A program made the translations under genes and the position numbers. A stretch of 47,962 bases of DNA from Ignavibacteriota bacterium (GTDB lineage Bacteria > Bacteroidota > Ignavibacteria > UBA10030): positions 1 through 47,962 of the forward strand of contig PMZI01000039.1 of assembly GCA_003170475.1 (NCBI GenBank), written 5' to 3'. Each line of letters starts with the position of its first letter. Within the stretch, counting starts at the first letter, position 1. A model generated the notes under the pieces. The model did not search any database. It was given only the letters and a program-made list of their open reading frames with translations, and was not told the DNA's origin. Shown here in pieces: positions 1 through 47,962 of the stretch.

Positions 1-123
1 GCGGGGATCCCAGTAGCGCCCACAAAGGCATTTATGATTTCCGATTTATAAATTTGGATGGTTCTGCTATCATGTAGATAGCGAATCAATTGACATACAG
101 CTTCATAGAGCTGCAAACATCAA
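1..123. other. Window edge, no gene seen
   Basis: No convincing reading frame, RNA gene or repeat is visible here. The stretch is AT-rich and leads into a terminator, so it is probably the untranslated end of a rightward gene lying outside the window. Confidence 0.4.
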
Positions 124-157
124 AATGCGGATTCGGGAAGCCGGATTCGCATTTTTT
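124..157 (+). terminator. Intrinsic terminator
   Basis: A 13-bp stem (124-136 paired with 141-153, two G-T pairs) closes a GAAG tetraloop and runs into a tract of six T. This is a classic Rho-independent terminator, most likely for a gene to the left of the window. It insulates the msrB gene that follows. Confidence 0.8.
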
Positions 158-202
158 GTCCCATTCGCCCATTAACGTGGCATTGCTTTTCTCTAGCGAT
201 CG

Positions 203-736
203 ATGCAACTGTTTTTCGTATCCAGTTGTTCTGAGAGTGAAGAAGAGCCTTTACAGAAACAGCAAATGATTGCGATGACGACAATGCGCGAGAGTTCTTT
301 TTTCGCCGCTGCACTGCACGACACCTACTCCAAAACTCAGCCCAAAGTTGTGAAGAGCGAGGCCGAATGGAGAGCCCTTCTCACACCGGAACAATACCAT
401 ATTGCCCGTGATCAGGGGACAGAGCGCCCGTTCTGTGGGTTGCTGAATGATGAGAAACGACCGGGAATCTACTCCTGCATCTGCTGCGGATTACCTCTTT
501 TCTCGTCGGATGCAAAGTTCCATTCTGGAACCGGATGGCCGAGTTTCTTCCAGCCTGTTCGGAAAGACCACATCTCGGAAGTGAGCGATAAAAGCTGGGG
601 AATGATGCGGACAGAGATTAACTGCGCCCGATGCGATGCACATCTGGGGCATGTGTTCGATGACGGACCGCGGCCGACGGGCCTGCGCTACTGCCTGAAT
701 TCAGAATCGCTGCATTTCACTGAAGTGGAGCGGTAG
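203..736 (+). CDS. msrB: Peptide-methionine (R)-S-oxide reductase MsrB
   Basis: Repairs oxidised proteins by reducing methionine-R-sulfoxide. Visible family marks, in order: a first zinc CxxC in YSCICCG, the substrate-pocket GTGWPSF, a second zinc CxxC in [12 protein letters not shown], and the catalytic cysteine in RYCLNSESL. The single SelR domain spans about residues 40-177. An in-frame stop sits three codons before the ATG, so the start cannot lie much further upstream. The first residues ([11 protein letters not shown]) look like the tail of a lipoprotein signal without its charged, hydrophobic front. Either the true start is one of the downstream ATGs (266, 275 or 284) or the 5' end has been shortened. 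The gene converges with the leftward gene ending at 824. Confidence 0.93.
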
Positions 737-783
737 ATCGGATCTACTGATGAGGATGAAATGGCGGGCGAAGCGAACAAGCT

Positions 784-801
784 GCTTCAATGCATTGAAG
801 C
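784..801. repeat. Perfect 18-bp palindrome between convergent genes
   Basis: GCTTCAATG followed by its exact reverse complement, lying between the end of msrB and the end of the leftward gene at 824. There is no T tract on either side, so a terminator role is only a guess from position. Confidence 0.4.
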
Positions 802-823
802 TACCTGGCCGTTCCTCTCGCTG

Positions 824-1873
824 CTATTCAAGGAAATTGCGGAGTGCATCCCAGAACGAGTTTGGCCGCTGCCGGGGATAGGTGTAGTGGCTCTTTTGTA
901 TCAGTCCGATCGGTCCTTCGTAAATGCCGCCGTGCATCCAGACGTCAAGAACCCGCACTGCGATCGTATTCTCTTTATCCGGAAGCAGTAATGAAGCTGG
1001 AATTGTGTACGCCCGCAGCTGTTGATAATCTTTTGTGTATCCGTCCGCGCCGATCCGGTGCTTCATGTCGCCGGTCGTACCAATAAGCTGACCATTCACA
1101 TACGTCTGATCATAGTCGTCGATCTTTCCCATCAGCAGGATCAATCTCCTGCCAACAAGGTCCTGGGGGAGCTTGAATTTCATCCTGTACCAGGCGTAGC
1201 CGTCATAGTCCTTGTAGCCCTGAACGTCCCAGAGAAGAGGTACTTTCAGAAGTTGCCATCGTGAATCATCGAATGAGCTCTCAGCCCAGGCTTTGTTATC
1301 GCCGACTTTGAACTTCCATTGACCCGACAGATCGAGGTCCGGCTCGGGAGAATTCATCGACTGGTAGAATCCCACACTGCCGTGCGTCAATCCCCCGGCT
1401 TGCTTGTAGTCGTACACCCGAACAGCGATGACGTTGTCCCTGTCGTCGAACAAATAATCCTGCGGGACCGGACATCGGAAATCGATGCCATATGCGCTGT
1501 AGAAGTTCGGGGGGAAGATCCCATCGTAACCAATCATCTTCCCATTCAAGAAGATCTCACCCGCGTCGTCAATGTGACCCAGCTTCAGATATAATGGTTT
1601 GTCATGAAAACGGCTCCTCACGCTGAAGTGCTTCCTGTACCAGGCGTAACCATCATAGCCCGGATATCCCTGCTCTTCCCACGGAGACGGGACCCGGATA
1701 TTATCCCATCGTGAGTCATCAAATTCATACTGAGACCACTCCGCATTGTCTCCGAGCTCGAATTTCCAGCGCCCACTCAGATCGAGCACCTGTCTCAGGT
1801 CGAGGGTCTGGCCTGGTGAGAGACTGAGCGCACACAGCGAGCAAATGATAACTGCGAAAATGTTGTTGCGCAT
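824..1873 (-). CDS. Secreted protein with two GH2-type sugar-binding (jelly-roll) domains
   Basis: A 349-residue exported protein. The start is the ATG at 1873 because a clean signal peptide follows (MRNNIFAVIICSLCALSLS) and GAGG sits just upstream; an in-frame start at 1975 would add 34 residues without signal character. The mature part is a tandem duplication of about 150 residues. Each copy opens with LDLSG-WKF, continues with FDDSRW, then YDGYAWYR, then a G-IDD...NG segment and IAVRV. This is the pattern of the N-terminal galactose-binding-like domain of family 2 glycosidases. No catalytic barrel is present, so the likely role is carbohydrate binding rather than hydrolysis. It follows the 148-residue secreted protein by 98 bp on the same strand. 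Confidence 0.75.
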   Translation of the reverse strand: MRNNIFAVIICSLCALSLSPGQTLDLRQVLDLSGRWKFELGDNAEWSQYEFDDSRWDNIRVPSPWEEQGYPGYDGYAWYRKHFSVRSRFHDKPLYLKLGHIDDAGEIFLNGKMIGYDGIFPPNFYSAYGIDFRCPVPQDYLFDDRDNVIAVRVYDYKQAGGLTHGSVGFYQSMNSPEPDLDLSGQWKFKVGDNKAWAESSFDDSRWQLLKVPLLWDVQGYKDYDGYAWYRMKFKLPQDLVGRRLILLMGKIDDYDQTYVNGQLIGTTGDMKHRIGADGYTKDYQQLRAYTIPASLLLPDKENTIAVRVLDVWMHGGIYEGPIGLIQKSHYTYPRQRPNSFWDALRNFLE

Positions 1874-1971
1874 GATTCCTCGGTGTTCTTCTACATGCCG
1901 CGGCAGATGATCGTTCATCCGCGTCGGGGTGAACGGACAGGCGACACTCCAACTATCATCGCTGTTGAGTG

Positions 1972-2418
1972 TCACCGCACAACCAGATTGGTGCGTGGCA
2001 GAAGCTTTGGTGCGATCTCTTCAAGGATTCCGTCGCCATTGCCATCCCTGTGTTCAACAAAACTCTGGAACGTCGTCGGTTCCCCGAATACTTCCAGAGC
2101 TGTGAATGCCTTGTAGCGTATCTCCCGGGTCGATCCCCGTACGGCAAGTTCTTCCAATTTGGCGTGGATCGTGCTGAGATCCAGCCTCGGATACGCTATG
2201 CGCATGTAGGTGAGGTGACCGAGCGCGGCTTCGACAACTCCCGGCACGTCGGAGTCCAGGCATCGCTGGTAGTTCGTGACTATCCGCGGCAGGTTCATGT
2301 GTTGCTGACTCTGTGGGACCGGTGTTTGTTCCTGCTGCGGCACCTGAGATTCCTGGGGCTTTGCTGATGCAGTGGCCATCATGACCAAGACGACTGCGGC
2401 GCTCATATACGTTTTCAT
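1972..2418 (-). CDS. Small secreted helical protein with an EF-hand-like loop
   Basis: 148 residues, not a family I can name. A signal peptide (about residues 1-19) is followed by a Gln/Pro-rich linker. The core (about 45-115) consists of amphipathic helices, perhaps a pair of HEAT-like repeats. Near the C-terminus DGNGDGILEE matches the calcium-binding EF-hand/dockerin loop pattern D-x-N-x-D-G. GGGAG lies about 8 bases before the ATG. It heads a leftward pair with the sugar-binding-domain protein, suggesting both act outside the cytoplasm. Confidence 0.7.
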   Translation of the reverse strand: MKTYMSAAVVLVMMATASAKPQESQVPQQEQTPVPQSQQHMNLPRIVTNYQRCLDSDVPGVVEAALGHLTYMRIAYPRLDLSTIHAKLEELAVRGSTREIRYKAFTALEVFGEPTTFQSFVEHRDGNGDGILEEIAPKLLPRTNLVVR

Positions 2419-2572
2419 GACATTCTCCCGATACGTGGTGTAACTGGCCTGTGAACTATGTGCTACACAAGAAAGTTACGGTTCAATTTTCCGGGAGGTG
2501 TCTCATTCGTGTTTCAATATTGTAAAAAGATGTCTCCGCCGTATTGCGGCCTTCCAGAGTGGCTGAAATCAC

Positions 2573-3259
2573 TCACTGTACAACGAGTTTGTAGCCTATG
2601 CCATGGATCGTGATGATGCGCTTCGGCGATCCGGGATCTTCCTCAATTTTCTGTCGGAGCTTGAGCATGAAATTGTCGACCGTCCGTGTGCTGATCGAGT
2701 CGTCATATCCCCACACCTGTGTGAGAAGTTCGTCGCGCGTGACGGTCTTGTTCCGGTGGATCCACAGGTGCTTCATGATCTCAAATTCTCTTGGGCTCAG
2801 GGTGAGGGACTGGCCGTCCCGCGTTGCAGTGAAGGACGCAAAATCCAGAACCAGGTCATCAACGACCATCCGCTCTGAGGGAACTGCGGCGATTCCCTCG
2901 GCTCTCCTTAGCACGGCCTTGATGCGGGCCATGAGCTCGCGCACACTGAAGGGCTTTGTGATATAATCGTCGGCTCCGAGCTCGAGGCCAAGGACCTTGT
3001 CGATCTCTTCGCCCCGCGCCGTCAGCATGATGATAGGAGTGGTAATCCCTCGTTGGCGCGCCCGTTTGCAGACGTCCAGACCCGAGAGCCGCGGGAGCAT
3101 CACGTCAAGAATAATGAGGTCATACGATCCTTCGACGATCTTCTTGAGCGCACTCTCTCCGTCGGTCGCGGCATCGACGTGATAGTTCTCGAACTCCAGA
3201 TTATCCCTCAGTCCACGCAGCATCTCACGTTCATCTTCAACAACCAGTATATTCGACAT
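2573..3259 (-). CDS. OmpR/PhoB-family response regulator
   Basis: 228 residues. The N-terminal receiver domain has the acidic pair E8-D9, the phospho-acceptor D52 (in LIILDVMLPRLSG) and the conserved lysine in ITKPFSV. The C-terminal half is a winged-helix DNA-binding domain ending in TIHGIGYKL, typical of OmpR/PhoB. The ATG at 3259 is preceded by GAGAG; a TTG four codons earlier is less likely. Its gene lies 20 bp after the histidine kinase stop, so the two form one operon and almost certainly a phosphorelay pair. The signal and regulon are unknown; the neighbours give no clue beyond envelope proteins on both sides. Confidence 0.93.
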   Translation of the reverse strand: MSNILVVEDEREMLRGLRDNLEFENYHVDAATDGESALKKIVEGSYDLIILDVMLPRLSGLDVCKRARQRGITTPIIMLTARGEEIDKVLGLELGADDYITKPFSVRELMARIKAVLRRAEGIAAVPSERMVVDDLVLDFASFTATRDGQSLTLSPREFEIMKHLWIHRNKTVTRDELLTQVWGYDDSISTRTVDNFMLKLRQKIEEDPGSPKRIITIHGIGYKLVVQ

Positions 3260-3279
3260 TGAATCTCTCAAATGGTGAA

Positions 3280-4884
3280 TTACGTTCTGTCTGCGACGAT
3301 GGGGAAGGAGAGCCTGAACGTGCTTCCCGTCCCCGGGCGACTATCGACCGTGACTTCGCCGTGATGTGCGTCCATGATGTGCCTAACCAGGGTCAGTCCA
3401 AGTCCGCTGCCGCGCACTTCATGCGTCAGTCCGGTCGAGACACGGTAAAACTTTTCAAAGATTTTCGCCTGATCCTGCTCTGCAATGCCTATGCCGTGAT
3501 CGTGGACATCAACGAAGACGCTCTGTGGCGTCTTGCCTGTGCTGATCCTGATCCACTTCTGGCTTCCGGCATATTTCATTGCGTTGTCAATGATGTTCAG
3601 CAACGCCTCAGAGATCGCTTCACTGTCTGCACTGATCTCCGGGAGCGGTTCGACAAATTCCTTCTCGACCGTATATCCCATGTGATCAAATTGAGATTGA
3701 TAGGATGCGAGAACCAGAGTGACCACGGAGTTGATATCGACAGGGGAGAGGTGATAGGCTTTTTTTCCGGACTCTATCCGGGAAAAACTGAGAACGTTAT
3801 TGATCAGTCCCGTGAGCCGTTCGGTCTCCCGGACGATCGTTGAGTAGTACTCCTGTTTTTTCTCCTCGGTGGGCACGCGGCCCATCTCAAGAGTCTCACC
3901 GAACATGCGGATGAGTGCGAGCGGAGTGCGCAGCTCATGGGAAACATTCGAGACAAAATCGGACTGCATGCGGGTAAGTTGCATTTCGCGGCGCACGGTG
4001 CGGTACAAAAACCAGGCTCCAAGCAGAATCATCAAATCAAGAATCACAAAATGGGCCACGTTGGTGTTGAAGGTGCCCCGGGCGAGCTCTTCGATGGTCC
4101 TCCCATGCATCCGGATCCCGAGGGTGTACCCGGGGAAGAGCCACAGATCTTTCGTCTGACGTTCATCGCCGGGGTTAAGCGGCTCGGTTGCATAGAGTTG
4201 TCCACCGTCGGCGTTGCGCACTACGGAGAGGATGAACTCGCCGGCCGCCGTTTCATCAAGTTTCTGTCGCAGAGAATTCAGGACGAACAGTTCAGGATCA
4301 AGAATGAGGACGGCGATCGCTTTCACGTTCACCGAGGTCCGCGTCATGAAGACAAGGCCGGTAGACTTTTCACCCTTCGAATTCACTACCGCAACACCGC
4401 TTATTTTTCTGTATCCGGTTTCTTCAAGGTGGCTCAATTGCGTGATGAGGGGTTGGCTGGACCGAATCAACTTCAGGATATCCGACTGGCGTACGATGAT
4501 TGAGGTAGTATCATCGTGTCTTGAAACCGAGAGCGTTACCGCATTGCCGGCAGTGTCGGCAAGAAACAGTGCCCGGATCCCGCTGTTGGATGAAAGGAAC
4601 GACTTGAAATTCGCTGCGGATGGATGTATTGCGGGAGCATGACCGGGCTCCATGATTCGATTGATCTCTCGTGCCCATCCATCTGCTATGTCCCAGGCGT
4701 ATTGGTTGACCGAAAAGAGAGCCGCGTCAAGTTGTTGGCGATACGTGCGCTCGACAAGCTTCTCGCTCTGTGATAGGGAACTTATCTCAAAGGCTGTAAA
4801 GATAACTGCAGGGAGAAGGATAAGGAGGACAACGACCGTTGTGAGCGATCTCAGAAAGTTATGTTGTCTCTTTATCTTGAACAC
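3280..4884 (-). CDS. Sensor histidine kinase, membrane-bound
   Basis: About 534 residues from a GTG at 4884. That start is chosen because the next residues are basic and lead straight into a membrane helix (TTVVVLLILLPAVIF); the frame stays open to 4986 but the extra part is Cys/His-rich and non-protein-like, and no good ribosome site marks either. An extracytoplasmic domain of about 250 residues is followed by a second helix (VILDLMILLGAWFLY), then the phospho-acceptor H316 in SHELRTPLALIR, the N box in NIIDNAMKYAG, and ATP-binding DHGIGI and GSGLGLTL. No HAMP domain is obvious. The partner is the response regulator immediately downstream. Confidence 0.9.
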   Translation of the reverse strand: MFKIKRQHNFLRSLTTVVVLLILLPAVIFTAFEISSLSQSEKLVERTYRQQLDAALFSVNQYAWDIADGWAREINRIMEPGHAPAIHPSAANFKSFLSSNSGIRALFLADTAGNAVTLSVSRHDDTTSIIVRQSDILKLIRSSQPLITQLSHLEETGYRKISGVAVVNSKGEKSTGLVFMTRTSVNVKAIAVLILDPELFVLNSLRQKLDETAAGEFILSVVRNADGGQLYATEPLNPGDERQTKDLWLFPGYTLGIRMHGRTIEELARGTFNTNVAHFVILDLMILLGAWFLYRTVRREMQLTRMQSDFVSNVSHELRTPLALIRMFGETLEMGRVPTEEKKQEYYSTIVRETERLTGLINNVLSFSRIESGKKAYHLSPVDINSVVTLVLASYQSQFDHMGYTVEKEFVEPLPEISADSEAISEALLNIIDNAMKYAGSQKWIRISTGKTPQSVFVDVHDHGIGIAEQDQAKIFEKFYRVSTGLTHEVRGSGLGLTLVRHIMDAHHGEVTVDSRPGTGSTFRLSFPIVADRT

Positions 4885-5224
4885 GGTGATATGGCTGCAA
4901 TGAACGGATTGATTACTGTCAGAAAGTAGGCAATGAAGGGGCAATGTGCAAGTCTGCAAGCGGCCTGTTCCATCCCTCTGCTCCAAAAAAACACCTCACC
5001 TGCAGAGATTCCTAGAATGTTGAGTGAATCCACATCGGAACTTCTGAACTCTAGCATTGTTCTACAGGTACCCGGGGGGGCGAAGAGTCCTGATGCGTTC
5101 TCCACGGAGCACAAATATATTTTCCACGAAGTCCAAGGCGCGGTTCGACGCTGAGACAGCAGAGTTGGCACGCACTCCGTTCGGTCCGCATTGCGATAAT
5201 ATCCATCACACACAGGGGGCATCG
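4885..5224. other. Divergent intergenic region
   Basis: 340 bp between the leftward kinase and the rightward lipoprotein. It must hold promoters for both. A GATAATAT sequence near 5195 is -10-like but has no good -35 partner. No clear operator or hairpin was found. Confidence 0.4.
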
Positions 5225-7201
5225 TTGAATTCCATCGCTCTTCGTACATCTCTCGCTTTGGCATTGATTCTCCTCACGCTTTCGAGTTGCGCGAAGAAGG
5301 CGGACACAGTCGCAGGTCCATCCGATACTACACCTAATGCTCCCGGTACGCCAGTAACGGTGGAGCGTCGAACTCAGATATTGGACACGCTCTCGGCACT
5401 CGACAATTCGTTGTCGGGTCTTGATCCGAATACGGCGAACCAAAAGCTCCTGAATCTGCTTCGGTCGATGCCCGAAATTGCTAAGGCCGGGATATCGCCT
5501 GGCGGAGCCGTATGGGCAACATTTACTGATCGAAGGGTATTCATCAAGACCTCTTCCTTTGAAAATACAACATTAATTCCAAACGCATTGTCCATTGCAC
5601 AGGCTCAAACGTCGACATCATTGAGAAAAGTCACGGACAATCTTCCCACAACGAAAACAGCTACTGTCCTGAACGCCCTCGGAACTGCATTCGAGAAGTC
5701 CGATGCCGGGTACTATGGAGCCGAACAAACCCGAAAGGACATCGGTGATTTCCTCACGAGCGCTGGATACTCGGTGCGGCCGGGCAATGATGCATCAGTC
5801 AACGGATTGAAACAAGTGAACGGGGACGACGCCGTGTTCCACATGACAGCACACGGTGAAGAGGTTACGGTACTCTTCAATGACAAAGACAGCGTTCGAT
5901 ATTATTGCATTTGGACATCCGATCAGCGATCTCCTGAACTCGATGCGAAGTTCCAACCTGAGTTCGACGCTGAGGAATTGTGCTATCTGAAAGCTCCGAA
6001 CACCGCAAGTCTCTTCGGGGTAAAAGATGAGGTGCATTATGCAATCACTCCCAATTTCGTTCTGAATCACATGCACTTTGGGCTCAACAGTTTGGTGTAC
6101 ATCACCGCCTGTTTTAGCGGGTCACCCGAATCAAATCTAATGGTTGCCGCTTTTGGAAGCAGGGGTGCTTCTGTGTATGCAGGTTGGTCAACGTACGTTC
6201 AAGGTCAGGGTGCGTTCTATGCGGCACGCTTCTTCTTTGACCGCGCCTTGGGCATGAACAGGGTGAAACCCACCCCTAATCCCCCTCAACGACCGTTTGA
6301 ATACTACCTCGTTCATGAGGACATGCAGTACCGGGGGATTGACAAGACCACGGCAGTCGTGAAGGGGAAAACGTATTCGGCCACTCTCTCTTTCAATCAG
6401 ATGAAGGACGATTTCGCGATATTCCTCCCGACCATTCAACTCAGCGCCATCACGGACCAAACGAAACTCTATATCGATGGGACCTTTGGAAAGATCCCCG
6501 GGGTCGTCAAGTTCAACGGCAGTCCCCTCACCATCGATCCATGGAAAAGTTCAACGTTATCGATGGTTAGCCCTCCAACGGGTGGATTGCTCTGGGTCGA
6601 AGTCAACGGACTGGCGAGCAACAAGATACCACTTACCGAGTGGGATGGCACCATCACCTATACGTACACGGGTAGAGGAACCCTGGAGCAAACGGTGACG
6701 CTGAATCTGGTCTTTATTGCCGATGTGCATCGCTATCGATCCGTCTCCGGAGCAGATCAGATTTGGGCAGACAATGATTACTGGGGCGGCCTCCGAGGGA
6801 TCTTCGTCTCTCCGAAATCGTCGGGATCGTATGTCGCCTCTGGAGAATACCGGGACCCGACGACACACGAGGTGCTGGAATCGTGGACCGGCGGAGGGAG
6901 CATACCGGCCGGGATATTTCCATCATTGACCACGGGGTTCTCCGTGCTGGGAATGGTCGACAGTGTGGGAAGTGAGGCACAGCTCATCTTGTCGCTCAGT
7001 GCACCTTACAGTCTCTTTACCAAGCAGAGCGGAGCCCAGCCCGCCACAATAAACTTGGGTGGACTAGGTAGCATCGATGTGCCCGTCAAACCCGGATTTG
7101 TTTTGCCCCCCTGGAGTGATTCGTCCGGAACGGCAAAGCTCACATGGTCGGGATCAACTCCAGACCCGAGGTACGTTCAAAAACCAACCGATCAACGATA
7201 G
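5225..7201 (+). CDS. Large lipoprotein with a caspase-like His/Cys arrangement
   Basis: 658 residues, starting at a TTG (5225) preceded by AGGGGG with 5-base spacing. A lipoprotein signal follows at once (LALALILLTLSSC, lipobox cysteine about residue 20), so the protein is probably anchored to a membrane. Two motifs stand out. One is a hydrophobic strand ending in H210-G (FHMTAHGEE); the other is a strand ending in C296 (VYITACFSGS), 86 residues later. A strand-HG followed by a strand-C is how clan CD peptidases (caspases, metacaspases, gingipains) place their catalytic dyad. The C-terminal half is beta-rich and probably carries a binding domain. I do not recognise the family overall; the peptidase idea is inference from two motifs. 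Confidence 0.6.
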   Translation: MNSIALRTSLALALILLTLSSCAKKADTVAGPSDTTPNAPGTPVTVERRTQILDTLSALDNSLSGLDPNTANQKLLNLLRSMPEIAKAGISPGGAVWATFTDRRVFIKTSSFENTTLIPNALSIAQAQTSTSLRKVTDNLPTTKTATVLNALGTAFEKSDAGYYGAEQTRKDIGDFLTSAGYSVRPGNDASVNGLKQVNGDDAVFHMTAHGEEVTVLFNDKDSVRYYCIWTSDQRSPELDAKFQPEFDAEELCYLKAPNTASLFGVKDEVHYAITPNFVLNHMHFGLNSLVYITACFSGSPESNLMVAAFGSRGASVYAGWSTYVQGQGAFYAARFFFDRALGMNRVKPTPNPPQRPFEYYLVHEDMQYRGIDKTTAVVKGKTYSATLSFNQMKDDFAIFLPTIQLSAITDQTKLYIDGTFGKIPGVVKFNGSPLTIDPWKSSTLSMVSPPTGGLLWVEVNGLASNKIPLTEWDGTITYTYTGRGTLEQTVTLNLVFIADVHRYRSVSGADQIWADNDYWGGLRGIFVSPKSSGSYVASGEYRDPTTHEVLESWTGGGSIPAGIFPSLTTGFSVLGMVDSVGSEAQLILSLSAPYSLFTKQSGAQPATINLGGLGSIDVPVKPGFVLPPWSDSSGTAKLTWSGSTPDPRYVQKPTDQR

Positions 7202-7211
7202 CAGCGAGTTG

Positions 7212-7235
7212 GAGCCCGGTGCAAACGCCGGGCTC
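7212..7235 (+). terminator. Possible weak terminator hairpin
   Basis: A 9-bp GC-rich stem (7212-7220 with 7227-7235, one G-T pair) starts 10 bases after the lipoprotein stop. No T tract follows directly, so termination here would be weak or need another factor. Confidence 0.4.
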
Positions 7236-7332
7236 ATGAGACGCGAGTCTCAAACACAGTGTCTTTTGATTGATTTTGCCCGCCTGTTTCAGTACGTTGC
7301 CCTCCATCCGAATTCTCTCCCAAAAGTGAACT

Positions 7333-7782
7333 ATGAATGACAGTGGAAAGAATAGCTCAGAGAGCGGGCTCTTTTCCTATCTGAAAACCGGCGTCTTCAG
7401 CCCCCGTCTGATTAAGTTTGGCATTGTCGGCGCGAGCGGAACGGTTGTCAACGTCGGCTGTCTCTACCTCTTTACTGAATTTGCCCGGATTCCGTACTTC
7501 ATTGCCAGTCTCATCGCCATCGAACTCTCCATCATTTCCAATTTCACCATCAATTTCCTCTGGACATGGCGTGACAGGTCAAAGGAAGGCACTCTCTGGA
7601 AACAGATTGTTCGCTATCACATCGGTGCCGGGGCAACGGCGTTTCTGGGAAACTACCTTATCATGATCGCTTTGACGGAATTCTTCGGGATGCACTACAT
7701 GATCTCGAACCTCGTTGGCATCGCGGTGGGAACGTTTTCCAACTACCTCATCAACGACCTCTGGACCTTCAAGAAAAAGTGA
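7333..7782 (+). CDS. GtrA family membrane protein
   Basis: 149 residues with four predicted membrane helices, the whole length of a GtrA domain. Typical marks include FGIVGASGTVVN in the first helix and the closing YLINDLWTF. GtrA proteins assist transfer or flipping of polyprenyl-linked sugars used to decorate surface polysaccharides. It sits 25 bp before a GT-C glycosyltransferase on the same strand, so the two probably act on the same lipid-linked sugar. Confidence 0.88.
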   Translation: MNDSGKNSSESGLFSYLKTGVFSPRLIKFGIVGASGTVVNVGCLYLFTEFARIPYFIASLIAIELSIISNFTINFLWTWRDRSKEGTLWKQIVRYHIGAGATAFLGNYLIMIALTEFFGMHYMISNLVGIAVGTFSNYLINDLWTFKKK

Positions 7783-7807
7783 GCTTGGCCTCGATAGAAA
7801 ACCGACA

Positions 7808-9298
7808 ATGATCGACACACTCAAACGGCTCTGGAACGATCGCCCCTTGACCGCAATCATCCTGATTGCGCTCGTTCCACGGCTTATTGCTGCCGTGTTC
7901 TCCAAAGGCTATGGGATGCATGATGATCACTTCGGACCGATCGAACAACCGTTTATCATCATGCAATACTTCACCTACTGGACCGGCCGGGTCATACCGC
8001 ATGGTCATAGTATCGTCTACCCGTCGATTCAATACGCTCTTCTGAATCTTTTCCAATCGGCAGGTCTCCGTGATCCGCAGACGCAGATGCTGTTGATCCG
8101 AGTGCTGCACGCGTTCTACTCGCTGCTTGTTGTCGCCTTTGGATTCAAGATAGCAGAAGTGGTGAGTAGCAGGGAAGCGGCAAAGAAAGCCGGCCTCGTT
8201 CTGGCTTTGTTCTGGGTTCTTCCGTTTCTCAGCGTTCGTAACTTGATCGAAGTGGTTTGCATCCCGCCGCTGATGGGTGGCTTCTATTTCGCATTGAAGT
8301 CGCGTGTAAATCTACGAAACGCTTTCATCGCAGGACTGTGGTTCGGACTTGCTTTTGCGTTTCGGTATCAAACGCTTCTCATCTCCGGGACGGTTGGGTT
8401 TGTTTTCCTCTTCAGAAAAGAATTCAGGGAAATGCTTTGGTTCGCGGCAGGATTCCTGCTGTTGGCAACCCTGATCCAAGGCACCGCAGATCTTCTCGCC
8501 TGGGGATATCCCTTCGCCTCGTTCATCGAATATGTGCGGTACAACATGGCTCACGGTGAAGATTACACGACCGGACCCTGGTACAATTATATATTGCTTG
8601 TGTCGGGGGCGCTGATCCCTCCAATGAGTTTTCTGATTCTCTACGGGTTCCTGAGGAACTGGAGAAAGACGATTCTCATCGTCCTTCCTGTCCTGGTCTT
8701 CTTTGTTCTTCATTCCTATTTTCCCAATAAGCAGGAACGGTTCATTCTTCCTGTTATCCCCGCCATCCTGCTTCTCGGTGTGGTCGGCTGGGAGGAGGTC
8801 GTCAACAGCTCTGACTTCTGGTCGAAACATCGTAAATCAGTCAAGGGGCTCTGGATCTCCTTCTGGGCTCTCAACCTCATTCTCTTGCTTCCGTTTTCGA
8901 CGTTCTATGGAAAAAAGTCAAGAGTTGAGGCGATGTATTCTCTGTACGGGAAGCCGGTGTCGGGACTGATTCTCGCGGGGGGCAAAGTGGGGACATCGCA
9001 ACCACCATTCTTCTATGCCGGAACATATCCTGTTCCTTTCTTCGAAGTGAACAACGATCAGGACCTCCGGGAGATGAAAGCGGAGCTTCGCACGACTCCC
9101 GTGCGATTCAGCCATGCCATCTTCTTCGGCGAGGAGGAGCTCGATCAACGGGTGCAGCAGATCGAAACCGAGTTAAGCTTGAAGCTGAGCCTCGAAAAAT
9201 CGATTGAACCGAGCTTTCTTGACGTTGTTTTCTACAGACTCAATCCTAAGCATAACAAGAACGAACTGACGTTCGTTTACAGCGTGCAGGATCGGTAG
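7808..9298 (+). CDS. GT-C fold membrane glycosyltransferase (family 39-like)
   Basis: 496 residues with about ten membrane helices. The start is the ATG at 7808, the first giving a proper amphipathic N-terminus; the open frame begins earlier but overlaps gtrA out of frame. After the first helix comes HDDHFGP, an acidic pair in the position of the catalytic loop of ArnT/PMT-type enzymes, which take sugars from polyprenyl phosphate donors. The C-terminal 100 residues form a soluble domain. It follows the GtrA gene and may use the same donor. The sugar and acceptor cannot be deduced. Confidence 0.75.
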   Translation: MIDTLKRLWNDRPLTAIILIALVPRLIAAVFSKGYGMHDDHFGPIEQPFIIMQYFTYWTGRVIPHGHSIVYPSIQYALLNLFQSAGLRDPQTQMLLIRVLHAFYSLLVVAFGFKIAEVVSSREAAKKAGLVLALFWVLPFLSVRNLIEVVCIPPLMGGFYFALKSRVNLRNAFIAGLWFGLAFAFRYQTLLISGTVGFVFLFRKEFREMLWFAAGFLLLATLIQGTADLLAWGYPFASFIEYVRYNMAHGEDYTTGPWYNYILLVSGALIPPMSFLILYGFLRNWRKTILIVLPVLVFFVLHSYFPNKQERFILPVIPAILLLGVVGWEEVVNSSDFWSKHRKSVKGLWISFWALNLILLLPFSTFYGKKSRVEAMYSLYGKPVSGLILAGGKVGTSQPPFFYAGTYPVPFFEVNNDQDLREMKAELRTTPVRFSHAIFFGEEELDQRVQQIETELSLKLSLEKSIEPSFLDVVFYRLNPKHNKNELTFVYSVQDR

Positions 9299-9311
9299 GC
9301 GATCGGCTGCC

Positions 9312-9345
9312 TGCCTGTCTCCCGGCTAAGCAGGGTTTTCTTCGG
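9312..9345 (+). terminator. Possible weak terminator
   Basis: CCTGC pairs with GCAGG across about 15 bases, followed by GTTTTC. The stem is short, so this is only a candidate terminator for the glycosyltransferase gene. Confidence 0.3.
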
Positions 9346-9501
9346 AAAGGCCATCATCCCTGGAATTATTTCCGACGCGTGATGGTTATAAATAAAACAG
9401 GGCCCTTCTGACAAAGGCCTTCCATTCCGGCTGCATCCAACGAATTCTGTGGTCATCAAATTTTCAATGACATCCTCCATCCTCATGGAAGGGAATAGGC
9501 A

Positions 9502-11418
9502 ATGAGTACTCCAACCTCTCCGCAAGGCCAGGATCTCCACGGCGAAGTCTACCGTCCGGCGCCAGAGTTTGTCGCGCAGGCTAACGTGCCTGATCCTGAA
9601 GCTGTCTACAAGGAAGCGCAGAATGACCTGGAGGGATATTGGGCGAGGAGGGCGGGCGAACTCGAGTGGTACAAGAAATGGGACAAGGTCCTTGACGACA
9701 GCGAGAAACCCTTTTACAAATGGTTCGTCGGCGGGAAAACGAACATCGTTCTCAATGCCATCGATCGACATGTCAAGACGTGGCGCAGGAACAAACTTGC
9801 ACTCATCTGGGAAGGGGAGAACGGTGAATTGCGGACGTTTTCCTATCATGCTCTGAACCGGGAGTTGTGCAAATTCTCTATCGTTCTCAGGAGCATGGGT
9901 ATCACGAAGGGGGATCGTGTGACGATCTATATGCCCCGGATTCCCGAGGCGTGGATCGCCATCCTCGCATGTGCCAAGATCGGTGCAGTCCATTCTGTGG
10001 TCTATGGTGGATTTTCCGTTGAAGCCTTGCATGGCAGAATCGAGGACAGCGGGTCGAAACTCATCATCACCGCTGACGGCGGCTATATGGGTGGGAAGAT
10101 TGTCGAACTCAAGAAAATCGTTGACGAGGCATTGACGCGCACGGCGATTCCGGAAAACGTGGTCGTCGTCAAACGCATTGGCAACGAAGTGAACATGGAG
10201 GCCGGAAGAGATTTTTGGTATCACGAGCTGATGAATCTTCCGCTGACCAAGAATTCAAACAAGTGTGAAACCGAAGTAATGGATTCCGAGGATCCACTCT
10301 TCATCCTTTATACTTCCGGTACAACAGGCAAGCCGAAGGCAGTGCTTCACACTCACGGCGGTTATCAGCTGGGTGTCTATGCAACGCTGAAAGATGTGTT
10401 TGACCTGAAAGAAGAAGATCGGTGGTGGTGCACCGCAGATCCGGGTTGGATAACAGGACATTCGTATATCATCTATGGGCCGCTCATTGCCGGTGCTACG
10501 ACCTTCGCCTACGAAGGAGCTCCGACCTATCCATTTCCCGACCGTTGGTGGTCGATGATAGCCAAATACGGCATTTCGGTCTTCTACTCAACGCCGACGG
10601 CGATCCGGGGCTTGATGAGATTCGGTGAAGCGTGGCCGAACCGCCACGACCTCTCTTCGCTTCGATTGCTCGGAAGCGTTGGTGAGCCGATCAATCCGGA
10701 AGCATGGCGGTGGTTTCACAAGAACATCGGCAAAGAGAAATGCCCCATTATGGATACGTGGTGGCAGACGGAAACGGGAGCTTTCATGATCACTCCTTTG
10801 CCGGCTCTCCCCACCAAGCCCGGCTCTGCGGCACGACCATATCCCGGCGTGGAGGCGGATGTTGTTGATGAGCATGGAAAATCCGTCAAGCCCGGCGAAG
10901 AAGGATACCTTGTCATCAAGCGGCCGTGGCCTTCGATGATGAGAACGATCTACAATGATCCTGATCGATACGTGCAGACGTACTGGACCAAATTCCCCGG
11001 TATGTACTTCGCCGGAGATTCGGCGCGCAAGGACGAAGACGGATACTTCTGGGTCATCGGCAGGGTAGACGATGTCATTAAGGTAAGCGGATATCGGCTT
11101 GGGACCGCCGAGTTAGAATCTGCCTTCGTGAGTCACCCGGCTGTCGCCGAAGCGGCCGTCATCGGTCTGCCGCACGAGATCAAGGGAGTCGCGATTCATG
11201 CGTACGTGATTCTCAAGGCCGGACACGATGCGGGAGAGCATTTGATGGATGAGTTGAGGGCGCACGTCGCACACGAGATGGGCCCAATTGCGAAACCGGA
11301 GAAAATCGAATTCGTCAAATCATTGCCGAAGACGCGAAGCGGAAAGATCATGAGGCGAGTGCTGAAAGCGCGGGCTTTGGGAATATCCGAAGGAGATTTG
11401 TCTACGCTCGAAGAATAG
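9502..11418 (+). CDS. acs: Acetyl-CoA synthetase (AMP-forming)
   Basis: 638 residues, close to the usual 650. It activates acetate to acetyl-CoA through acetyl-AMP. Motifs: the phosphate loop YTSGTTGKPKAV, the DTWWQTETG motif, the hinge region around GRVDDVIKVSGYRL, and the C-terminal PKTRSGKIMRR in which K615 is the catalytic lysine that deacetylases control in other bacteria. The N-terminal extension (EVYRP...) and the ALHGRIEDSG segment are typical of acetate-specific members rather than longer-chain ligases. GGAAGGGA precedes the ATG. It is a single gene ending at a shared bidirectional terminator. Confidence 0.95.
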   Translation: MSTPTSPQGQDLHGEVYRPAPEFVAQANVPDPEAVYKEAQNDLEGYWARRAGELEWYKKWDKVLDDSEKPFYKWFVGGKTNIVLNAIDRHVKTWRRNKLALIWEGENGELRTFSYHALNRELCKFSIVLRSMGITKGDRVTIYMPRIPEAWIAILACAKIGAVHSVVYGGFSVEALHGRIEDSGSKLIITADGGYMGGKIVELKKIVDEALTRTAIPENVVVVKRIGNEVNMEAGRDFWYHELMNLPLTKNSNKCETEVMDSEDPLFILYTSGTTGKPKAVLHTHGGYQLGVYATLKDVFDLKEEDRWWCTADPGWITGHSYIIYGPLIAGATTFAYEGAPTYPFPDRWWSMIAKYGISVFYSTPTAIRGLMRFGEAWPNRHDLSSLRLLGSVGEPINPEAWRWFHKNIGKEKCPIMDTWWQTETGAFMITPLPALPTKPGSAARPYPGVEADVVDEHGKSVKPGEEGYLVIKRPWPSMMRTIYNDPDRYVQTYWTKFPGMYFAGDSARKDEDGYFWVIGRVDDVIKVSGYRLGTAELESAFVSHPAVAEAAVIGLPHEIKGVAIHAYVILKAGHDAGEHLMDELRAHVAHEMGPIAKPEKIEFVKSLPKTRSGKIMRRVLKARALGISEGDLSTLEE

Positions 11419-11443
11419 TCTGAGTGGAAACCATAGCCTCATA

Positions 11444-11490
11444 GAGCCTTTTCAAGATGTCATTGTTCTCGCGAGACCTTGAAAAGGCTC
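11444..11490. terminator. Bidirectional terminator between convergent acs and cbb3 operon
   Basis: A perfect 13-bp inverted repeat (GAGCCTTTTCAAG at 11444-11456 and its complement at 11478-11490) with a 21-base loop lies between the stop of acs and the stop of the last gene of the leftward operon. The stem itself contains the AAAA/TTTT tracts, so it could act in both directions. Confidence 0.65.
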
Positions 11491-11513
11491 CTTTGCGTAC
11501 CTGAGGCGGAAGA

Positions 11514-12221
11514 TCAGTGATGCTGCTGCATCATTTGATCCGACGTGGATGCTCCGAGTTTCGGGCTGATAAATGGAATCCCCAGATTCAATCCCCGGAC
11601 AATGAGCAGGATGCCGACGAGAATCGTGAATGCAGGCAATATTTTCACTAATCTTGCCCGGAAGTTCGCTGAGAGGATTCGTGGAGAAAGCGCAAGGCCC
11701 GCCATAGCAGGGATTGTCCCGAATCCAAACCCCGCCATGAAGATCATGCCACTCAAAACGTGGGCGCTTACTGCCGCTGCAGTCATCGCCACGTAGACAA
11801 ATCCGCATGGAAGTAGCCCGTTCAGCATACCTAACAGAAACATCGCGGGAATAGACTGCGCCTTGAGAAGAGCTGCGATCTTCGCCTGAAGCCTTTGAAG
11901 CGTGCTTGAGAGGAACGATGGTATGGGAAAGGAGAGACTGATGAGTCGCCTTGCCGCAACGGAGAGAATGATGACCGTCCCTGCGATGATCGACAGGTTC
12001 TGCTGAAAAATCGGAAGCAAGATCCCGGCACCAATCCAACCGACAGCTCCTCCCATGAGCGTGTACGTGAGCACGCGACCGAGATTGTAGAGAAGTCTCG
12101 CAAGAGCGAACGTTGTCCACCGGTGGTTCCCGACGGGCATGGCGAGCACAATCGGCCCGCACATGCCGATGCAATGCAAGCTTCCCACAAAACCGAACGC
12201 AAATCCTGCTAGTATTTCCAC
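11514..12221 (-). CDS. TauE/SafE-like (UreH-type) membrane protein of the cbb3 cluster
   Basis: About 235 residues with six predicted helices. The GTG at 12221 is chosen because it starts 8 bp after the fixH stop and leads into the first helix; the open frame before it only overlaps fixH. The N-terminus has GSLHCIGMCGP and a later helix has LNGLLPCGFVY, the paired Cys/Met/His pattern of the sulfite-exporter-like family found at the end of cco operons across Bacteroidota and Proteobacteria. The Cys, Met and His residues suggest a part in copper handling for oxidase assembly, but this is inference. The C-terminus ends in QQHH. Confidence 0.8.
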   Translation of the reverse strand: MEILAGFAFGFVGSLHCIGMCGPIVLAMPVGNHRWTTFALARLLYNLGRVLTYTLMGGAVGWIGAGILLPIFQQNLSIIAGTVIILSVAARRLISLSFPIPSFLSSTLQRLQAKIAALLKAQSIPAMFLLGMLNGLLPCGFVYVAMTAAAVSAHVLSGMIFMAGFGFGTIPAMAGLALSPRILSANFRARLVKILPAFTILVGILLIVRGLNLGIPFISPKLGASTSDQMMQQHH

Positions 12222-12229
12222 GGCGGGTC

Positions 12230-12673
12230 TTATGGAATCACGATTGGTTCTTCGTGGTAGTAATTCTGCTGATCTTGTTTCCAGCGGACTTTTACCCTCC
12301 AAAGCCCTTTCTGAAGGGAGGTTGTCGGAATGAACTGAGTGTTGGTGGAATCGAGTTTCAGCGCTACAATGAAATCCTTATGAAGATCAGCCGGGCGATA
12401 AAATGTGAGCGTGCCCGAGGTGTTTGCGGGTGAAAACGTCATCGGGAGTTTCACGGACACTGAGAAAGCAGACACTGCGATGCTTGGACGCTCGGACAGG
12501 CTGTTCGAGCGCTTCTGGCTGTCGATTTGATCCTGATGACGCAATTCCTGAAGGTAGTAGTCATCGGAGACCAGATCGACTTCCCGGTTCATCGATATGC
12601 GCACCATGATCAGAATCCCGATCGCAAAGAGCACGAACACAACGGCGAGACCCACTCCCCAGTGAATTTTCAT
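12230..12673 (-). CDS. fixH: FixH/CcoH-family cbb3 oxidase assembly protein
   Basis: 147 residues: a short cytoplasmic start, one membrane helix (VGLAVVFVLFAIGILIMV), then an extracytoplasmic domain. The helix is followed by DLVSDDYYLQEL, the typical FixH motif in which the domain begins with a Tyr-rich D-YY segment. FixH/CcoH stabilises the assembling cbb3 subunits. GGAGTGAGAG lies before the ATG and the gene follows ccoG by 3 bp, so translation is probably coupled. Confidence 0.9.
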   Translation of the reverse strand: MKIHWGVGLAVVFVLFAIGILIMVRISMNREVDLVSDDYYLQELRHQDQIDSQKRSNSLSERPSIAVSAFSVSVKLPMTFSPANTSGTLTFYRPADLHKDFIVALKLDSTNTQFIPTTSLQKGLWRVKVRWKQDQQNYYHEEPIVIP

Positions 12674-12676
12674 CTC

Positions 12677-14083
12677 TCACTCCGCCTTCTTCTGAACTGG
12701 TCCAAGAAATGATGTCTGAATCGTGTTGGCAAGGCCATTTCTGCCATAAACTTCGATGGTGAGCGGTGTGTTCATCAACTTGATCTGATCCCGTTTCATC
12801 AGCACGAACAGCTTGGCAGAAGCAGCGTCCTGGCTCTTCAGAATCAGCGAGTCACCCAGAACACGGATTGTCCCATCGACGCCCTTCAGTCGGAAGGAAA
12901 GAGGGAGATTCACAAATGTCTTGTTGACTGCTTTCATGTCGTAGAGATTGCTGATGAAGTTGTCCGGCTGCTCCTGAAAGTACATTCCCGGCGTGCGAAG
13001 AATGGTGACATCAATATCCAAGCGAGTCGCCAGGAAGTACGAAAGAACCGAGACAAGGATCAGGAGGACGACACTGTAGCCGATGCTTCTGGAGGTGAAT
13101 AATGATCGGACTTTCTTCTCGATACCATCAAACGAATCATAGCGGATCAGTCCCCGGGGTTTGTCGATGGTATCCATGATGGTATCGCAAGCGTCGATGC
13201 ACGCCGTGCAGTTAACACATTCCAGCTGTGTCCCATTCCGGATGTCGATGCCGGTCGGACACACATCCACGCACTGATGGCAATCGATGCAGTCTCCCAG
13301 CTTGCGAGGTTCGCTTTTCCTCAACTTGCCGCGGGGCTCACCGCGAACGTGATCATAAGCGATGACGATCGAATTCCTGTCGAGGAGGACACCCTGCAGT
13401 CGTCCGTAAGGGCATACCAGGATACAGGCCTGCTCGCGAAACCACGCAAACAACCAGTGAAATCCTCCCGAAAAAATGACGATCGCTGAGAGGCCGCCGA
13501 GATGCTCTATCGGAGGATCACTCATGATGTGAAAGAGTTTGTCGGTGCCGATCACCCAAGCGAGAAGCGTGTTTGCGATGAGAAAGGAGAGGACGAAGTA
13601 AATGGCGTGCTTCAGTCCCTTGACGCGCAGCTTCTTGCCTGTCCAGGGAGATTCATTCAGCCTTAGTTGTTCACGGGGACTCCCCTCGAGCCAGTAGTCT
13701 ATTTTACGGAACACCATCTCGAGGAAAACCGTTTGCGGACAGATCCAGCCGCAGAACAAGCGTCCGAACACTACCGTAAAGAGGAATATGAAAACCACCG
13801 TCGTGATCATTGCGAGTGCGAGAAGGAAAAAATCATGCGGCCCGAAGATCTGTCCCAGGATGACGAACTTTCGCTCGGTGATATCGAACAGCATGAAGGG
13901 ATGTCCGTTGACGCGCAGGAAGGGACTTACGAACAACACCGCAAGCAGGATCCAGCTGACGATCAGTCGGGCCGAATGGAACCTTCCCCCGGGGGCTTTG
14001 GGGTAGATCCATTTGCGTTTGCCTTCTTCCGATACGATTCCGAGATGATCGCGAAATGATTGCTCGGTCGGAGCGCTCGACAT
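12677..14083 (-). CDS. ccoG: Cytochrome c oxidase accessory protein CcoG (FixG/RdxA), polyferredoxin
   Basis: 468 residues. Several membrane helices surround a CGWICPQ motif. A soluble section carries two ferredoxin-type clusters (CIDCHQCVDVCPTGI and CVNCTACIDAC), then another helix and a C-terminal immunoglobulin-like domain. In studied bacteria CcoG reduces Cu(II) during cbb3 oxidase maturation, which fits its place between ccoP and fixH. GAGAGG precedes the ATG. Confidence 0.94.
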   Translation of the reverse strand: MSSAPTEQSFRDHLGIVSEEGKRKWIYPKAPGGRFHSARLIVSWILLAVLFVSPFLRVNGHPFMLFDITERKFVILGQIFGPHDFFLLALAMITTVVFIFLFTVVFGRLFCGWICPQTVFLEMVFRKIDYWLEGSPREQLRLNESPWTGKKLRVKGLKHAIYFVLSFLIANTLLAWVIGTDKLFHIMSDPPIEHLGGLSAIVIFSGGFHWLFAWFREQACILVCPYGRLQGVLLDRNSIVIAYDHVRGEPRGKLRKSEPRKLGDCIDCHQCVDVCPTGIDIRNGTQLECVNCTACIDACDTIMDTIDKPRGLIRYDSFDGIEKKVRSLFTSRSIGYSVVLLILVSVLSYFLATRLDIDVTILRTPGMYFQEQPDNFISNLYDMKAVNKTFVNLPLSFRLKGVDGTIRVLGDSLILKSQDAASAKLFVLMKRDQIKLMNTPLTIEVYGRNGLANTIQTSFLGPVQKKAE

Positions 14084-14108
14084 GTGCCTCTCACCTCTCC
14101 GGGTTCTT

Positions 14109-14993
14109 CTATCGCCCGACTGATTTGCTGATGTCCTTCACCTGGGGCGTGGGTTCCACGTACATCGAGCCCTCAGGCCTCTTTCCGTTTGGAGGGTTTG
14201 TTCCTTGTAGTGACAAAACAAAGCTCGCGATTTGCTGGATTTCTTTGGGAGTGAATACAAGCTTCCAACTGATCATGCCTTTTTCGGGAACGCCGTTCTT
14301 GATCGTCGCGTAGACGTTCTTGATCCCACCGCCATGGATCCAGTATGGATCGGTGAGATTGGGCCCGACGATTCCTTCCCCGTGTAAACCATGGCAGGTG
14401 ACGCAATTCTTGAGAAACCGCTCCTGTCCTGCCTTCAACGCGGCGTCGTCTCTCAGAGCCACCAGTTCGTCTTCGTTGATGGTTCCTTCGGCAACCATCC
14501 GGATGCGACGCGACAGATCGGCAGCGGAAACTTCTTCGGCATATTCAGCGCGAGGAAGAGGGCTCGATTGCCAGACATGATAGTTCAGCATGTAGACAAC
14601 CCCAAAGAGAATTGTTCCGCCGAAAAGATAGTTGAACCACGGCGGAACTCGGTTGTTAAGCTCCTTGATCCCGTCAAAGTCTTCGTCCTGGGGAATAACG
14701 GTCGGTCCGCCTTTCGGGGTAACGGCGTGGTAAAGAGTTCGAATGATGCGAAGAATCGGCTCAACGTCGCCATCGAGGACGAAGATGATAAAGAACGTGA
14801 GTATGATGAACGACGCAGTGAGGAGACCCGTGAAAATCAGTGCCGCCTCGGTTCCTCGGTCGGCCGCCTGCGTCTGAGCCATCATGACCCCGCTGCAGAA
14901 AAGGAGCAGAAGCGAAATCATGAGGATGTGTCCTGTGCGGAGTCTTGGATAGATCAAACGGCGCGTCATGCGATGAAGTCGATCCCTGTTCAC
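14109..14993 (-). CDS. ccoP: cbb3 oxidase subunit III CcoP, one-haem form
   Basis: 294 residues from a GTG at 14993 with AGGTG upstream; an ATG at 14969 is an alternative. Two N-terminal helices (about 20-75) precede the CcoP/FixP N-terminal region (RVPPWFNYLFGG...). Then comes one cytochrome c domain with CVTCH at C197 and methionine candidates near GMISW. Proteobacterial CcoP usually has two haem-binding motifs; only one CxxCH is present here and the protein ends soon after the domain. It should pass electrons to the CcoO part of the CcoNO fusion. A short gap separates it from ccoQ. Confidence 0.9.
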   Translation of the reverse strand: MNRDRLHRMTRRLIYPRLRTGHILMISLLLLFCSGVMMAQTQAADRGTEAALIFTGLLTASFIILTFFIIFVLDGDVEPILRIIRTLYHAVTPKGGPTVIPQDEDFDGIKELNNRVPPWFNYLFGGTILFGVVYMLNYHVWQSSPLPRAEYAEEVSAADLSRRIRMVAEGTINEDELVALRDDAALKAGQERFLKNCVTCHGLHGEGIVGPNLTDPYWIHGGGIKNVYATIKNGVPEKGMISWKLVFTPKEIQQIASFVLSLQGTNPPNGKRPEGSMYVEPTPQVKDISKSVGR

Positions 14994-15024
14994 GATTACA
15001 CCTATTGTGCTGTTTTAGACTGCA

Positions 15025-15180
15025 TCAGTTCAGTGGTAATTGACTCATCTTGTCGGAGTCTTCCTTTTTCAACCGGACGACATAGACGAGGACACCAATG
15101 AAGAAAGGAACAAAAACAAACATGGACGCTAATGAGTAGATTCCGATTCCTTCGATCGCTTCGAGAATGTTCGAAACCAT
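15025..15180 (-). CDS. ccoQ: CcoQ-like small membrane subunit
   Basis: A 51-residue frame between ccoNO and ccoP. It starts MVSNILEAIEGIG, has one membrane helix (ASMFVFVPFFIGVLVYVV), and ends in a charged tail RLKKEDSDK. GAGGAG lies about 10 bases before the ATG. CcoQ/FixQ proteins are this size, have one helix and a charged cytoplasmic tail, and occupy this position in cco operons. The sequence itself is too short to be diagnostic, so the call rests on size, topology and context. Confidence 0.8.
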   Translation of the reverse strand: MVSNILEAIEGIGIYSLASMFVFVPFFIGVLVYVVRLKKEDSDKMSQLPLN

Positions 15181-15192
15181 GGCCTTTTCTCC

Positions 15193-17304
15193 TCAGCGTT
15201 GCGCGGAAATGTCCGTACCGAGTCGTTGCAGGTATGCAATCAACGCGACGATTTCCTTGTCGGGATCGCCGGGGGCATTCTGCTGCTGAAGGTCTTCAGC
15301 GATCAGCGTCGCTTGCGCCTTCAAGTCACCGACTGCCTGTTTGTCGTATTCCTTTGGATATGGTACCCCGAGCTTCTGCATCGCGCGGATCTTCGATCCC
15401 ACAATCGCTGTGTCGATGCTCTGGGTGTAGAGCCATGGATATGCCGGCATGATAGAACCCGGTGAGACAGACCGCGGATCTTCCATATGCATGAAGTGCC
15501 ACAGGTTATTGTATTTCTTCCCGATGCGATGGAGGTCCGGTCCGGTTCGCTTCGAACCCCATTGGAACGGATGGTCGTACACAAACTCCCCTGCCTTCGA
15601 ATAGTCTCCATAGCGTTCCGTCTCTGAACGGAATGGCCTGATCATCTGGGAATGACAGGTATAGCAGCCCTCACGTACGTAGATGTCGCGCCCCTGCAAT
15701 TCGAGCGGAGTATAGGGTTTGACCGAAGCAATGGTGGGTATGTTCGTCTTCACGAGAAACGTTGGCACGAGTTCGACCAGGCCGCCGATGGAAACCACCG
15801 CGGTGGCGAGGAGAGCGAATTGGATCGGGCGTCTCTCGATCCAGCGGTGCTTGTTCAACTTGACCGCGTGTGCTTCGTCCCAGTGTGCAGGAACGGTGGC
15901 CTCTTCGTCGGGGACAAGTTTCCCTTGCTTCATCGTGCGGCTCAGGTTGTATCCCATGATGAGCGCTCCGATGAGGTACATCGCTCCTCCGAGTGCGCGA
16001 ATCATGTAGAAGGGGAGGATCTGAAGGACCGTCTCAAGAAAATTCGGATACTGCAAAACTCCGAAGGGGGTGAATTGTTTCCACATGAGCGACTGCGTGA
16101 TCCCCGCCCAGTACAAAGATATTGCATAGAATACGATGCCCAGCGTTCCAAGCCAGAAATGGAGATTGGCAAGTTTGCGGGAATACAATTCTGTCTTCCA
16201 CATCTTCGGTATCAACCAGTAGAGAATTCCAAACGTGAGGAATCCGTTCCATCCGAGTGCACCGATGTGAACGTGGGCAATTGTCCAATCCGTGTAGTGC
16301 GATATCGCGTTGACGTTCTTCAGAGATAACATCGGTCCTTCAAATGTCGCCATGCCGTAAGCGGTTATTGCGACGACCATGAACTTCAACACAGGGTCTT
16401 CGCGAACCTTGTCCCACGCGCCTCGGAGTGTAAGGAGTCCGTTGATGGCGCCCCCCCACGACGGCGCAAGGAGCATCACGGAGAACACCGTGCCGAGGGA
16501 TTGTGCCCAATCGGGAAGTGCCGTGTAGAGTAGGTGGTGTGGACCCGCCCAGATATACAGGAAGATGAGGGACCAGAAATGCACGATGGACAAACGGTAC
16601 GAGTAGATTGGCCGGTCAGCCGCCTTGGGCAAGAAATAGTACATCAGGCCTAAATAGGGAGTTGTCAGAAAAAACGCTACGGCGTTGTGGCCATACCACC
16701 ATTGCACGAGAGCATCCTGCACTCCGGCATAGACCGGATAACTCTTGAGATACGAAACTGGGAGCTCGATGGAGTTGACAATATGCAAGACAGCGATCGT
16801 CACAAGGGTGGCCAGGTAGAACCAAATCGCCACGTACATGTGCTTCTCGCGTCTCTTGATGACGGTCCCGATGAAATTGACCGCAAATACCACCCAGATG
16901 AGCGTGATCAGGATGTCGATGGGCCATTCGAGTTCCGCGTACTCTTTGCCCGTCGTGAATCCCAGTGGCAGCGTCAAGGCCGCGCATACGATGATGAACT
17001 GCCATCCCCAAAAATGGATATTGCTAAGCAAATCATTGAACATGCGTGCTTTGCAGAGTCTCTGCAAGGAGTAGTAGACTCCCATGAATATGCCGTTTCC
17101 GACGAACGCGAAGATGACGGCATTCGTGTGAAGCGGTCGCACGCGCCCAAACGTGAGGAACTGAAGCTTGGCGTTCATCGCCGGCTCGAACATCTCGATC
17201 GCGATGAGCAGTCCGACGAGCATTCCCACTACCCCCCACACCATCGTCGCGACAGCGAAGTTGCGTACGATTCGATTATCGTACTTGATCGTTACCATCT
17301 CCAT
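15193..17304 (-). CDS. ccoNO: Fused cbb3 oxidase subunits I and II (CcoN-CcoO)
   Basis: 703 residues from the ATG at 17304; the frame remains open to 17373 but that would overlap ccoS more deeply. Residues 1-480 are CcoN: twelve or so helices with the haem and CuB histidines (for example in FGRVRPLHTNAV, WWYGHNAVAF, AGPHHLLYT and AHVHIGALGWNG). A linker helix around 495-515 leads to the CcoO part, whose haem c motif is CYTCHSQ at C547, followed by RTGPDLHRIG and a methionine in PGSIMPAYPW. Together they form the oxygen-reducing core of a high-affinity oxidase. The fusion replaces two genes that are separate in Proteobacteria. It overlaps ccoS by 29 bp. Confidence 0.96.
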   Translation of the reverse strand: MEMVTIKYDNRIVRNFAVATMVWGVVGMLVGLLIAIEMFEPAMNAKLQFLTFGRVRPLHTNAVIFAFVGNGIFMGVYYSLQRLCKARMFNDLLSNIHFWGWQFIIVCAALTLPLGFTTGKEYAELEWPIDILITLIWVVFAVNFIGTVIKRREKHMYVAIWFYLATLVTIAVLHIVNSIELPVSYLKSYPVYAGVQDALVQWWYGHNAVAFFLTTPYLGLMYYFLPKAADRPIYSYRLSIVHFWSLIFLYIWAGPHHLLYTALPDWAQSLGTVFSVMLLAPSWGGAINGLLTLRGAWDKVREDPVLKFMVVAITAYGMATFEGPMLSLKNVNAISHYTDWTIAHVHIGALGWNGFLTFGILYWLIPKMWKTELYSRKLANLHFWLGTLGIVFYAISLYWAGITQSLMWKQFTPFGVLQYPNFLETVLQILPFYMIRALGGAMYLIGALIMGYNLSRTMKQGKLVPDEEATVPAHWDEAHAVKLNKHRWIERRPIQFALLATAVVSIGGLVELVPTFLVKTNIPTIASVKPYTPLELQGRDIYVREGCYTCHSQMIRPFRSETERYGDYSKAGEFVYDHPFQWGSKRTGPDLHRIGKKYNNLWHFMHMEDPRSVSPGSIMPAYPWLYTQSIDTAIVGSKIRAMQKLGVPYPKEYDKQAVGDLKAQATLIAEDLQQQNAPGDPDKEIVALIAYLQRLGTDISAQR

Positions 17305-17500
17305 CGGTGCCTGGTCCTTCCGGTGTTTTCCTGATTTCGTGGTTGAAAGTACTAGATTTATCGTCTTCCTCAAAGAGAATTCTCACCGACGGTGTGTACT
17401 TGTCATCGTACTGTCCGGAGCGGACAGCCCAGATGAACGCCACAAGAAATCCAAGGGCGACGATAATGCTGAATCCGACAAGAACCCAGATTACTGACAT
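17276..17500 (-). CDS. ccoS: cbb3 oxidase assembly protein CcoS
   Basis: 74 residues with one N-terminal membrane helix (VIWVLVGFSIIVALGFLVAF), then AVRSGQYDD, the family hallmark, and a charged tail. CcoS is needed for cofactor insertion into the oxidase. Its ATG shares one base with the stop of ccoI (TGATG), and its 3' end overlaps the start of ccoNO, so the three are probably translated in a coupled way. Confidence 0.92.
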   Translation of the reverse strand: MSVIWVLVGFSIIVALGFLVAFIWAVRSGQYDDKYTPSVRILFEEDDKSSTFNHEIRKTPEGPGTDGDGNDQVR

Positions 17501-19911
17501 CAGAGAAGTCCTTTGCGCTTGGCGAGAATCCGCGTCGTTGCTGTTGAAAAAACGACCACGCTAATTGAACTCAGAGGCATGAGGATTGCAGCAAGAAGAG
17601 GGGAGAGATTCCCCTGAACGGCGAATGTCAATCCTACAAAATTGTAGACGATGGAGAGAGCGATGCTCCCATAGACGACCCTCATGCTTGTCGAAGCGAA
17701 CCCTACAAAGCGATCGAGCATTCCAAACTGCGTGGCGTTGAAAATCGCATCACAGGCTGGAGAGAATGTGTTGATTTCTTCCGTTACAGCGATCGCCACG
17801 TCACTCTGCCACAGTGCTCCCGCATCGTTCAGTCCGTCGCCGATCATCATGACGCTGCGACCGGCTGCCTGGAGCTCGCGAACAAATTCCAGCTTATCAG
17901 CTGGTTTCTGGTTGAAACGCAGTTCCGCGAAGCCCGGATAGAGTTCCTTCAAACGGATCTCTTCACTGTCGCTATCGCCGGAGAGAACGATGATCGAACG
18001 GTGTGATCCCAGTTGCATGAGCACATCCCGCAAGCCTTCACGATACTTGTTCTCGAATTCAAACCAGCCGAGAACGCGGCCGTCGAGAGAAGCATAGACA
18101 CGCGTTTGGTTTGTCCCCAGGTCCGTGGCTGAGGAAACTGAATTCACGAACCCTGCGGAACCAAGTTGCACGCGCCGGCCGTCGACCGACCCCCGAATGC
18201 CTTCCCCTTCGATTTCCTCGAAATCTTCAATTTCACTTGACTCCCACACGTTGAGAGACTCAACAATTGCGCGGCTCAATGGGTGGGTGGAACTTCGGGC
18301 AAGAGTCGAGATGATCCGTCGATCTGTTGCGCTCGTGAGGTCACCGACAAATCGAATGGAAGCTGATTGCGCCTGCGTAATCGTTCCGGTTTTGTCGAAA
18401 ATGATGGCATCAATCTTCGCGAGAGCTTCCACGACGCCCGGGTTCTTCAGATACATGCCTCTCGTACCGAAAATCCGCATCGTGGTTCCGAATGCGAATG
18501 GCGCTGCCAGGGAAAGGGCGCAAGGACACGCAACAATGAGAATTGCTGTCACCGCGTTGAGAAGACGGGTCGGATCCAGGAAAAGCCAAACCAGTCCCGT
18601 GAGCGTGGCAAGAATGAGAATGCCCAGAGTGAACTGTTTTCCGATGGTCGTTGACAAGGTGAGCAGTCGGGATTTGGATTTTTCCGATGAACCGAAATCG
18701 TCCCACAATTGCACAAGCTTGCTCTGAGATACTTCTTTGATCGCCTCCAGTTCCAAGGTCGATCCTATCTGCTTACCCCCGGCAAACACGAGATCTCCGA
18801 CTGCCTTCAGCTTTGGTTGAGATTCGCCCGTCACGAAACTGTAGTCAATCCTCGCGAGCCCTTGCATGACCACGGCATCTGCCGGTATGATCTCGTTGTT
18901 GCGAATGACTATCCGGTCTCCAGGTCGGAGAGAGGTGATAGGGATCGTGGTCTCCGTGCCGTTCTTCCTCACAGCAGCCGCAAGGGGGAAATACGATTGG
19001 TACTGTCGGTCGAAATTCAATCCTTCGTACGTTTTGTTCTGGAATACGCGCCCGATGAGAAGAAAAAAGACGAGCCCGGTGAGCGAATCAAAATATCCGG
19101 GCCCGGTTCCAGCGAGGATTTCCACAGCACTGCGGAGAAACACCACGGCGATGCCAAGTGCTATCGGAACGTCGATGTTAATGACGTGTTTCCGAAGTCC
19201 CTGAAATGCAGAAACATAGAAAAGGGAACTGCTGTAGAATGCAACCGGAAGGGCGAGCAGGAGGTTAAGATACCCAAACAGGCTACGCGAGGAAAAGTCT
19301 GCCCTTGAACCCGCCAGATACTCCGGAAGACTGAACAACATGATGTTCCCAAAACAGAAGGCTGCAACGCCGAGCTTGAGATAGAGTGCGCGATTGGAAT
19401 GCGGTGTCGATTTCTTTGAGCTGCTGCCGAGGTTGAGTTCTGGCTCATATCCCAATGATGCAAGAAGCACGACGATCTTTCGCAGGGAAGTCTTTGCATT
19501 CGAAAATCGGAGGAGAAGGGTCTTCTTCAGAAAATCGACGCGGGAGAATTGCACTCCTTCGTCCAGACGGTGCAGGTTCTCGAGAAGCCAGATGCATGAA
19601 CTGCAGTGCACCTGTGGAATATGGAGCGTCAGGAGGCTGGTGTTTTCTTCGGAGTAGTCGAGGAGCTGTTGGAGAACGGCGGGGTCGTCGAGAAACTCAA
19701 ATCGGGGAGCCGGTCTGAGGGACGGCGTATTGCCGGGAGATTGTTCGAACTCGTAATATCGGCAGAGCTCACTCTGAGCGAGTATCTGGTACACGGCCTT
19801 GCAGCCGGTACAGCAGAAGAGCTTCCCATCGTATTCGACGGGTGATCTGCCAGTCGGAGTACCGCAATGATAGCATTGGAAGGTGACCTCGAGAATCGGT
19901 GCAGTCGTCAT
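17500..19911 (-). CDS. ccoI: Copper-transporting P-type ATPase CcoI (FixI)
   Basis: About 803 residues from the ATG at 19911 (MTTAPILEV); a TTG ten codons earlier is the other option. An N-terminal metal-binding segment (CYHCGTPTG...CCTGC) is typical of cbb3-linked ATPases. Next comes a heavy-metal-associated domain with CSSC, six to eight membrane helices, the TGES actuator loop, the CPCALSLAAP metal site, DKTGTIT phosphorylation site, HPLSRAI nucleotide-binding motif and GDGLNDAGAL. CcoI exports copper for insertion into CcoN. It is the first gene of the leftward operon, behind a promoter-like sequence at 19962-19990. Confidence 0.95.
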   Translation of the reverse strand: MTTAPILEVTFQCYHCGTPTGRSPVEYDGKLFCCTGCKAVYQILAQSELCRYYEFEQSPGNTPSLRPAPRFEFLDDPAVLQQLLDYSEENTSLLTLHIPQVHCSSCIWLLENLHRLDEGVQFSRVDFLKKTLLLRFSNAKTSLRKIVVLLASLGYEPELNLGSSSKKSTPHSNRALYLKLGVAAFCFGNIMLFSLPEYLAGSRADFSSRSLFGYLNLLLALPVAFYSSSLFYVSAFQGLRKHVINIDVPIALGIAVVFLRSAVEILAGTGPGYFDSLTGLVFFLLIGRVFQNKTYEGLNFDRQYQSYFPLAAAVRKNGTETTIPITSLRPGDRIVIRNNEIIPADAVVMQGLARIDYSFVTGESQPKLKAVGDLVFAGGKQIGSTLELEAIKEVSQSKLVQLWDDFGSSEKSKSRLLTLSTTIGKQFTLGILILATLTGLVWLFLDPTRLLNAVTAILIVACPCALSLAAPFAFGTTMRIFGTRGMYLKNPGVVEALAKIDAIIFDKTGTITQAQSASIRFVGDLTSATDRRIISTLARSSTHPLSRAIVESLNVWESSEIEDFEEIEGEGIRGSVDGRRVQLGSAGFVNSVSSATDLGTNQTRVYASLDGRVLGWFEFENKYREGLRDVLMQLGSHRSIIVLSGDSDSEEIRLKELYPGFAELRFNQKPADKLEFVRELQAAGRSVMMIGDGLNDAGALWQSDVAIAVTEEINTFSPACDAIFNATQFGMLDRFVGFASTSMRVVYGSIALSIVYNFVGLTFAVQGNLSPLLAAILMPLSSISVVVFSTATTRILAKRKGLL

Positions 19912-19961
19912 CTGGTGGGGAGCATCTGTATAGAAATTCAACTTTAGCTAATCTACGCCGT

Positions 19962-19990
19962 ATATTACCAATCTCGGACAGCAAGTTCAA
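19962..19990 (-). promoter_or_regulatory. Candidate promoter of the cbb3 operon
   Basis: Read leftward: TTGAAC (19990-19985), 17 bases, TAATAT (19967-19962). Both boxes match the sigma-70 consensus in four of six positions at optimal spacing. Transcription would start near 19955, about 45 bases before the ccoI ATG. No FNR-type TTGAT-N4-ATCAA site was seen near it. Confidence 0.45.
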
Positions 19991-20129
19991 CACGACGGTA
20001 TTGAAGTGCAGTCATCGTTGCCCTTTCATGGTATGGCCGGGGAGGCTTGGATGAGTCATTGCAGAGTATCTCTGGACGACCTCGAGGGGGGGCTGACTCT
20101 TGCCAAAATGCGTCAACCAGTTAAACTAT

Positions 20130-20158
20130 TTGCATCGAACCGGAACTTTTCTTAACAT
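20130..20158 (+). promoter_or_regulatory. Candidate promoter of the act/cta operon
   Basis: TTGCAT (20130-20135), 17 bases, TAACAT (20153-20158). Transcription would start near 20165, leaving a leader of about 115 bases. The leader contains a small hairpin (AGTTTA at 20208-20213 with TAAACT at 20219-20224) enclosed by a second possible pairing (GAAGGC 20180-20185 with GCCTTC 20228-20233). The meaning of these hairpins is unknown. Confidence 0.4.
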
Positions 20159-20279
20159 TTTAAGTGTTTTCTGCTGCGTGAAGGCTTTCCTGAGAAGTTG
20201 AGGATCGAGTTTACCCAATAAACTGAGGCCTTCTGACGTTACCTACCGGCCTATCAAAGAGTGTTTCGCGAGCCAATGC

Positions 20280-20849
20280 ATGAAAAAATCACTGCTTGAC
20301 TACACGTTGCGCGTTCGTCTTCCTCTCGTCGTGTTTGTCGCGGCAGTCTCCTTCATTGCTACGTACTATCTGTCGCGTGCGGAACGCGATGGCGTTGGCT
20401 ATGCGCCAGTTCAACCCGTTGCATTTTCCCACAAACTGCATGCAGGAACGATGCGTATCGATTGTAAATATTGTCACACGGCAGTCACCACTTCTCCCAG
20501 CGCGTCCGTTCCTGCGGTTTCCATATGTATGAATTGCCACTCAGTCGCCCGAAAGAACAAACCAGAGATTATCAAGCTCACGAAGTACTACGAAGAGGGG
20601 ATCGCTCTTCCGTGGAAGCGGGTACATAAGGTGCCTGACTACGCGTACTTCAATCATAGTTCGCATGTGAATCGTGGAATCGACTGTGCAAACTGTCACG
20701 GACAGATCGAAGCGATGGATGTCGTCAATCAGGTCTCGGAATTTACGATGGGAGCGTGTCTCAAATGCCATCGCTCCGCACCGGAGACACTGAGCAATGT
20801 CCCTGGAATCAAAAAGGGGCCTGAGTATTGCAGCGCCTGTCACCGCTAG
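20280..20849 (+). CDS. actA: Alternative complex III subunit ActA, pentahaem cytochrome c
   Basis: 189 residues. An N-terminal membrane helix (LPLVVFVAAVSFIATYYL) anchors the protein. Five haem c motifs follow in order: CKYCH, CMNCH, CANCH, CLKCH and CSACH, the number described for ActA. The segment PVAFSHKLHAG supplies distal histidines, as in class III-like multihaem domains. ActA passes electrons from the quinol-oxidising core towards the oxidase. It is the first gene of a long rightward operon. Confidence 0.94.
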   Translation: MKKSLLDYTLRVRLPLVVFVAAVSFIATYYLSRAERDGVGYAPVQPVAFSHKLHAGTMRIDCKYCHTAVTTSPSASVPAVSICMNCHSVARKNKPEIIKLTKYYEEGIALPWKRVHKVPDYAYFNHSSHVNRGIDCANCHGQIEAMDVVNQVSEFTMGACLKCHRSAPETLSNVPGIKKGPEYCSACHR

Positions 20850-20871
20850 ACCTTTTGGAATGGAAATTCTT

Positions 20872-21085
20872 ATGAACAAGAAAGTGAAAGAGAAAGACGC
20901 AGAACGTCCCCAACGTCGCGCATTCTTTGGTCAACTCTTTGCGACCGTGGGGGGCGGTATTCTCGCCGGAGGTTTTCTTCGCAGTCTCCTGGGATCGAAC
21001 AAACGAGCATTCAGCCGGGATCAACCGGTGAGCATGACAGCACATCCGATGGCAGTTCCGAGAACAAAGGAAGGCTCCAAGTCGA

Positions 21086-21096
<11 letters not shown>
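20872..21096 (+). CDS. Small Tat-signal-like protein between ActA and ActB
   Basis: 74 residues from the ATG at 20872. Basic start, then RRAFFGQLFATVGGGILAGG, a twin-arginine followed by a glycine-rich hydrophobic helix, then a short hydrophilic tail with no cofactor motif. The arrangement resembles a Tat signal or a signal anchor, and the remaining 35 or so residues are too few for an enzyme. It overlaps actB by 11 bp and follows actA by 22 bp, so it is surely co-expressed with the Act complex. It could be an accessory subunit or, less likely, a remnant of a Tat leader. I know no name for it. Confidence 0.65.
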
Positions 21097-24147
<3,051 letters not shown>

Positions 24148-24151
<4 letters not shown>

Positions 24152-25515
24152 GCACTGCTGCATTGGACTATACACGCGAACTCCCCGTCGTTGAGGGAAG
24201 CCCCACGGCCGCCGAGGTCGACGCGACCATCGCTGCTCCGCTCGACCAGTTTCCGTCCCGCATGTGGTGGATCATCTTCAGCATCGCGCTCTCGTTCTTT
24301 TCTATCGGCGTGTTCTGCATCGGGATGACGCTCTACAAAGGTCTCGGCCTCTGGGGCGTGAATCAGCCTGTGAGTTGGGGATTTGATATCGTCAATTTCG
24401 TCTTCTGGGTCGGAATTGGTCATGCCGGAACACTGATCTCCGCAATCCTCTTCCTTCTGAGGCAACGATGGCGGACAGGCATCGCCCGGTTCGCCGAAGC
24501 AATGACCATTTTCGCTGTCATGTGCGCAGGCTTGTTTCCACTCCTGCACACCGGGCGCGAATGGCTCCCGATGTATCTTTCGCCGTACCCCAATCAACAC
24601 GGTCTCTGGGTGAATTTCACGTCGCCATTACTCTGGGACGTTTTCGCGGTGTCGACATACTTCACAGTCTCTCTCGTTTTCTGGTACGTCGGGCTGATCC
24701 CTGATCTGGCGACCCTGAGGGACCGGACGACGAACAAGATCAAAAAGGTCATCTACTCGCTCTTCAGCCTCGGTTGGAGACATTCCAACAGGCATTGGCA
24801 GCATTATGAGCGAGCATACTTGATTCTGGCAGGCTTTGCGACACCATTGGTGCTCTCTGTTCACACGATCGTGAGCTTTGACTTCGCCGTGTCTGTCATT
24901 CCCGGCTGGCATACCACCATTTTCCCGCCGTACTTCGTTGCCGGAGCCGTGTTCTCGGGATTTGCGATGGTCCAGAATGTACTGATCTTCGTTCGGCAGG
25001 CCTTCAATTTGAAGCACATCATCACCCTTGATCATCTCGAGAAGATGAACAAGGTCATGATCCTCACAGGCTCGATGGTGGGATATGCCTACGCCATGGA
25101 GATGTTCATTGCGTGGTACGGCGGTAATCAGTTCGAACGCTTCGTATTCCTCAACAGGGCTCTCGGACCGTATGCCTGGGCGTATTGGACGATGGTGAGC
25201 TGCAATGTGATCTTCCCGCAATTATTCTGGTTCAAGAAGATCCGGCGATCGATTCCCGCGATGTTCATCATCGGTATCACGGTGAACATCGGCATGTGGT
25301 TCGAGCGATTCGTTATTATTGTCACGTCGCTCTCGCGTGATTTTCTGCCTTCGAGCTGGGGACACTATACCCCGACTTTTTATGACGTCGGCATTCTTCT
25401 TGGGAGCTTCGGATTGTTCTTCACGCTGATTCTGATTTTTGTGCGGGTTTTGCCCGTCGTCTCCATCAGCGAACTGAAAGCGGTCATCGAAGGTGGCCAG
25501 CCATCGAAACATTAG
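24148..25515 (+). CDS. actC: Alternative complex III subunit ActC, NrfD-like quinol-binding membrane protein
   Basis: 455 residues starting at a GTG that overlaps the actB stop. About ten membrane helices of the NrfD/PsrC family are seen, starting with [21 protein letters not shown]. Family members bind quinol near the periplasmic side; the [10 protein letters not shown] and MFIAWYGGN segments are typical of the Act version. It pairs with ActF, a second NrfD-like subunit, and docks onto ActB. Confidence 0.95.
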
Positions 25516-25531
25516 ACGCTGAGCAGCATGT

Positions 25532-26671
25532 ATGAATGAAAAGCATCTCTTTGCCGTAACAGCACTGTTTGATACTCCCGACGAGATCATTCACGCCGCG
25601 CATGAAACCACGAGTGCCGGATATACCCGCTTCGACATCAACACTCCTTATCCGGTCCACGGCATGGATAAGGCGATGGGACTGAAGCAATCACGGCTCG
25701 GCGTCTTCGCTCTGGTGTTTGGACTTCTTGGCGCAACTTCCTCTGTGTTGTTCATGACATGGGTGACGCTGATCGACTACCCGCTGGTCATCGGCGGAAA
25801 ACCGTTCTGGTCATGGCCGGCGTTTGTACCGGTGGCGTTCGAAATTACCGTGCTCCTGGCCTCGGTGCTATCCGTCGTGACAATGATTGTTCTGTATTTC
25901 AAGTTTCCGAACAACAGCCATCCGCTTCATGACACTCCCTACATGAAGAAAGTGTCTTCCAACAAGTTCGGGATTTGCATCCAGGCCGATGATCCAACAT
26001 TCAACCAGAAGGCTGTCGAGGAGTTTCTCGCAAAGGTCGGAGGGAAGGAGATTGGGCCGGTATTTTTCGACCTGGAGGATCTCGATCACGGACAGCACAT
26101 ATTCGATCCGAAGTTTATCGGCGTGCTCGCTCTGACGGCGATCCTCGTTTCCGGAGGGACGTACTTCACTTTCAATAAGCTTCTGTACATGGAACCGTTT
26201 TCATGGATGAGCGCACAAGCAAAACTGAAAGCCCAACGACCGAGTGACCTGTTCACAGACGGCATCGGAATGCGACGTCCGGTCGAAGGCACCGTTGCGA
26301 GAGGATTTCTCCCGTATCCATTCAAAGGAAAGCCGGATGAGGCTGCAAAGAACCTCGTGAACCCTCTCTTACCGACAAAGGAGGTCATCGATCGGGGAAA
26401 GACAAAGTTTCTGACGTACTGCAGCCCGTGTCACGGAAATTTTGCCCGCGGTGACAGCCGACTGGCCGGACAGTTCCCCAATCCTCCGACGCTTCACTCG
26501 GACAAAGTGCGAAATTGGCCGGATGGAAGTATCTATCATGTTATCACGGAAGGACAAAACGTGATGCCATCATATGCCTCGCAAATCTCTCGGGATGATC
26601 GCTGGGCCATTATCCAGTACATCCGGGTGTTGCAACGAGCCCATAACGCAAAGGAGTCTGATCTGAAATGA
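25532..26671 (+). CDS. actDE: ActD-ActE fusion (DUF3341 membrane domain plus monohaem cytochrome c)
   Basis: 379 residues. The first part is ActD (DUF3341): a soluble start with FDTPDEIIHAAH, two helices around 57-80 and 97-122, and a ferredoxin-like fold ending near residue 175. A third helix (FIGVLALTAILVSGGTYFTF) then leads into an ActE-type cytochrome c domain with CSPCH at C297 and a likely methionine ligand in GQNVMPSYAS. ActD and ActE are usually described as separate subunits. The gene lies 16 bp after actC and its stop overlaps the actF ATG. Confidence 0.92.
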   Translation: MNEKHLFAVTALFDTPDEIIHAAHETTSAGYTRFDINTPYPVHGMDKAMGLKQSRLGVFALVFGLLGATSSVLFMTWVTLIDYPLVIGGKPFWSWPAFVPVAFEITVLLASVLSVVTMIVLYFKFPNNSHPLHDTPYMKKVSSNKFGICIQADDPTFNQKAVEEFLAKVGGKEIGPVFFDLEDLDHGQHIFDPKFIGVLALTAILVSGGTYFTFNKLLYMEPFSWMSAQAKLKAQRPSDLFTDGIGMRRPVEGTVARGFLPYPFKGKPDEAAKNLVNPLLPTKEVIDRGKTKFLTYCSPCHGNFARGDSRLAGQFPNPPTLHSDKVRNWPDGSIYHVITEGQNVMPSYASQISRDDRWAIIQYIRVLQRAHNAKESDLK

Positions 26672-27849
26672 GCACCCCCGTCTCTTTGGAGGGATTGAAA
26701 AAGGAACTCCCCGCGAAGCTCAGGCAAGTGGGGTGGGGTCTCCTCGTGGTGGGAATCGCAGCGATCGCCCTTGGATATGTGATTGATCCCCGACGCATGG
26801 CATTTGATAATGCCATAGGCTACCTCTTTTTCACAAGCGTGGCCGTAGGTTCCGTATTTCTCATCGCCCTGGAGTACATTGCTGGTGCAGTGTGGAGCAC
26901 ACCGATGAGACGGGTGAACGAGTTTCTTGGCTCATTGGTCCTGCTTTTGCCACTGATCGCTCTTCCCTTGTTCTTCCATCTCCATGATCTGTTCCATTGG
27001 ACGCATGAGGAGGCTCTGGCAGCAGACAAAGTTCTTGTGGCGAAATCTCCTTACTTGAATGTCAGTTTCTTTCTCATCCGGTTCGCCGTGATGTATCTGC
27101 TGTGGAGTCTCTTCTATGTTCTGTTCACGCGGAATTCCACCAAACAGGACACCACGAAGGATCCCAGGTTGACGACGATCAATGTAAGGCTTGCCGCATT
27201 CTTTCTTCCGGTGTTTGCGATCTCGTTGACGCTTACTGCAGTGGATTGGGCCATGAGCCTCGAACCCCACTGGGCTTCGACGATTTTCGGTGTCTACTAT
27301 TTCGCCGGCACGGTTCTCGCTTCGATCTCAGCGGCGACAGTGGTCATTATCTATTTCCATGAGAACGGGTATCTCCCGAAACTTCAGAGGGACAGCTTCT
27401 ACAGCCTGGGAGCGCTCCTCTTCGCGTTCATCAACTTCTGGGCCTACATCGCCTTCAGTCAGTTTCTTCTGATTTGGTATGCGAATCTGCCCGATGAGAC
27501 GATCTGGTTCATCACGCGGTGGAAGAACGGATGGGAAGTCGTTTCCATTCTTCTCATCATCGTGCATTTTGTTGTCCCCTATGTCGCTCTGCTGACACAG
27601 GATTCAAAGATGGATCTCAAACGCCTGAAGTTGGTGGCGATCTGGATTCTGATCGCGCACCTCCTCGACCTCTACTGGCTCGTGATGCCGTCATACAGCG
27701 AAAAGGTTTCGTTGAGCTGGACAGATCTCGCCTTCCCGGTTTTCATCGTTGGACTCGCGATCGTTGTCATGGCATACAAAATGAAGCGCAACAATGTGAT
27801 CGCGATCGGAGATCCAAAGTTGGAACGCGGCCTCAGTTTTCGTCTGTGA
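26668..27849 (+). CDS. actF: Alternative complex III subunit ActF, NrfD-like membrane protein
   Basis: 393 residues, about ten membrane helices, starting in the ATGA overlap with the preceding gene. It belongs to the same family as ActC but is shorter. Segments such as LNVSFFLIRFAVMYLLW, TAVDWAMSLEPHWASTIFGVYYFAG and SQFLLIWYANLPDE are characteristic of ActF. It completes the membrane core of the quinol:cytochrome c oxidoreductase. Confidence 0.95.
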   Translation: MSTPVSLEGLKKELPAKLRQVGWGLLVVGIAAIALGYVIDPRRMAFDNAIGYLFFTSVAVGSVFLIALEYIAGAVWSTPMRRVNEFLGSLVLLLPLIALPLFFHLHDLFHWTHEEALAADKVLVAKSPYLNVSFFLIRFAVMYLLWSLFYVLFTRNSTKQDTTKDPRLTTINVRLAAFFLPVFAISLTLTAVDWAMSLEPHWASTIFGVYYFAGTVLASISAATVVIIYFHENGYLPKLQRDSFYSLGALLFAFINFWAYIAFSQFLLIWYANLPDETIWFITRWKNGWEVVSILLIIVHFVVPYVALLTQDSKMDLKRLKLVAIWILIAHLLDLYWLVMPSYSEKVSLSWTDLAFPVFIVGLAIVVMAYKMKRNNVIAIGDPKLERGLSFRL

Positions 27850-27864
27850 TCAGAAAAGGTACGT

Positions 27865-28809
27865 ATGGACAAGAAGTCGGATCTCAAAGCTGAAATGGAT
27901 TTCATGGACTTGCTCAGGAAGCCCAGTAAACTCTTCGGGTATTCCTACATCTATTTTATTGTCATCCTTGGTGGACTCGGCTATCTGTATGTCGACAATT
28001 TGACAGTGATAGGAAAAAACTCCGTTTCCCCCGTCGTGTTGAAGGACTCTTCCGCCTATCTTCAGGACATTGCCCTGCAGAGCCCGAGGAATCTTCCCCC
28101 GGTTGATGTCATGATAGTTTCGGTCTCCACACCGGAGTTGATGAAAAAAGGGAAAGAACTCTTTAAAGCAAACTGCTCATCCTGCCACGGAGACAACGGG
28201 GAAGGAAGTGGTTCTGCCTCCGTCACACTGAATCCGAAGCCGAGGAATTTTCACTCACTGCAAGGATGGACGAACGGTTCGAAGATTTCACAAATCTACA
28301 AGACTCTGCAGGAAGGGATCACGAAGAACGGCATGGCGTCGTTCAGTTATCTGCCTCCGGCAGATCGGTTCGCTCTGATTCACTTTGTGAGATCTTTTAC
28401 GACCGGACATCCGGTCGACACGCCTCAGGATCTTCAAGGTCTCGAAACAGCGTATCAACTGTCCAAAGGGAGTAATTCTCCCGGACAGGTTCCCATTCAG
28501 ATCGCCGAAAAGAACATCGTTGCAGAGTCGAGTCCTGATGTAACGTGGATTACTGGTCTTGCCGGGAGTATCGTCTCGGGATCCGGCAATTCGGGGGAAG
28601 AACTCTTCGTCCGCCTTACAAGGGACAAGCGCAAAGCGCTTACGGCCTTGGTTCAAGGCGGCACAAGCACCACAGTTGGCCAATTCATAAAGATCGTCTC
28701 TGCGGATCCTGTGCAGATTGGTTTCAGGGCTGAAGTCGCGCAGCTCTCGCCGGCTCAGTGGACAGCTCTCTTTCAGTATGTCAATGGACTGAGGGCCAGA
28801 AAGGGTTAG
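27865..28809 (+). CDS. Membrane-anchored monohaem cytochrome c with a C-terminal extension
   Basis: 314 residues. One N-terminal helix (YIYFIVILGGLGYLYV) is followed by a class I cytochrome c domain with CSSCH at C104 and a methionine candidate in KNGMASFSYL. The last 120 residues form a further domain without haem motifs (SPDVTWITGLAG..., LSPAQWTALFQYV). Lying directly after actF and before sco and the oxidase genes, it is a good candidate for the carrier between the Act complex and the oxidase. It may also be a firmly bound subunit. The C-terminal domain is not one I recognise. Confidence 0.8.
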   Translation: MDKKSDLKAEMDFMDLLRKPSKLFGYSYIYFIVILGGLGYLYVDNLTVIGKNSVSPVVLKDSSAYLQDIALQSPRNLPPVDVMIVSVSTPELMKKGKELFKANCSSCHGDNGEGSGSASVTLNPKPRNFHSLQGWTNGSKISQIYKTLQEGITKNGMASFSYLPPADRFALIHFVRSFTTGHPVDTPQDLQGLETAYQLSKGSNSPGQVPIQIAEKNIVAESSPDVTWITGLAGSIVSGSGNSGEELFVRLTRDKRKALTALVQGGTSTTVGQFIKIVSADPVQIGFRAEVAQLSPAQWTALFQYVNGLRARKG

Positions 28810-28811
28810 AA

Positions 28812-29585
28812 ATGCGAAGCTTTGCGTTGTGTTGTGTTTTGCTCTGCGCCGTCGTGGTTTCGTCGACAAGCGCCCGGCAACAACCGCCGAAAGTTGGTAT
28901 CCAGGAGAAGCTCGGTCAGACGTTGCCACTGGATGTTGAGTTATATGATGAAACCGGACAGCTTGTTCAGTTGAAGTCTCTGATGAACAAGCCCACCATC
29001 TTCACGTTTGTGTATTATCGCTGCCCGGGAATCTGCAGCCCGCTCCTGAATGAATTAGCGAAGATGGTTGATAAGATGGACCTGGAGTTGGGAAAAGATT
29101 ATCAGATCCTCACGGTCAGCTTCGACCACCGGGAAACGCCCGAAATAGCTGCTGCGAAGAAAGAGAACTACCTTGACCTTGTCGGCAAGCGAACCGATCC
29201 GAAAGGGTGGAGGTTTCTGACAGCCGATAGCATAAGCATCCAGCGCCTGACGAATGCCGCAGGATTCTATTTCATGAGGAGCGGCAACGACTTCGTTCAC
29301 GCAGGAGCTCTGATTATTGTTTCGCCTGAAGCGAAGATCACACGCTACATCAATGGAATCAAATATCTGCCGTTTGATATAAAAATGGCTGTGTATGAAG
29401 CATCGACCGGCAAAATCGGGCCGACGATTGCAACTCTCCTGACGATTTGCTTCAGCTACGACCCCGAGTCGCATTCGTATACGTTGAATATTGTCCGCAT
29501 TTCGGCGATTGTCATATTGATTCTTGTGGGTGTCTTTGTCCTCGTGTTTCTCGTGGGACCAAAAAAGAAGCAAGCAGAAAGGTAA
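28812..29585 (+). CDS. SCO1/SenC family copper chaperone
   Basis: 258 residues from the ATG two bases after the previous stop. Signal peptide, then a thioredoxin-like fold with the copper-binding CPGIC motif (in YYRCPGICSPLL) and the distant histidine in DFVHAGALI. A C-terminal membrane helix (ISAIVILILVGVFVLVFLV) is present, an addition seen in some Sco proteins of this superphylum. Sco delivers copper to the CuA site, here presumably of the CtaC encoded four genes later. Confidence 0.93.
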   Translation: MRSFALCCVLLCAVVVSSTSARQQPPKVGIQEKLGQTLPLDVELYDETGQLVQLKSLMNKPTIFTFVYYRCPGICSPLLNELAKMVDKMDLELGKDYQILTVSFDHRETPEIAAAKKENYLDLVGKRTDPKGWRFLTADSISIQRLTNAAGFYFMRSGNDFVHAGALIIVSPEAKITRYINGIKYLPFDIKMAVYEASTGKIGPTIATLLTICFSYDPESHSYTLNIVRISAIVILILVGVFVLVFLVGPKKKQAER

Positions 29586-29592
29586 GCAAGGC

Positions 29593-31236
29593 ATGGCTAT
29601 AGCTGCAGCAGCACACGGGGCGCCAGAACCCGATTTCTATCATGCGCCTTCAAAACACAAAGGGATCTTTGCCTGGATTCTCAGCACGGATCATAAGCGC
29701 ATTGGCATCCTGTATCTTTTCAGTTTGCTGACGTTCTTTCTGATCGCTGCCACACTCGGGGTGCTGATGCGTCTCGAGATGCTCACTCCCGGTAAGACGA
29801 TTATTGAACCACAGACCTACAACACATTCTTCACGTTGCACGGGATCATGATGATCTTCCTCTTCATCATCCCGGGTCTGCCGGCCGTCTTCGGCAACTT
29901 CATGATGCCAATCATGATCGGCGCAAAGGATGTGTTTTTTCCCCGGCTCAATCTTCTCTCCTGGTGGCTTTTTCTCGCCGGCGGATTGCTCGCTCTGGTC
30001 AGCGTCTTTCTTCCCGGAGGCGCAACGGACACAGGATGGACTTTTTATGTGCCGTACAGCATCCGCACATCCACAAATGTTATCCCCGCATTGATGGCTG
30101 CCTTCATTCTTGGCTTCTCATCGATTCTCACAGGATTGAACTTTGTGACAACCATCCACCGGATGCGTGCTCCGGGTATGACCTGGTTCAGAATGCCTCT
30201 CTTTGTTTGGTCATTGTATGCCACGGCATGGGTTCAGATTCTGGCAACGCCGATCATCGGTATCACGCTGCTTCTCGTGGCAATCGAGCGTTGGTTCGGA
30301 GTCGGGATTTTCGATCCTTCCCTTGGTGGTGATCCGATTCTCTATCAGCATCTTTTCTGGATCTACTCTCACCCCGCTGTCTATATCATGATCCTACCGG
30401 GTTTAGGTGTCGTTTCCGAGATTCTTCCGGTATTTGCCCGCCGAACGATCTTTGGCTACAAGTTCATTGCCTATTCCAGTCTCGCTATTGCGTTCGTCGG
30501 CTCCCTCGTCTGGGCTCATCACATGTTCACCGTGGGAATGAGCAACACGGGGATGTTCGTGTTTTCCTTCCTGACGTTTCTTGTTTCGATTCCAAGCGCC
30601 ATCAAGGTCTTCAACTGGATCGCCACGCTCTACAAAGGCTCCATCGCTCTGGAAGTTCCGCTGCTGTTCATACTCTCGTTCATCGTCCAGTTCTGCATCG
30701 GCGGATTCACGGGTTTGATGCTCGGGGCGTTGGCGGTCAATATCCACGTTACGGATACGTATTTCGTCGTCGGACATTTTCATTACGTCATGTTTGGTGG
30801 AACAGGCTTCGGTCTGTTCGCGGCGCTGCACTACTGGTTCCCCAAAATGACAGGGAAAATGTTCAAGAAGAAACCGGCCGTCGTCTCCTGGTTCATGGTG
30901 ACGATCGGTTTCAATGTTCTCTATTTTACAATGTTCATACTCGGATACCAGGGAATGCCGAGGCGATATTATGATTATCTGCCGCAGTTCCAGACCCTGC
31001 ATGTGATCGCAACGGTTGGGTCGTGGATACTCTATTCAGGTATCCTCGTTATGTTTGTCAATCTCCTGATTTCGCTCCGCAAAGGCGAAAAAGCCGGCGC
31101 GAACCCTTGGGGAGGGGAAACTCTCGAGTGGACCGTTCCCTCGCCGCCGCCTCTGGAGAATTTCGATGTTGTGCCCACCGTAACCACAGGGCCGTACGAT
31201 TACAGCAAATACGAAGCCGTTCAGGAGGCGAAGTGA
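29593..31236 (+). CDS. ctaD: Cytochrome c oxidase subunit I, A2-type haem-copper oxidase
   Basis: 547 residues, twelve helices. The haem a and CuB ligands are all visible: TLHGIMMIF, YSHPAVY with its cross-linked tyrosine, WAHHMFTVG and GHFHYVMFGG. In A1-type enzymes the motif is HPEVY with a proton-channel glutamate. Here it is YSHPAVY, the Tyr-Ser form of the A2 type known from Thermus and Rhodothermus. The K-channel lysine is present in FGYKFIAYSS. The start is the ATG at 29593; a longer frame only overlaps sco. The stop overlaps the ctaE GTG. Confidence 0.96.
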   Translation: MAIAAAAHGAPEPDFYHAPSKHKGIFAWILSTDHKRIGILYLFSLLTFFLIAATLGVLMRLEMLTPGKTIIEPQTYNTFFTLHGIMMIFLFIIPGLPAVFGNFMMPIMIGAKDVFFPRLNLLSWWLFLAGGLLALVSVFLPGGATDTGWTFYVPYSIRTSTNVIPALMAAFILGFSSILTGLNFVTTIHRMRAPGMTWFRMPLFVWSLYATAWVQILATPIIGITLLLVAIERWFGVGIFDPSLGGDPILYQHLFWIYSHPAVYIMILPGLGVVSEILPVFARRTIFGYKFIAYSSLAIAFVGSLVWAHHMFTVGMSNTGMFVFSFLTFLVSIPSAIKVFNWIATLYKGSIALEVPLLFILSFIVQFCIGGFTGLMLGALAVNIHVTDTYFVVGHFHYVMFGGTGFGLFAALHYWFPKMTGKMFKKKPAVVSWFMVTIGFNVLYFTMFILGYQGMPRRYYDYLPQFQTLHVIATVGSWILYSGILVMFVNLLISLRKGEKAGANPWGGETLEWTVPSPPPLENFDVVPTVTTGPYDYSKYEAVQEAK

Positions 31237-31862
31237 GTTCAGAAGTTGCGACCGCCACAACACAAGGCCACACGCATCGGGACGATGCCGGCACAAAACT
31301 CGGCATGTGGCTCTTTCTCTTCACCGAACTGATCCTCTTCGGAGGATTGTTCATCATCTATGCCGTCTATCGGTTTAGTCATGGTGCAGAGTTTGAATTG
31401 GCTGCGAACGAGCTGGATAGACTCGTCGGCACGGTGAACACGATCATTCTGCTCACAAGCAGTTTGACGGTAGCGATGTCTATCACCGCGATTCAGGAAG
31501 GGAAGAAAAACCTCACCCTGCTTCTCGTGGGCATGACGGTTGTTCTGGCATTCGCGTTTCTTCTGAACAAATACTTCGAGTGGGACCACAAGATCGTGGC
31601 CGGCATCTATCCGGGTTCACCCGATCTCATCAACAAGCCGCAGGGAGTTATTCTGTACTTCGGCTTGTACTATGTCATGACGGGACTTCATGCGTTGCAT
31701 GTCATTATCGGAATGGTCGTTCTGGTCGTGATGATGTTCTTCGTCAAGAATGGCACGATTCACAAAGGGTCCTTCGTGCGGCTCGAAGCTGGCGCTCTGT
31801 ACTGGCATTTGGTAGATATCATTTGGATTTTTCTCTTCCCACTCTTTTATCTCTTGCACTAG
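31233..31862 (+). CDS. ctaE: Cytochrome c oxidase subunit III
   Basis: 209 residues from a GTG that overlaps the ctaD stop and has AGGAGG in front. Five predicted helices match the short form of subunit III: GMWLFLFTELILFGGLF, the TVNTIILLTSSLT helix, YFEW after the third helix, and HALHVIIG with HLVDIIWIFLFPLFYLL at the end. It stabilises subunit I and proton uptake. Confidence 0.94.
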   Translation: MSSEVATATTQGHTHRDDAGTKLGMWLFLFTELILFGGLFIIYAVYRFSHGAEFELAANELDRLVGTVNTIILLTSSLTVAMSITAIQEGKKNLTLLLVGMTVVLAFAFLLNKYFEWDHKIVAGIYPGSPDLINKPQGVILYFGLYYVMTGLHALHVIIGMVVLVVMMFFVKNGTIHKGSFVRLEAGALYWHLVDIIWIFLFPLFYLLH

Positions 31863-31871
31863 GCGGAACTG

Positions 31872-32180
31872 ATGGATCAGCACGAACATTCTCAGGAGCA
31901 CGGCGAGGGAACTCACATTGTGAGCTACGCCCGGTATATCATGATCTGGATCGGTCTGGTCATGCTGACCGGCACCACTGTCGCTCTCTCCGGTATGGAT
32001 CTGGGACGTTGGATCATCCTAACGGCACTCACCATTGCCTCCATCAAGACGACGCTTGTGCTCAGCATCTTCATGCATCTGAAATTCGAGGACAAGATGT
32101 ACCGGTACTTCGTTCTCATCGCAGGATCTACGTTTCTCATCTTTATTTCATTGACGTTTTTCGATTACGCGTTTCGGTAA
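31872..32180 (+). CDS. ctaF: Cytochrome c oxidase subunit IV family protein
   Basis: 102 residues with three helices. A His-rich start (MDQHEHSQEHGEG) precedes YARYIMIWIGLVMLTGTTVAL. The second helix ends in KTTLVLSIFMHLKFE, the typical family pattern. GGCGGA lies before the ATG. Small accessory subunit of the oxidase. Confidence 0.9.
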   Translation: MDQHEHSQEHGEGTHIVSYARYIMIWIGLVMLTGTTVALSGMDLGRWIILTALTIASIKTTLVLSIFMHLKFEDKMYRYFVLIAGSTFLIFISLTFFDYAFR

Positions 32181-32194
32181 AAGAGGGTAGGTCT

Positions 32195-32845
32195 ATGTTC
32201 CAAAGTGCGTCGCCGTTTGCCGACTACATCGATGCAACGTTTCTCACGATCGTTGGGATCTCCTCGCTGGTTCTCCTGGGACTTCTGATCGCCATGGTGT
32301 ATTTCGTCATCCGCTATCGGCGCTCGAAGAATCCGCATCCGACGAATATCGAAGGCAATATCCCACTGGAGATTACGTGGACCGTCATTCCTCTGGTTCT
32401 CTTTATGGGAATGTTCTGGATGGGATGGGAAGGATACCGGAAGATTTCGATCATACCGGAAGGGGCTGTCCCGATCAAGGCCACTGCGCGCATGTGGCAA
32501 TGGACCTTCGAGTATCCGAACGGTGTCGTGATGGACACGCTCTACGTGCCGGCCTACACGCCGGTAAAGATCACGATTCGTTCGCTCGATGTGAATCATT
32601 CGCTCTACATTCCGGCATTTCGCATCAAGAAAGACGCCATCCCCAACAAAGAGAACCTGATGTGGTTCAAGACATCGAAAATCGCATCGTACGATGTCGC
32701 CTGTGCAGAGTACTGCGGTTTGCGTCATTCGTACATGTACACGAAGGTCGTGTCGCAGGATTCAACAGACTTTGAGTCGTGGTACAAAGCGGCGTCACTG
32801 AAACAATCGAAGGTCTATCAACCAATTCTGTCGAAGACCCAGTAA
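32195..32845 (+). CDS. ctaC: Cytochrome c oxidase subunit II (CuA), without fused haem c
   Basis: 216 residues. Two helices (about 15-40 and 58-78) precede the cupredoxin domain. CuA ligands are intact: the histidine in NHSLYIPAF and CAEYCGLRHSYM (C-x3-C-x3-H-x2-M). The protein ends about 40 residues after this motif, so the cytochrome c domain of true caa3 subunits II is absent. No signal peptide is obvious, the first helix serving as anchor. It comes after subunits I, III and IV, an unusual order compared with the common II-I-III. Confidence 0.95.
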   Translation: MFQSASPFADYIDATFLTIVGISSLVLLGLLIAMVYFVIRYRRSKNPHPTNIEGNIPLEITWTVIPLVLFMGMFWMGWEGYRKISIIPEGAVPIKATARMWQWTFEYPNGVVMDTLYVPAYTPVKITIRSLDVNHSLYIPAFRIKKDAIPNKENLMWFKTSKIASYDVACAEYCGLRHSYMYTKVVSQDSTDFESWYKAASLKQSKVYQPILSKTQ

Positions 32846-32882
32846 CCACTGACAACCATTTGTCGCATCTGGACTGAAATCC

Positions 32883-34274
32883 ATGGACGTACTCAAGACG
32901 CTTGCCTTTCCACCATCGGTTGAGCATTATCACTTGCTCTTGCTCATCGGAGCGCTGATCTCGATCGTCTTCTATCCCTATTTTGGTTTCTTGCTCGGCG
33001 CATCGTTCTTTTCGTACCGGTACGAGAAGAAGGGACGGAAAGAAGGCAATCCTCTCTATCTCCGGCTGGCGAAGGATCTCATCGGAACAGCACTCTATAA
33101 CAAGACGCTTCCGACATTTCTTGCGTTACTCCCTGCCTTCTCAATCATCTTCGTGTATGCGCAGCTTCTTCAGACAACCGACTCGATTGCCGTTTCACTC
33201 GCTTGTAGTGGTTTCGTCCTGTTGCTGATTGCTCTCGCTTTCTTGTACGCCTACAAGTACACGTTCCGACTCGGAGATATCCTCGAAGGCTATAGCGACG
33301 TGCTGAAGAAGGGGAAAGGGTCCAGCGACACGATCCTTGATATTGAGCACTACAGTGAGGACAATGTTCGATCGCACCTTCGTTTCGGGCGCAATGGATT
33401 GATCTTCATCCTCCTTGCGACGTTTTTCATGGCCTCTTCGATTGTCGCAGCAGCGGATTCGGACAATTGGATTCGTGTGAGTTCTGTTCTTGATCTCTTC
33501 ATCTTGCCGGATATGTATGTCCGCTTTTTCCAGTTCATTGCACTGGCAGCTGGCGCTACTGGTATCGGACTCCTCTTCTTTCTCTTCTGGTGGAAAAAGG
33601 AGCAGCCGCTCGAGGACGAATACGCACATCTCGTGCGAGACCTGTCGATCCGGCTCATCGTCGGCTCATTACTGGCTCTTCCTGCACTTGTGCTCCTAGG
33701 GTTCTTCCTTCTTCCCGGACAATCGATGTCTGGAACGTTGTTCGCTGTTGCGGGTCTTGGAGTGGCTCTGCTGTTTTTGTCCGCTCAGTTCGTGTACGCC
33801 TACGCCAAAGAGCCGCAGCCGCATCACACTGCCTCGGCGCTGTTCGTTTTCGCTTTTGCACTGGCGCTCTTTGGGGCAAATGATCAGGTCGCTCTGTATA
33901 ATGCTACAAAAGGTCAGGCGGCATTGCTTTCATACCGTCACGATCTCGAGACCGAAGATCTTCGGGCAAAACTTGGATTTGTTGGTGTTGTGTTGACCGG
34001 AGAGGATATCTACAATGGAAGGTGTTCCGCCTGTCACCTCTTTGACCAGAAGAAGATCGGACCGGCATACAAGGACGTTATTCCGAAATACGCCGGCAGC
34101 AAAGAGAAAATCATGGCGTTTGTACTGAATCCGGTGAAGATGAACCCGGCGTTTCCTCCCATGCCGAATCAGGGATTGAAACCTGCAGAGGCAGACTCCA
34201 TCGTCTGCTATATCCTGAGAAGGCTGGGAACGGGCATCGTCAAATCCTCAACTCCGGCGGTGACTCAAAAATGA
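32883..34274 (+). CDS. Unrecognised eight-helix membrane protein with C-terminal cytochrome c
   Basis: 463 residues. Roughly eight membrane helices fill residues 15-340, with a charged cytoplasmic-looking loop (about 129-170) between the third and fourth. The C-terminal 100 residues are a class I cytochrome c domain: CSACH at C381 and a methionine candidate in FPPMPNQG. The first helix begins EHYHLLLLIGAL, whose histidines could bind haem b. I cannot place the membrane part in a family; there is a faint resemblance to the helix layout of small cytochrome bd-like proteins. Lying between ctaC and ctaB, it may carry electrons to the CuA site or be an extra oxidase subunit. The ATG overlap with ctaB shows co-translation. 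Confidence 0.7.
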   Translation: MDVLKTLAFPPSVEHYHLLLLIGALISIVFYPYFGFLLGASFFSYRYEKKGRKEGNPLYLRLAKDLIGTALYNKTLPTFLALLPAFSIIFVYAQLLQTTDSIAVSLACSGFVLLLIALAFLYAYKYTFRLGDILEGYSDVLKKGKGSSDTILDIEHYSEDNVRSHLRFGRNGLIFILLATFFMASSIVAAADSDNWIRVSSVLDLFILPDMYVRFFQFIALAAGATGIGLLFFLFWWKKEQPLEDEYAHLVRDLSIRLIVGSLLALPALVLLGFFLLPGQSMSGTLFAVAGLGVALLFLSAQFVYAYAKEPQPHHTASALFVFAFALALFGANDQVALYNATKGQAALLSYRHDLETEDLRAKLGFVGVVLTGEDIYNGRCSACHLFDQKKIGPAYKDVIPKYAGSKEKIMAFVLNPVKMNPAFPPMPNQGLKPAEADSIVCYILRRLGTGIVKSSTPAVTQK

Positions 34275-35170
34275 ACGAAGAACTCAATTCGGTAAGAGCT
34301 GTTCGTGTCGGACGTTCTCGCGTACTCGACTATGTCGCTCTTACCAAACCTGAATTGACTCTGCTCTCCGTGGTGACTGCCCTGGGTGGCGCATATCTCG
34401 CTGGCGGTCATTCTCTTTCCTTGCCGACGCTCATGCACACGTTTTTCGGGACACTGCTCGTCGGCGGTGGGGCTGGCTCACTCAATCAGTATATCGAACG
34501 CGATCTCGATGCCCAGATGCGAAGGACGGAGCATCGTCCTCTTCCTGCAGGGCGGATCCACCAGAGAAACGCACTTCTCCTGGGACTGTGTTTGTCCGTG
34601 ACGGGAGTGCTGGAACTGGCAGTGTTCACGCATCTTCTGGCTGCTTTTCTGGCATTGGTCACATTGACTTCATACCTGTTCATCTACACTCCGCTCAAAC
34701 GAGTGACCCCTTTTGCGACGGTGGTTGGCGGTATACCTGGAGCCATACCACCACTCATCGGTTGGGCTGCGGTCTCCGGCGAACTCTCCATGGGCGCGTG
34801 GTCGCTTTTCTTTATCCTGTTTTTCTGGCAAATGCCTCATTTCCTCTCGCTCGGTTGGATGTATCGCAAAGACTACGCTCGCGCAAACTACAAGCTGCTC
34901 ACTGTTCTCGATCCTACGGGTGAAGCATCCAGCCGTCAAATCTTGATCTACTGCATTGCATTGGTTCCAGCAGTGTTTATGCCCACGCTCGTAGGAGTTC
35001 TTGGGGCGATCTATTTTGTCGGAGCCTTCGTTCTTACCCTTGGGTTTCTGTGGCTTGCCATACAGTTGTTCCGGGAGCGAACCAACCCGAACGCGAGGAG
35101 GCTCTTTTTCGCATCTCTGATTTATCTCTCGGTTCTTGTCGGACTGATGATTCTCGATCGGGTCGCCTGA
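34271..35170 (+). CDS. ctaB: Protohaem IX farnesyltransferase (haem O synthase)
   Basis: 299 residues with about nine helices. The prenyltransferase motif is clear: NQYIERDLDAQMRRTEHRPLP, followed by the second conserved loop LSLGWMYRKDYARANYKLL. It converts haem B to haem O, the precursor of haem A for CtaD. It is the last gene of the operon; haem A synthase (CtaA), also needed, is not in the window. ATGA overlap with the preceding gene. Confidence 0.95.
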   Translation: MNEELNSVRAVRVGRSRVLDYVALTKPELTLLSVVTALGGAYLAGGHSLSLPTLMHTFFGTLLVGGGAGSLNQYIERDLDAQMRRTEHRPLPAGRIHQRNALLLGLCLSVTGVLELAVFTHLLAAFLALVTLTSYLFIYTPLKRVTPFATVVGGIPGAIPPLIGWAAVSGELSMGAWSLFFILFFWQMPHFLSLGWMYRKDYARANYKLLTVLDPTGEASSRQILIYCIALVPAVFMPTLVGVLGAIYFVGAFVLTLGFLWLAIQLFRERTNPNARRLFFASLIYLSVLVGLMILDRVA

Positions 35171-35203
35171 CGACGTGTTGAGATCGTGGTTCAAGGTTAC
35201 AGC

Positions 35204-35232
35204 TTGCTTTCATTGTGTTTCAGTTGTATATT
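35204..35232 (+). promoter_or_regulatory. Candidate promoter of the pyr operon
   Basis: TTGCTT (35204-35209), 17 bases, TATATT (35227-35232). Transcription would start near 35239 and give a leader of about 180 bases that contains the PyrR-binding loop and terminator described next. Confidence 0.5.
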
Positions 35233-35262
35233 CATACACGTTTTCCTGTTCTTTGAATGAAT

Positions 35263-35293
35263 CCTTTAATCCTATCCGGCGAGGTAGGGAAGG
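35263..35293 (+). promoter_or_regulatory. Candidate PyrR-binding loop in the pyr leader
   Basis: A hairpin with lower stem CCTT/AAGG (35263-35266 with 35290-35293), an internal loop, upper stem CCTA/TAGG (35271-35274 with 35285-35288) and terminal TCCGGCGAGG. The segment TCCGGCGAGGT fits the known PyrR recognition consensus UCCNGNGAGGY. It precedes pyrR itself, as in Bacillus-type pyr operons where UMP-bound PyrR favours termination. Confidence 0.55.
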
Positions 35294-35300
35294 AAGTGAC

Positions 35301-35345
35301 AATGAAAAATTAGAAATGCGACCTCTTCATTTGTGATTTTTCATT
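35301..35345 (+). promoter_or_regulatory. Leader hairpin, possible antiterminator element
   Basis: An 18-bp inverted repeat with two mismatches (35301-35318 with 35328-35345) and a 9-base loop. It sits between the PyrR loop and the terminator. No strong U tract follows, so it looks like a regulatory stem rather than a terminator. Confidence 0.4.
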
Positions 35346-35366
35346 TTGGAATGTTGAATCGACGTT

Positions 35367-35417
35367 ACCTCCTTTTCCGACTTTTGCGGGATTGGGGGTT
35401 TTTCGTTTTATGGAGGT
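35367..35417 (+). terminator. Candidate attenuator terminator with overlap to the pyrR ribosome site
   Basis: CCTCC (35368-35372) can pair with GGGGG (35394-35398), with further pairs inside, and T5-CG-T4 follows. Alternatively ACCTCC (35367-35372) can pair perfectly with the ribosome-binding GGAGGT (35412-35417) in front of the pyrR ATG. The two foldings exclude each other, so control could be at transcription, translation or both. Confidence 0.45.
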
Positions 35418-35420
35418 GTC

Positions 35421-35981
35421 ATGAACAAAATTAGAACTATCGACAGCGAAAGCTTTCGGAGAACGGTCAACCGGCTTGCCCATGAGATTGTCGAAAGGAA
35501 CATCGGAACCGACAACCTGGTGATCGTGGGAATAAGAACTCGCGGCGAATACCTCGCCCGGCGATTGGCCAGGAAGATTGAAGAAATTGAGGGTAAGTCT
35601 GTCCAGGTTGGAATCCTCGATATTACGCTCTACCGTGACGATCTGCGGGGTCGTTTGGATCAACCGCAGCTCAAGAGCACCGAGATTCTTTTTGACATCA
35701 CAGGAAAGGTTGTGGTCCTGGTGGATGATGTTCTGTTCACCGGAAGGACGATCCGATCTGCCCTGAATGCGCTGACGGATCTCGGGCGCCCGGCTCTAAT
35801 CGAATTGCTCGTGTTGATCGATCGGGGACACCGAGAACTTCCGATCAAGGCAGATTTTGTGGGGAAGAGCATCCCGACTTCACTCAAACAGGAAATCAAA
35901 GTGATGATGACAGAAACAGACTCTGAGGACAGTGTCTACGTACTTGATGTGGACGAAGAAGGAAAGGAGACCAGAGCATGA
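35421..35981 (+). CDS. pyrR: PyrR: pyrimidine operon RNA-binding regulator / uracil phosphoribosyltransferase
   Basis: 186 residues, the usual length. The PRPP-binding loop is VVLVDDVLFTGRTIRSAL, and family-typical segments IVGIRTRGEYLARRL and GILDITLYRDDL are present. PyrR senses UMP and binds the leader RNA of pyr genes; many members also make UMP from uracil. GGAGGT stands 3 bases before the ATG. The stop overlaps the pyrB start (ATGA). Confidence 0.95.
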   Translation: MNKIRTIDSESFRRTVNRLAHEIVERNIGTDNLVIVGIRTRGEYLARRLARKIEEIEGKSVQVGILDITLYRDDLRGRLDQPQLKSTEILFDITGKVVVLVDDVLFTGRTIRSALNALTDLGRPALIELLVLIDRGHRELPIKADFVGKSIPTSLKQEIKVMMTETDSEDSVYVLDVDEEGKETRA

Positions 35982-36898
35982 AACTGAAAAGTCGTCATCT
36001 CCTCGGTTTGGATGGCATGGCAAAAGAGGAACTCGCGTTGATTCTGGATACGGCCGTCTCGTTTCGCGAAGTTCTCGACCGGCCGATCAAAAAGGTTCCG
36101 CCGCTCCAAGGCAAGACCGTCGTCAATCTGTTCTTCGAAAGTTCCACTCGAACGCGGATCTCATTTGAGCTGGCCGAACGACGACTCTCCGCCGATGTCG
36201 TGAGCTTTTCAACGGCGGCGAGCAGCGTTAGCAAAGGCGAGACCCTGAAAGACACCGCTCGCAATATCGAAGCGATGAAAATCGACATGGTAGTGATTCG
36301 TCATGCTGCTCCCGGCTCTGCGCATTTTCTGACACGAGTGGTGGACGCCAACATCATCAATGCGGGCGATGGGGCACACGAGCATCCAACTCAGGGACTG
36401 CTCGACATGTACACCCTCCGCGAGAAGTTCGGCACCCTTGAAGGTTTGCGCGTATGCATCGTAGGCGATATCTCCCACAGCAGGGTGGCGCGTTCAAATA
36501 TCTACGGCCTGACAACCATGGGGGCGAAGGTATCTGTGTGTGGGCCGGCAACGCTCATACCAAAGGATATCCAACAGCTGGGTGTCAAGGTCTATCATCG
36601 ACTCGATGAAGTCATTCCCGAGGTGGACGCGCTCAATGTTCTCAGGATTCAACTCGAGCGCCAGAAAAGCGGATTGTTCCCATCGTTGCGGGAATACCAT
36701 CGGTTCTTTGGAGTTACCAAGGAAAAAGTCTCGAAAGCTTCGAAGCCGATCACTATCATGCATCCTGGGCCGATCAACCGCGATGTGGAACTTTCGGCTG
36801 ATCTGGCAGACGGCGAGCATTCCGTCATTCTTCAACAAGTAACCAACGGGGTCGCCATCCGAATGGCGGTTCTGTATCTCCTAGGAACAACAAATTGA
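35978..36898 (+). CDS. pyrB: Aspartate carbamoyltransferase catalytic subunit
   Basis: 306 residues, full length. The carbamoyl-phosphate loop is ESSTRTRISFE; HPTQGLLD and the aspartate-binding region RIQLERQ and HPGPINRDVE are intact. It commits carbamoyl phosphate and aspartate to pyrimidine synthesis. No regulatory subunit gene (pyrI) follows, in line with PyrR-controlled operons. Confidence 0.96.
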   Translation: MKLKSRHLLGLDGMAKEELALILDTAVSFREVLDRPIKKVPPLQGKTVVNLFFESSTRTRISFELAERRLSADVVSFSTAASSVSKGETLKDTARNIEAMKIDMVVIRHAAPGSAHFLTRVVDANIINAGDGAHEHPTQGLLDMYTLREKFGTLEGLRVCIVGDISHSRVARSNIYGLTTMGAKVSVCGPATLIPKDIQQLGVKVYHRLDEVIPEVDALNVLRIQLERQKSGLFPSLREYHRFFGVTKEKVSKASKPITIMHPGPINRDVELSADLADGEHSVILQQVTNGVAIRMAVLYLLGTTN

Positions 36899-36910
36899 AT
36901 TGAGGATCCT

Positions 36911-38194
36911 ATGAAGCTACTCTTAAAAGGTGGTAGGCTTGTTGACCCGGTGTCTGGCAGAGATGAGGTTGTCGACATCCAGATCGTCGACGGAACGATC
37001 GAACGCATCGCATCAGGGATCACGGTGTCGGCAGGCGTGAAAGAGATCGATCTGCGCGGCAAGATTGTCGCACCGGGATTCATTGATATGCATGTCCATC
37101 TTCGAGAACCCGGATATGAGCACAAGGAAACAATCGAGACGGGATGTGCATCCGCTGCAGCGGGCGGGTTCACTGCCGTGTGTTGCATGCCCAACACCAA
37201 TCCAGCGATTGACGATGAATCGGTGGCGCGCTATGTCCACGAAAAAGGGAAGGGTGTTTGTGATGGTATCGTGGATGTGTATCCGATTGCCGCTGCAACC
37301 AAGGGCCGAAAAGGAGAGGAGCTCTCTCCGATGGCCGAACTTGTTCAGGCAGGGGCCGTCGGTTTCTCCGACGATGGAGCTCCCATCTCCAGCCCCGAAA
37401 TTATGCGTCGCGCATTAGAGTATTCCTCCATGTACGGAGTTCCCGTCATTCAACACGCCGAAGAGTCCTCTATGACCCGCGATGGATGCATGAACGAAGG
37501 TGCGATGGCGACTCGCCTCGGCTTGTCTGGGATACCTCCGATCGCCGAAGAGCTCATGATTGCCCGTGATGTCATCCTCTTGCGCTACACGCCGGAGGCA
37601 CGATATCACGTGGCTCACATAAGCACGAAGAACGCGCTTGCTCATGTTCGCAAGGCGAAATCGGAGGGATTGAACGTGACCTGCGAAGTCACGCCGCACC
37701 ATTTCACGATCACGGAAGATGTTGTCTCCGGATTTGACACCAATACGAAGATGAATCCGCCGCTGAGAACAAAGGATGATGTTGCTGCGATGAAGGATGG
37801 GCTTCGGGACGGTACGATTGACGTCATTGCCACAGATCATGCGCCGCACACGATCGACGAAAAAGAGGTGGAATACACGACGGCTCCATTCGGTATTGTG
37901 GGTTTGGAAACCGCTGTCGGACTTTGCCTTACCGAACTCGTCGAAAAGAAGGTTCTGACCATTGTCCAGCTTATACAAAAACTCTCCACGAATCCGCGCA
38001 GACTTCTTTCTCTGCCTGAGATCGTGTTCAAAGAGGGCGAGGCGGCAAATATCACTTTGCTTGATCCTGTCGCAGAATGGACCGTCAAGACTGCAGCGTT
38101 TCGATCAAAATCCAAGAACTCTCCATTCGATGGATTCCGTCTCAAAGGTCGGGCAATCGGGATCATCAACAACGGCAAGGCTCTTTTCTTCTAG
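36911..38194 (+). CDS. pyrC: Dihydroorotase, class I
   Basis: 427 residues. Zinc-binding DMHVHLREPG near residue 60, GFSDDGAP, the histidine in VIQHAEE, and DHAPHTIDEKE near residue 305 are the marks of the amidohydrolase-type dihydroorotase. It closes the ring to dihydroorotate in the third step of the pathway. It starts 12 bp after pyrB, with GAGG before the ATG, and ends the operon. Confidence 0.95.
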   Translation: MKLLLKGGRLVDPVSGRDEVVDIQIVDGTIERIASGITVSAGVKEIDLRGKIVAPGFIDMHVHLREPGYEHKETIETGCASAAAGGFTAVCCMPNTNPAIDDESVARYVHEKGKGVCDGIVDVYPIAAATKGRKGEELSPMAELVQAGAVGFSDDGAPISSPEIMRRALEYSSMYGVPVIQHAEESSMTRDGCMNEGAMATRLGLSGIPPIAEELMIARDVILLRYTPEARYHVAHISTKNALAHVRKAKSEGLNVTCEVTPHHFTITEDVVSGFDTNTKMNPPLRTKDDVAAMKDGLRDGTIDVIATDHAPHTIDEKEVEYTTAPFGIVGLETAVGLCLTELVEKKVLTIVQLIQKLSTNPRRLLSLPEIVFKEGEAANITLLDPVAEWTVKTAAFRSKSKNSPFDGFRLKGRAIGIINNGKALFF

Positions 38195-38239
38195 TCGCCT
38201 GAAGCAGTCTCATCCTTTGCATGCAGTTCGCATTTCTCC

Positions 38240-38263
38240 CAGGGGGCTCTGAAGAGCCCCCTG
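38240..38263 (+). terminator. GC-rich hairpin after the pyr operon
   Basis: A perfect 10-bp stem (CAGGGGGCTC and its complement) with a TGAA loop lies 45 bp after pyrC. The T tract of a standard terminator is missing, but position and strength suggest it ends the operon or protects the RNA end. Confidence 0.6.
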
Positions 38264-38359
38264 TGCATAATCCTGAGCAGACCTAGTTTGGATTGTACAC
38301 TCGCCTTCTCTATCCTCGAAATTCGAGCCGTAATCACTTATCCATGTTTGGAACATGCT

Positions 38360-38387
38360 TTGACTTTTCACAGCTTTTCTGATACTT
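38360..38387 (+). promoter_or_regulatory. Candidate promoter for the DUF4783 gene
   Basis: TTGACT (38360-38365), 16 bases, ATACTT (38382-38387); alternatively TTTG with TACTTTG, resembling Bacteroidota promoters. Transcription would begin only a few bases before the ATG at 38399. Confidence 0.4.
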
Positions 38388-38398
38388 TGTATTCGCAT

Positions 38399-38878
38399 AT
38401 GCGATCGTGCGCAATCACTATTCTGGCCATTTTCTTTTTTGTGCAACCCTCCGCCGCTCAATTGCCTGGTCAGCGACGGTTGCCCAGGAACGACTTATCC
38501 AACATCGTGGAACCCCAACTTCGGAAGCCTCAGCAAGCAGAGGCGAGGAAGCTCTTCGGGTTGATTGAAAAGGGGATTGTCACCGCATCTTTCAACGCTT
38601 CATCCCTGAGTTTTGCACAACAAGTCTTTGTGAATATGTCCGGAGGAGAAAGCGGGTATTTCTCCGCCAATCAGACAGTCTCAATCCTCCAACGGTACCT
38701 GTCGGGTCGCACTTCTCTCTCTTTTGAATTCTCTCGATATAACGACCTCGGGCCCACGCCTTACGCAACGGGACGGCTGACATCGATCTCGAGGGGAAGG
38801 CGCGAATCAGCTCAAATCTATGTGTCCCTCCGGCATCAGGATTCTCGGTGGGTTATCACTCAATTCAATATTTATTGA
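38399..38878 (+). CDS. Secreted DUF4783-like protein
   Basis: 159 residues: signal peptide (AITILAIFFFVQPSAAQ), a basic linker, and a domain of about 100 residues with FGLIEKGIVTASFNAS... and GYFSANQTVSILQRYL, ending in SRWVITQFNIY. This NTF2/SnoaL-like layout matches the DUF4783 family of Bacteroidota and relatives, whose role is unknown. No Shine-Dalgarno sequence precedes the ATG. The next gene begins 13 bp after its stop, so it is probably co-transcribed with the large kinase. Confidence 0.65.
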   Translation: MRSCAITILAIFFFVQPSAAQLPGQRRLPRNDLSNIVEPQLRKPQQAEARKLFGLIEKGIVTASFNASSLSFAQQVFVNMSGGESGYFSANQTVSILQRYLSGRTSLSFEFSRYNDLGPTPYATGRLTSISRGRRESAQIYVSLRHQDSRWVITQFNIY

Positions 38879-38891
38879 GCACCTGGTTCAT

Positions 38892-41800
38892 ATGTCCATA
38901 ACTCCTGCTGGCAACCCCTTGCGCCCCGTCTGGTGGGGCGTTTTCATTTCCCTGGGGTTATTCCTGGCTCTTTTGCTTGCTCAATCGATGTGGAAGTCTC
39001 ATCTCGAGAGCGCATGGCAGAACCTGAAGGTCGCCAAGGAGCAGGACCTTCGTGACTTCGTGCAGGCGAGATTGGACGAGAGAATTGACCGTCAGAGGAG
39101 TGTCGCCGAGCAGGTTCTCCAATTCCCGGAAATCAAGAAAGCCATGGAGGAGAACATACCGACCAACCTCGGTGCGGCCTTCCGGCGGCTGGAGAGTTTC
39201 GACTCCGAGGAAGATCTGAGCATCGATGTCCTTGATTCGAAGGGGGTGAGCACGATCTGGGCAGGTCGGAGCATCGTGACTCTCTTCCGAACCATGAATG
39301 ACTCACTCAAGTCAGATGTGGTCGTTCGAGTCTCATCGGCGAGTTTGCACCGATATCTTTCTGTTGGAGTAAGGTCTCCATCAACGCATCTGTCGGCGTT
39401 CGTCAGTCGACCGCTGGAAACAAGTTATCCAGTCTCCAACAGGTTTGTCTCCCGCAAGAGTTTCGCCGAGGAGCTGTTGACGGAGTCTGGACTTTCGGCG
39501 CGCTTTGCGATTGAAGTTGCACCACGTGATACCGCGGGCGACGTGGCATTTGCAGTACCCCTTCGGGATCGTCTGAACAATCATATCTGCTATGTTGTGC
39601 TTCCTGTACCGACCGTCGCCACTGAAATACAAAAGATGGATCGCCTGTTCGAGGCGGCCAAGAGCTTCTTTGGCGCTGGAGCGATATGTCTGGCGTGTAT
39701 TCTCTTGTACACTCTGGGGAGAAGGTCTCCTCACAAAGGCCTTCGCACGCTGGTTGCCCTCCTTCTTCTGTGGGGCATGCGGATCGGGTGGAAGCTCATT
39801 GGCTTCCCTTCGTTCATCATCGGTGGCTTCCTTTTCGACCCGGCAATCCAAGCTTCCCCATTTCCCCTTGGCCTCGCAGGCTCGCTGGGTGAACTCGCCT
39901 TGTCTGCACTGGCCGTGTTCGCAACCATCATCATCCTCTTTGCGGATGCGGTGCAGTGGCTTCAAACATCACGCGAAATCGACCGCCCTTCGAGCAAGTG
40001 GCGGACCGTCGCCGGTTCTGGTCTCGCAATCCTGCTCATCTTCCTTTTCCAATTCGTCGTACGTGGCTACGGTGCGGCCATGCGAAGTTTTGTCTTCGAT
40101 TCTACGATTCGGTATCAGGATCCTATGTCCCTGATACCGAATGTGCCGATGATCGTCATGCATCTGAATATCCTTCTCTTGACTCTTGCACTTCTGGCAG
40201 CGTGTGTCACTGTCTTCCTGGTCGCATTCCGGCTCCTGTGGAGAGTGACGAACGAACGTCCGATGTCGCCTTTCAAGGCGTGCTTGCTGCTGATGCTCTT
40301 TCTCTTCGAGTATGGGGTATATTTCTTGATTGATGATACGCCACAGCTCTCGTGGTTCCTACCGCCGGTCATCTACCTCATCGGACTCTTTCTGATGGTC
40401 GGCTGGAAAATGAGGGAGAGAGGCGTGAAAGCATGGATGCGTCGACCGCTCGTCTCGGCAGGGGTCGCTCTCGCCGCGGCGTTTCTGATCGTCGCGATTG
40501 CACTTGATGCGAAGACTCATGAGAAAGAACACGAGCGAGTTCAGGTGCTCGGGGAAGAAGTGCTTCGGTCGGTCGATAACTGGCTTTCACTCGTTGTGTC
40601 CGAAAGCCTGAGAACCGCGACCATCAGCGGCAGCGAACAGCTGACGGCAGAGGGAGCCGATTCGACTTTTTCTGTTGACATCGCGTTCGGGCTCTGGGCC
40701 CAAACCCTCATGAGCAAAGAGGGCTTCAATTCGGCAGTCGTAGTCTACAACTCGTTCGGCAAGGAAATCAGTAGGTTCTCAGCCGGCCTCACCTCCTATG
40801 AACAGATGGAACTTCTCTCTCAGGTCTTTCACAAAGAGGAGGAATCTCTTCTTGTGGTGGATCGAAAAGTCGCCGACGGAACTGTCAAATACTACGGAGA
40901 ATGGGGGAGTGTTCTGAATGCTCGTGGACAGCCGCTCGGGACAATCGCCGTCCTCGTGTCAGCGAGTCAACGGACACTGTTCCGTGGTGAGGCTCCGGAA
41001 CCATTGAGGTCGACCTCGACGGATCAATTCGAAGACGTCCTCCGCCGAATTTCGATTTCGGAATACCGGTCAGGTGTCCTTTGGACCACAAATGATCCTC
41101 TGCTGTTCAGGGGAGTGAAACTCTCGTCGCTCGTTGAACGAGCATTTCTGGACACGTCGGTAAGGTTCGCCTGGTCGGAACAGGAACTGGAGGGGCACGC
41201 TTCTGATGTTCTGTACGCGAGGGACGACGTCGATCGAACACGGATCATTTCGCTCGGGGTCGCCTCGCTCGACTTGCGGTGGCATTTGTTCAATCTCGTG
41301 AAGATGATCGTGGTGTATCTGATCTTCCTGGGTTTTGTTGTCTGCGCAGTCGTGATGCGATCGATTGTCGGAGGATGGACGCTCCGATTTGGTTTCCGTT
41401 CAAAACTGATCACCGCGTTCGCGATTCTCTCAATTCTTCCGCTTGTGTTCATGGCATATTACAACAGGCAACTCGCGATTGATCGGCTGGATGAGAACCT
41501 TACAAAGCGACTTTCGCAGGATCTTGATATCGTTCAGCAGCGATTTGCATCCACGATCGTCGAGGATCAGGATTTTTCCGAAGGAGTCAATAACGATTTC
41601 TGTGAGGCGGTTGCCTCTGATTTGGGGGTCGATTTTTCTGTCTACGCGGGTTCGCTCCTCAAAGCAAGCAGTCGTCCTGAATTGTTCCGTGCGTCCATAC
41701 TGGATAGCCGCCTGACGGGATCCGCCTATGTTAACTCGAATCTGCTCGGCAAGGGTTTCTACAAAACGCAGGAGAGAATCGGAGAGGTCGACTACATTGT

Positions 41801-42812
41801 GGGCTATCGTCCCATCATCATCGGCGACAGTATTCGAGGTGTTCTGGCAGTGCCGGCGCTGTACCGGCAACAAGAAATTGATGAGGAACTTGCGCAGCGG
41901 AACGCGTTTGTGTTGGGTGCATATGCTCTTGTGGTGGCTCTTGTCATCGTTCTTGGTGTTGCGCTTGCCCATGCATTGTCGAAGCCGCTGAGGGATCTCT
42001 CCAATGCGGCGAGGAGTGTGGGAAAGGGCGATCTCGATGTTGTCCTGGAAGCTCGATCGGCTGACGAGGTAGGAGACCTCATCCAGTCATTCAATGTCAT
42101 GACTTCTGAGCTGAAAGCAAGCAGAGTCCGGCTTGCACGCGCGGAGCGCGAAGTTGCATGGAAAGAAATGGCCAAACAAGTTGCTCATGAAATCAAGAAC
42201 CCTCTCACTCCTATCAAGCTGTCCATCCAGCATCTTGTCGAGGCATACAAACAAGGGACCAAGGACTTCGGTGACATCCTGCAGCGTGTGTCGGTGACCG
42301 TGGTCGAGCAAATTGACGTGTTAACACGCATTGCGTCGGAGTTCTCTAATTTTGCACGGATGCCGGAGCGTCGTTTCGAGCGTGTGGATATGATCCAACT
42401 CTTGATGGAATCGATCAATTTGTTCAAGGAAGTGAAAGATGTATCCTTTCGGGCAAACATTTCAGAAACCCGCGCGTTCGTGATTGCGGATAAGGATGAA
42501 CTGCGCCGCGTCTTCATTAATCTCATACGCAATAGCATACAAGCCATGGCGAAGGGGGGGACCATCGGAATAGACCTCATCGTAGATCATCACGGATGCA
42601 CGATTCGCATTTCAGATACAGGGAGCGGGATACCCCAGGATCTGCAGGCGAAGGTGTTCCAGCCTAACTTCTCCACGAAAACCGATGGAACAGGTCTCGG
42701 CCTGGCGATAGCACAGAAAGTCATTGAAGACCTCGATGGAACAATCTCGCTTCACAGTGAAGTTGGGGTTGGTACAACAATTGAAATGATCATCCCACTC
42801 CGGCATGGCTGA
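38892..42812 (+). CDS. Very large NtrY-like sensor histidine kinase
   Basis: 1306 residues, two to three times the usual size. From the N-terminus: one helix (14-35), an extracytoplasmic domain of about 220 residues, a bundle of roughly eight helices (255-540), a second extracytoplasmic domain of about 260 residues, two helices (805-858), a third sensor domain (860-1005), a helix, a HAMP domain (about 1030-1080), then the kinase with H1099 in VAHEIKNPLTPIKLSIQHL, N in NLIRNSIQAMA, DTGSGIP and GTGLGLAIAQ. The H box sequence is that of NtrY-type kinases. No response regulator lies beside it, so the partner is elsewhere. It overlaps pgeF by 8 bp. Confidence 0.88.
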   Translation: MSITPAGNPLRPVWWGVFISLGLFLALLLAQSMWKSHLESAWQNLKVAKEQDLRDFVQARLDERIDRQRSVAEQVLQFPEIKKAMEENIPTNLGAAFRRLESFDSEEDLSIDVLDSKGVSTIWAGRSIVTLFRTMNDSLKSDVVVRVSSASLHRYLSVGVRSPSTHLSAFVSRPLETSYPVSNRFVSRKSFAEELLTESGLSARFAIEVAPRDTAGDVAFAVPLRDRLNNHICYVVLPVPTVATEIQKMDRLFEAAKSFFGAGAICLACILLYTLGRRSPHKGLRTLVALLLLWGMRIGWKLIGFPSFIIGGFLFDPAIQASPFPLGLAGSLGELALSALAVFATIIILFADAVQWLQTSREIDRPSSKWRTVAGSGLAILLIFLFQFVVRGYGAAMRSFVFDSTIRYQDPMSLIPNVPMIVMHLNILLLTLALLAACVTVFLVAFRLLWRVTNERPMSPFKACLLLMLFLFEYGVYFLIDDTPQLSWFLPPVIYLIGLFLMVGWKMRERGVKAWMRRPLVSAGVALAAAFLIVAIALDAKTHEKEHERVQVLGEEVLRSVDNWLSLVVSESLRTATISGSEQLTAEGADSTFSVDIAFGLWAQTLMSKEGFNSAVVVYNSFGKEISRFSAGLTSYEQMELLSQVFHKEEESLLVVDRKVADGTVKYYGEWGSVLNARGQPLGTIAVLVSASQRTLFRGEAPEPLRSTSTDQFEDVLRRISISEYRSGVLWTTNDPLLFRGVKLSSLVERAFLDTSVRFAWSEQELEGHASDVLYARDDVDRTRIISLGVASLDLRWHLFNLVKMIVVYLIFLGFVVCAVVMRSIVGGWTLRFGFRSKLITAFAILSILPLVFMAYYNRQLAIDRLDENLTKRLSQDLDIVQQRFASTIVEDQDFSEGVNNDFCEAVASDLGVDFSVYAGSLLKASSRPELFRASILDSRLTGSAYVNSNLLGKGFYKTQERIGEVDYIVGYRPIIIGDSIRGVLAVPALYRQQEIDEELAQRNAFVLGAYALVVALVIVLGVALAHALSKPLRDLSNAARSVGKGDLDVVLEARSADEVGDLIQSFNVMTSELKASRVRLARAEREVAWKEMAKQVAHEIKNPLTPIKLSIQHLVEAYKQGTKDFGDILQRVSVTVVEQIDVLTRIASEFSNFARMPERRFERVDMIQLLMESINLFKEVKDVSFRANISETRAFVIADKDELRRVFINLIRNSIQAMAKGGTIGIDLIVDHHGCTIRISDTGSGIPQDLQAKVFQPNFSTKTDGTGLGLAIAQKVIEDLDGTISLHSEVGVGTTIEMIIPLRHG

Positions 42813-43569
42813 GATGAGCAACCTGCGACTCATTACCTCGGAAAAACTCTCCAGAGATCCCTCGATCCGTTTTGCCATGAGCACCCGGATTGGGGGCGTC
42901 AGCCCTGAGCCACTCGGATTAAACCTGAGTTATCGAGTGGGAGATGATCCTGCAAACGTTGCCGAAAACCGGAATCGGTTCTTTCGGTCAATAAACTTCC
43001 TGGAATCCGAAAGCGCTATTCCTCACCAATGTCATTCCAGCAATATCCAACGAGTATCCCAACCCGGTGAATACGAAGCTTGCGATGGACTGGTGACTCA
43101 AGCGAAAGGCCTCACACTGATCGTCACCGTCGCCGATTGTCTCCCTGTCATGTTGTACGATCCAGCCAAGTCCGTTCTCGCTCTCGTCCATGCCGGATGG
43201 AGAGGGACGGCTCAAGGAATTGCGGCTGAGGCGGTCGACGTAATGGTGAAGCAATGTGGCGCCATCTCGAGCGGGATGATCGCATTTCTGGGGCCTTCGG
43301 CTGGAGTTTGCTGCTACGAGGTTGGTCGTGAAGTTGCGGAGGCGTTCTCGCTGGACGAAGTGGAACAACGCGACGATCGCCTCTACTTGAACTTAAAAAA
43401 AGCGAACTGCGATCAACTCATCAGTACCGGTTTGAGTAAAGAAAACATTGAAATCTCTCCCTTCTGTACTATTTGCACGCCTCAGCTTTTTCATTCACAC
43501 CGCAGAGAAAGAAACCAATCGGGACGGATGATGGCCGCTGCCTGTCTTGTGAATCACCCTGGATCCTGA
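42805..43569 (+). CDS. pgeF: Laccase-domain protein PgeF (YfiH), peptidoglycan editing factor
   Basis: 254 residues, single laccase/YfiH domain. Metal-site motifs PHQCHS, VADCLPVML and HAGWRGTAQG are present, as is the C-terminal CTIC...FHSHRRE. Members are multicopper oxidase-unrelated zinc or copper enzymes: purine nucleoside phosphorylase/adenosine deaminase activities and a role in correct amino acid use in peptidoglycan are reported. The ATG overlaps the end of the kinase gene, indicating one transcript. Confidence 0.92.
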   Translation: MAEMSNLRLITSEKLSRDPSIRFAMSTRIGGVSPEPLGLNLSYRVGDDPANVAENRNRFFRSINFLESESAIPHQCHSSNIQRVSQPGEYEACDGLVTQAKGLTLIVTVADCLPVMLYDPAKSVLALVHAGWRGTAQGIAAEAVDVMVKQCGAISSGMIAFLGPSAGVCCYEVGREVAEAFSLDEVEQRDDRLYLNLKKANCDQLISTGLSKENIEISPFCTICTPQLFHSHRRERNQSGRMMAAACLVNHPGS

Positions 43570-43582
43570 CCTTCGAATAGGG

Positions 43583-43613
43583 TTTGATTTACCTCGAAAA
43601 ATCGTTACCTTTT
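43583..43613 (+). promoter_or_regulatory. Candidate Bacteroidota-type promoter
   Basis: TTTG (43583-43586), 19 bases, TACCTTTT (43606-43613), seven of eight positions of TAnnTTTG. The spacing is that of the Bacteroides -33/-7 promoter. It lies just upstream of the strong AGGAGG ribosome site of the SDR gene. Confidence 0.4.
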
Positions 43614-43647
43614 ATGTCAATTTTCAATAATCTCGGAGGAGAACGCA

Positions 43648-44487
43648 ATGAAAGCCGAATCTCGATTCAAACCCAATGAGTGGGCTTTGATCCTGGGAGC
43701 ATCCAGCGGCTTCGGAGGGGCTACCGCCGTTGAACTTGCAAGACACGGCATGAACATCTTCGGAGTCCATCTGGATAGACAAGCGACGATGCCGGCGGTG
43801 CAGCAGTTAATCCGGGATATCAAGCATACGGGCGGGGAAGCCGTGTTCTACAACATCAATGCGGCCGACTCGATCAAAAGAGAAGAGGCTCTTGACGAAA
43901 TCCAGGAGCGGTTTGCGAAGGACTCTTCCAGCACGGTGAAGGTCCTGGTGCACTCTCTGGCGTTCGGAACGCTCAAGCCCTTTATTGCAGGCAAGCCTGA
44001 AGAAGCAATAACACAGGCTCAGATGGAGATGACGGTCGACGTCATGGCGCACAGCCTGGTATATTGGACTCAGGGATTGTTGTCGCGTAAGCTGATGAAG
44101 AAGGGTGGGCGCATTATCGGACTCACAAGCTCCGGCGGTCATACGGTGATACCGAACTACGGCGCTGTCTCGGCGGCAAAAGCTTCACTTGAGTCTCACC
44201 TTCGCCAGTTAGCGATGGAATTGGGACCGATAGGAATTACGAGCAATGCAATCATGGCAGGAGTGACAGAGACACCCGCGGCGCGAAAGATTCCGAATTT
44301 CGTCAAGATGAGTAATGTTGCGCGCGCAAAGAATCCGGGCGGCAGGCTGACGACACCAGAGGATGTCGCGAAGGCGATATTGATGCTGGCAGATGAGAAC
44401 GCCTCATGGATTTCCGGTAACGTGATTGGCGTTGACGGAGGCGAGGACATTTCGAGCTATATCGGTCAAAAAGGTTCAATGGAATAG
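43648..44487 (+). CDS. SDR-family oxidoreductase, probably enoyl-ACP reductase (FabI/FabL-like)
   Basis: 279 residues with a Rossmann fold. NAD(P)-binding LGASSGFGGATAVEL is at the N-terminus. HSLAFGTLKPF resembles the HSIAF segment of enoyl-ACP reductases. The active-site spacing is Y-x6-K (YGAVSAAK), the signature of enoyl-ACP reductases, instead of the Y-x3-K of ordinary SDRs. It would reduce the trans-2-enoyl chain in fatty acid synthesis. The neighbour is an acyl-CoA dehydrogenase, 46 bp on. A less specific SDR role cannot be excluded. Confidence 0.75.
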   Translation: MKAESRFKPNEWALILGASSGFGGATAVELARHGMNIFGVHLDRQATMPAVQQLIRDIKHTGGEAVFYNINAADSIKREEALDEIQERFAKDSSSTVKVLVHSLAFGTLKPFIAGKPEEAITQAQMEMTVDVMAHSLVYWTQGLLSRKLMKKGGRIIGLTSSGGHTVIPNYGAVSAAKASLESHLRQLAMELGPIGITSNAIMAGVTETPAARKIPNFVKMSNVARAKNPGGRLTTPEDVAKAILMLADENASWISGNVIGVDGGEDISSYIGQKGSME

Positions 44488-44533
44488 TCAGAATCCCTCA
44501 AGCATCTGATCAAATCACCAGGAGAGGAATCGC

Positions 44534-45679
44534 ATGTTCGAGTTCGAGCTGAGTGAAGAGCAACAAATGCTCCGAGAGATGGTACGCGACTTCACGAACG
44601 CGGAAATCAAGCCGATGGCGCGCCGCATCGATGAGGAAGAGCGCATACCGCCCGAGCTCATGCAGAAGATCCGTGATCTGGGAATTCTTGGAGCTGCCTT
44701 TCCTGCAGAGTATGGTGGAGCAGGTGTAGGCGAAGTCGGTTACTGCCTGATCCAGGAAGAAATTGGAAGGGGCTGTCTCTCGACAGCAACATTCATAGGT
44801 GCTCACGAGTCGATTGGTACCAATGCCATCTTCATCGGCGGCTCAGAGGCGTTGAAGAAGAAGTACATCCCGCTCCTTGCCGAAGGAAAGATGATTGGAG
44901 GATTCGCGCTCACCGAGACTCTGGCCGGCTCGGATTCCTTCAACCTGAAAACGCGTGCACATTTTGATGGTTCAGACTGGATTATCAATGGAGAGAAACT
45001 TTGGATCACAAACGGTTCGATTGCTGACGTTCTCTCAGTTTTTGCCAGAACTGACAAAGGCATCACCGGATTCGTGGTCGAGACGAAGTCGCCAGGGTTC
45101 AGTGCGGGCCCTCCTGAAAAGAAAATGGGAATTCGTGGAAGTGTGACGGCTCCGATTTCATTTGACAATGTTCGTGTACCAAAAGAAAATGTGATTGGCG
45201 ATGATGGTCGAGGTTTCCTTGTTGCCATGAAAACATTGGATGCGGGGCGACTGGGATTGGGGGCTGCATGTCTGGGTGCATCTAAAGAACTTCTTGAACT
45301 GTCTACGAAATATGCAAAAGAGCGAAAGCAGTTCGACGTGACGATCTCCCAATTTGAGGCAATCCAGTTTATGCTCGCCGAGATGTGTGAGCTGATCTAT
45401 GGAATGGAATCCATCATTTATCGCACAGCTGCCGCGTACGATGCCGGCAAACCTGTGTCCAGGCAATCGGCAACGGTCAAGCTCTTCGCATCTGAGTCAC
45501 TCTGCAAGATCGCGGACAAGGCGGTTCAGATTCACGGAGGGATGGGGTATTCCAGGGAACTGCCGATTGAGAGGTTCTATCGCGACGCGAGAATAAATCC
45601 GATCTTCGAGGGAACGAACGAGATTCAAAAAATTGTCATCGCGCGCGATATTTTAAAACGGAATGGCGTCTGGAGCTAA
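44534..45679 (+). CDS. Acyl-CoA dehydrogenase
   Basis: 381 residues, full length. FAD-dependent first step of fatty acid beta-oxidation. Typical marks: FALTETLAGSD and WITNGSIADV in the middle beta domain, the ERKQFDVTISQFEAIQF segment, QIHGGMGYSRELPIERFYRD, and the C-terminal EGTNEIQKIVIARDIL, where the glutamate of the EGTNEI motif is the catalytic base of short/medium-chain enzymes. AGGAGAGGAA lies before the ATG. Chain length preference cannot be read from sequence alone. Confidence 0.95.
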   Translation: MFEFELSEEQQMLREMVRDFTNAEIKPMARRIDEEERIPPELMQKIRDLGILGAAFPAEYGGAGVGEVGYCLIQEEIGRGCLSTATFIGAHESIGTNAIFIGGSEALKKKYIPLLAEGKMIGGFALTETLAGSDSFNLKTRAHFDGSDWIINGEKLWITNGSIADVLSVFARTDKGITGFVVETKSPGFSAGPPEKKMGIRGSVTAPISFDNVRVPKENVIGDDGRGFLVAMKTLDAGRLGLGAACLGASKELLELSTKYAKERKQFDVTISQFEAIQFMLAEMCELIYGMESIIYRTAAAYDAGKPVSRQSATVKLFASESLCKIADKAVQIHGGMGYSRELPIERFYRDARINPIFEGTNEIQKIVIARDILKRNGVWS

Positions 45680-45703
45680 CCGAAAAATCCGGCGCACTCT
45701 CTG

Positions 45704-45732
45704 TTGATTTTCCGCAATTACTGTTGTATTTT
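45704..45732 (+). promoter_or_regulatory. Candidate promoter upstream of the structured RNA/tRNA region
   Basis: TTGATT (45704-45709), 17 bases, TATTTT (45727-45732). Transcription would begin near 45739, 195 bases before tRNA-Phe. Confidence 0.45.
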
Positions 45733-45738
45733 GAAGTA

Positions 45739-45890
45739 CCTGAGGCCGGAAACGGCTAAAGGTGGTGGACCAATGGTCATAGGGACCAGAGCCTGTTGTG
45801 ATATGAGACAGGCAAGTCGGCCGAATTCTTTGGATGAAGATCCCAAGGAATTCAGATCCCGACAGAGTACGTCGGGATCCTGAATTTTTC
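45739..45890 (+). ncRNA. Hairpin-rich region, possible small RNA or tRNA leader
   Basis: Between a promoter-like sequence and a strong terminator, with no reading frame. In order: a GNRA hairpin (GGCCG-GAAA-CGGCT, 45744-45757), GACC/GGTC (45768-45778), GCCTGT/ACAGGC (45791-45813), and an 11-bp stem (45823-45833 with 45843-45853, loop of 9). The last stem shares bases 45849-45853 with the terminator, so the two exclude each other. I could not match it to any RNA family I know. It may be an independent RNA or the leader of the tRNA transcript. Confidence 0.4.
45849..45890 (+). terminator. Strong intrinsic terminator
   Basis: AATTCAG-ATCCCGAC (45849-45863) pairs with GTCGGGATCCTGAATT (45871-45886) over 15 bp with one bulge, and five T follow. 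It lies about 170 bp after the acyl-CoA dehydrogenase and could end that transcript, or the RNA that begins near 45739. A further hairpin, GACTTAGC/GCTAAGTC (45894-45901 with 45915-45922), stands directly before the tRNA. Confidence 0.7.
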
Positions 45891-45933
45891 ACCGACTTAG
45901 CTTTGCTGTCGCTCGCTAAGTCTGGAAAAATTC

Positions 45934-46006
45934 GGACAGGTAGCTCAGATGGTAGAGCAATGGACTGAAAATCCATGTGTCGGCGGTTCGATTCCGTCCC
46001 TGTCCA
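45934..46006 (+). tRNA. tRNA-Phe (anticodon GAA)
   Basis: 73 bases folding as a complete cloverleaf: acceptor GGACAGG/CCTGTCC, D arm GCTC/GAGC, anticodon arm ATGGA-CTGAAAA-TCCAT with GAA, T arm GGCGG/CCGTC with one G-T pair and TTCGATT loop, discriminator A. The CCA end is not encoded. Confidence 0.97.
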
Positions 46007-46021
46007 CAGAGAATGCGTGCG

Positions 46022-46059
46022 AAGGGTGTTGGCGAGAGCTGATGCCCTTTTTTGTTTTT
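46022..46059 (+). terminator. Terminator of tRNA-Phe
   Basis: An 11-bp stem (46022-46032 with 46039-46049, several G-T pairs), CGAGAG loop, then T6-G-T5. Lies 15 bases after the tRNA. Confidence 0.8.
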
Positions 46060-46080
46060 GCTGCGTGAATCGAAAATCAT

Positions 46081-46227
46081 TGGCCGGCGGTTCCCCCGCC
46101 CCCGCCAGACCATCATAGCGCGACACAACGGCGGGCTGGCGACCGCTTGCGGTCAGGCGGGCAGGGATTCCGTCTCTGTCCACAAAGAATCTTGACTAGA
46201 GGGTGCTCGCGCAAGCGGTCACCCTCT
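46081..46227. repeat. GC-rich palindromic patch with a partial tRNA copy
   Basis: Contains a 14-bp palindrome GACCGC-TT-GCGGTC (46141-46154) flanked by similar GGCGGGC blocks. At 46166-46190 is a 25-base segment matching the tRNA-Phe 3' end and flank (45990-46014) at 23 positions. A hairpin AGAGGGTG/CACCCTCT (46198-46205 with 46220-46227) closes the patch and itself repeats GCAAGCGGTC, the complement of part of the palindrome. Confidence 0.6.
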
Positions 46228-46538
46228 CTTGATTTCAGGACCAGTCTCAAGCGATCTTTCTCGTTCAGATGAAACGAAATCTCACCCCCACTTAAGGCGC
46301 TCTTGAAGGGGAGTTGAGGCCAGCCGGTACCTTGTTCGTCGAGATAAAATTCGTGAGTGCGCTAGAATCCAAAGCGCCAGAGATCATTACCTCTATCAAA
46401 TCTGACTTTGCGACAATTGAGAAGAACCTCTTCAAAGCACCAACCTGATCGTATCCGGATCAACAGAGCATTTCGATGTTGAAGATTCAAGAAATATTTC
46501 CAACCTTATAAGCGAGACACGATCAAAGATGCATTGAA
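46228..46538. other. Intergenic stretch, no clear gene
   Basis: About 310 bp before the acyl-CoA ligase. On the + strand a stop-free frame of some 43 codons ends at the TGA around 46447 (reading ...FVEIKFVSALESKAPE...), with only GTG or TTG starts and no ribosome site. It may be noise or a decayed gene end. The promoter of the next gene must lie here but I could not pick it out. Confidence 0.35.
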
Positions 46539-47962
46539 ATGGATACTCTGCAAAAACTGACCCTTCGAGCTGTTCTTGAAAAGAGCGTGACCGAGTTTGC
46601 CGATCGACCGGCATTGTCGGCGGTCGATGGACCGATTCATACCTACTCCTCCCTAAATACTCATATCCAGACGGTGATCACGTTGCTGCGTGACCGCGGG
46701 ATCGTCACAGGCGACAGAGTTGCCTTGCTGAGTGAGAATCGACCCCAGTGGGGGATAGCGTTTTTTGCCATTACGACGATGGGGGCGGTCGCTGTCCCCA
46801 TCCTGCCTGACTTTCAGACGACTGAGATTCATCACATCCTGGCCCATTCTGAATGCAAAGCGGTGTTCGTTTCCAGAAAACTGTACGGGAAGGTGGAAGG
46901 AATCGAGCTGCGCCAGTTGGATACGATCTTTCTGCTCGATGATTTTGCTCCTGTTCCTCCGCGAACAGCGAAAGAGAAACTGATCGATCTGTTGGAGGAG
47001 GGCGGACGCGAGTTCGCACGGCTGAAAGATCGGGCACTGAAATTCGTCGGGCGGATTCATGAGACTGTCGAGGAAGACGACCTGGCAGCGATCGTTTACA
47101 CCTCCGGCACCACGGGACATTCAAAAGGCGTGATGTTGACGCACAAGAACATTGTGTCGGACGCGATGGCAACCCGGCAGATCGTCTCCATCAATTGCGA
47201 AGATCGCCTTCTCTCGATTCTTCCATTGGCGCATATGTATGAATGCAGTCTTGGATTGGTCCTTCCCATACTATCAGGATCTGCGGTCTACTATCTCGAC
47301 AAGCCCCCTTCTGCCGGCGTTTTGGTACCTGCGATGGAGCGTGTGAAACCAACGATCATGCTCTCCGTCCCCCTCGTGATCGAAAAAATGTTTAAGACTC
47401 GGATTCTGCCAATGCTGACTGGCTCGGTGTTTTTGCGCAGCCTGTATCGCGTACCGTTTATCCGGAAACGGCTTCATGGAATTGCGGGAAAGAAGCTTCT
47501 GAAGACGTTCGGCGGTGCTTTGAAACTGTTCTGCATCGGCGGTGCGCCTTTGGCCCCCGAGGTAGAGCAATTTCTGCGCGAAGCGAGATTCCCGTATGCG
47601 ATCGGCTATGGATTGACGGAGACATCACCGCTCGTGGCCGGGACGGGATCCGAAAAGACGAAACGACTTTCGACGGGACCGCCGTTGCCCGGCACCAGTA
47701 TACGGATTAACAATCCCGATGCAAACGGAGAGGGGGAGATTCAGATAAAAGGGCCGACGGTGATGAAGGGATACTACAAGGACCCGACAAGGACCGACGA
47801 CGTGATGACAAAGGACGGATGGTTTCGAAGCGGCGACCTTGGAGTGTTCGACAAGGAGGGGTACCTGTACATCAAGGGAAGGCTGAAGAACATGATCCTG
47901 GGGTCCAACGGCAAGAATATTTACCCCGAGGAATTGGAATCGGTCATCAATGAATCAGAGAT
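46539..47962 (+). CDS. AMP-forming long-chain acyl-CoA ligase, 3' end cut by window
   Basis: 474 codons are visible; the frame runs off the window. ATG at 46539, weak ribosome site. The phosphate loop YTSGTTGHSKGVMLTHKN, the IGYGLTETSPLV motif, TKDGWFRSGDLG, and the region GRLKNMILGSNGKNIYPEELE identify an acyl-CoA synthetase of the long-chain FadD/FAA type. It would activate fatty acids for beta-oxidation or lipid synthesis, in keeping with the acyl-CoA dehydrogenase upstream. The C-terminal catalytic lysine lies beyond the edge. Confidence 0.92.
   Translation, partial: MDTLQKLTLRAVLEKSVTEFADRPALSAVDGPIHTYSSLNTHIQTVITLLRDRGIVTGDRVALLSENRPQWGIAFFAITTMGAVAVPILPDFQTTEIHHILAHSECKAVFVSRKLYGKVEGIELRQLDTIFLLDDFAPVPPRTAKEKLIDLLEEGGREFARLKDRALKFVGRIHETVEEDDLAAIVYTSGTTGHSKGVMLTHKNIVSDAMATRQIVSINCEDRLLSILPLAHMYECSLGLVLPILSGSAVYYLDKPPSAGVLVPAMERVKPTIMLSVPLVIEKMFKTRILPMLTGSVFLRSLYRVPFIRKRLHGIAGKKLLKTFGGALKLFCIGGAPLAPEVEQFLREARFPYAIGYGLTETSPLVAGTGSEKTKRLSTGPPLPGTSIRINNPDANGEGEIQIKGPTVMKGYYKDPTRTDDVMTKDGWFRSGDLGVFDKEGYLYIKGRLKNMILGSNGKNIYPEELESVINESE

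Follow-up and report, generated by a model that had tools for sequence, protein, structure and literature searches.

The window analysed here, a stretch of 47,962 nucleotides from a draft genome of an Ignavibacteriota bacterium, encodes a 658-residue lipoprotein (positions 5225-7201, + strand) that is probably a lipid-anchored, extracytoplasmic cysteine endopeptidase of the caspase/haemoglobinase fold, belonging to a clan CD family for which neither Pfam nor NCBIfam holds a model. This reading builds on features that are established by computation: the signal sequence and its cysteine, the predicted fold, the position of the dyad, its conservation, and the exchange of domains among relatives.

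Gene layout and lipid anchor

The gene lies inside an open frame that spans 5057-7201 on the + strand. Within this frame the TTG at 5225 is the preferred start and appears to be the best placed, with a putative Shine-Dalgarno-like AGGGGG (5214-5219, +), recognized by reading the sequence, ending 5 nt before it; the product given by the open frame and its translation from this TTG is the 658-residue lipoprotein. A promoter scan found 2 candidates against 2.0 expected, and a terminator scan 5 against 2.6 expected.

Read by eye, the N-terminus consists of a hydrophobic stretch followed by LSSC22, that is, a lipoprotein signal (residues 1-21) and a lipid-attachment cysteine (together 5225-5290, +), and the protein has the signal peptide and lipobox cysteine of a bacterial lipoprotein. 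Cys22 is kept in all four rows of alignment A4, and a cysteine follows the hydrophobic stretch in all 26 members of the family whose N-terminus is whole (by eye). Surface-exposed lipoproteins of Bacteroidetes carry an acidic export signal after the cysteine, of the C-X-K-(D/E)2 or S(D/E)n type, according to PMC5080379. This signal is absent from the window protein, which reads C-A-K-K-A-D, although the signal was defined in other Bacteroidetes and may not hold in this class; a sequence like it is approached in 11 of 26 relatives (by eye), for example in L008 (CKKDD) and L083 (CSDD). The window protein would presumably reside on the outer membrane.

Downstream of the anchor is an N-terminal alpha2-beta3 module (residues about 43-110; 5351-5554, +) that is common to other architectures, as judged from the secondary structure of the model and from hhalign coverage with relatives of types 2 and 3, described below. 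It is followed by the caspase/haemoglobinase-fold domain (residues 139-400; 5639-6424, +), an IPT/TIG-like domain (residues about 399-473; 6419-6643, +), and a C-terminal beta-rich region (residues 474-658; 6644-7198, +).

Predicted fold of the central domain

We modelled residues 139-400 alone with AlphaFold2, using four sequences. The resulting domain model has a pLDDT of 70.8 and a pTM of 0.77, with five versions spanning pLDDT 70.8 to 51.5 and a mean of 61 in the block that holds H210. A full-length model, also made from four sequences, is poor (pLDDT 52.1, pTM 0.45); its sole Foldseek match at E<=1e-3 is the amylase 1qho (TM 0.11), and in its VIA list, which Craspase heads at Z 8.0, flavodoxin-like and other rows are mixed in. 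Because the full-length model is weak and its VIA list mixed, we place the weight on the domain model.

Compared with the PDB by Foldseek, the domain model yields 8 matches at E<=1e-3 (best 1.4e-5), seven of which are titled Craspase or TPR-CHAT, the eighth being 7x8a, an entry of similar length titled 'a bacterial protein complex'. Below these come DdvA, a metacaspase, caspases and separase, together with the unrelated receptors 7k15 and 5v56 (ranks 15 and 28) and flavodoxins. Among the matches listed, no TM-score by query length exceeds 0.46, which is low, and the rmsd is mostly >5 Å. In VIA, where a model that lacks any clear match usually scores Z 7 to 8, 48 of the best 50 entries listed are by their titles caspases, metacaspases, separases, gingipains or CHAT/Csx29 proteins; the other two are DdvA, and no flavodoxin is among these 50. 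The Z values listed span 12.6 to 9.7: DdvA (8rw5) scores 12.6 with 173 residues aligned at an rmsd of 3.2 Å, SAVED-CHAT 12.3, Craspase 12.1, RgpB 11.2, separase 10.2, metacaspase 10.1, and caspase-3 and -7 about 10. Rows within Z 1 of one another count as ties, so the ranking singles out no one family. Strands and helices of the domain model follow one another in what can be read as the caspase order, with extra elements, and by the 8 Foldseek matches and the 48 of 50 listed VIA entries, at TM-scores of at most 0.46, the predicted model contains the core sheet and helices of clan CD. These comparisons support the view that the modelled domain resembles the caspase/haemoglobinase fold.

Relatives and their four architectures

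In its own 4.08 Mb draft genome the window protein is the sole match, and searches with this single protein found no relative in the named genomes; none was found in viral contigs either. A profile of three members of what we call type 1, the architecture of the window protein, matches 8 of 98 genomes of the same order, its own included, one of which (G054) later turned out to be of a different type. Four of 395 genomes drawn from the phylum match this profile; three were known already, and the fourth, G296, is weak and matches in the TIG-like part only. With six members, the type 1 profile matches 35 of 391 genomes of the class, some in the protease region (in frames of ~700 residues) and others in the TIG-like part only. 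A relative in a Chthonomonadales metagenome-assembled genome (MAG) is 27% identical in a full-length alignment. This relative (L020:1565-3676) comes from another phylum and carries a twin-arginine-like lipoprotein signal; the family may therefore reach beyond its own phylum, though horizontal transfer or misbinning could account for this copy.

Three further architectures share the protease. Type 2 proteins are lipoproteins that combine the N-terminal module with a C-terminal choice-of-anchor L domain, which the NCBIfam model recognizes over its cut-off in all four sequences scanned (types were assigned by homology, and NCBIfam was run on 4 of the 18 type 2 sequences). A type 2 profile matches 74 of 391 genomes of the class, many in the N-terminal lipoprotein part only, and led to types 3 and 4. 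Type 3 ends in a FISUMP domain, with PF09603 above its cut-off in all five proteins scanned. Type 4 (L106 and L012) joins the protease core to a C-terminal region that looks, by eye, like DUF2135; in Pfam, L106 falls below the DUF2135 cut-off (E 0.02) and L012 is unmatched. The FISUMP proteins L101, L102, L104, L108 and L109 each have, upstream of FISUMP, a caspase-like domain that annotation has missed; it contains THG and a conserved cysteine. On G615:C19 and G487:C167 there is a further match no more than about 2 kb away.

Profile comparison links these types: type 1 matches type 2 at 98.2%, type 4 at 94.3% and type 3 at 76.5%; type 2 matches type 3 at 99.9% and type 4 at 98.0%; and the match between types 3 and 4 is weak (27.4%). 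Six reversed controls of these between-type comparisons give at most 0.2%. The hhalign alignments of type 1 with types 2 and 3 reach into the N-terminal module. In a tree, types 1, 3 and 4 each fall on one side of a branch, and type 2 takes two changes.

For the tail of the window protein, the profile of alignment A3 matches PDB entry 1qho with an E of 4.6e-5, and in VIA the full-length model aligns with 1qho over 73 residues (Z 6.4, rmsd 2.8); the part of 1qho that is matched is presumably its TIG-type domain. Through 1qho, then, the region has both a sequence-profile and a fold likeness to IPT/TIG domains, while PDB entries titled IPT/TIG match at E 0.16 or worse. At the Pfam TIG cut-off the window protein is unmatched, and its relative L009 reaches 15.1 bits of the 20.9 needed. 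The strands of the C-terminal region at residues 474-658 lie in the low-confidence part of the full-length model. A beta-rich C-terminal half had been proposed earlier; what we find there is an IPT/TIG-like domain followed by more predicted strands.

Position and conservation of the dyad

In clan CD enzymes, strands beta3 and beta4 carry the catalytic His and Cys at their C-terminal ends (PMC4357240). In the domain model, H210 (with Gly211 at 5852-5857, +) is just past strand 204-208 and C296 (6110-6112, +) just past strand 290-294, strands that we name beta3 and beta4; these positions match the clan CD placement and make the two residues the predicted catalytic His and nucleophile. They are 86 residues apart, with a hairpin-and-helix insert between them, a long spacing compared with the 42 of Craspase, whose dyad is H585/C627 (PMC9729208). 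Clan CD enzymes also have a glycine beside the catalytic His and an aromatic residue on loop L5 (PMC4357240, section 17). Glycine is found at position 211 in all 32 domains that we compared, and residue 321 is aromatic in every one of them (9 W, 21 Y, 2 F). In the window protein this residue is Trp321 (6185-6187, +), which from its place after strand beta5 of the model is likely to be the equivalent of the L5 aromatic.

These 32 domains (7 of type 1, 18 of type 2, 5 of type 3 and 2 of type 4) were drawn, after removal of duplicates, from nine families of the class (30 genomes) plus a single Armatimonadota MAG; G083 contributes two copies. Left aside were the split gene of G055, the copy of G046 that has no protease part, the fragments G083:C400 and G514:C186, weak matches, and matches that covered no more than the TIG-like, N-terminal or choice-of-anchor parts. 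Across the four architectures, 32/32 identity is confined to the columns of H210, G211 and C296; because the domains were cropped around a hand-chosen HG, the alignment of the H and G columns depends in part on that choice, and the C column is free of this. In alignment A3, H210, G211, A295 and C296 are invariant in all six members. Since the same residues recur in 6 of 6 homologues and 32 of 32 domains, the H-G / C pair is more than chance.

The initial annotation had drawn attention to H210 in FHMTAHGEE and C296 in VYITACFSGS, 86 residues apart, and to the clan CD-type order and context of this H-G / C pair. The translation agrees exactly with the former; the predicted fold, the placement of the dyad and its invariance agree with the latter. 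Two of the checks that it proposed came out in its favour: structure prediction of the domain gave a caspase/haemoglobinase-like fold by AlphaFold2, Foldseek and VIA, and H210 and C296 are retained throughout, in all 6 rows of A3, all 4 of A4 and every one of the 32 domains.

Relation to known peptidase families

Searches of Pfam, NCBIfam and PDB sequences named no family for the domain, and PADLOC returned nothing for the 6 proteins scanned. A Pfam match to LMP (E 0.1) and a match to PDB entry 5xs8 (E 1.1) were dismissed as noise. None of the clan CD models of Pfam, including C11, C14, C25 and CHAT, is matched by the window protein. For CHAT (PF12770, cut-off 24 bits) there is no match in the window protein or in the other type 1 proteins scanned, and 2 of 7 type 2 relatives give weak matches, the best at 15.4 bits. 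Peptidase C25 (PF01364) is likewise unmatched and at noise in hhalign, with a similar fold (RgpB, Z 11.2), and Peptidase C14 (PF00656) is unmatched, again with a similar fold (caspases, Z about 10). Families C11, C13, C50 and C80 have no Pfam match; separase (C50) reaches a VIA Z of 10.2, and C11, C13 and C80 are not among the 50 VIA matches listed, an absence that speaks against none of them.

We also compared a pooled profile of types 1 and 2 (15 rows) by hhalign with clan CD sequences of related genomes. Against CHAT it scores 19.8% (P 0.0012), with H, C and a GA....GW stretch all in register; against C14 it scores 18.6% (P 0.0013), with only the His in register; against a second CHAT group it scores 1.6%, and against C25 0.1%, which is noise level. 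Eight one-sided reversed controls of the pooled comparison give P 0.13 or worse. With single-type profiles, CHAT scores 7.2% for type 1 and 1.2% for type 2, and one reversed control is higher than the latter (2.0%, P 0.024). In the C14 set, L076, a misread row, was excluded from the pooled comparison, and L071, which has an internal stop, from both the pooled and the single-type comparisons. The comparisons of comb_rev with CHATlong_rev (24.7%) and with C14_rev (9.9%) have both sides mirrored and are not controls.

No clan CD profile matches the window protein and the CHAT/C14 profile comparison is only weakly positive, so the earlier statement that the rest of the protein matches no recognized family was right. 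Given these weak profile links to CHAT, C14 and C25, we call the window protein a separate clan CD family; its nearest known family would be CHAT, mainly by the modelled fold. The literature covered, mainly titles and the openings of abstracts with few subscription papers, yielded no description of lipid-anchored caspase-like proteins of Ignavibacteria.

The genome of the window protein also contains a single match each to CHAT, C25 and C14 (C51:9499-10269, C48:54559-55656 and C49:11520-12158). Eleven of the 14 CHAT stretches of one group (L045-L058) are without any HG, and these eleven may be inactive, to judge by their sequences.

Genomic context

In the window, the neighbours of the gene are histidine kinase/response regulator and GtrA/mannosyltransferase genes. 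The neighbours of L018 are FtsH- and TilS-like genes, that of L019 is a T9SS-sorted protein, and those of L020 are an endonuclease/phosphatase-like gene and a transporter (all by eye). No common neighbour is obvious across these four neighbourhoods and, since they differ, they suggest no partner.

In two genera, a relative has on its upstream side a gene of the same strand (L003:349-1410 / L019:4846-5907, and L004:103-732) with a T9SS-type sorting sequence, as read by eye, at its end. In G055 (L004/L014, G055:C156:5028-6549) a frame break splits the gene between a His half (THGGKG) and a Cys half (LDGCGSF), which could be a pseudogene or a sequencing error. In G046 (L011/L015, G046:C1:204241-204839) a gene remnant is left in which the N- and C-terminal parts abut and the protease part is gone, and the copy in G041, of the same genus, is intact. 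The gene therefore seems to be dispensable: its presence is patchy (8 of 98 genomes of the order), it is split in G055, and G046 has lost the protease part.

Proposed role and alternatives

We propose that the window protein is exported, lipidated at Cys22 and then placed on the outer membrane. There, His210 at the end of beta3 and Cys296 at that of beta4 would act as the catalytic dyad, with the His activating the Cys and the Cys attacking the peptide bond. Substrate choice would lie mainly with the P1 pocket, formed by helix alpha1 together with the two loops that follow beta4 and beta5, the second of which bears Trp321. The IPT/TIG-like and C-terminal beta domains, in an adhesion or docking role, may keep the protease near its substrate or a partner at the envelope; relatives have choice-of-anchor L, FISUMP or DUF2135-like tails in their place and retain the N-terminal module and the protease. 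The job of the protein would be the processing or degrading of extracellular proteins.

Several other readings have to be weighed against this one. The protein could belong to CHAT after all, as a divergent member relocated to the envelope, its protease being released by a binding event. Craspase chains top the Foldseek list, DdvA, SAVED-CHAT and Craspase lead the VIA list, the profile comparison with CHAT has H, C and GA....GW in register at a P that none of the eight reversed controls approaches, and two type 2 relatives give weak CHAT matches. However, the window protein itself has no such match and the best relative stays below the cut-off; C14 scores about as high as CHAT; type 2 alone falls under a reversed control; and the VIA rows within Z 1 are ties, with RgpB close behind. 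We consider this reading somewhat doubtful, though far from implausible. It is a good deal less likely that the protein is a transpeptidase, a sortase-type clan CD enzyme that joins surface proteins. PorU, and legumain acting as a ligase, are clan CD enzymes that join, and the clan CD-like fold and dyad would suit such a function, as would the upstream genes with T9SS-type sorting ends next to L003/L019 and L004; but neither the window nor L020 has a T9SS-sorted upstream neighbour, and the genome already has an enzyme of C25, the family of the known T9SS sortase.

The fold could also serve for binding at the cell surface without catalysis. Exchange of tail domains would suit a binding role too, but the sole columns invariant in 32 of 32 domains are H, G and C, as expected from selection on a catalytic dyad, and a pseudo-enzyme seems to us improbable. 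That the H-G / C pair is a coincidence in an unrelated alpha/beta (flavodoxin-like) domain is very improbable: flavodoxin-like rows occur in the VIA list of the weak full-length model and low in the Foldseek list of the domain model, which also has the two receptor entries at ranks 15 and 28, but the VIA matches listed for the domain model include no flavodoxin, and the pair is invariant.

Discussion

The best-known caspase-fold proteases work inside cells, in apoptosis and in defence (CRISPR among others), or are secreted, as gingipains and clostripains are. The window protein is close to TPR-CHAT/Csx29 (Craspase) and SAVED-CHAT, which are its best Foldseek matches, score VIA Z 12.3-9.8, and share the His-then-Cys dyad and a GA...W-like stretch past the Cys strand. 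Those proteases, however, are intracellular and work with CRISPR or SAVED partners, whereas the window protein is a lipoprotein with IPT/TIG-like and beta domains, a longer H-to-C insert, and no TPR, SAVED or CHAT match in Pfam. DdvA (8rw5, 8rot), a membrane protein by its title, heads the VIA list (Z 12.6 with 173 residues aligned, in the stretch 797-991 of DdvA), but it is a transmembrane anti-sigma factor, that is, a regulator. Gingipain R, of family C25, is close in fold (4ief, Z 11.2) but the window protein has no C25 match and hhalign is at noise. Gingipains are secreted clan CD enzymes of Bacteroidota that travel as T9SS cargo and are not known as lipoproteins.

Two further groups are comparable. 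Fragipain of Bacteroides, a clostripain-related (C11) cysteine protease with an essential His-Cys dyad (H135/C180), processes exported proteins, as described in PMC8406203; its dyad is of the same type, but the window protein has no C11 match. Among prokaryotic metacaspases, 30 of 671 were assigned to an extracellular category (PMC3501461). Metacaspases or C14 proteins with N-terminal membrane segments share the caspase fold with the window protein, but it has no C14 match and only the His is in register.

Taken together, these results support the window protein as a caspase-fold peptidase candidate from an uncatalogued lipid-anchored family with exchangeable surface domains, and the initial annotation was right in substance. 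Its description of the enzyme as 'unusual' has to be tempered, as other secreted clan CD proteases, gingipains for example, occur in Bacteroidota. More tentatively, we think it possible that this is an undescribed clan CD peptidase family, present in at least nine families of one class, in which a lipid-anchored N-terminal module and a caspase-like protease are combined with swapped surface domains (IPT/TIG-like, choice-of-anchor L, FISUMP, DUF2135-like). Its members might be the surface processing proteases of Ignavibacteria-type Bacteroidota, a caspase-type counterpart of gingipains that has no need of type IX secretion.

A lipid-fixed caspase-fold family with interchangeable surface domains, missed by the profile libraries searched, would broaden the known roles of this fold at the envelope. 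In addition, annotators would gain a named domain for proteins that are now listed as hypothetical, FISUMP or choice-of-anchor L lipoproteins.
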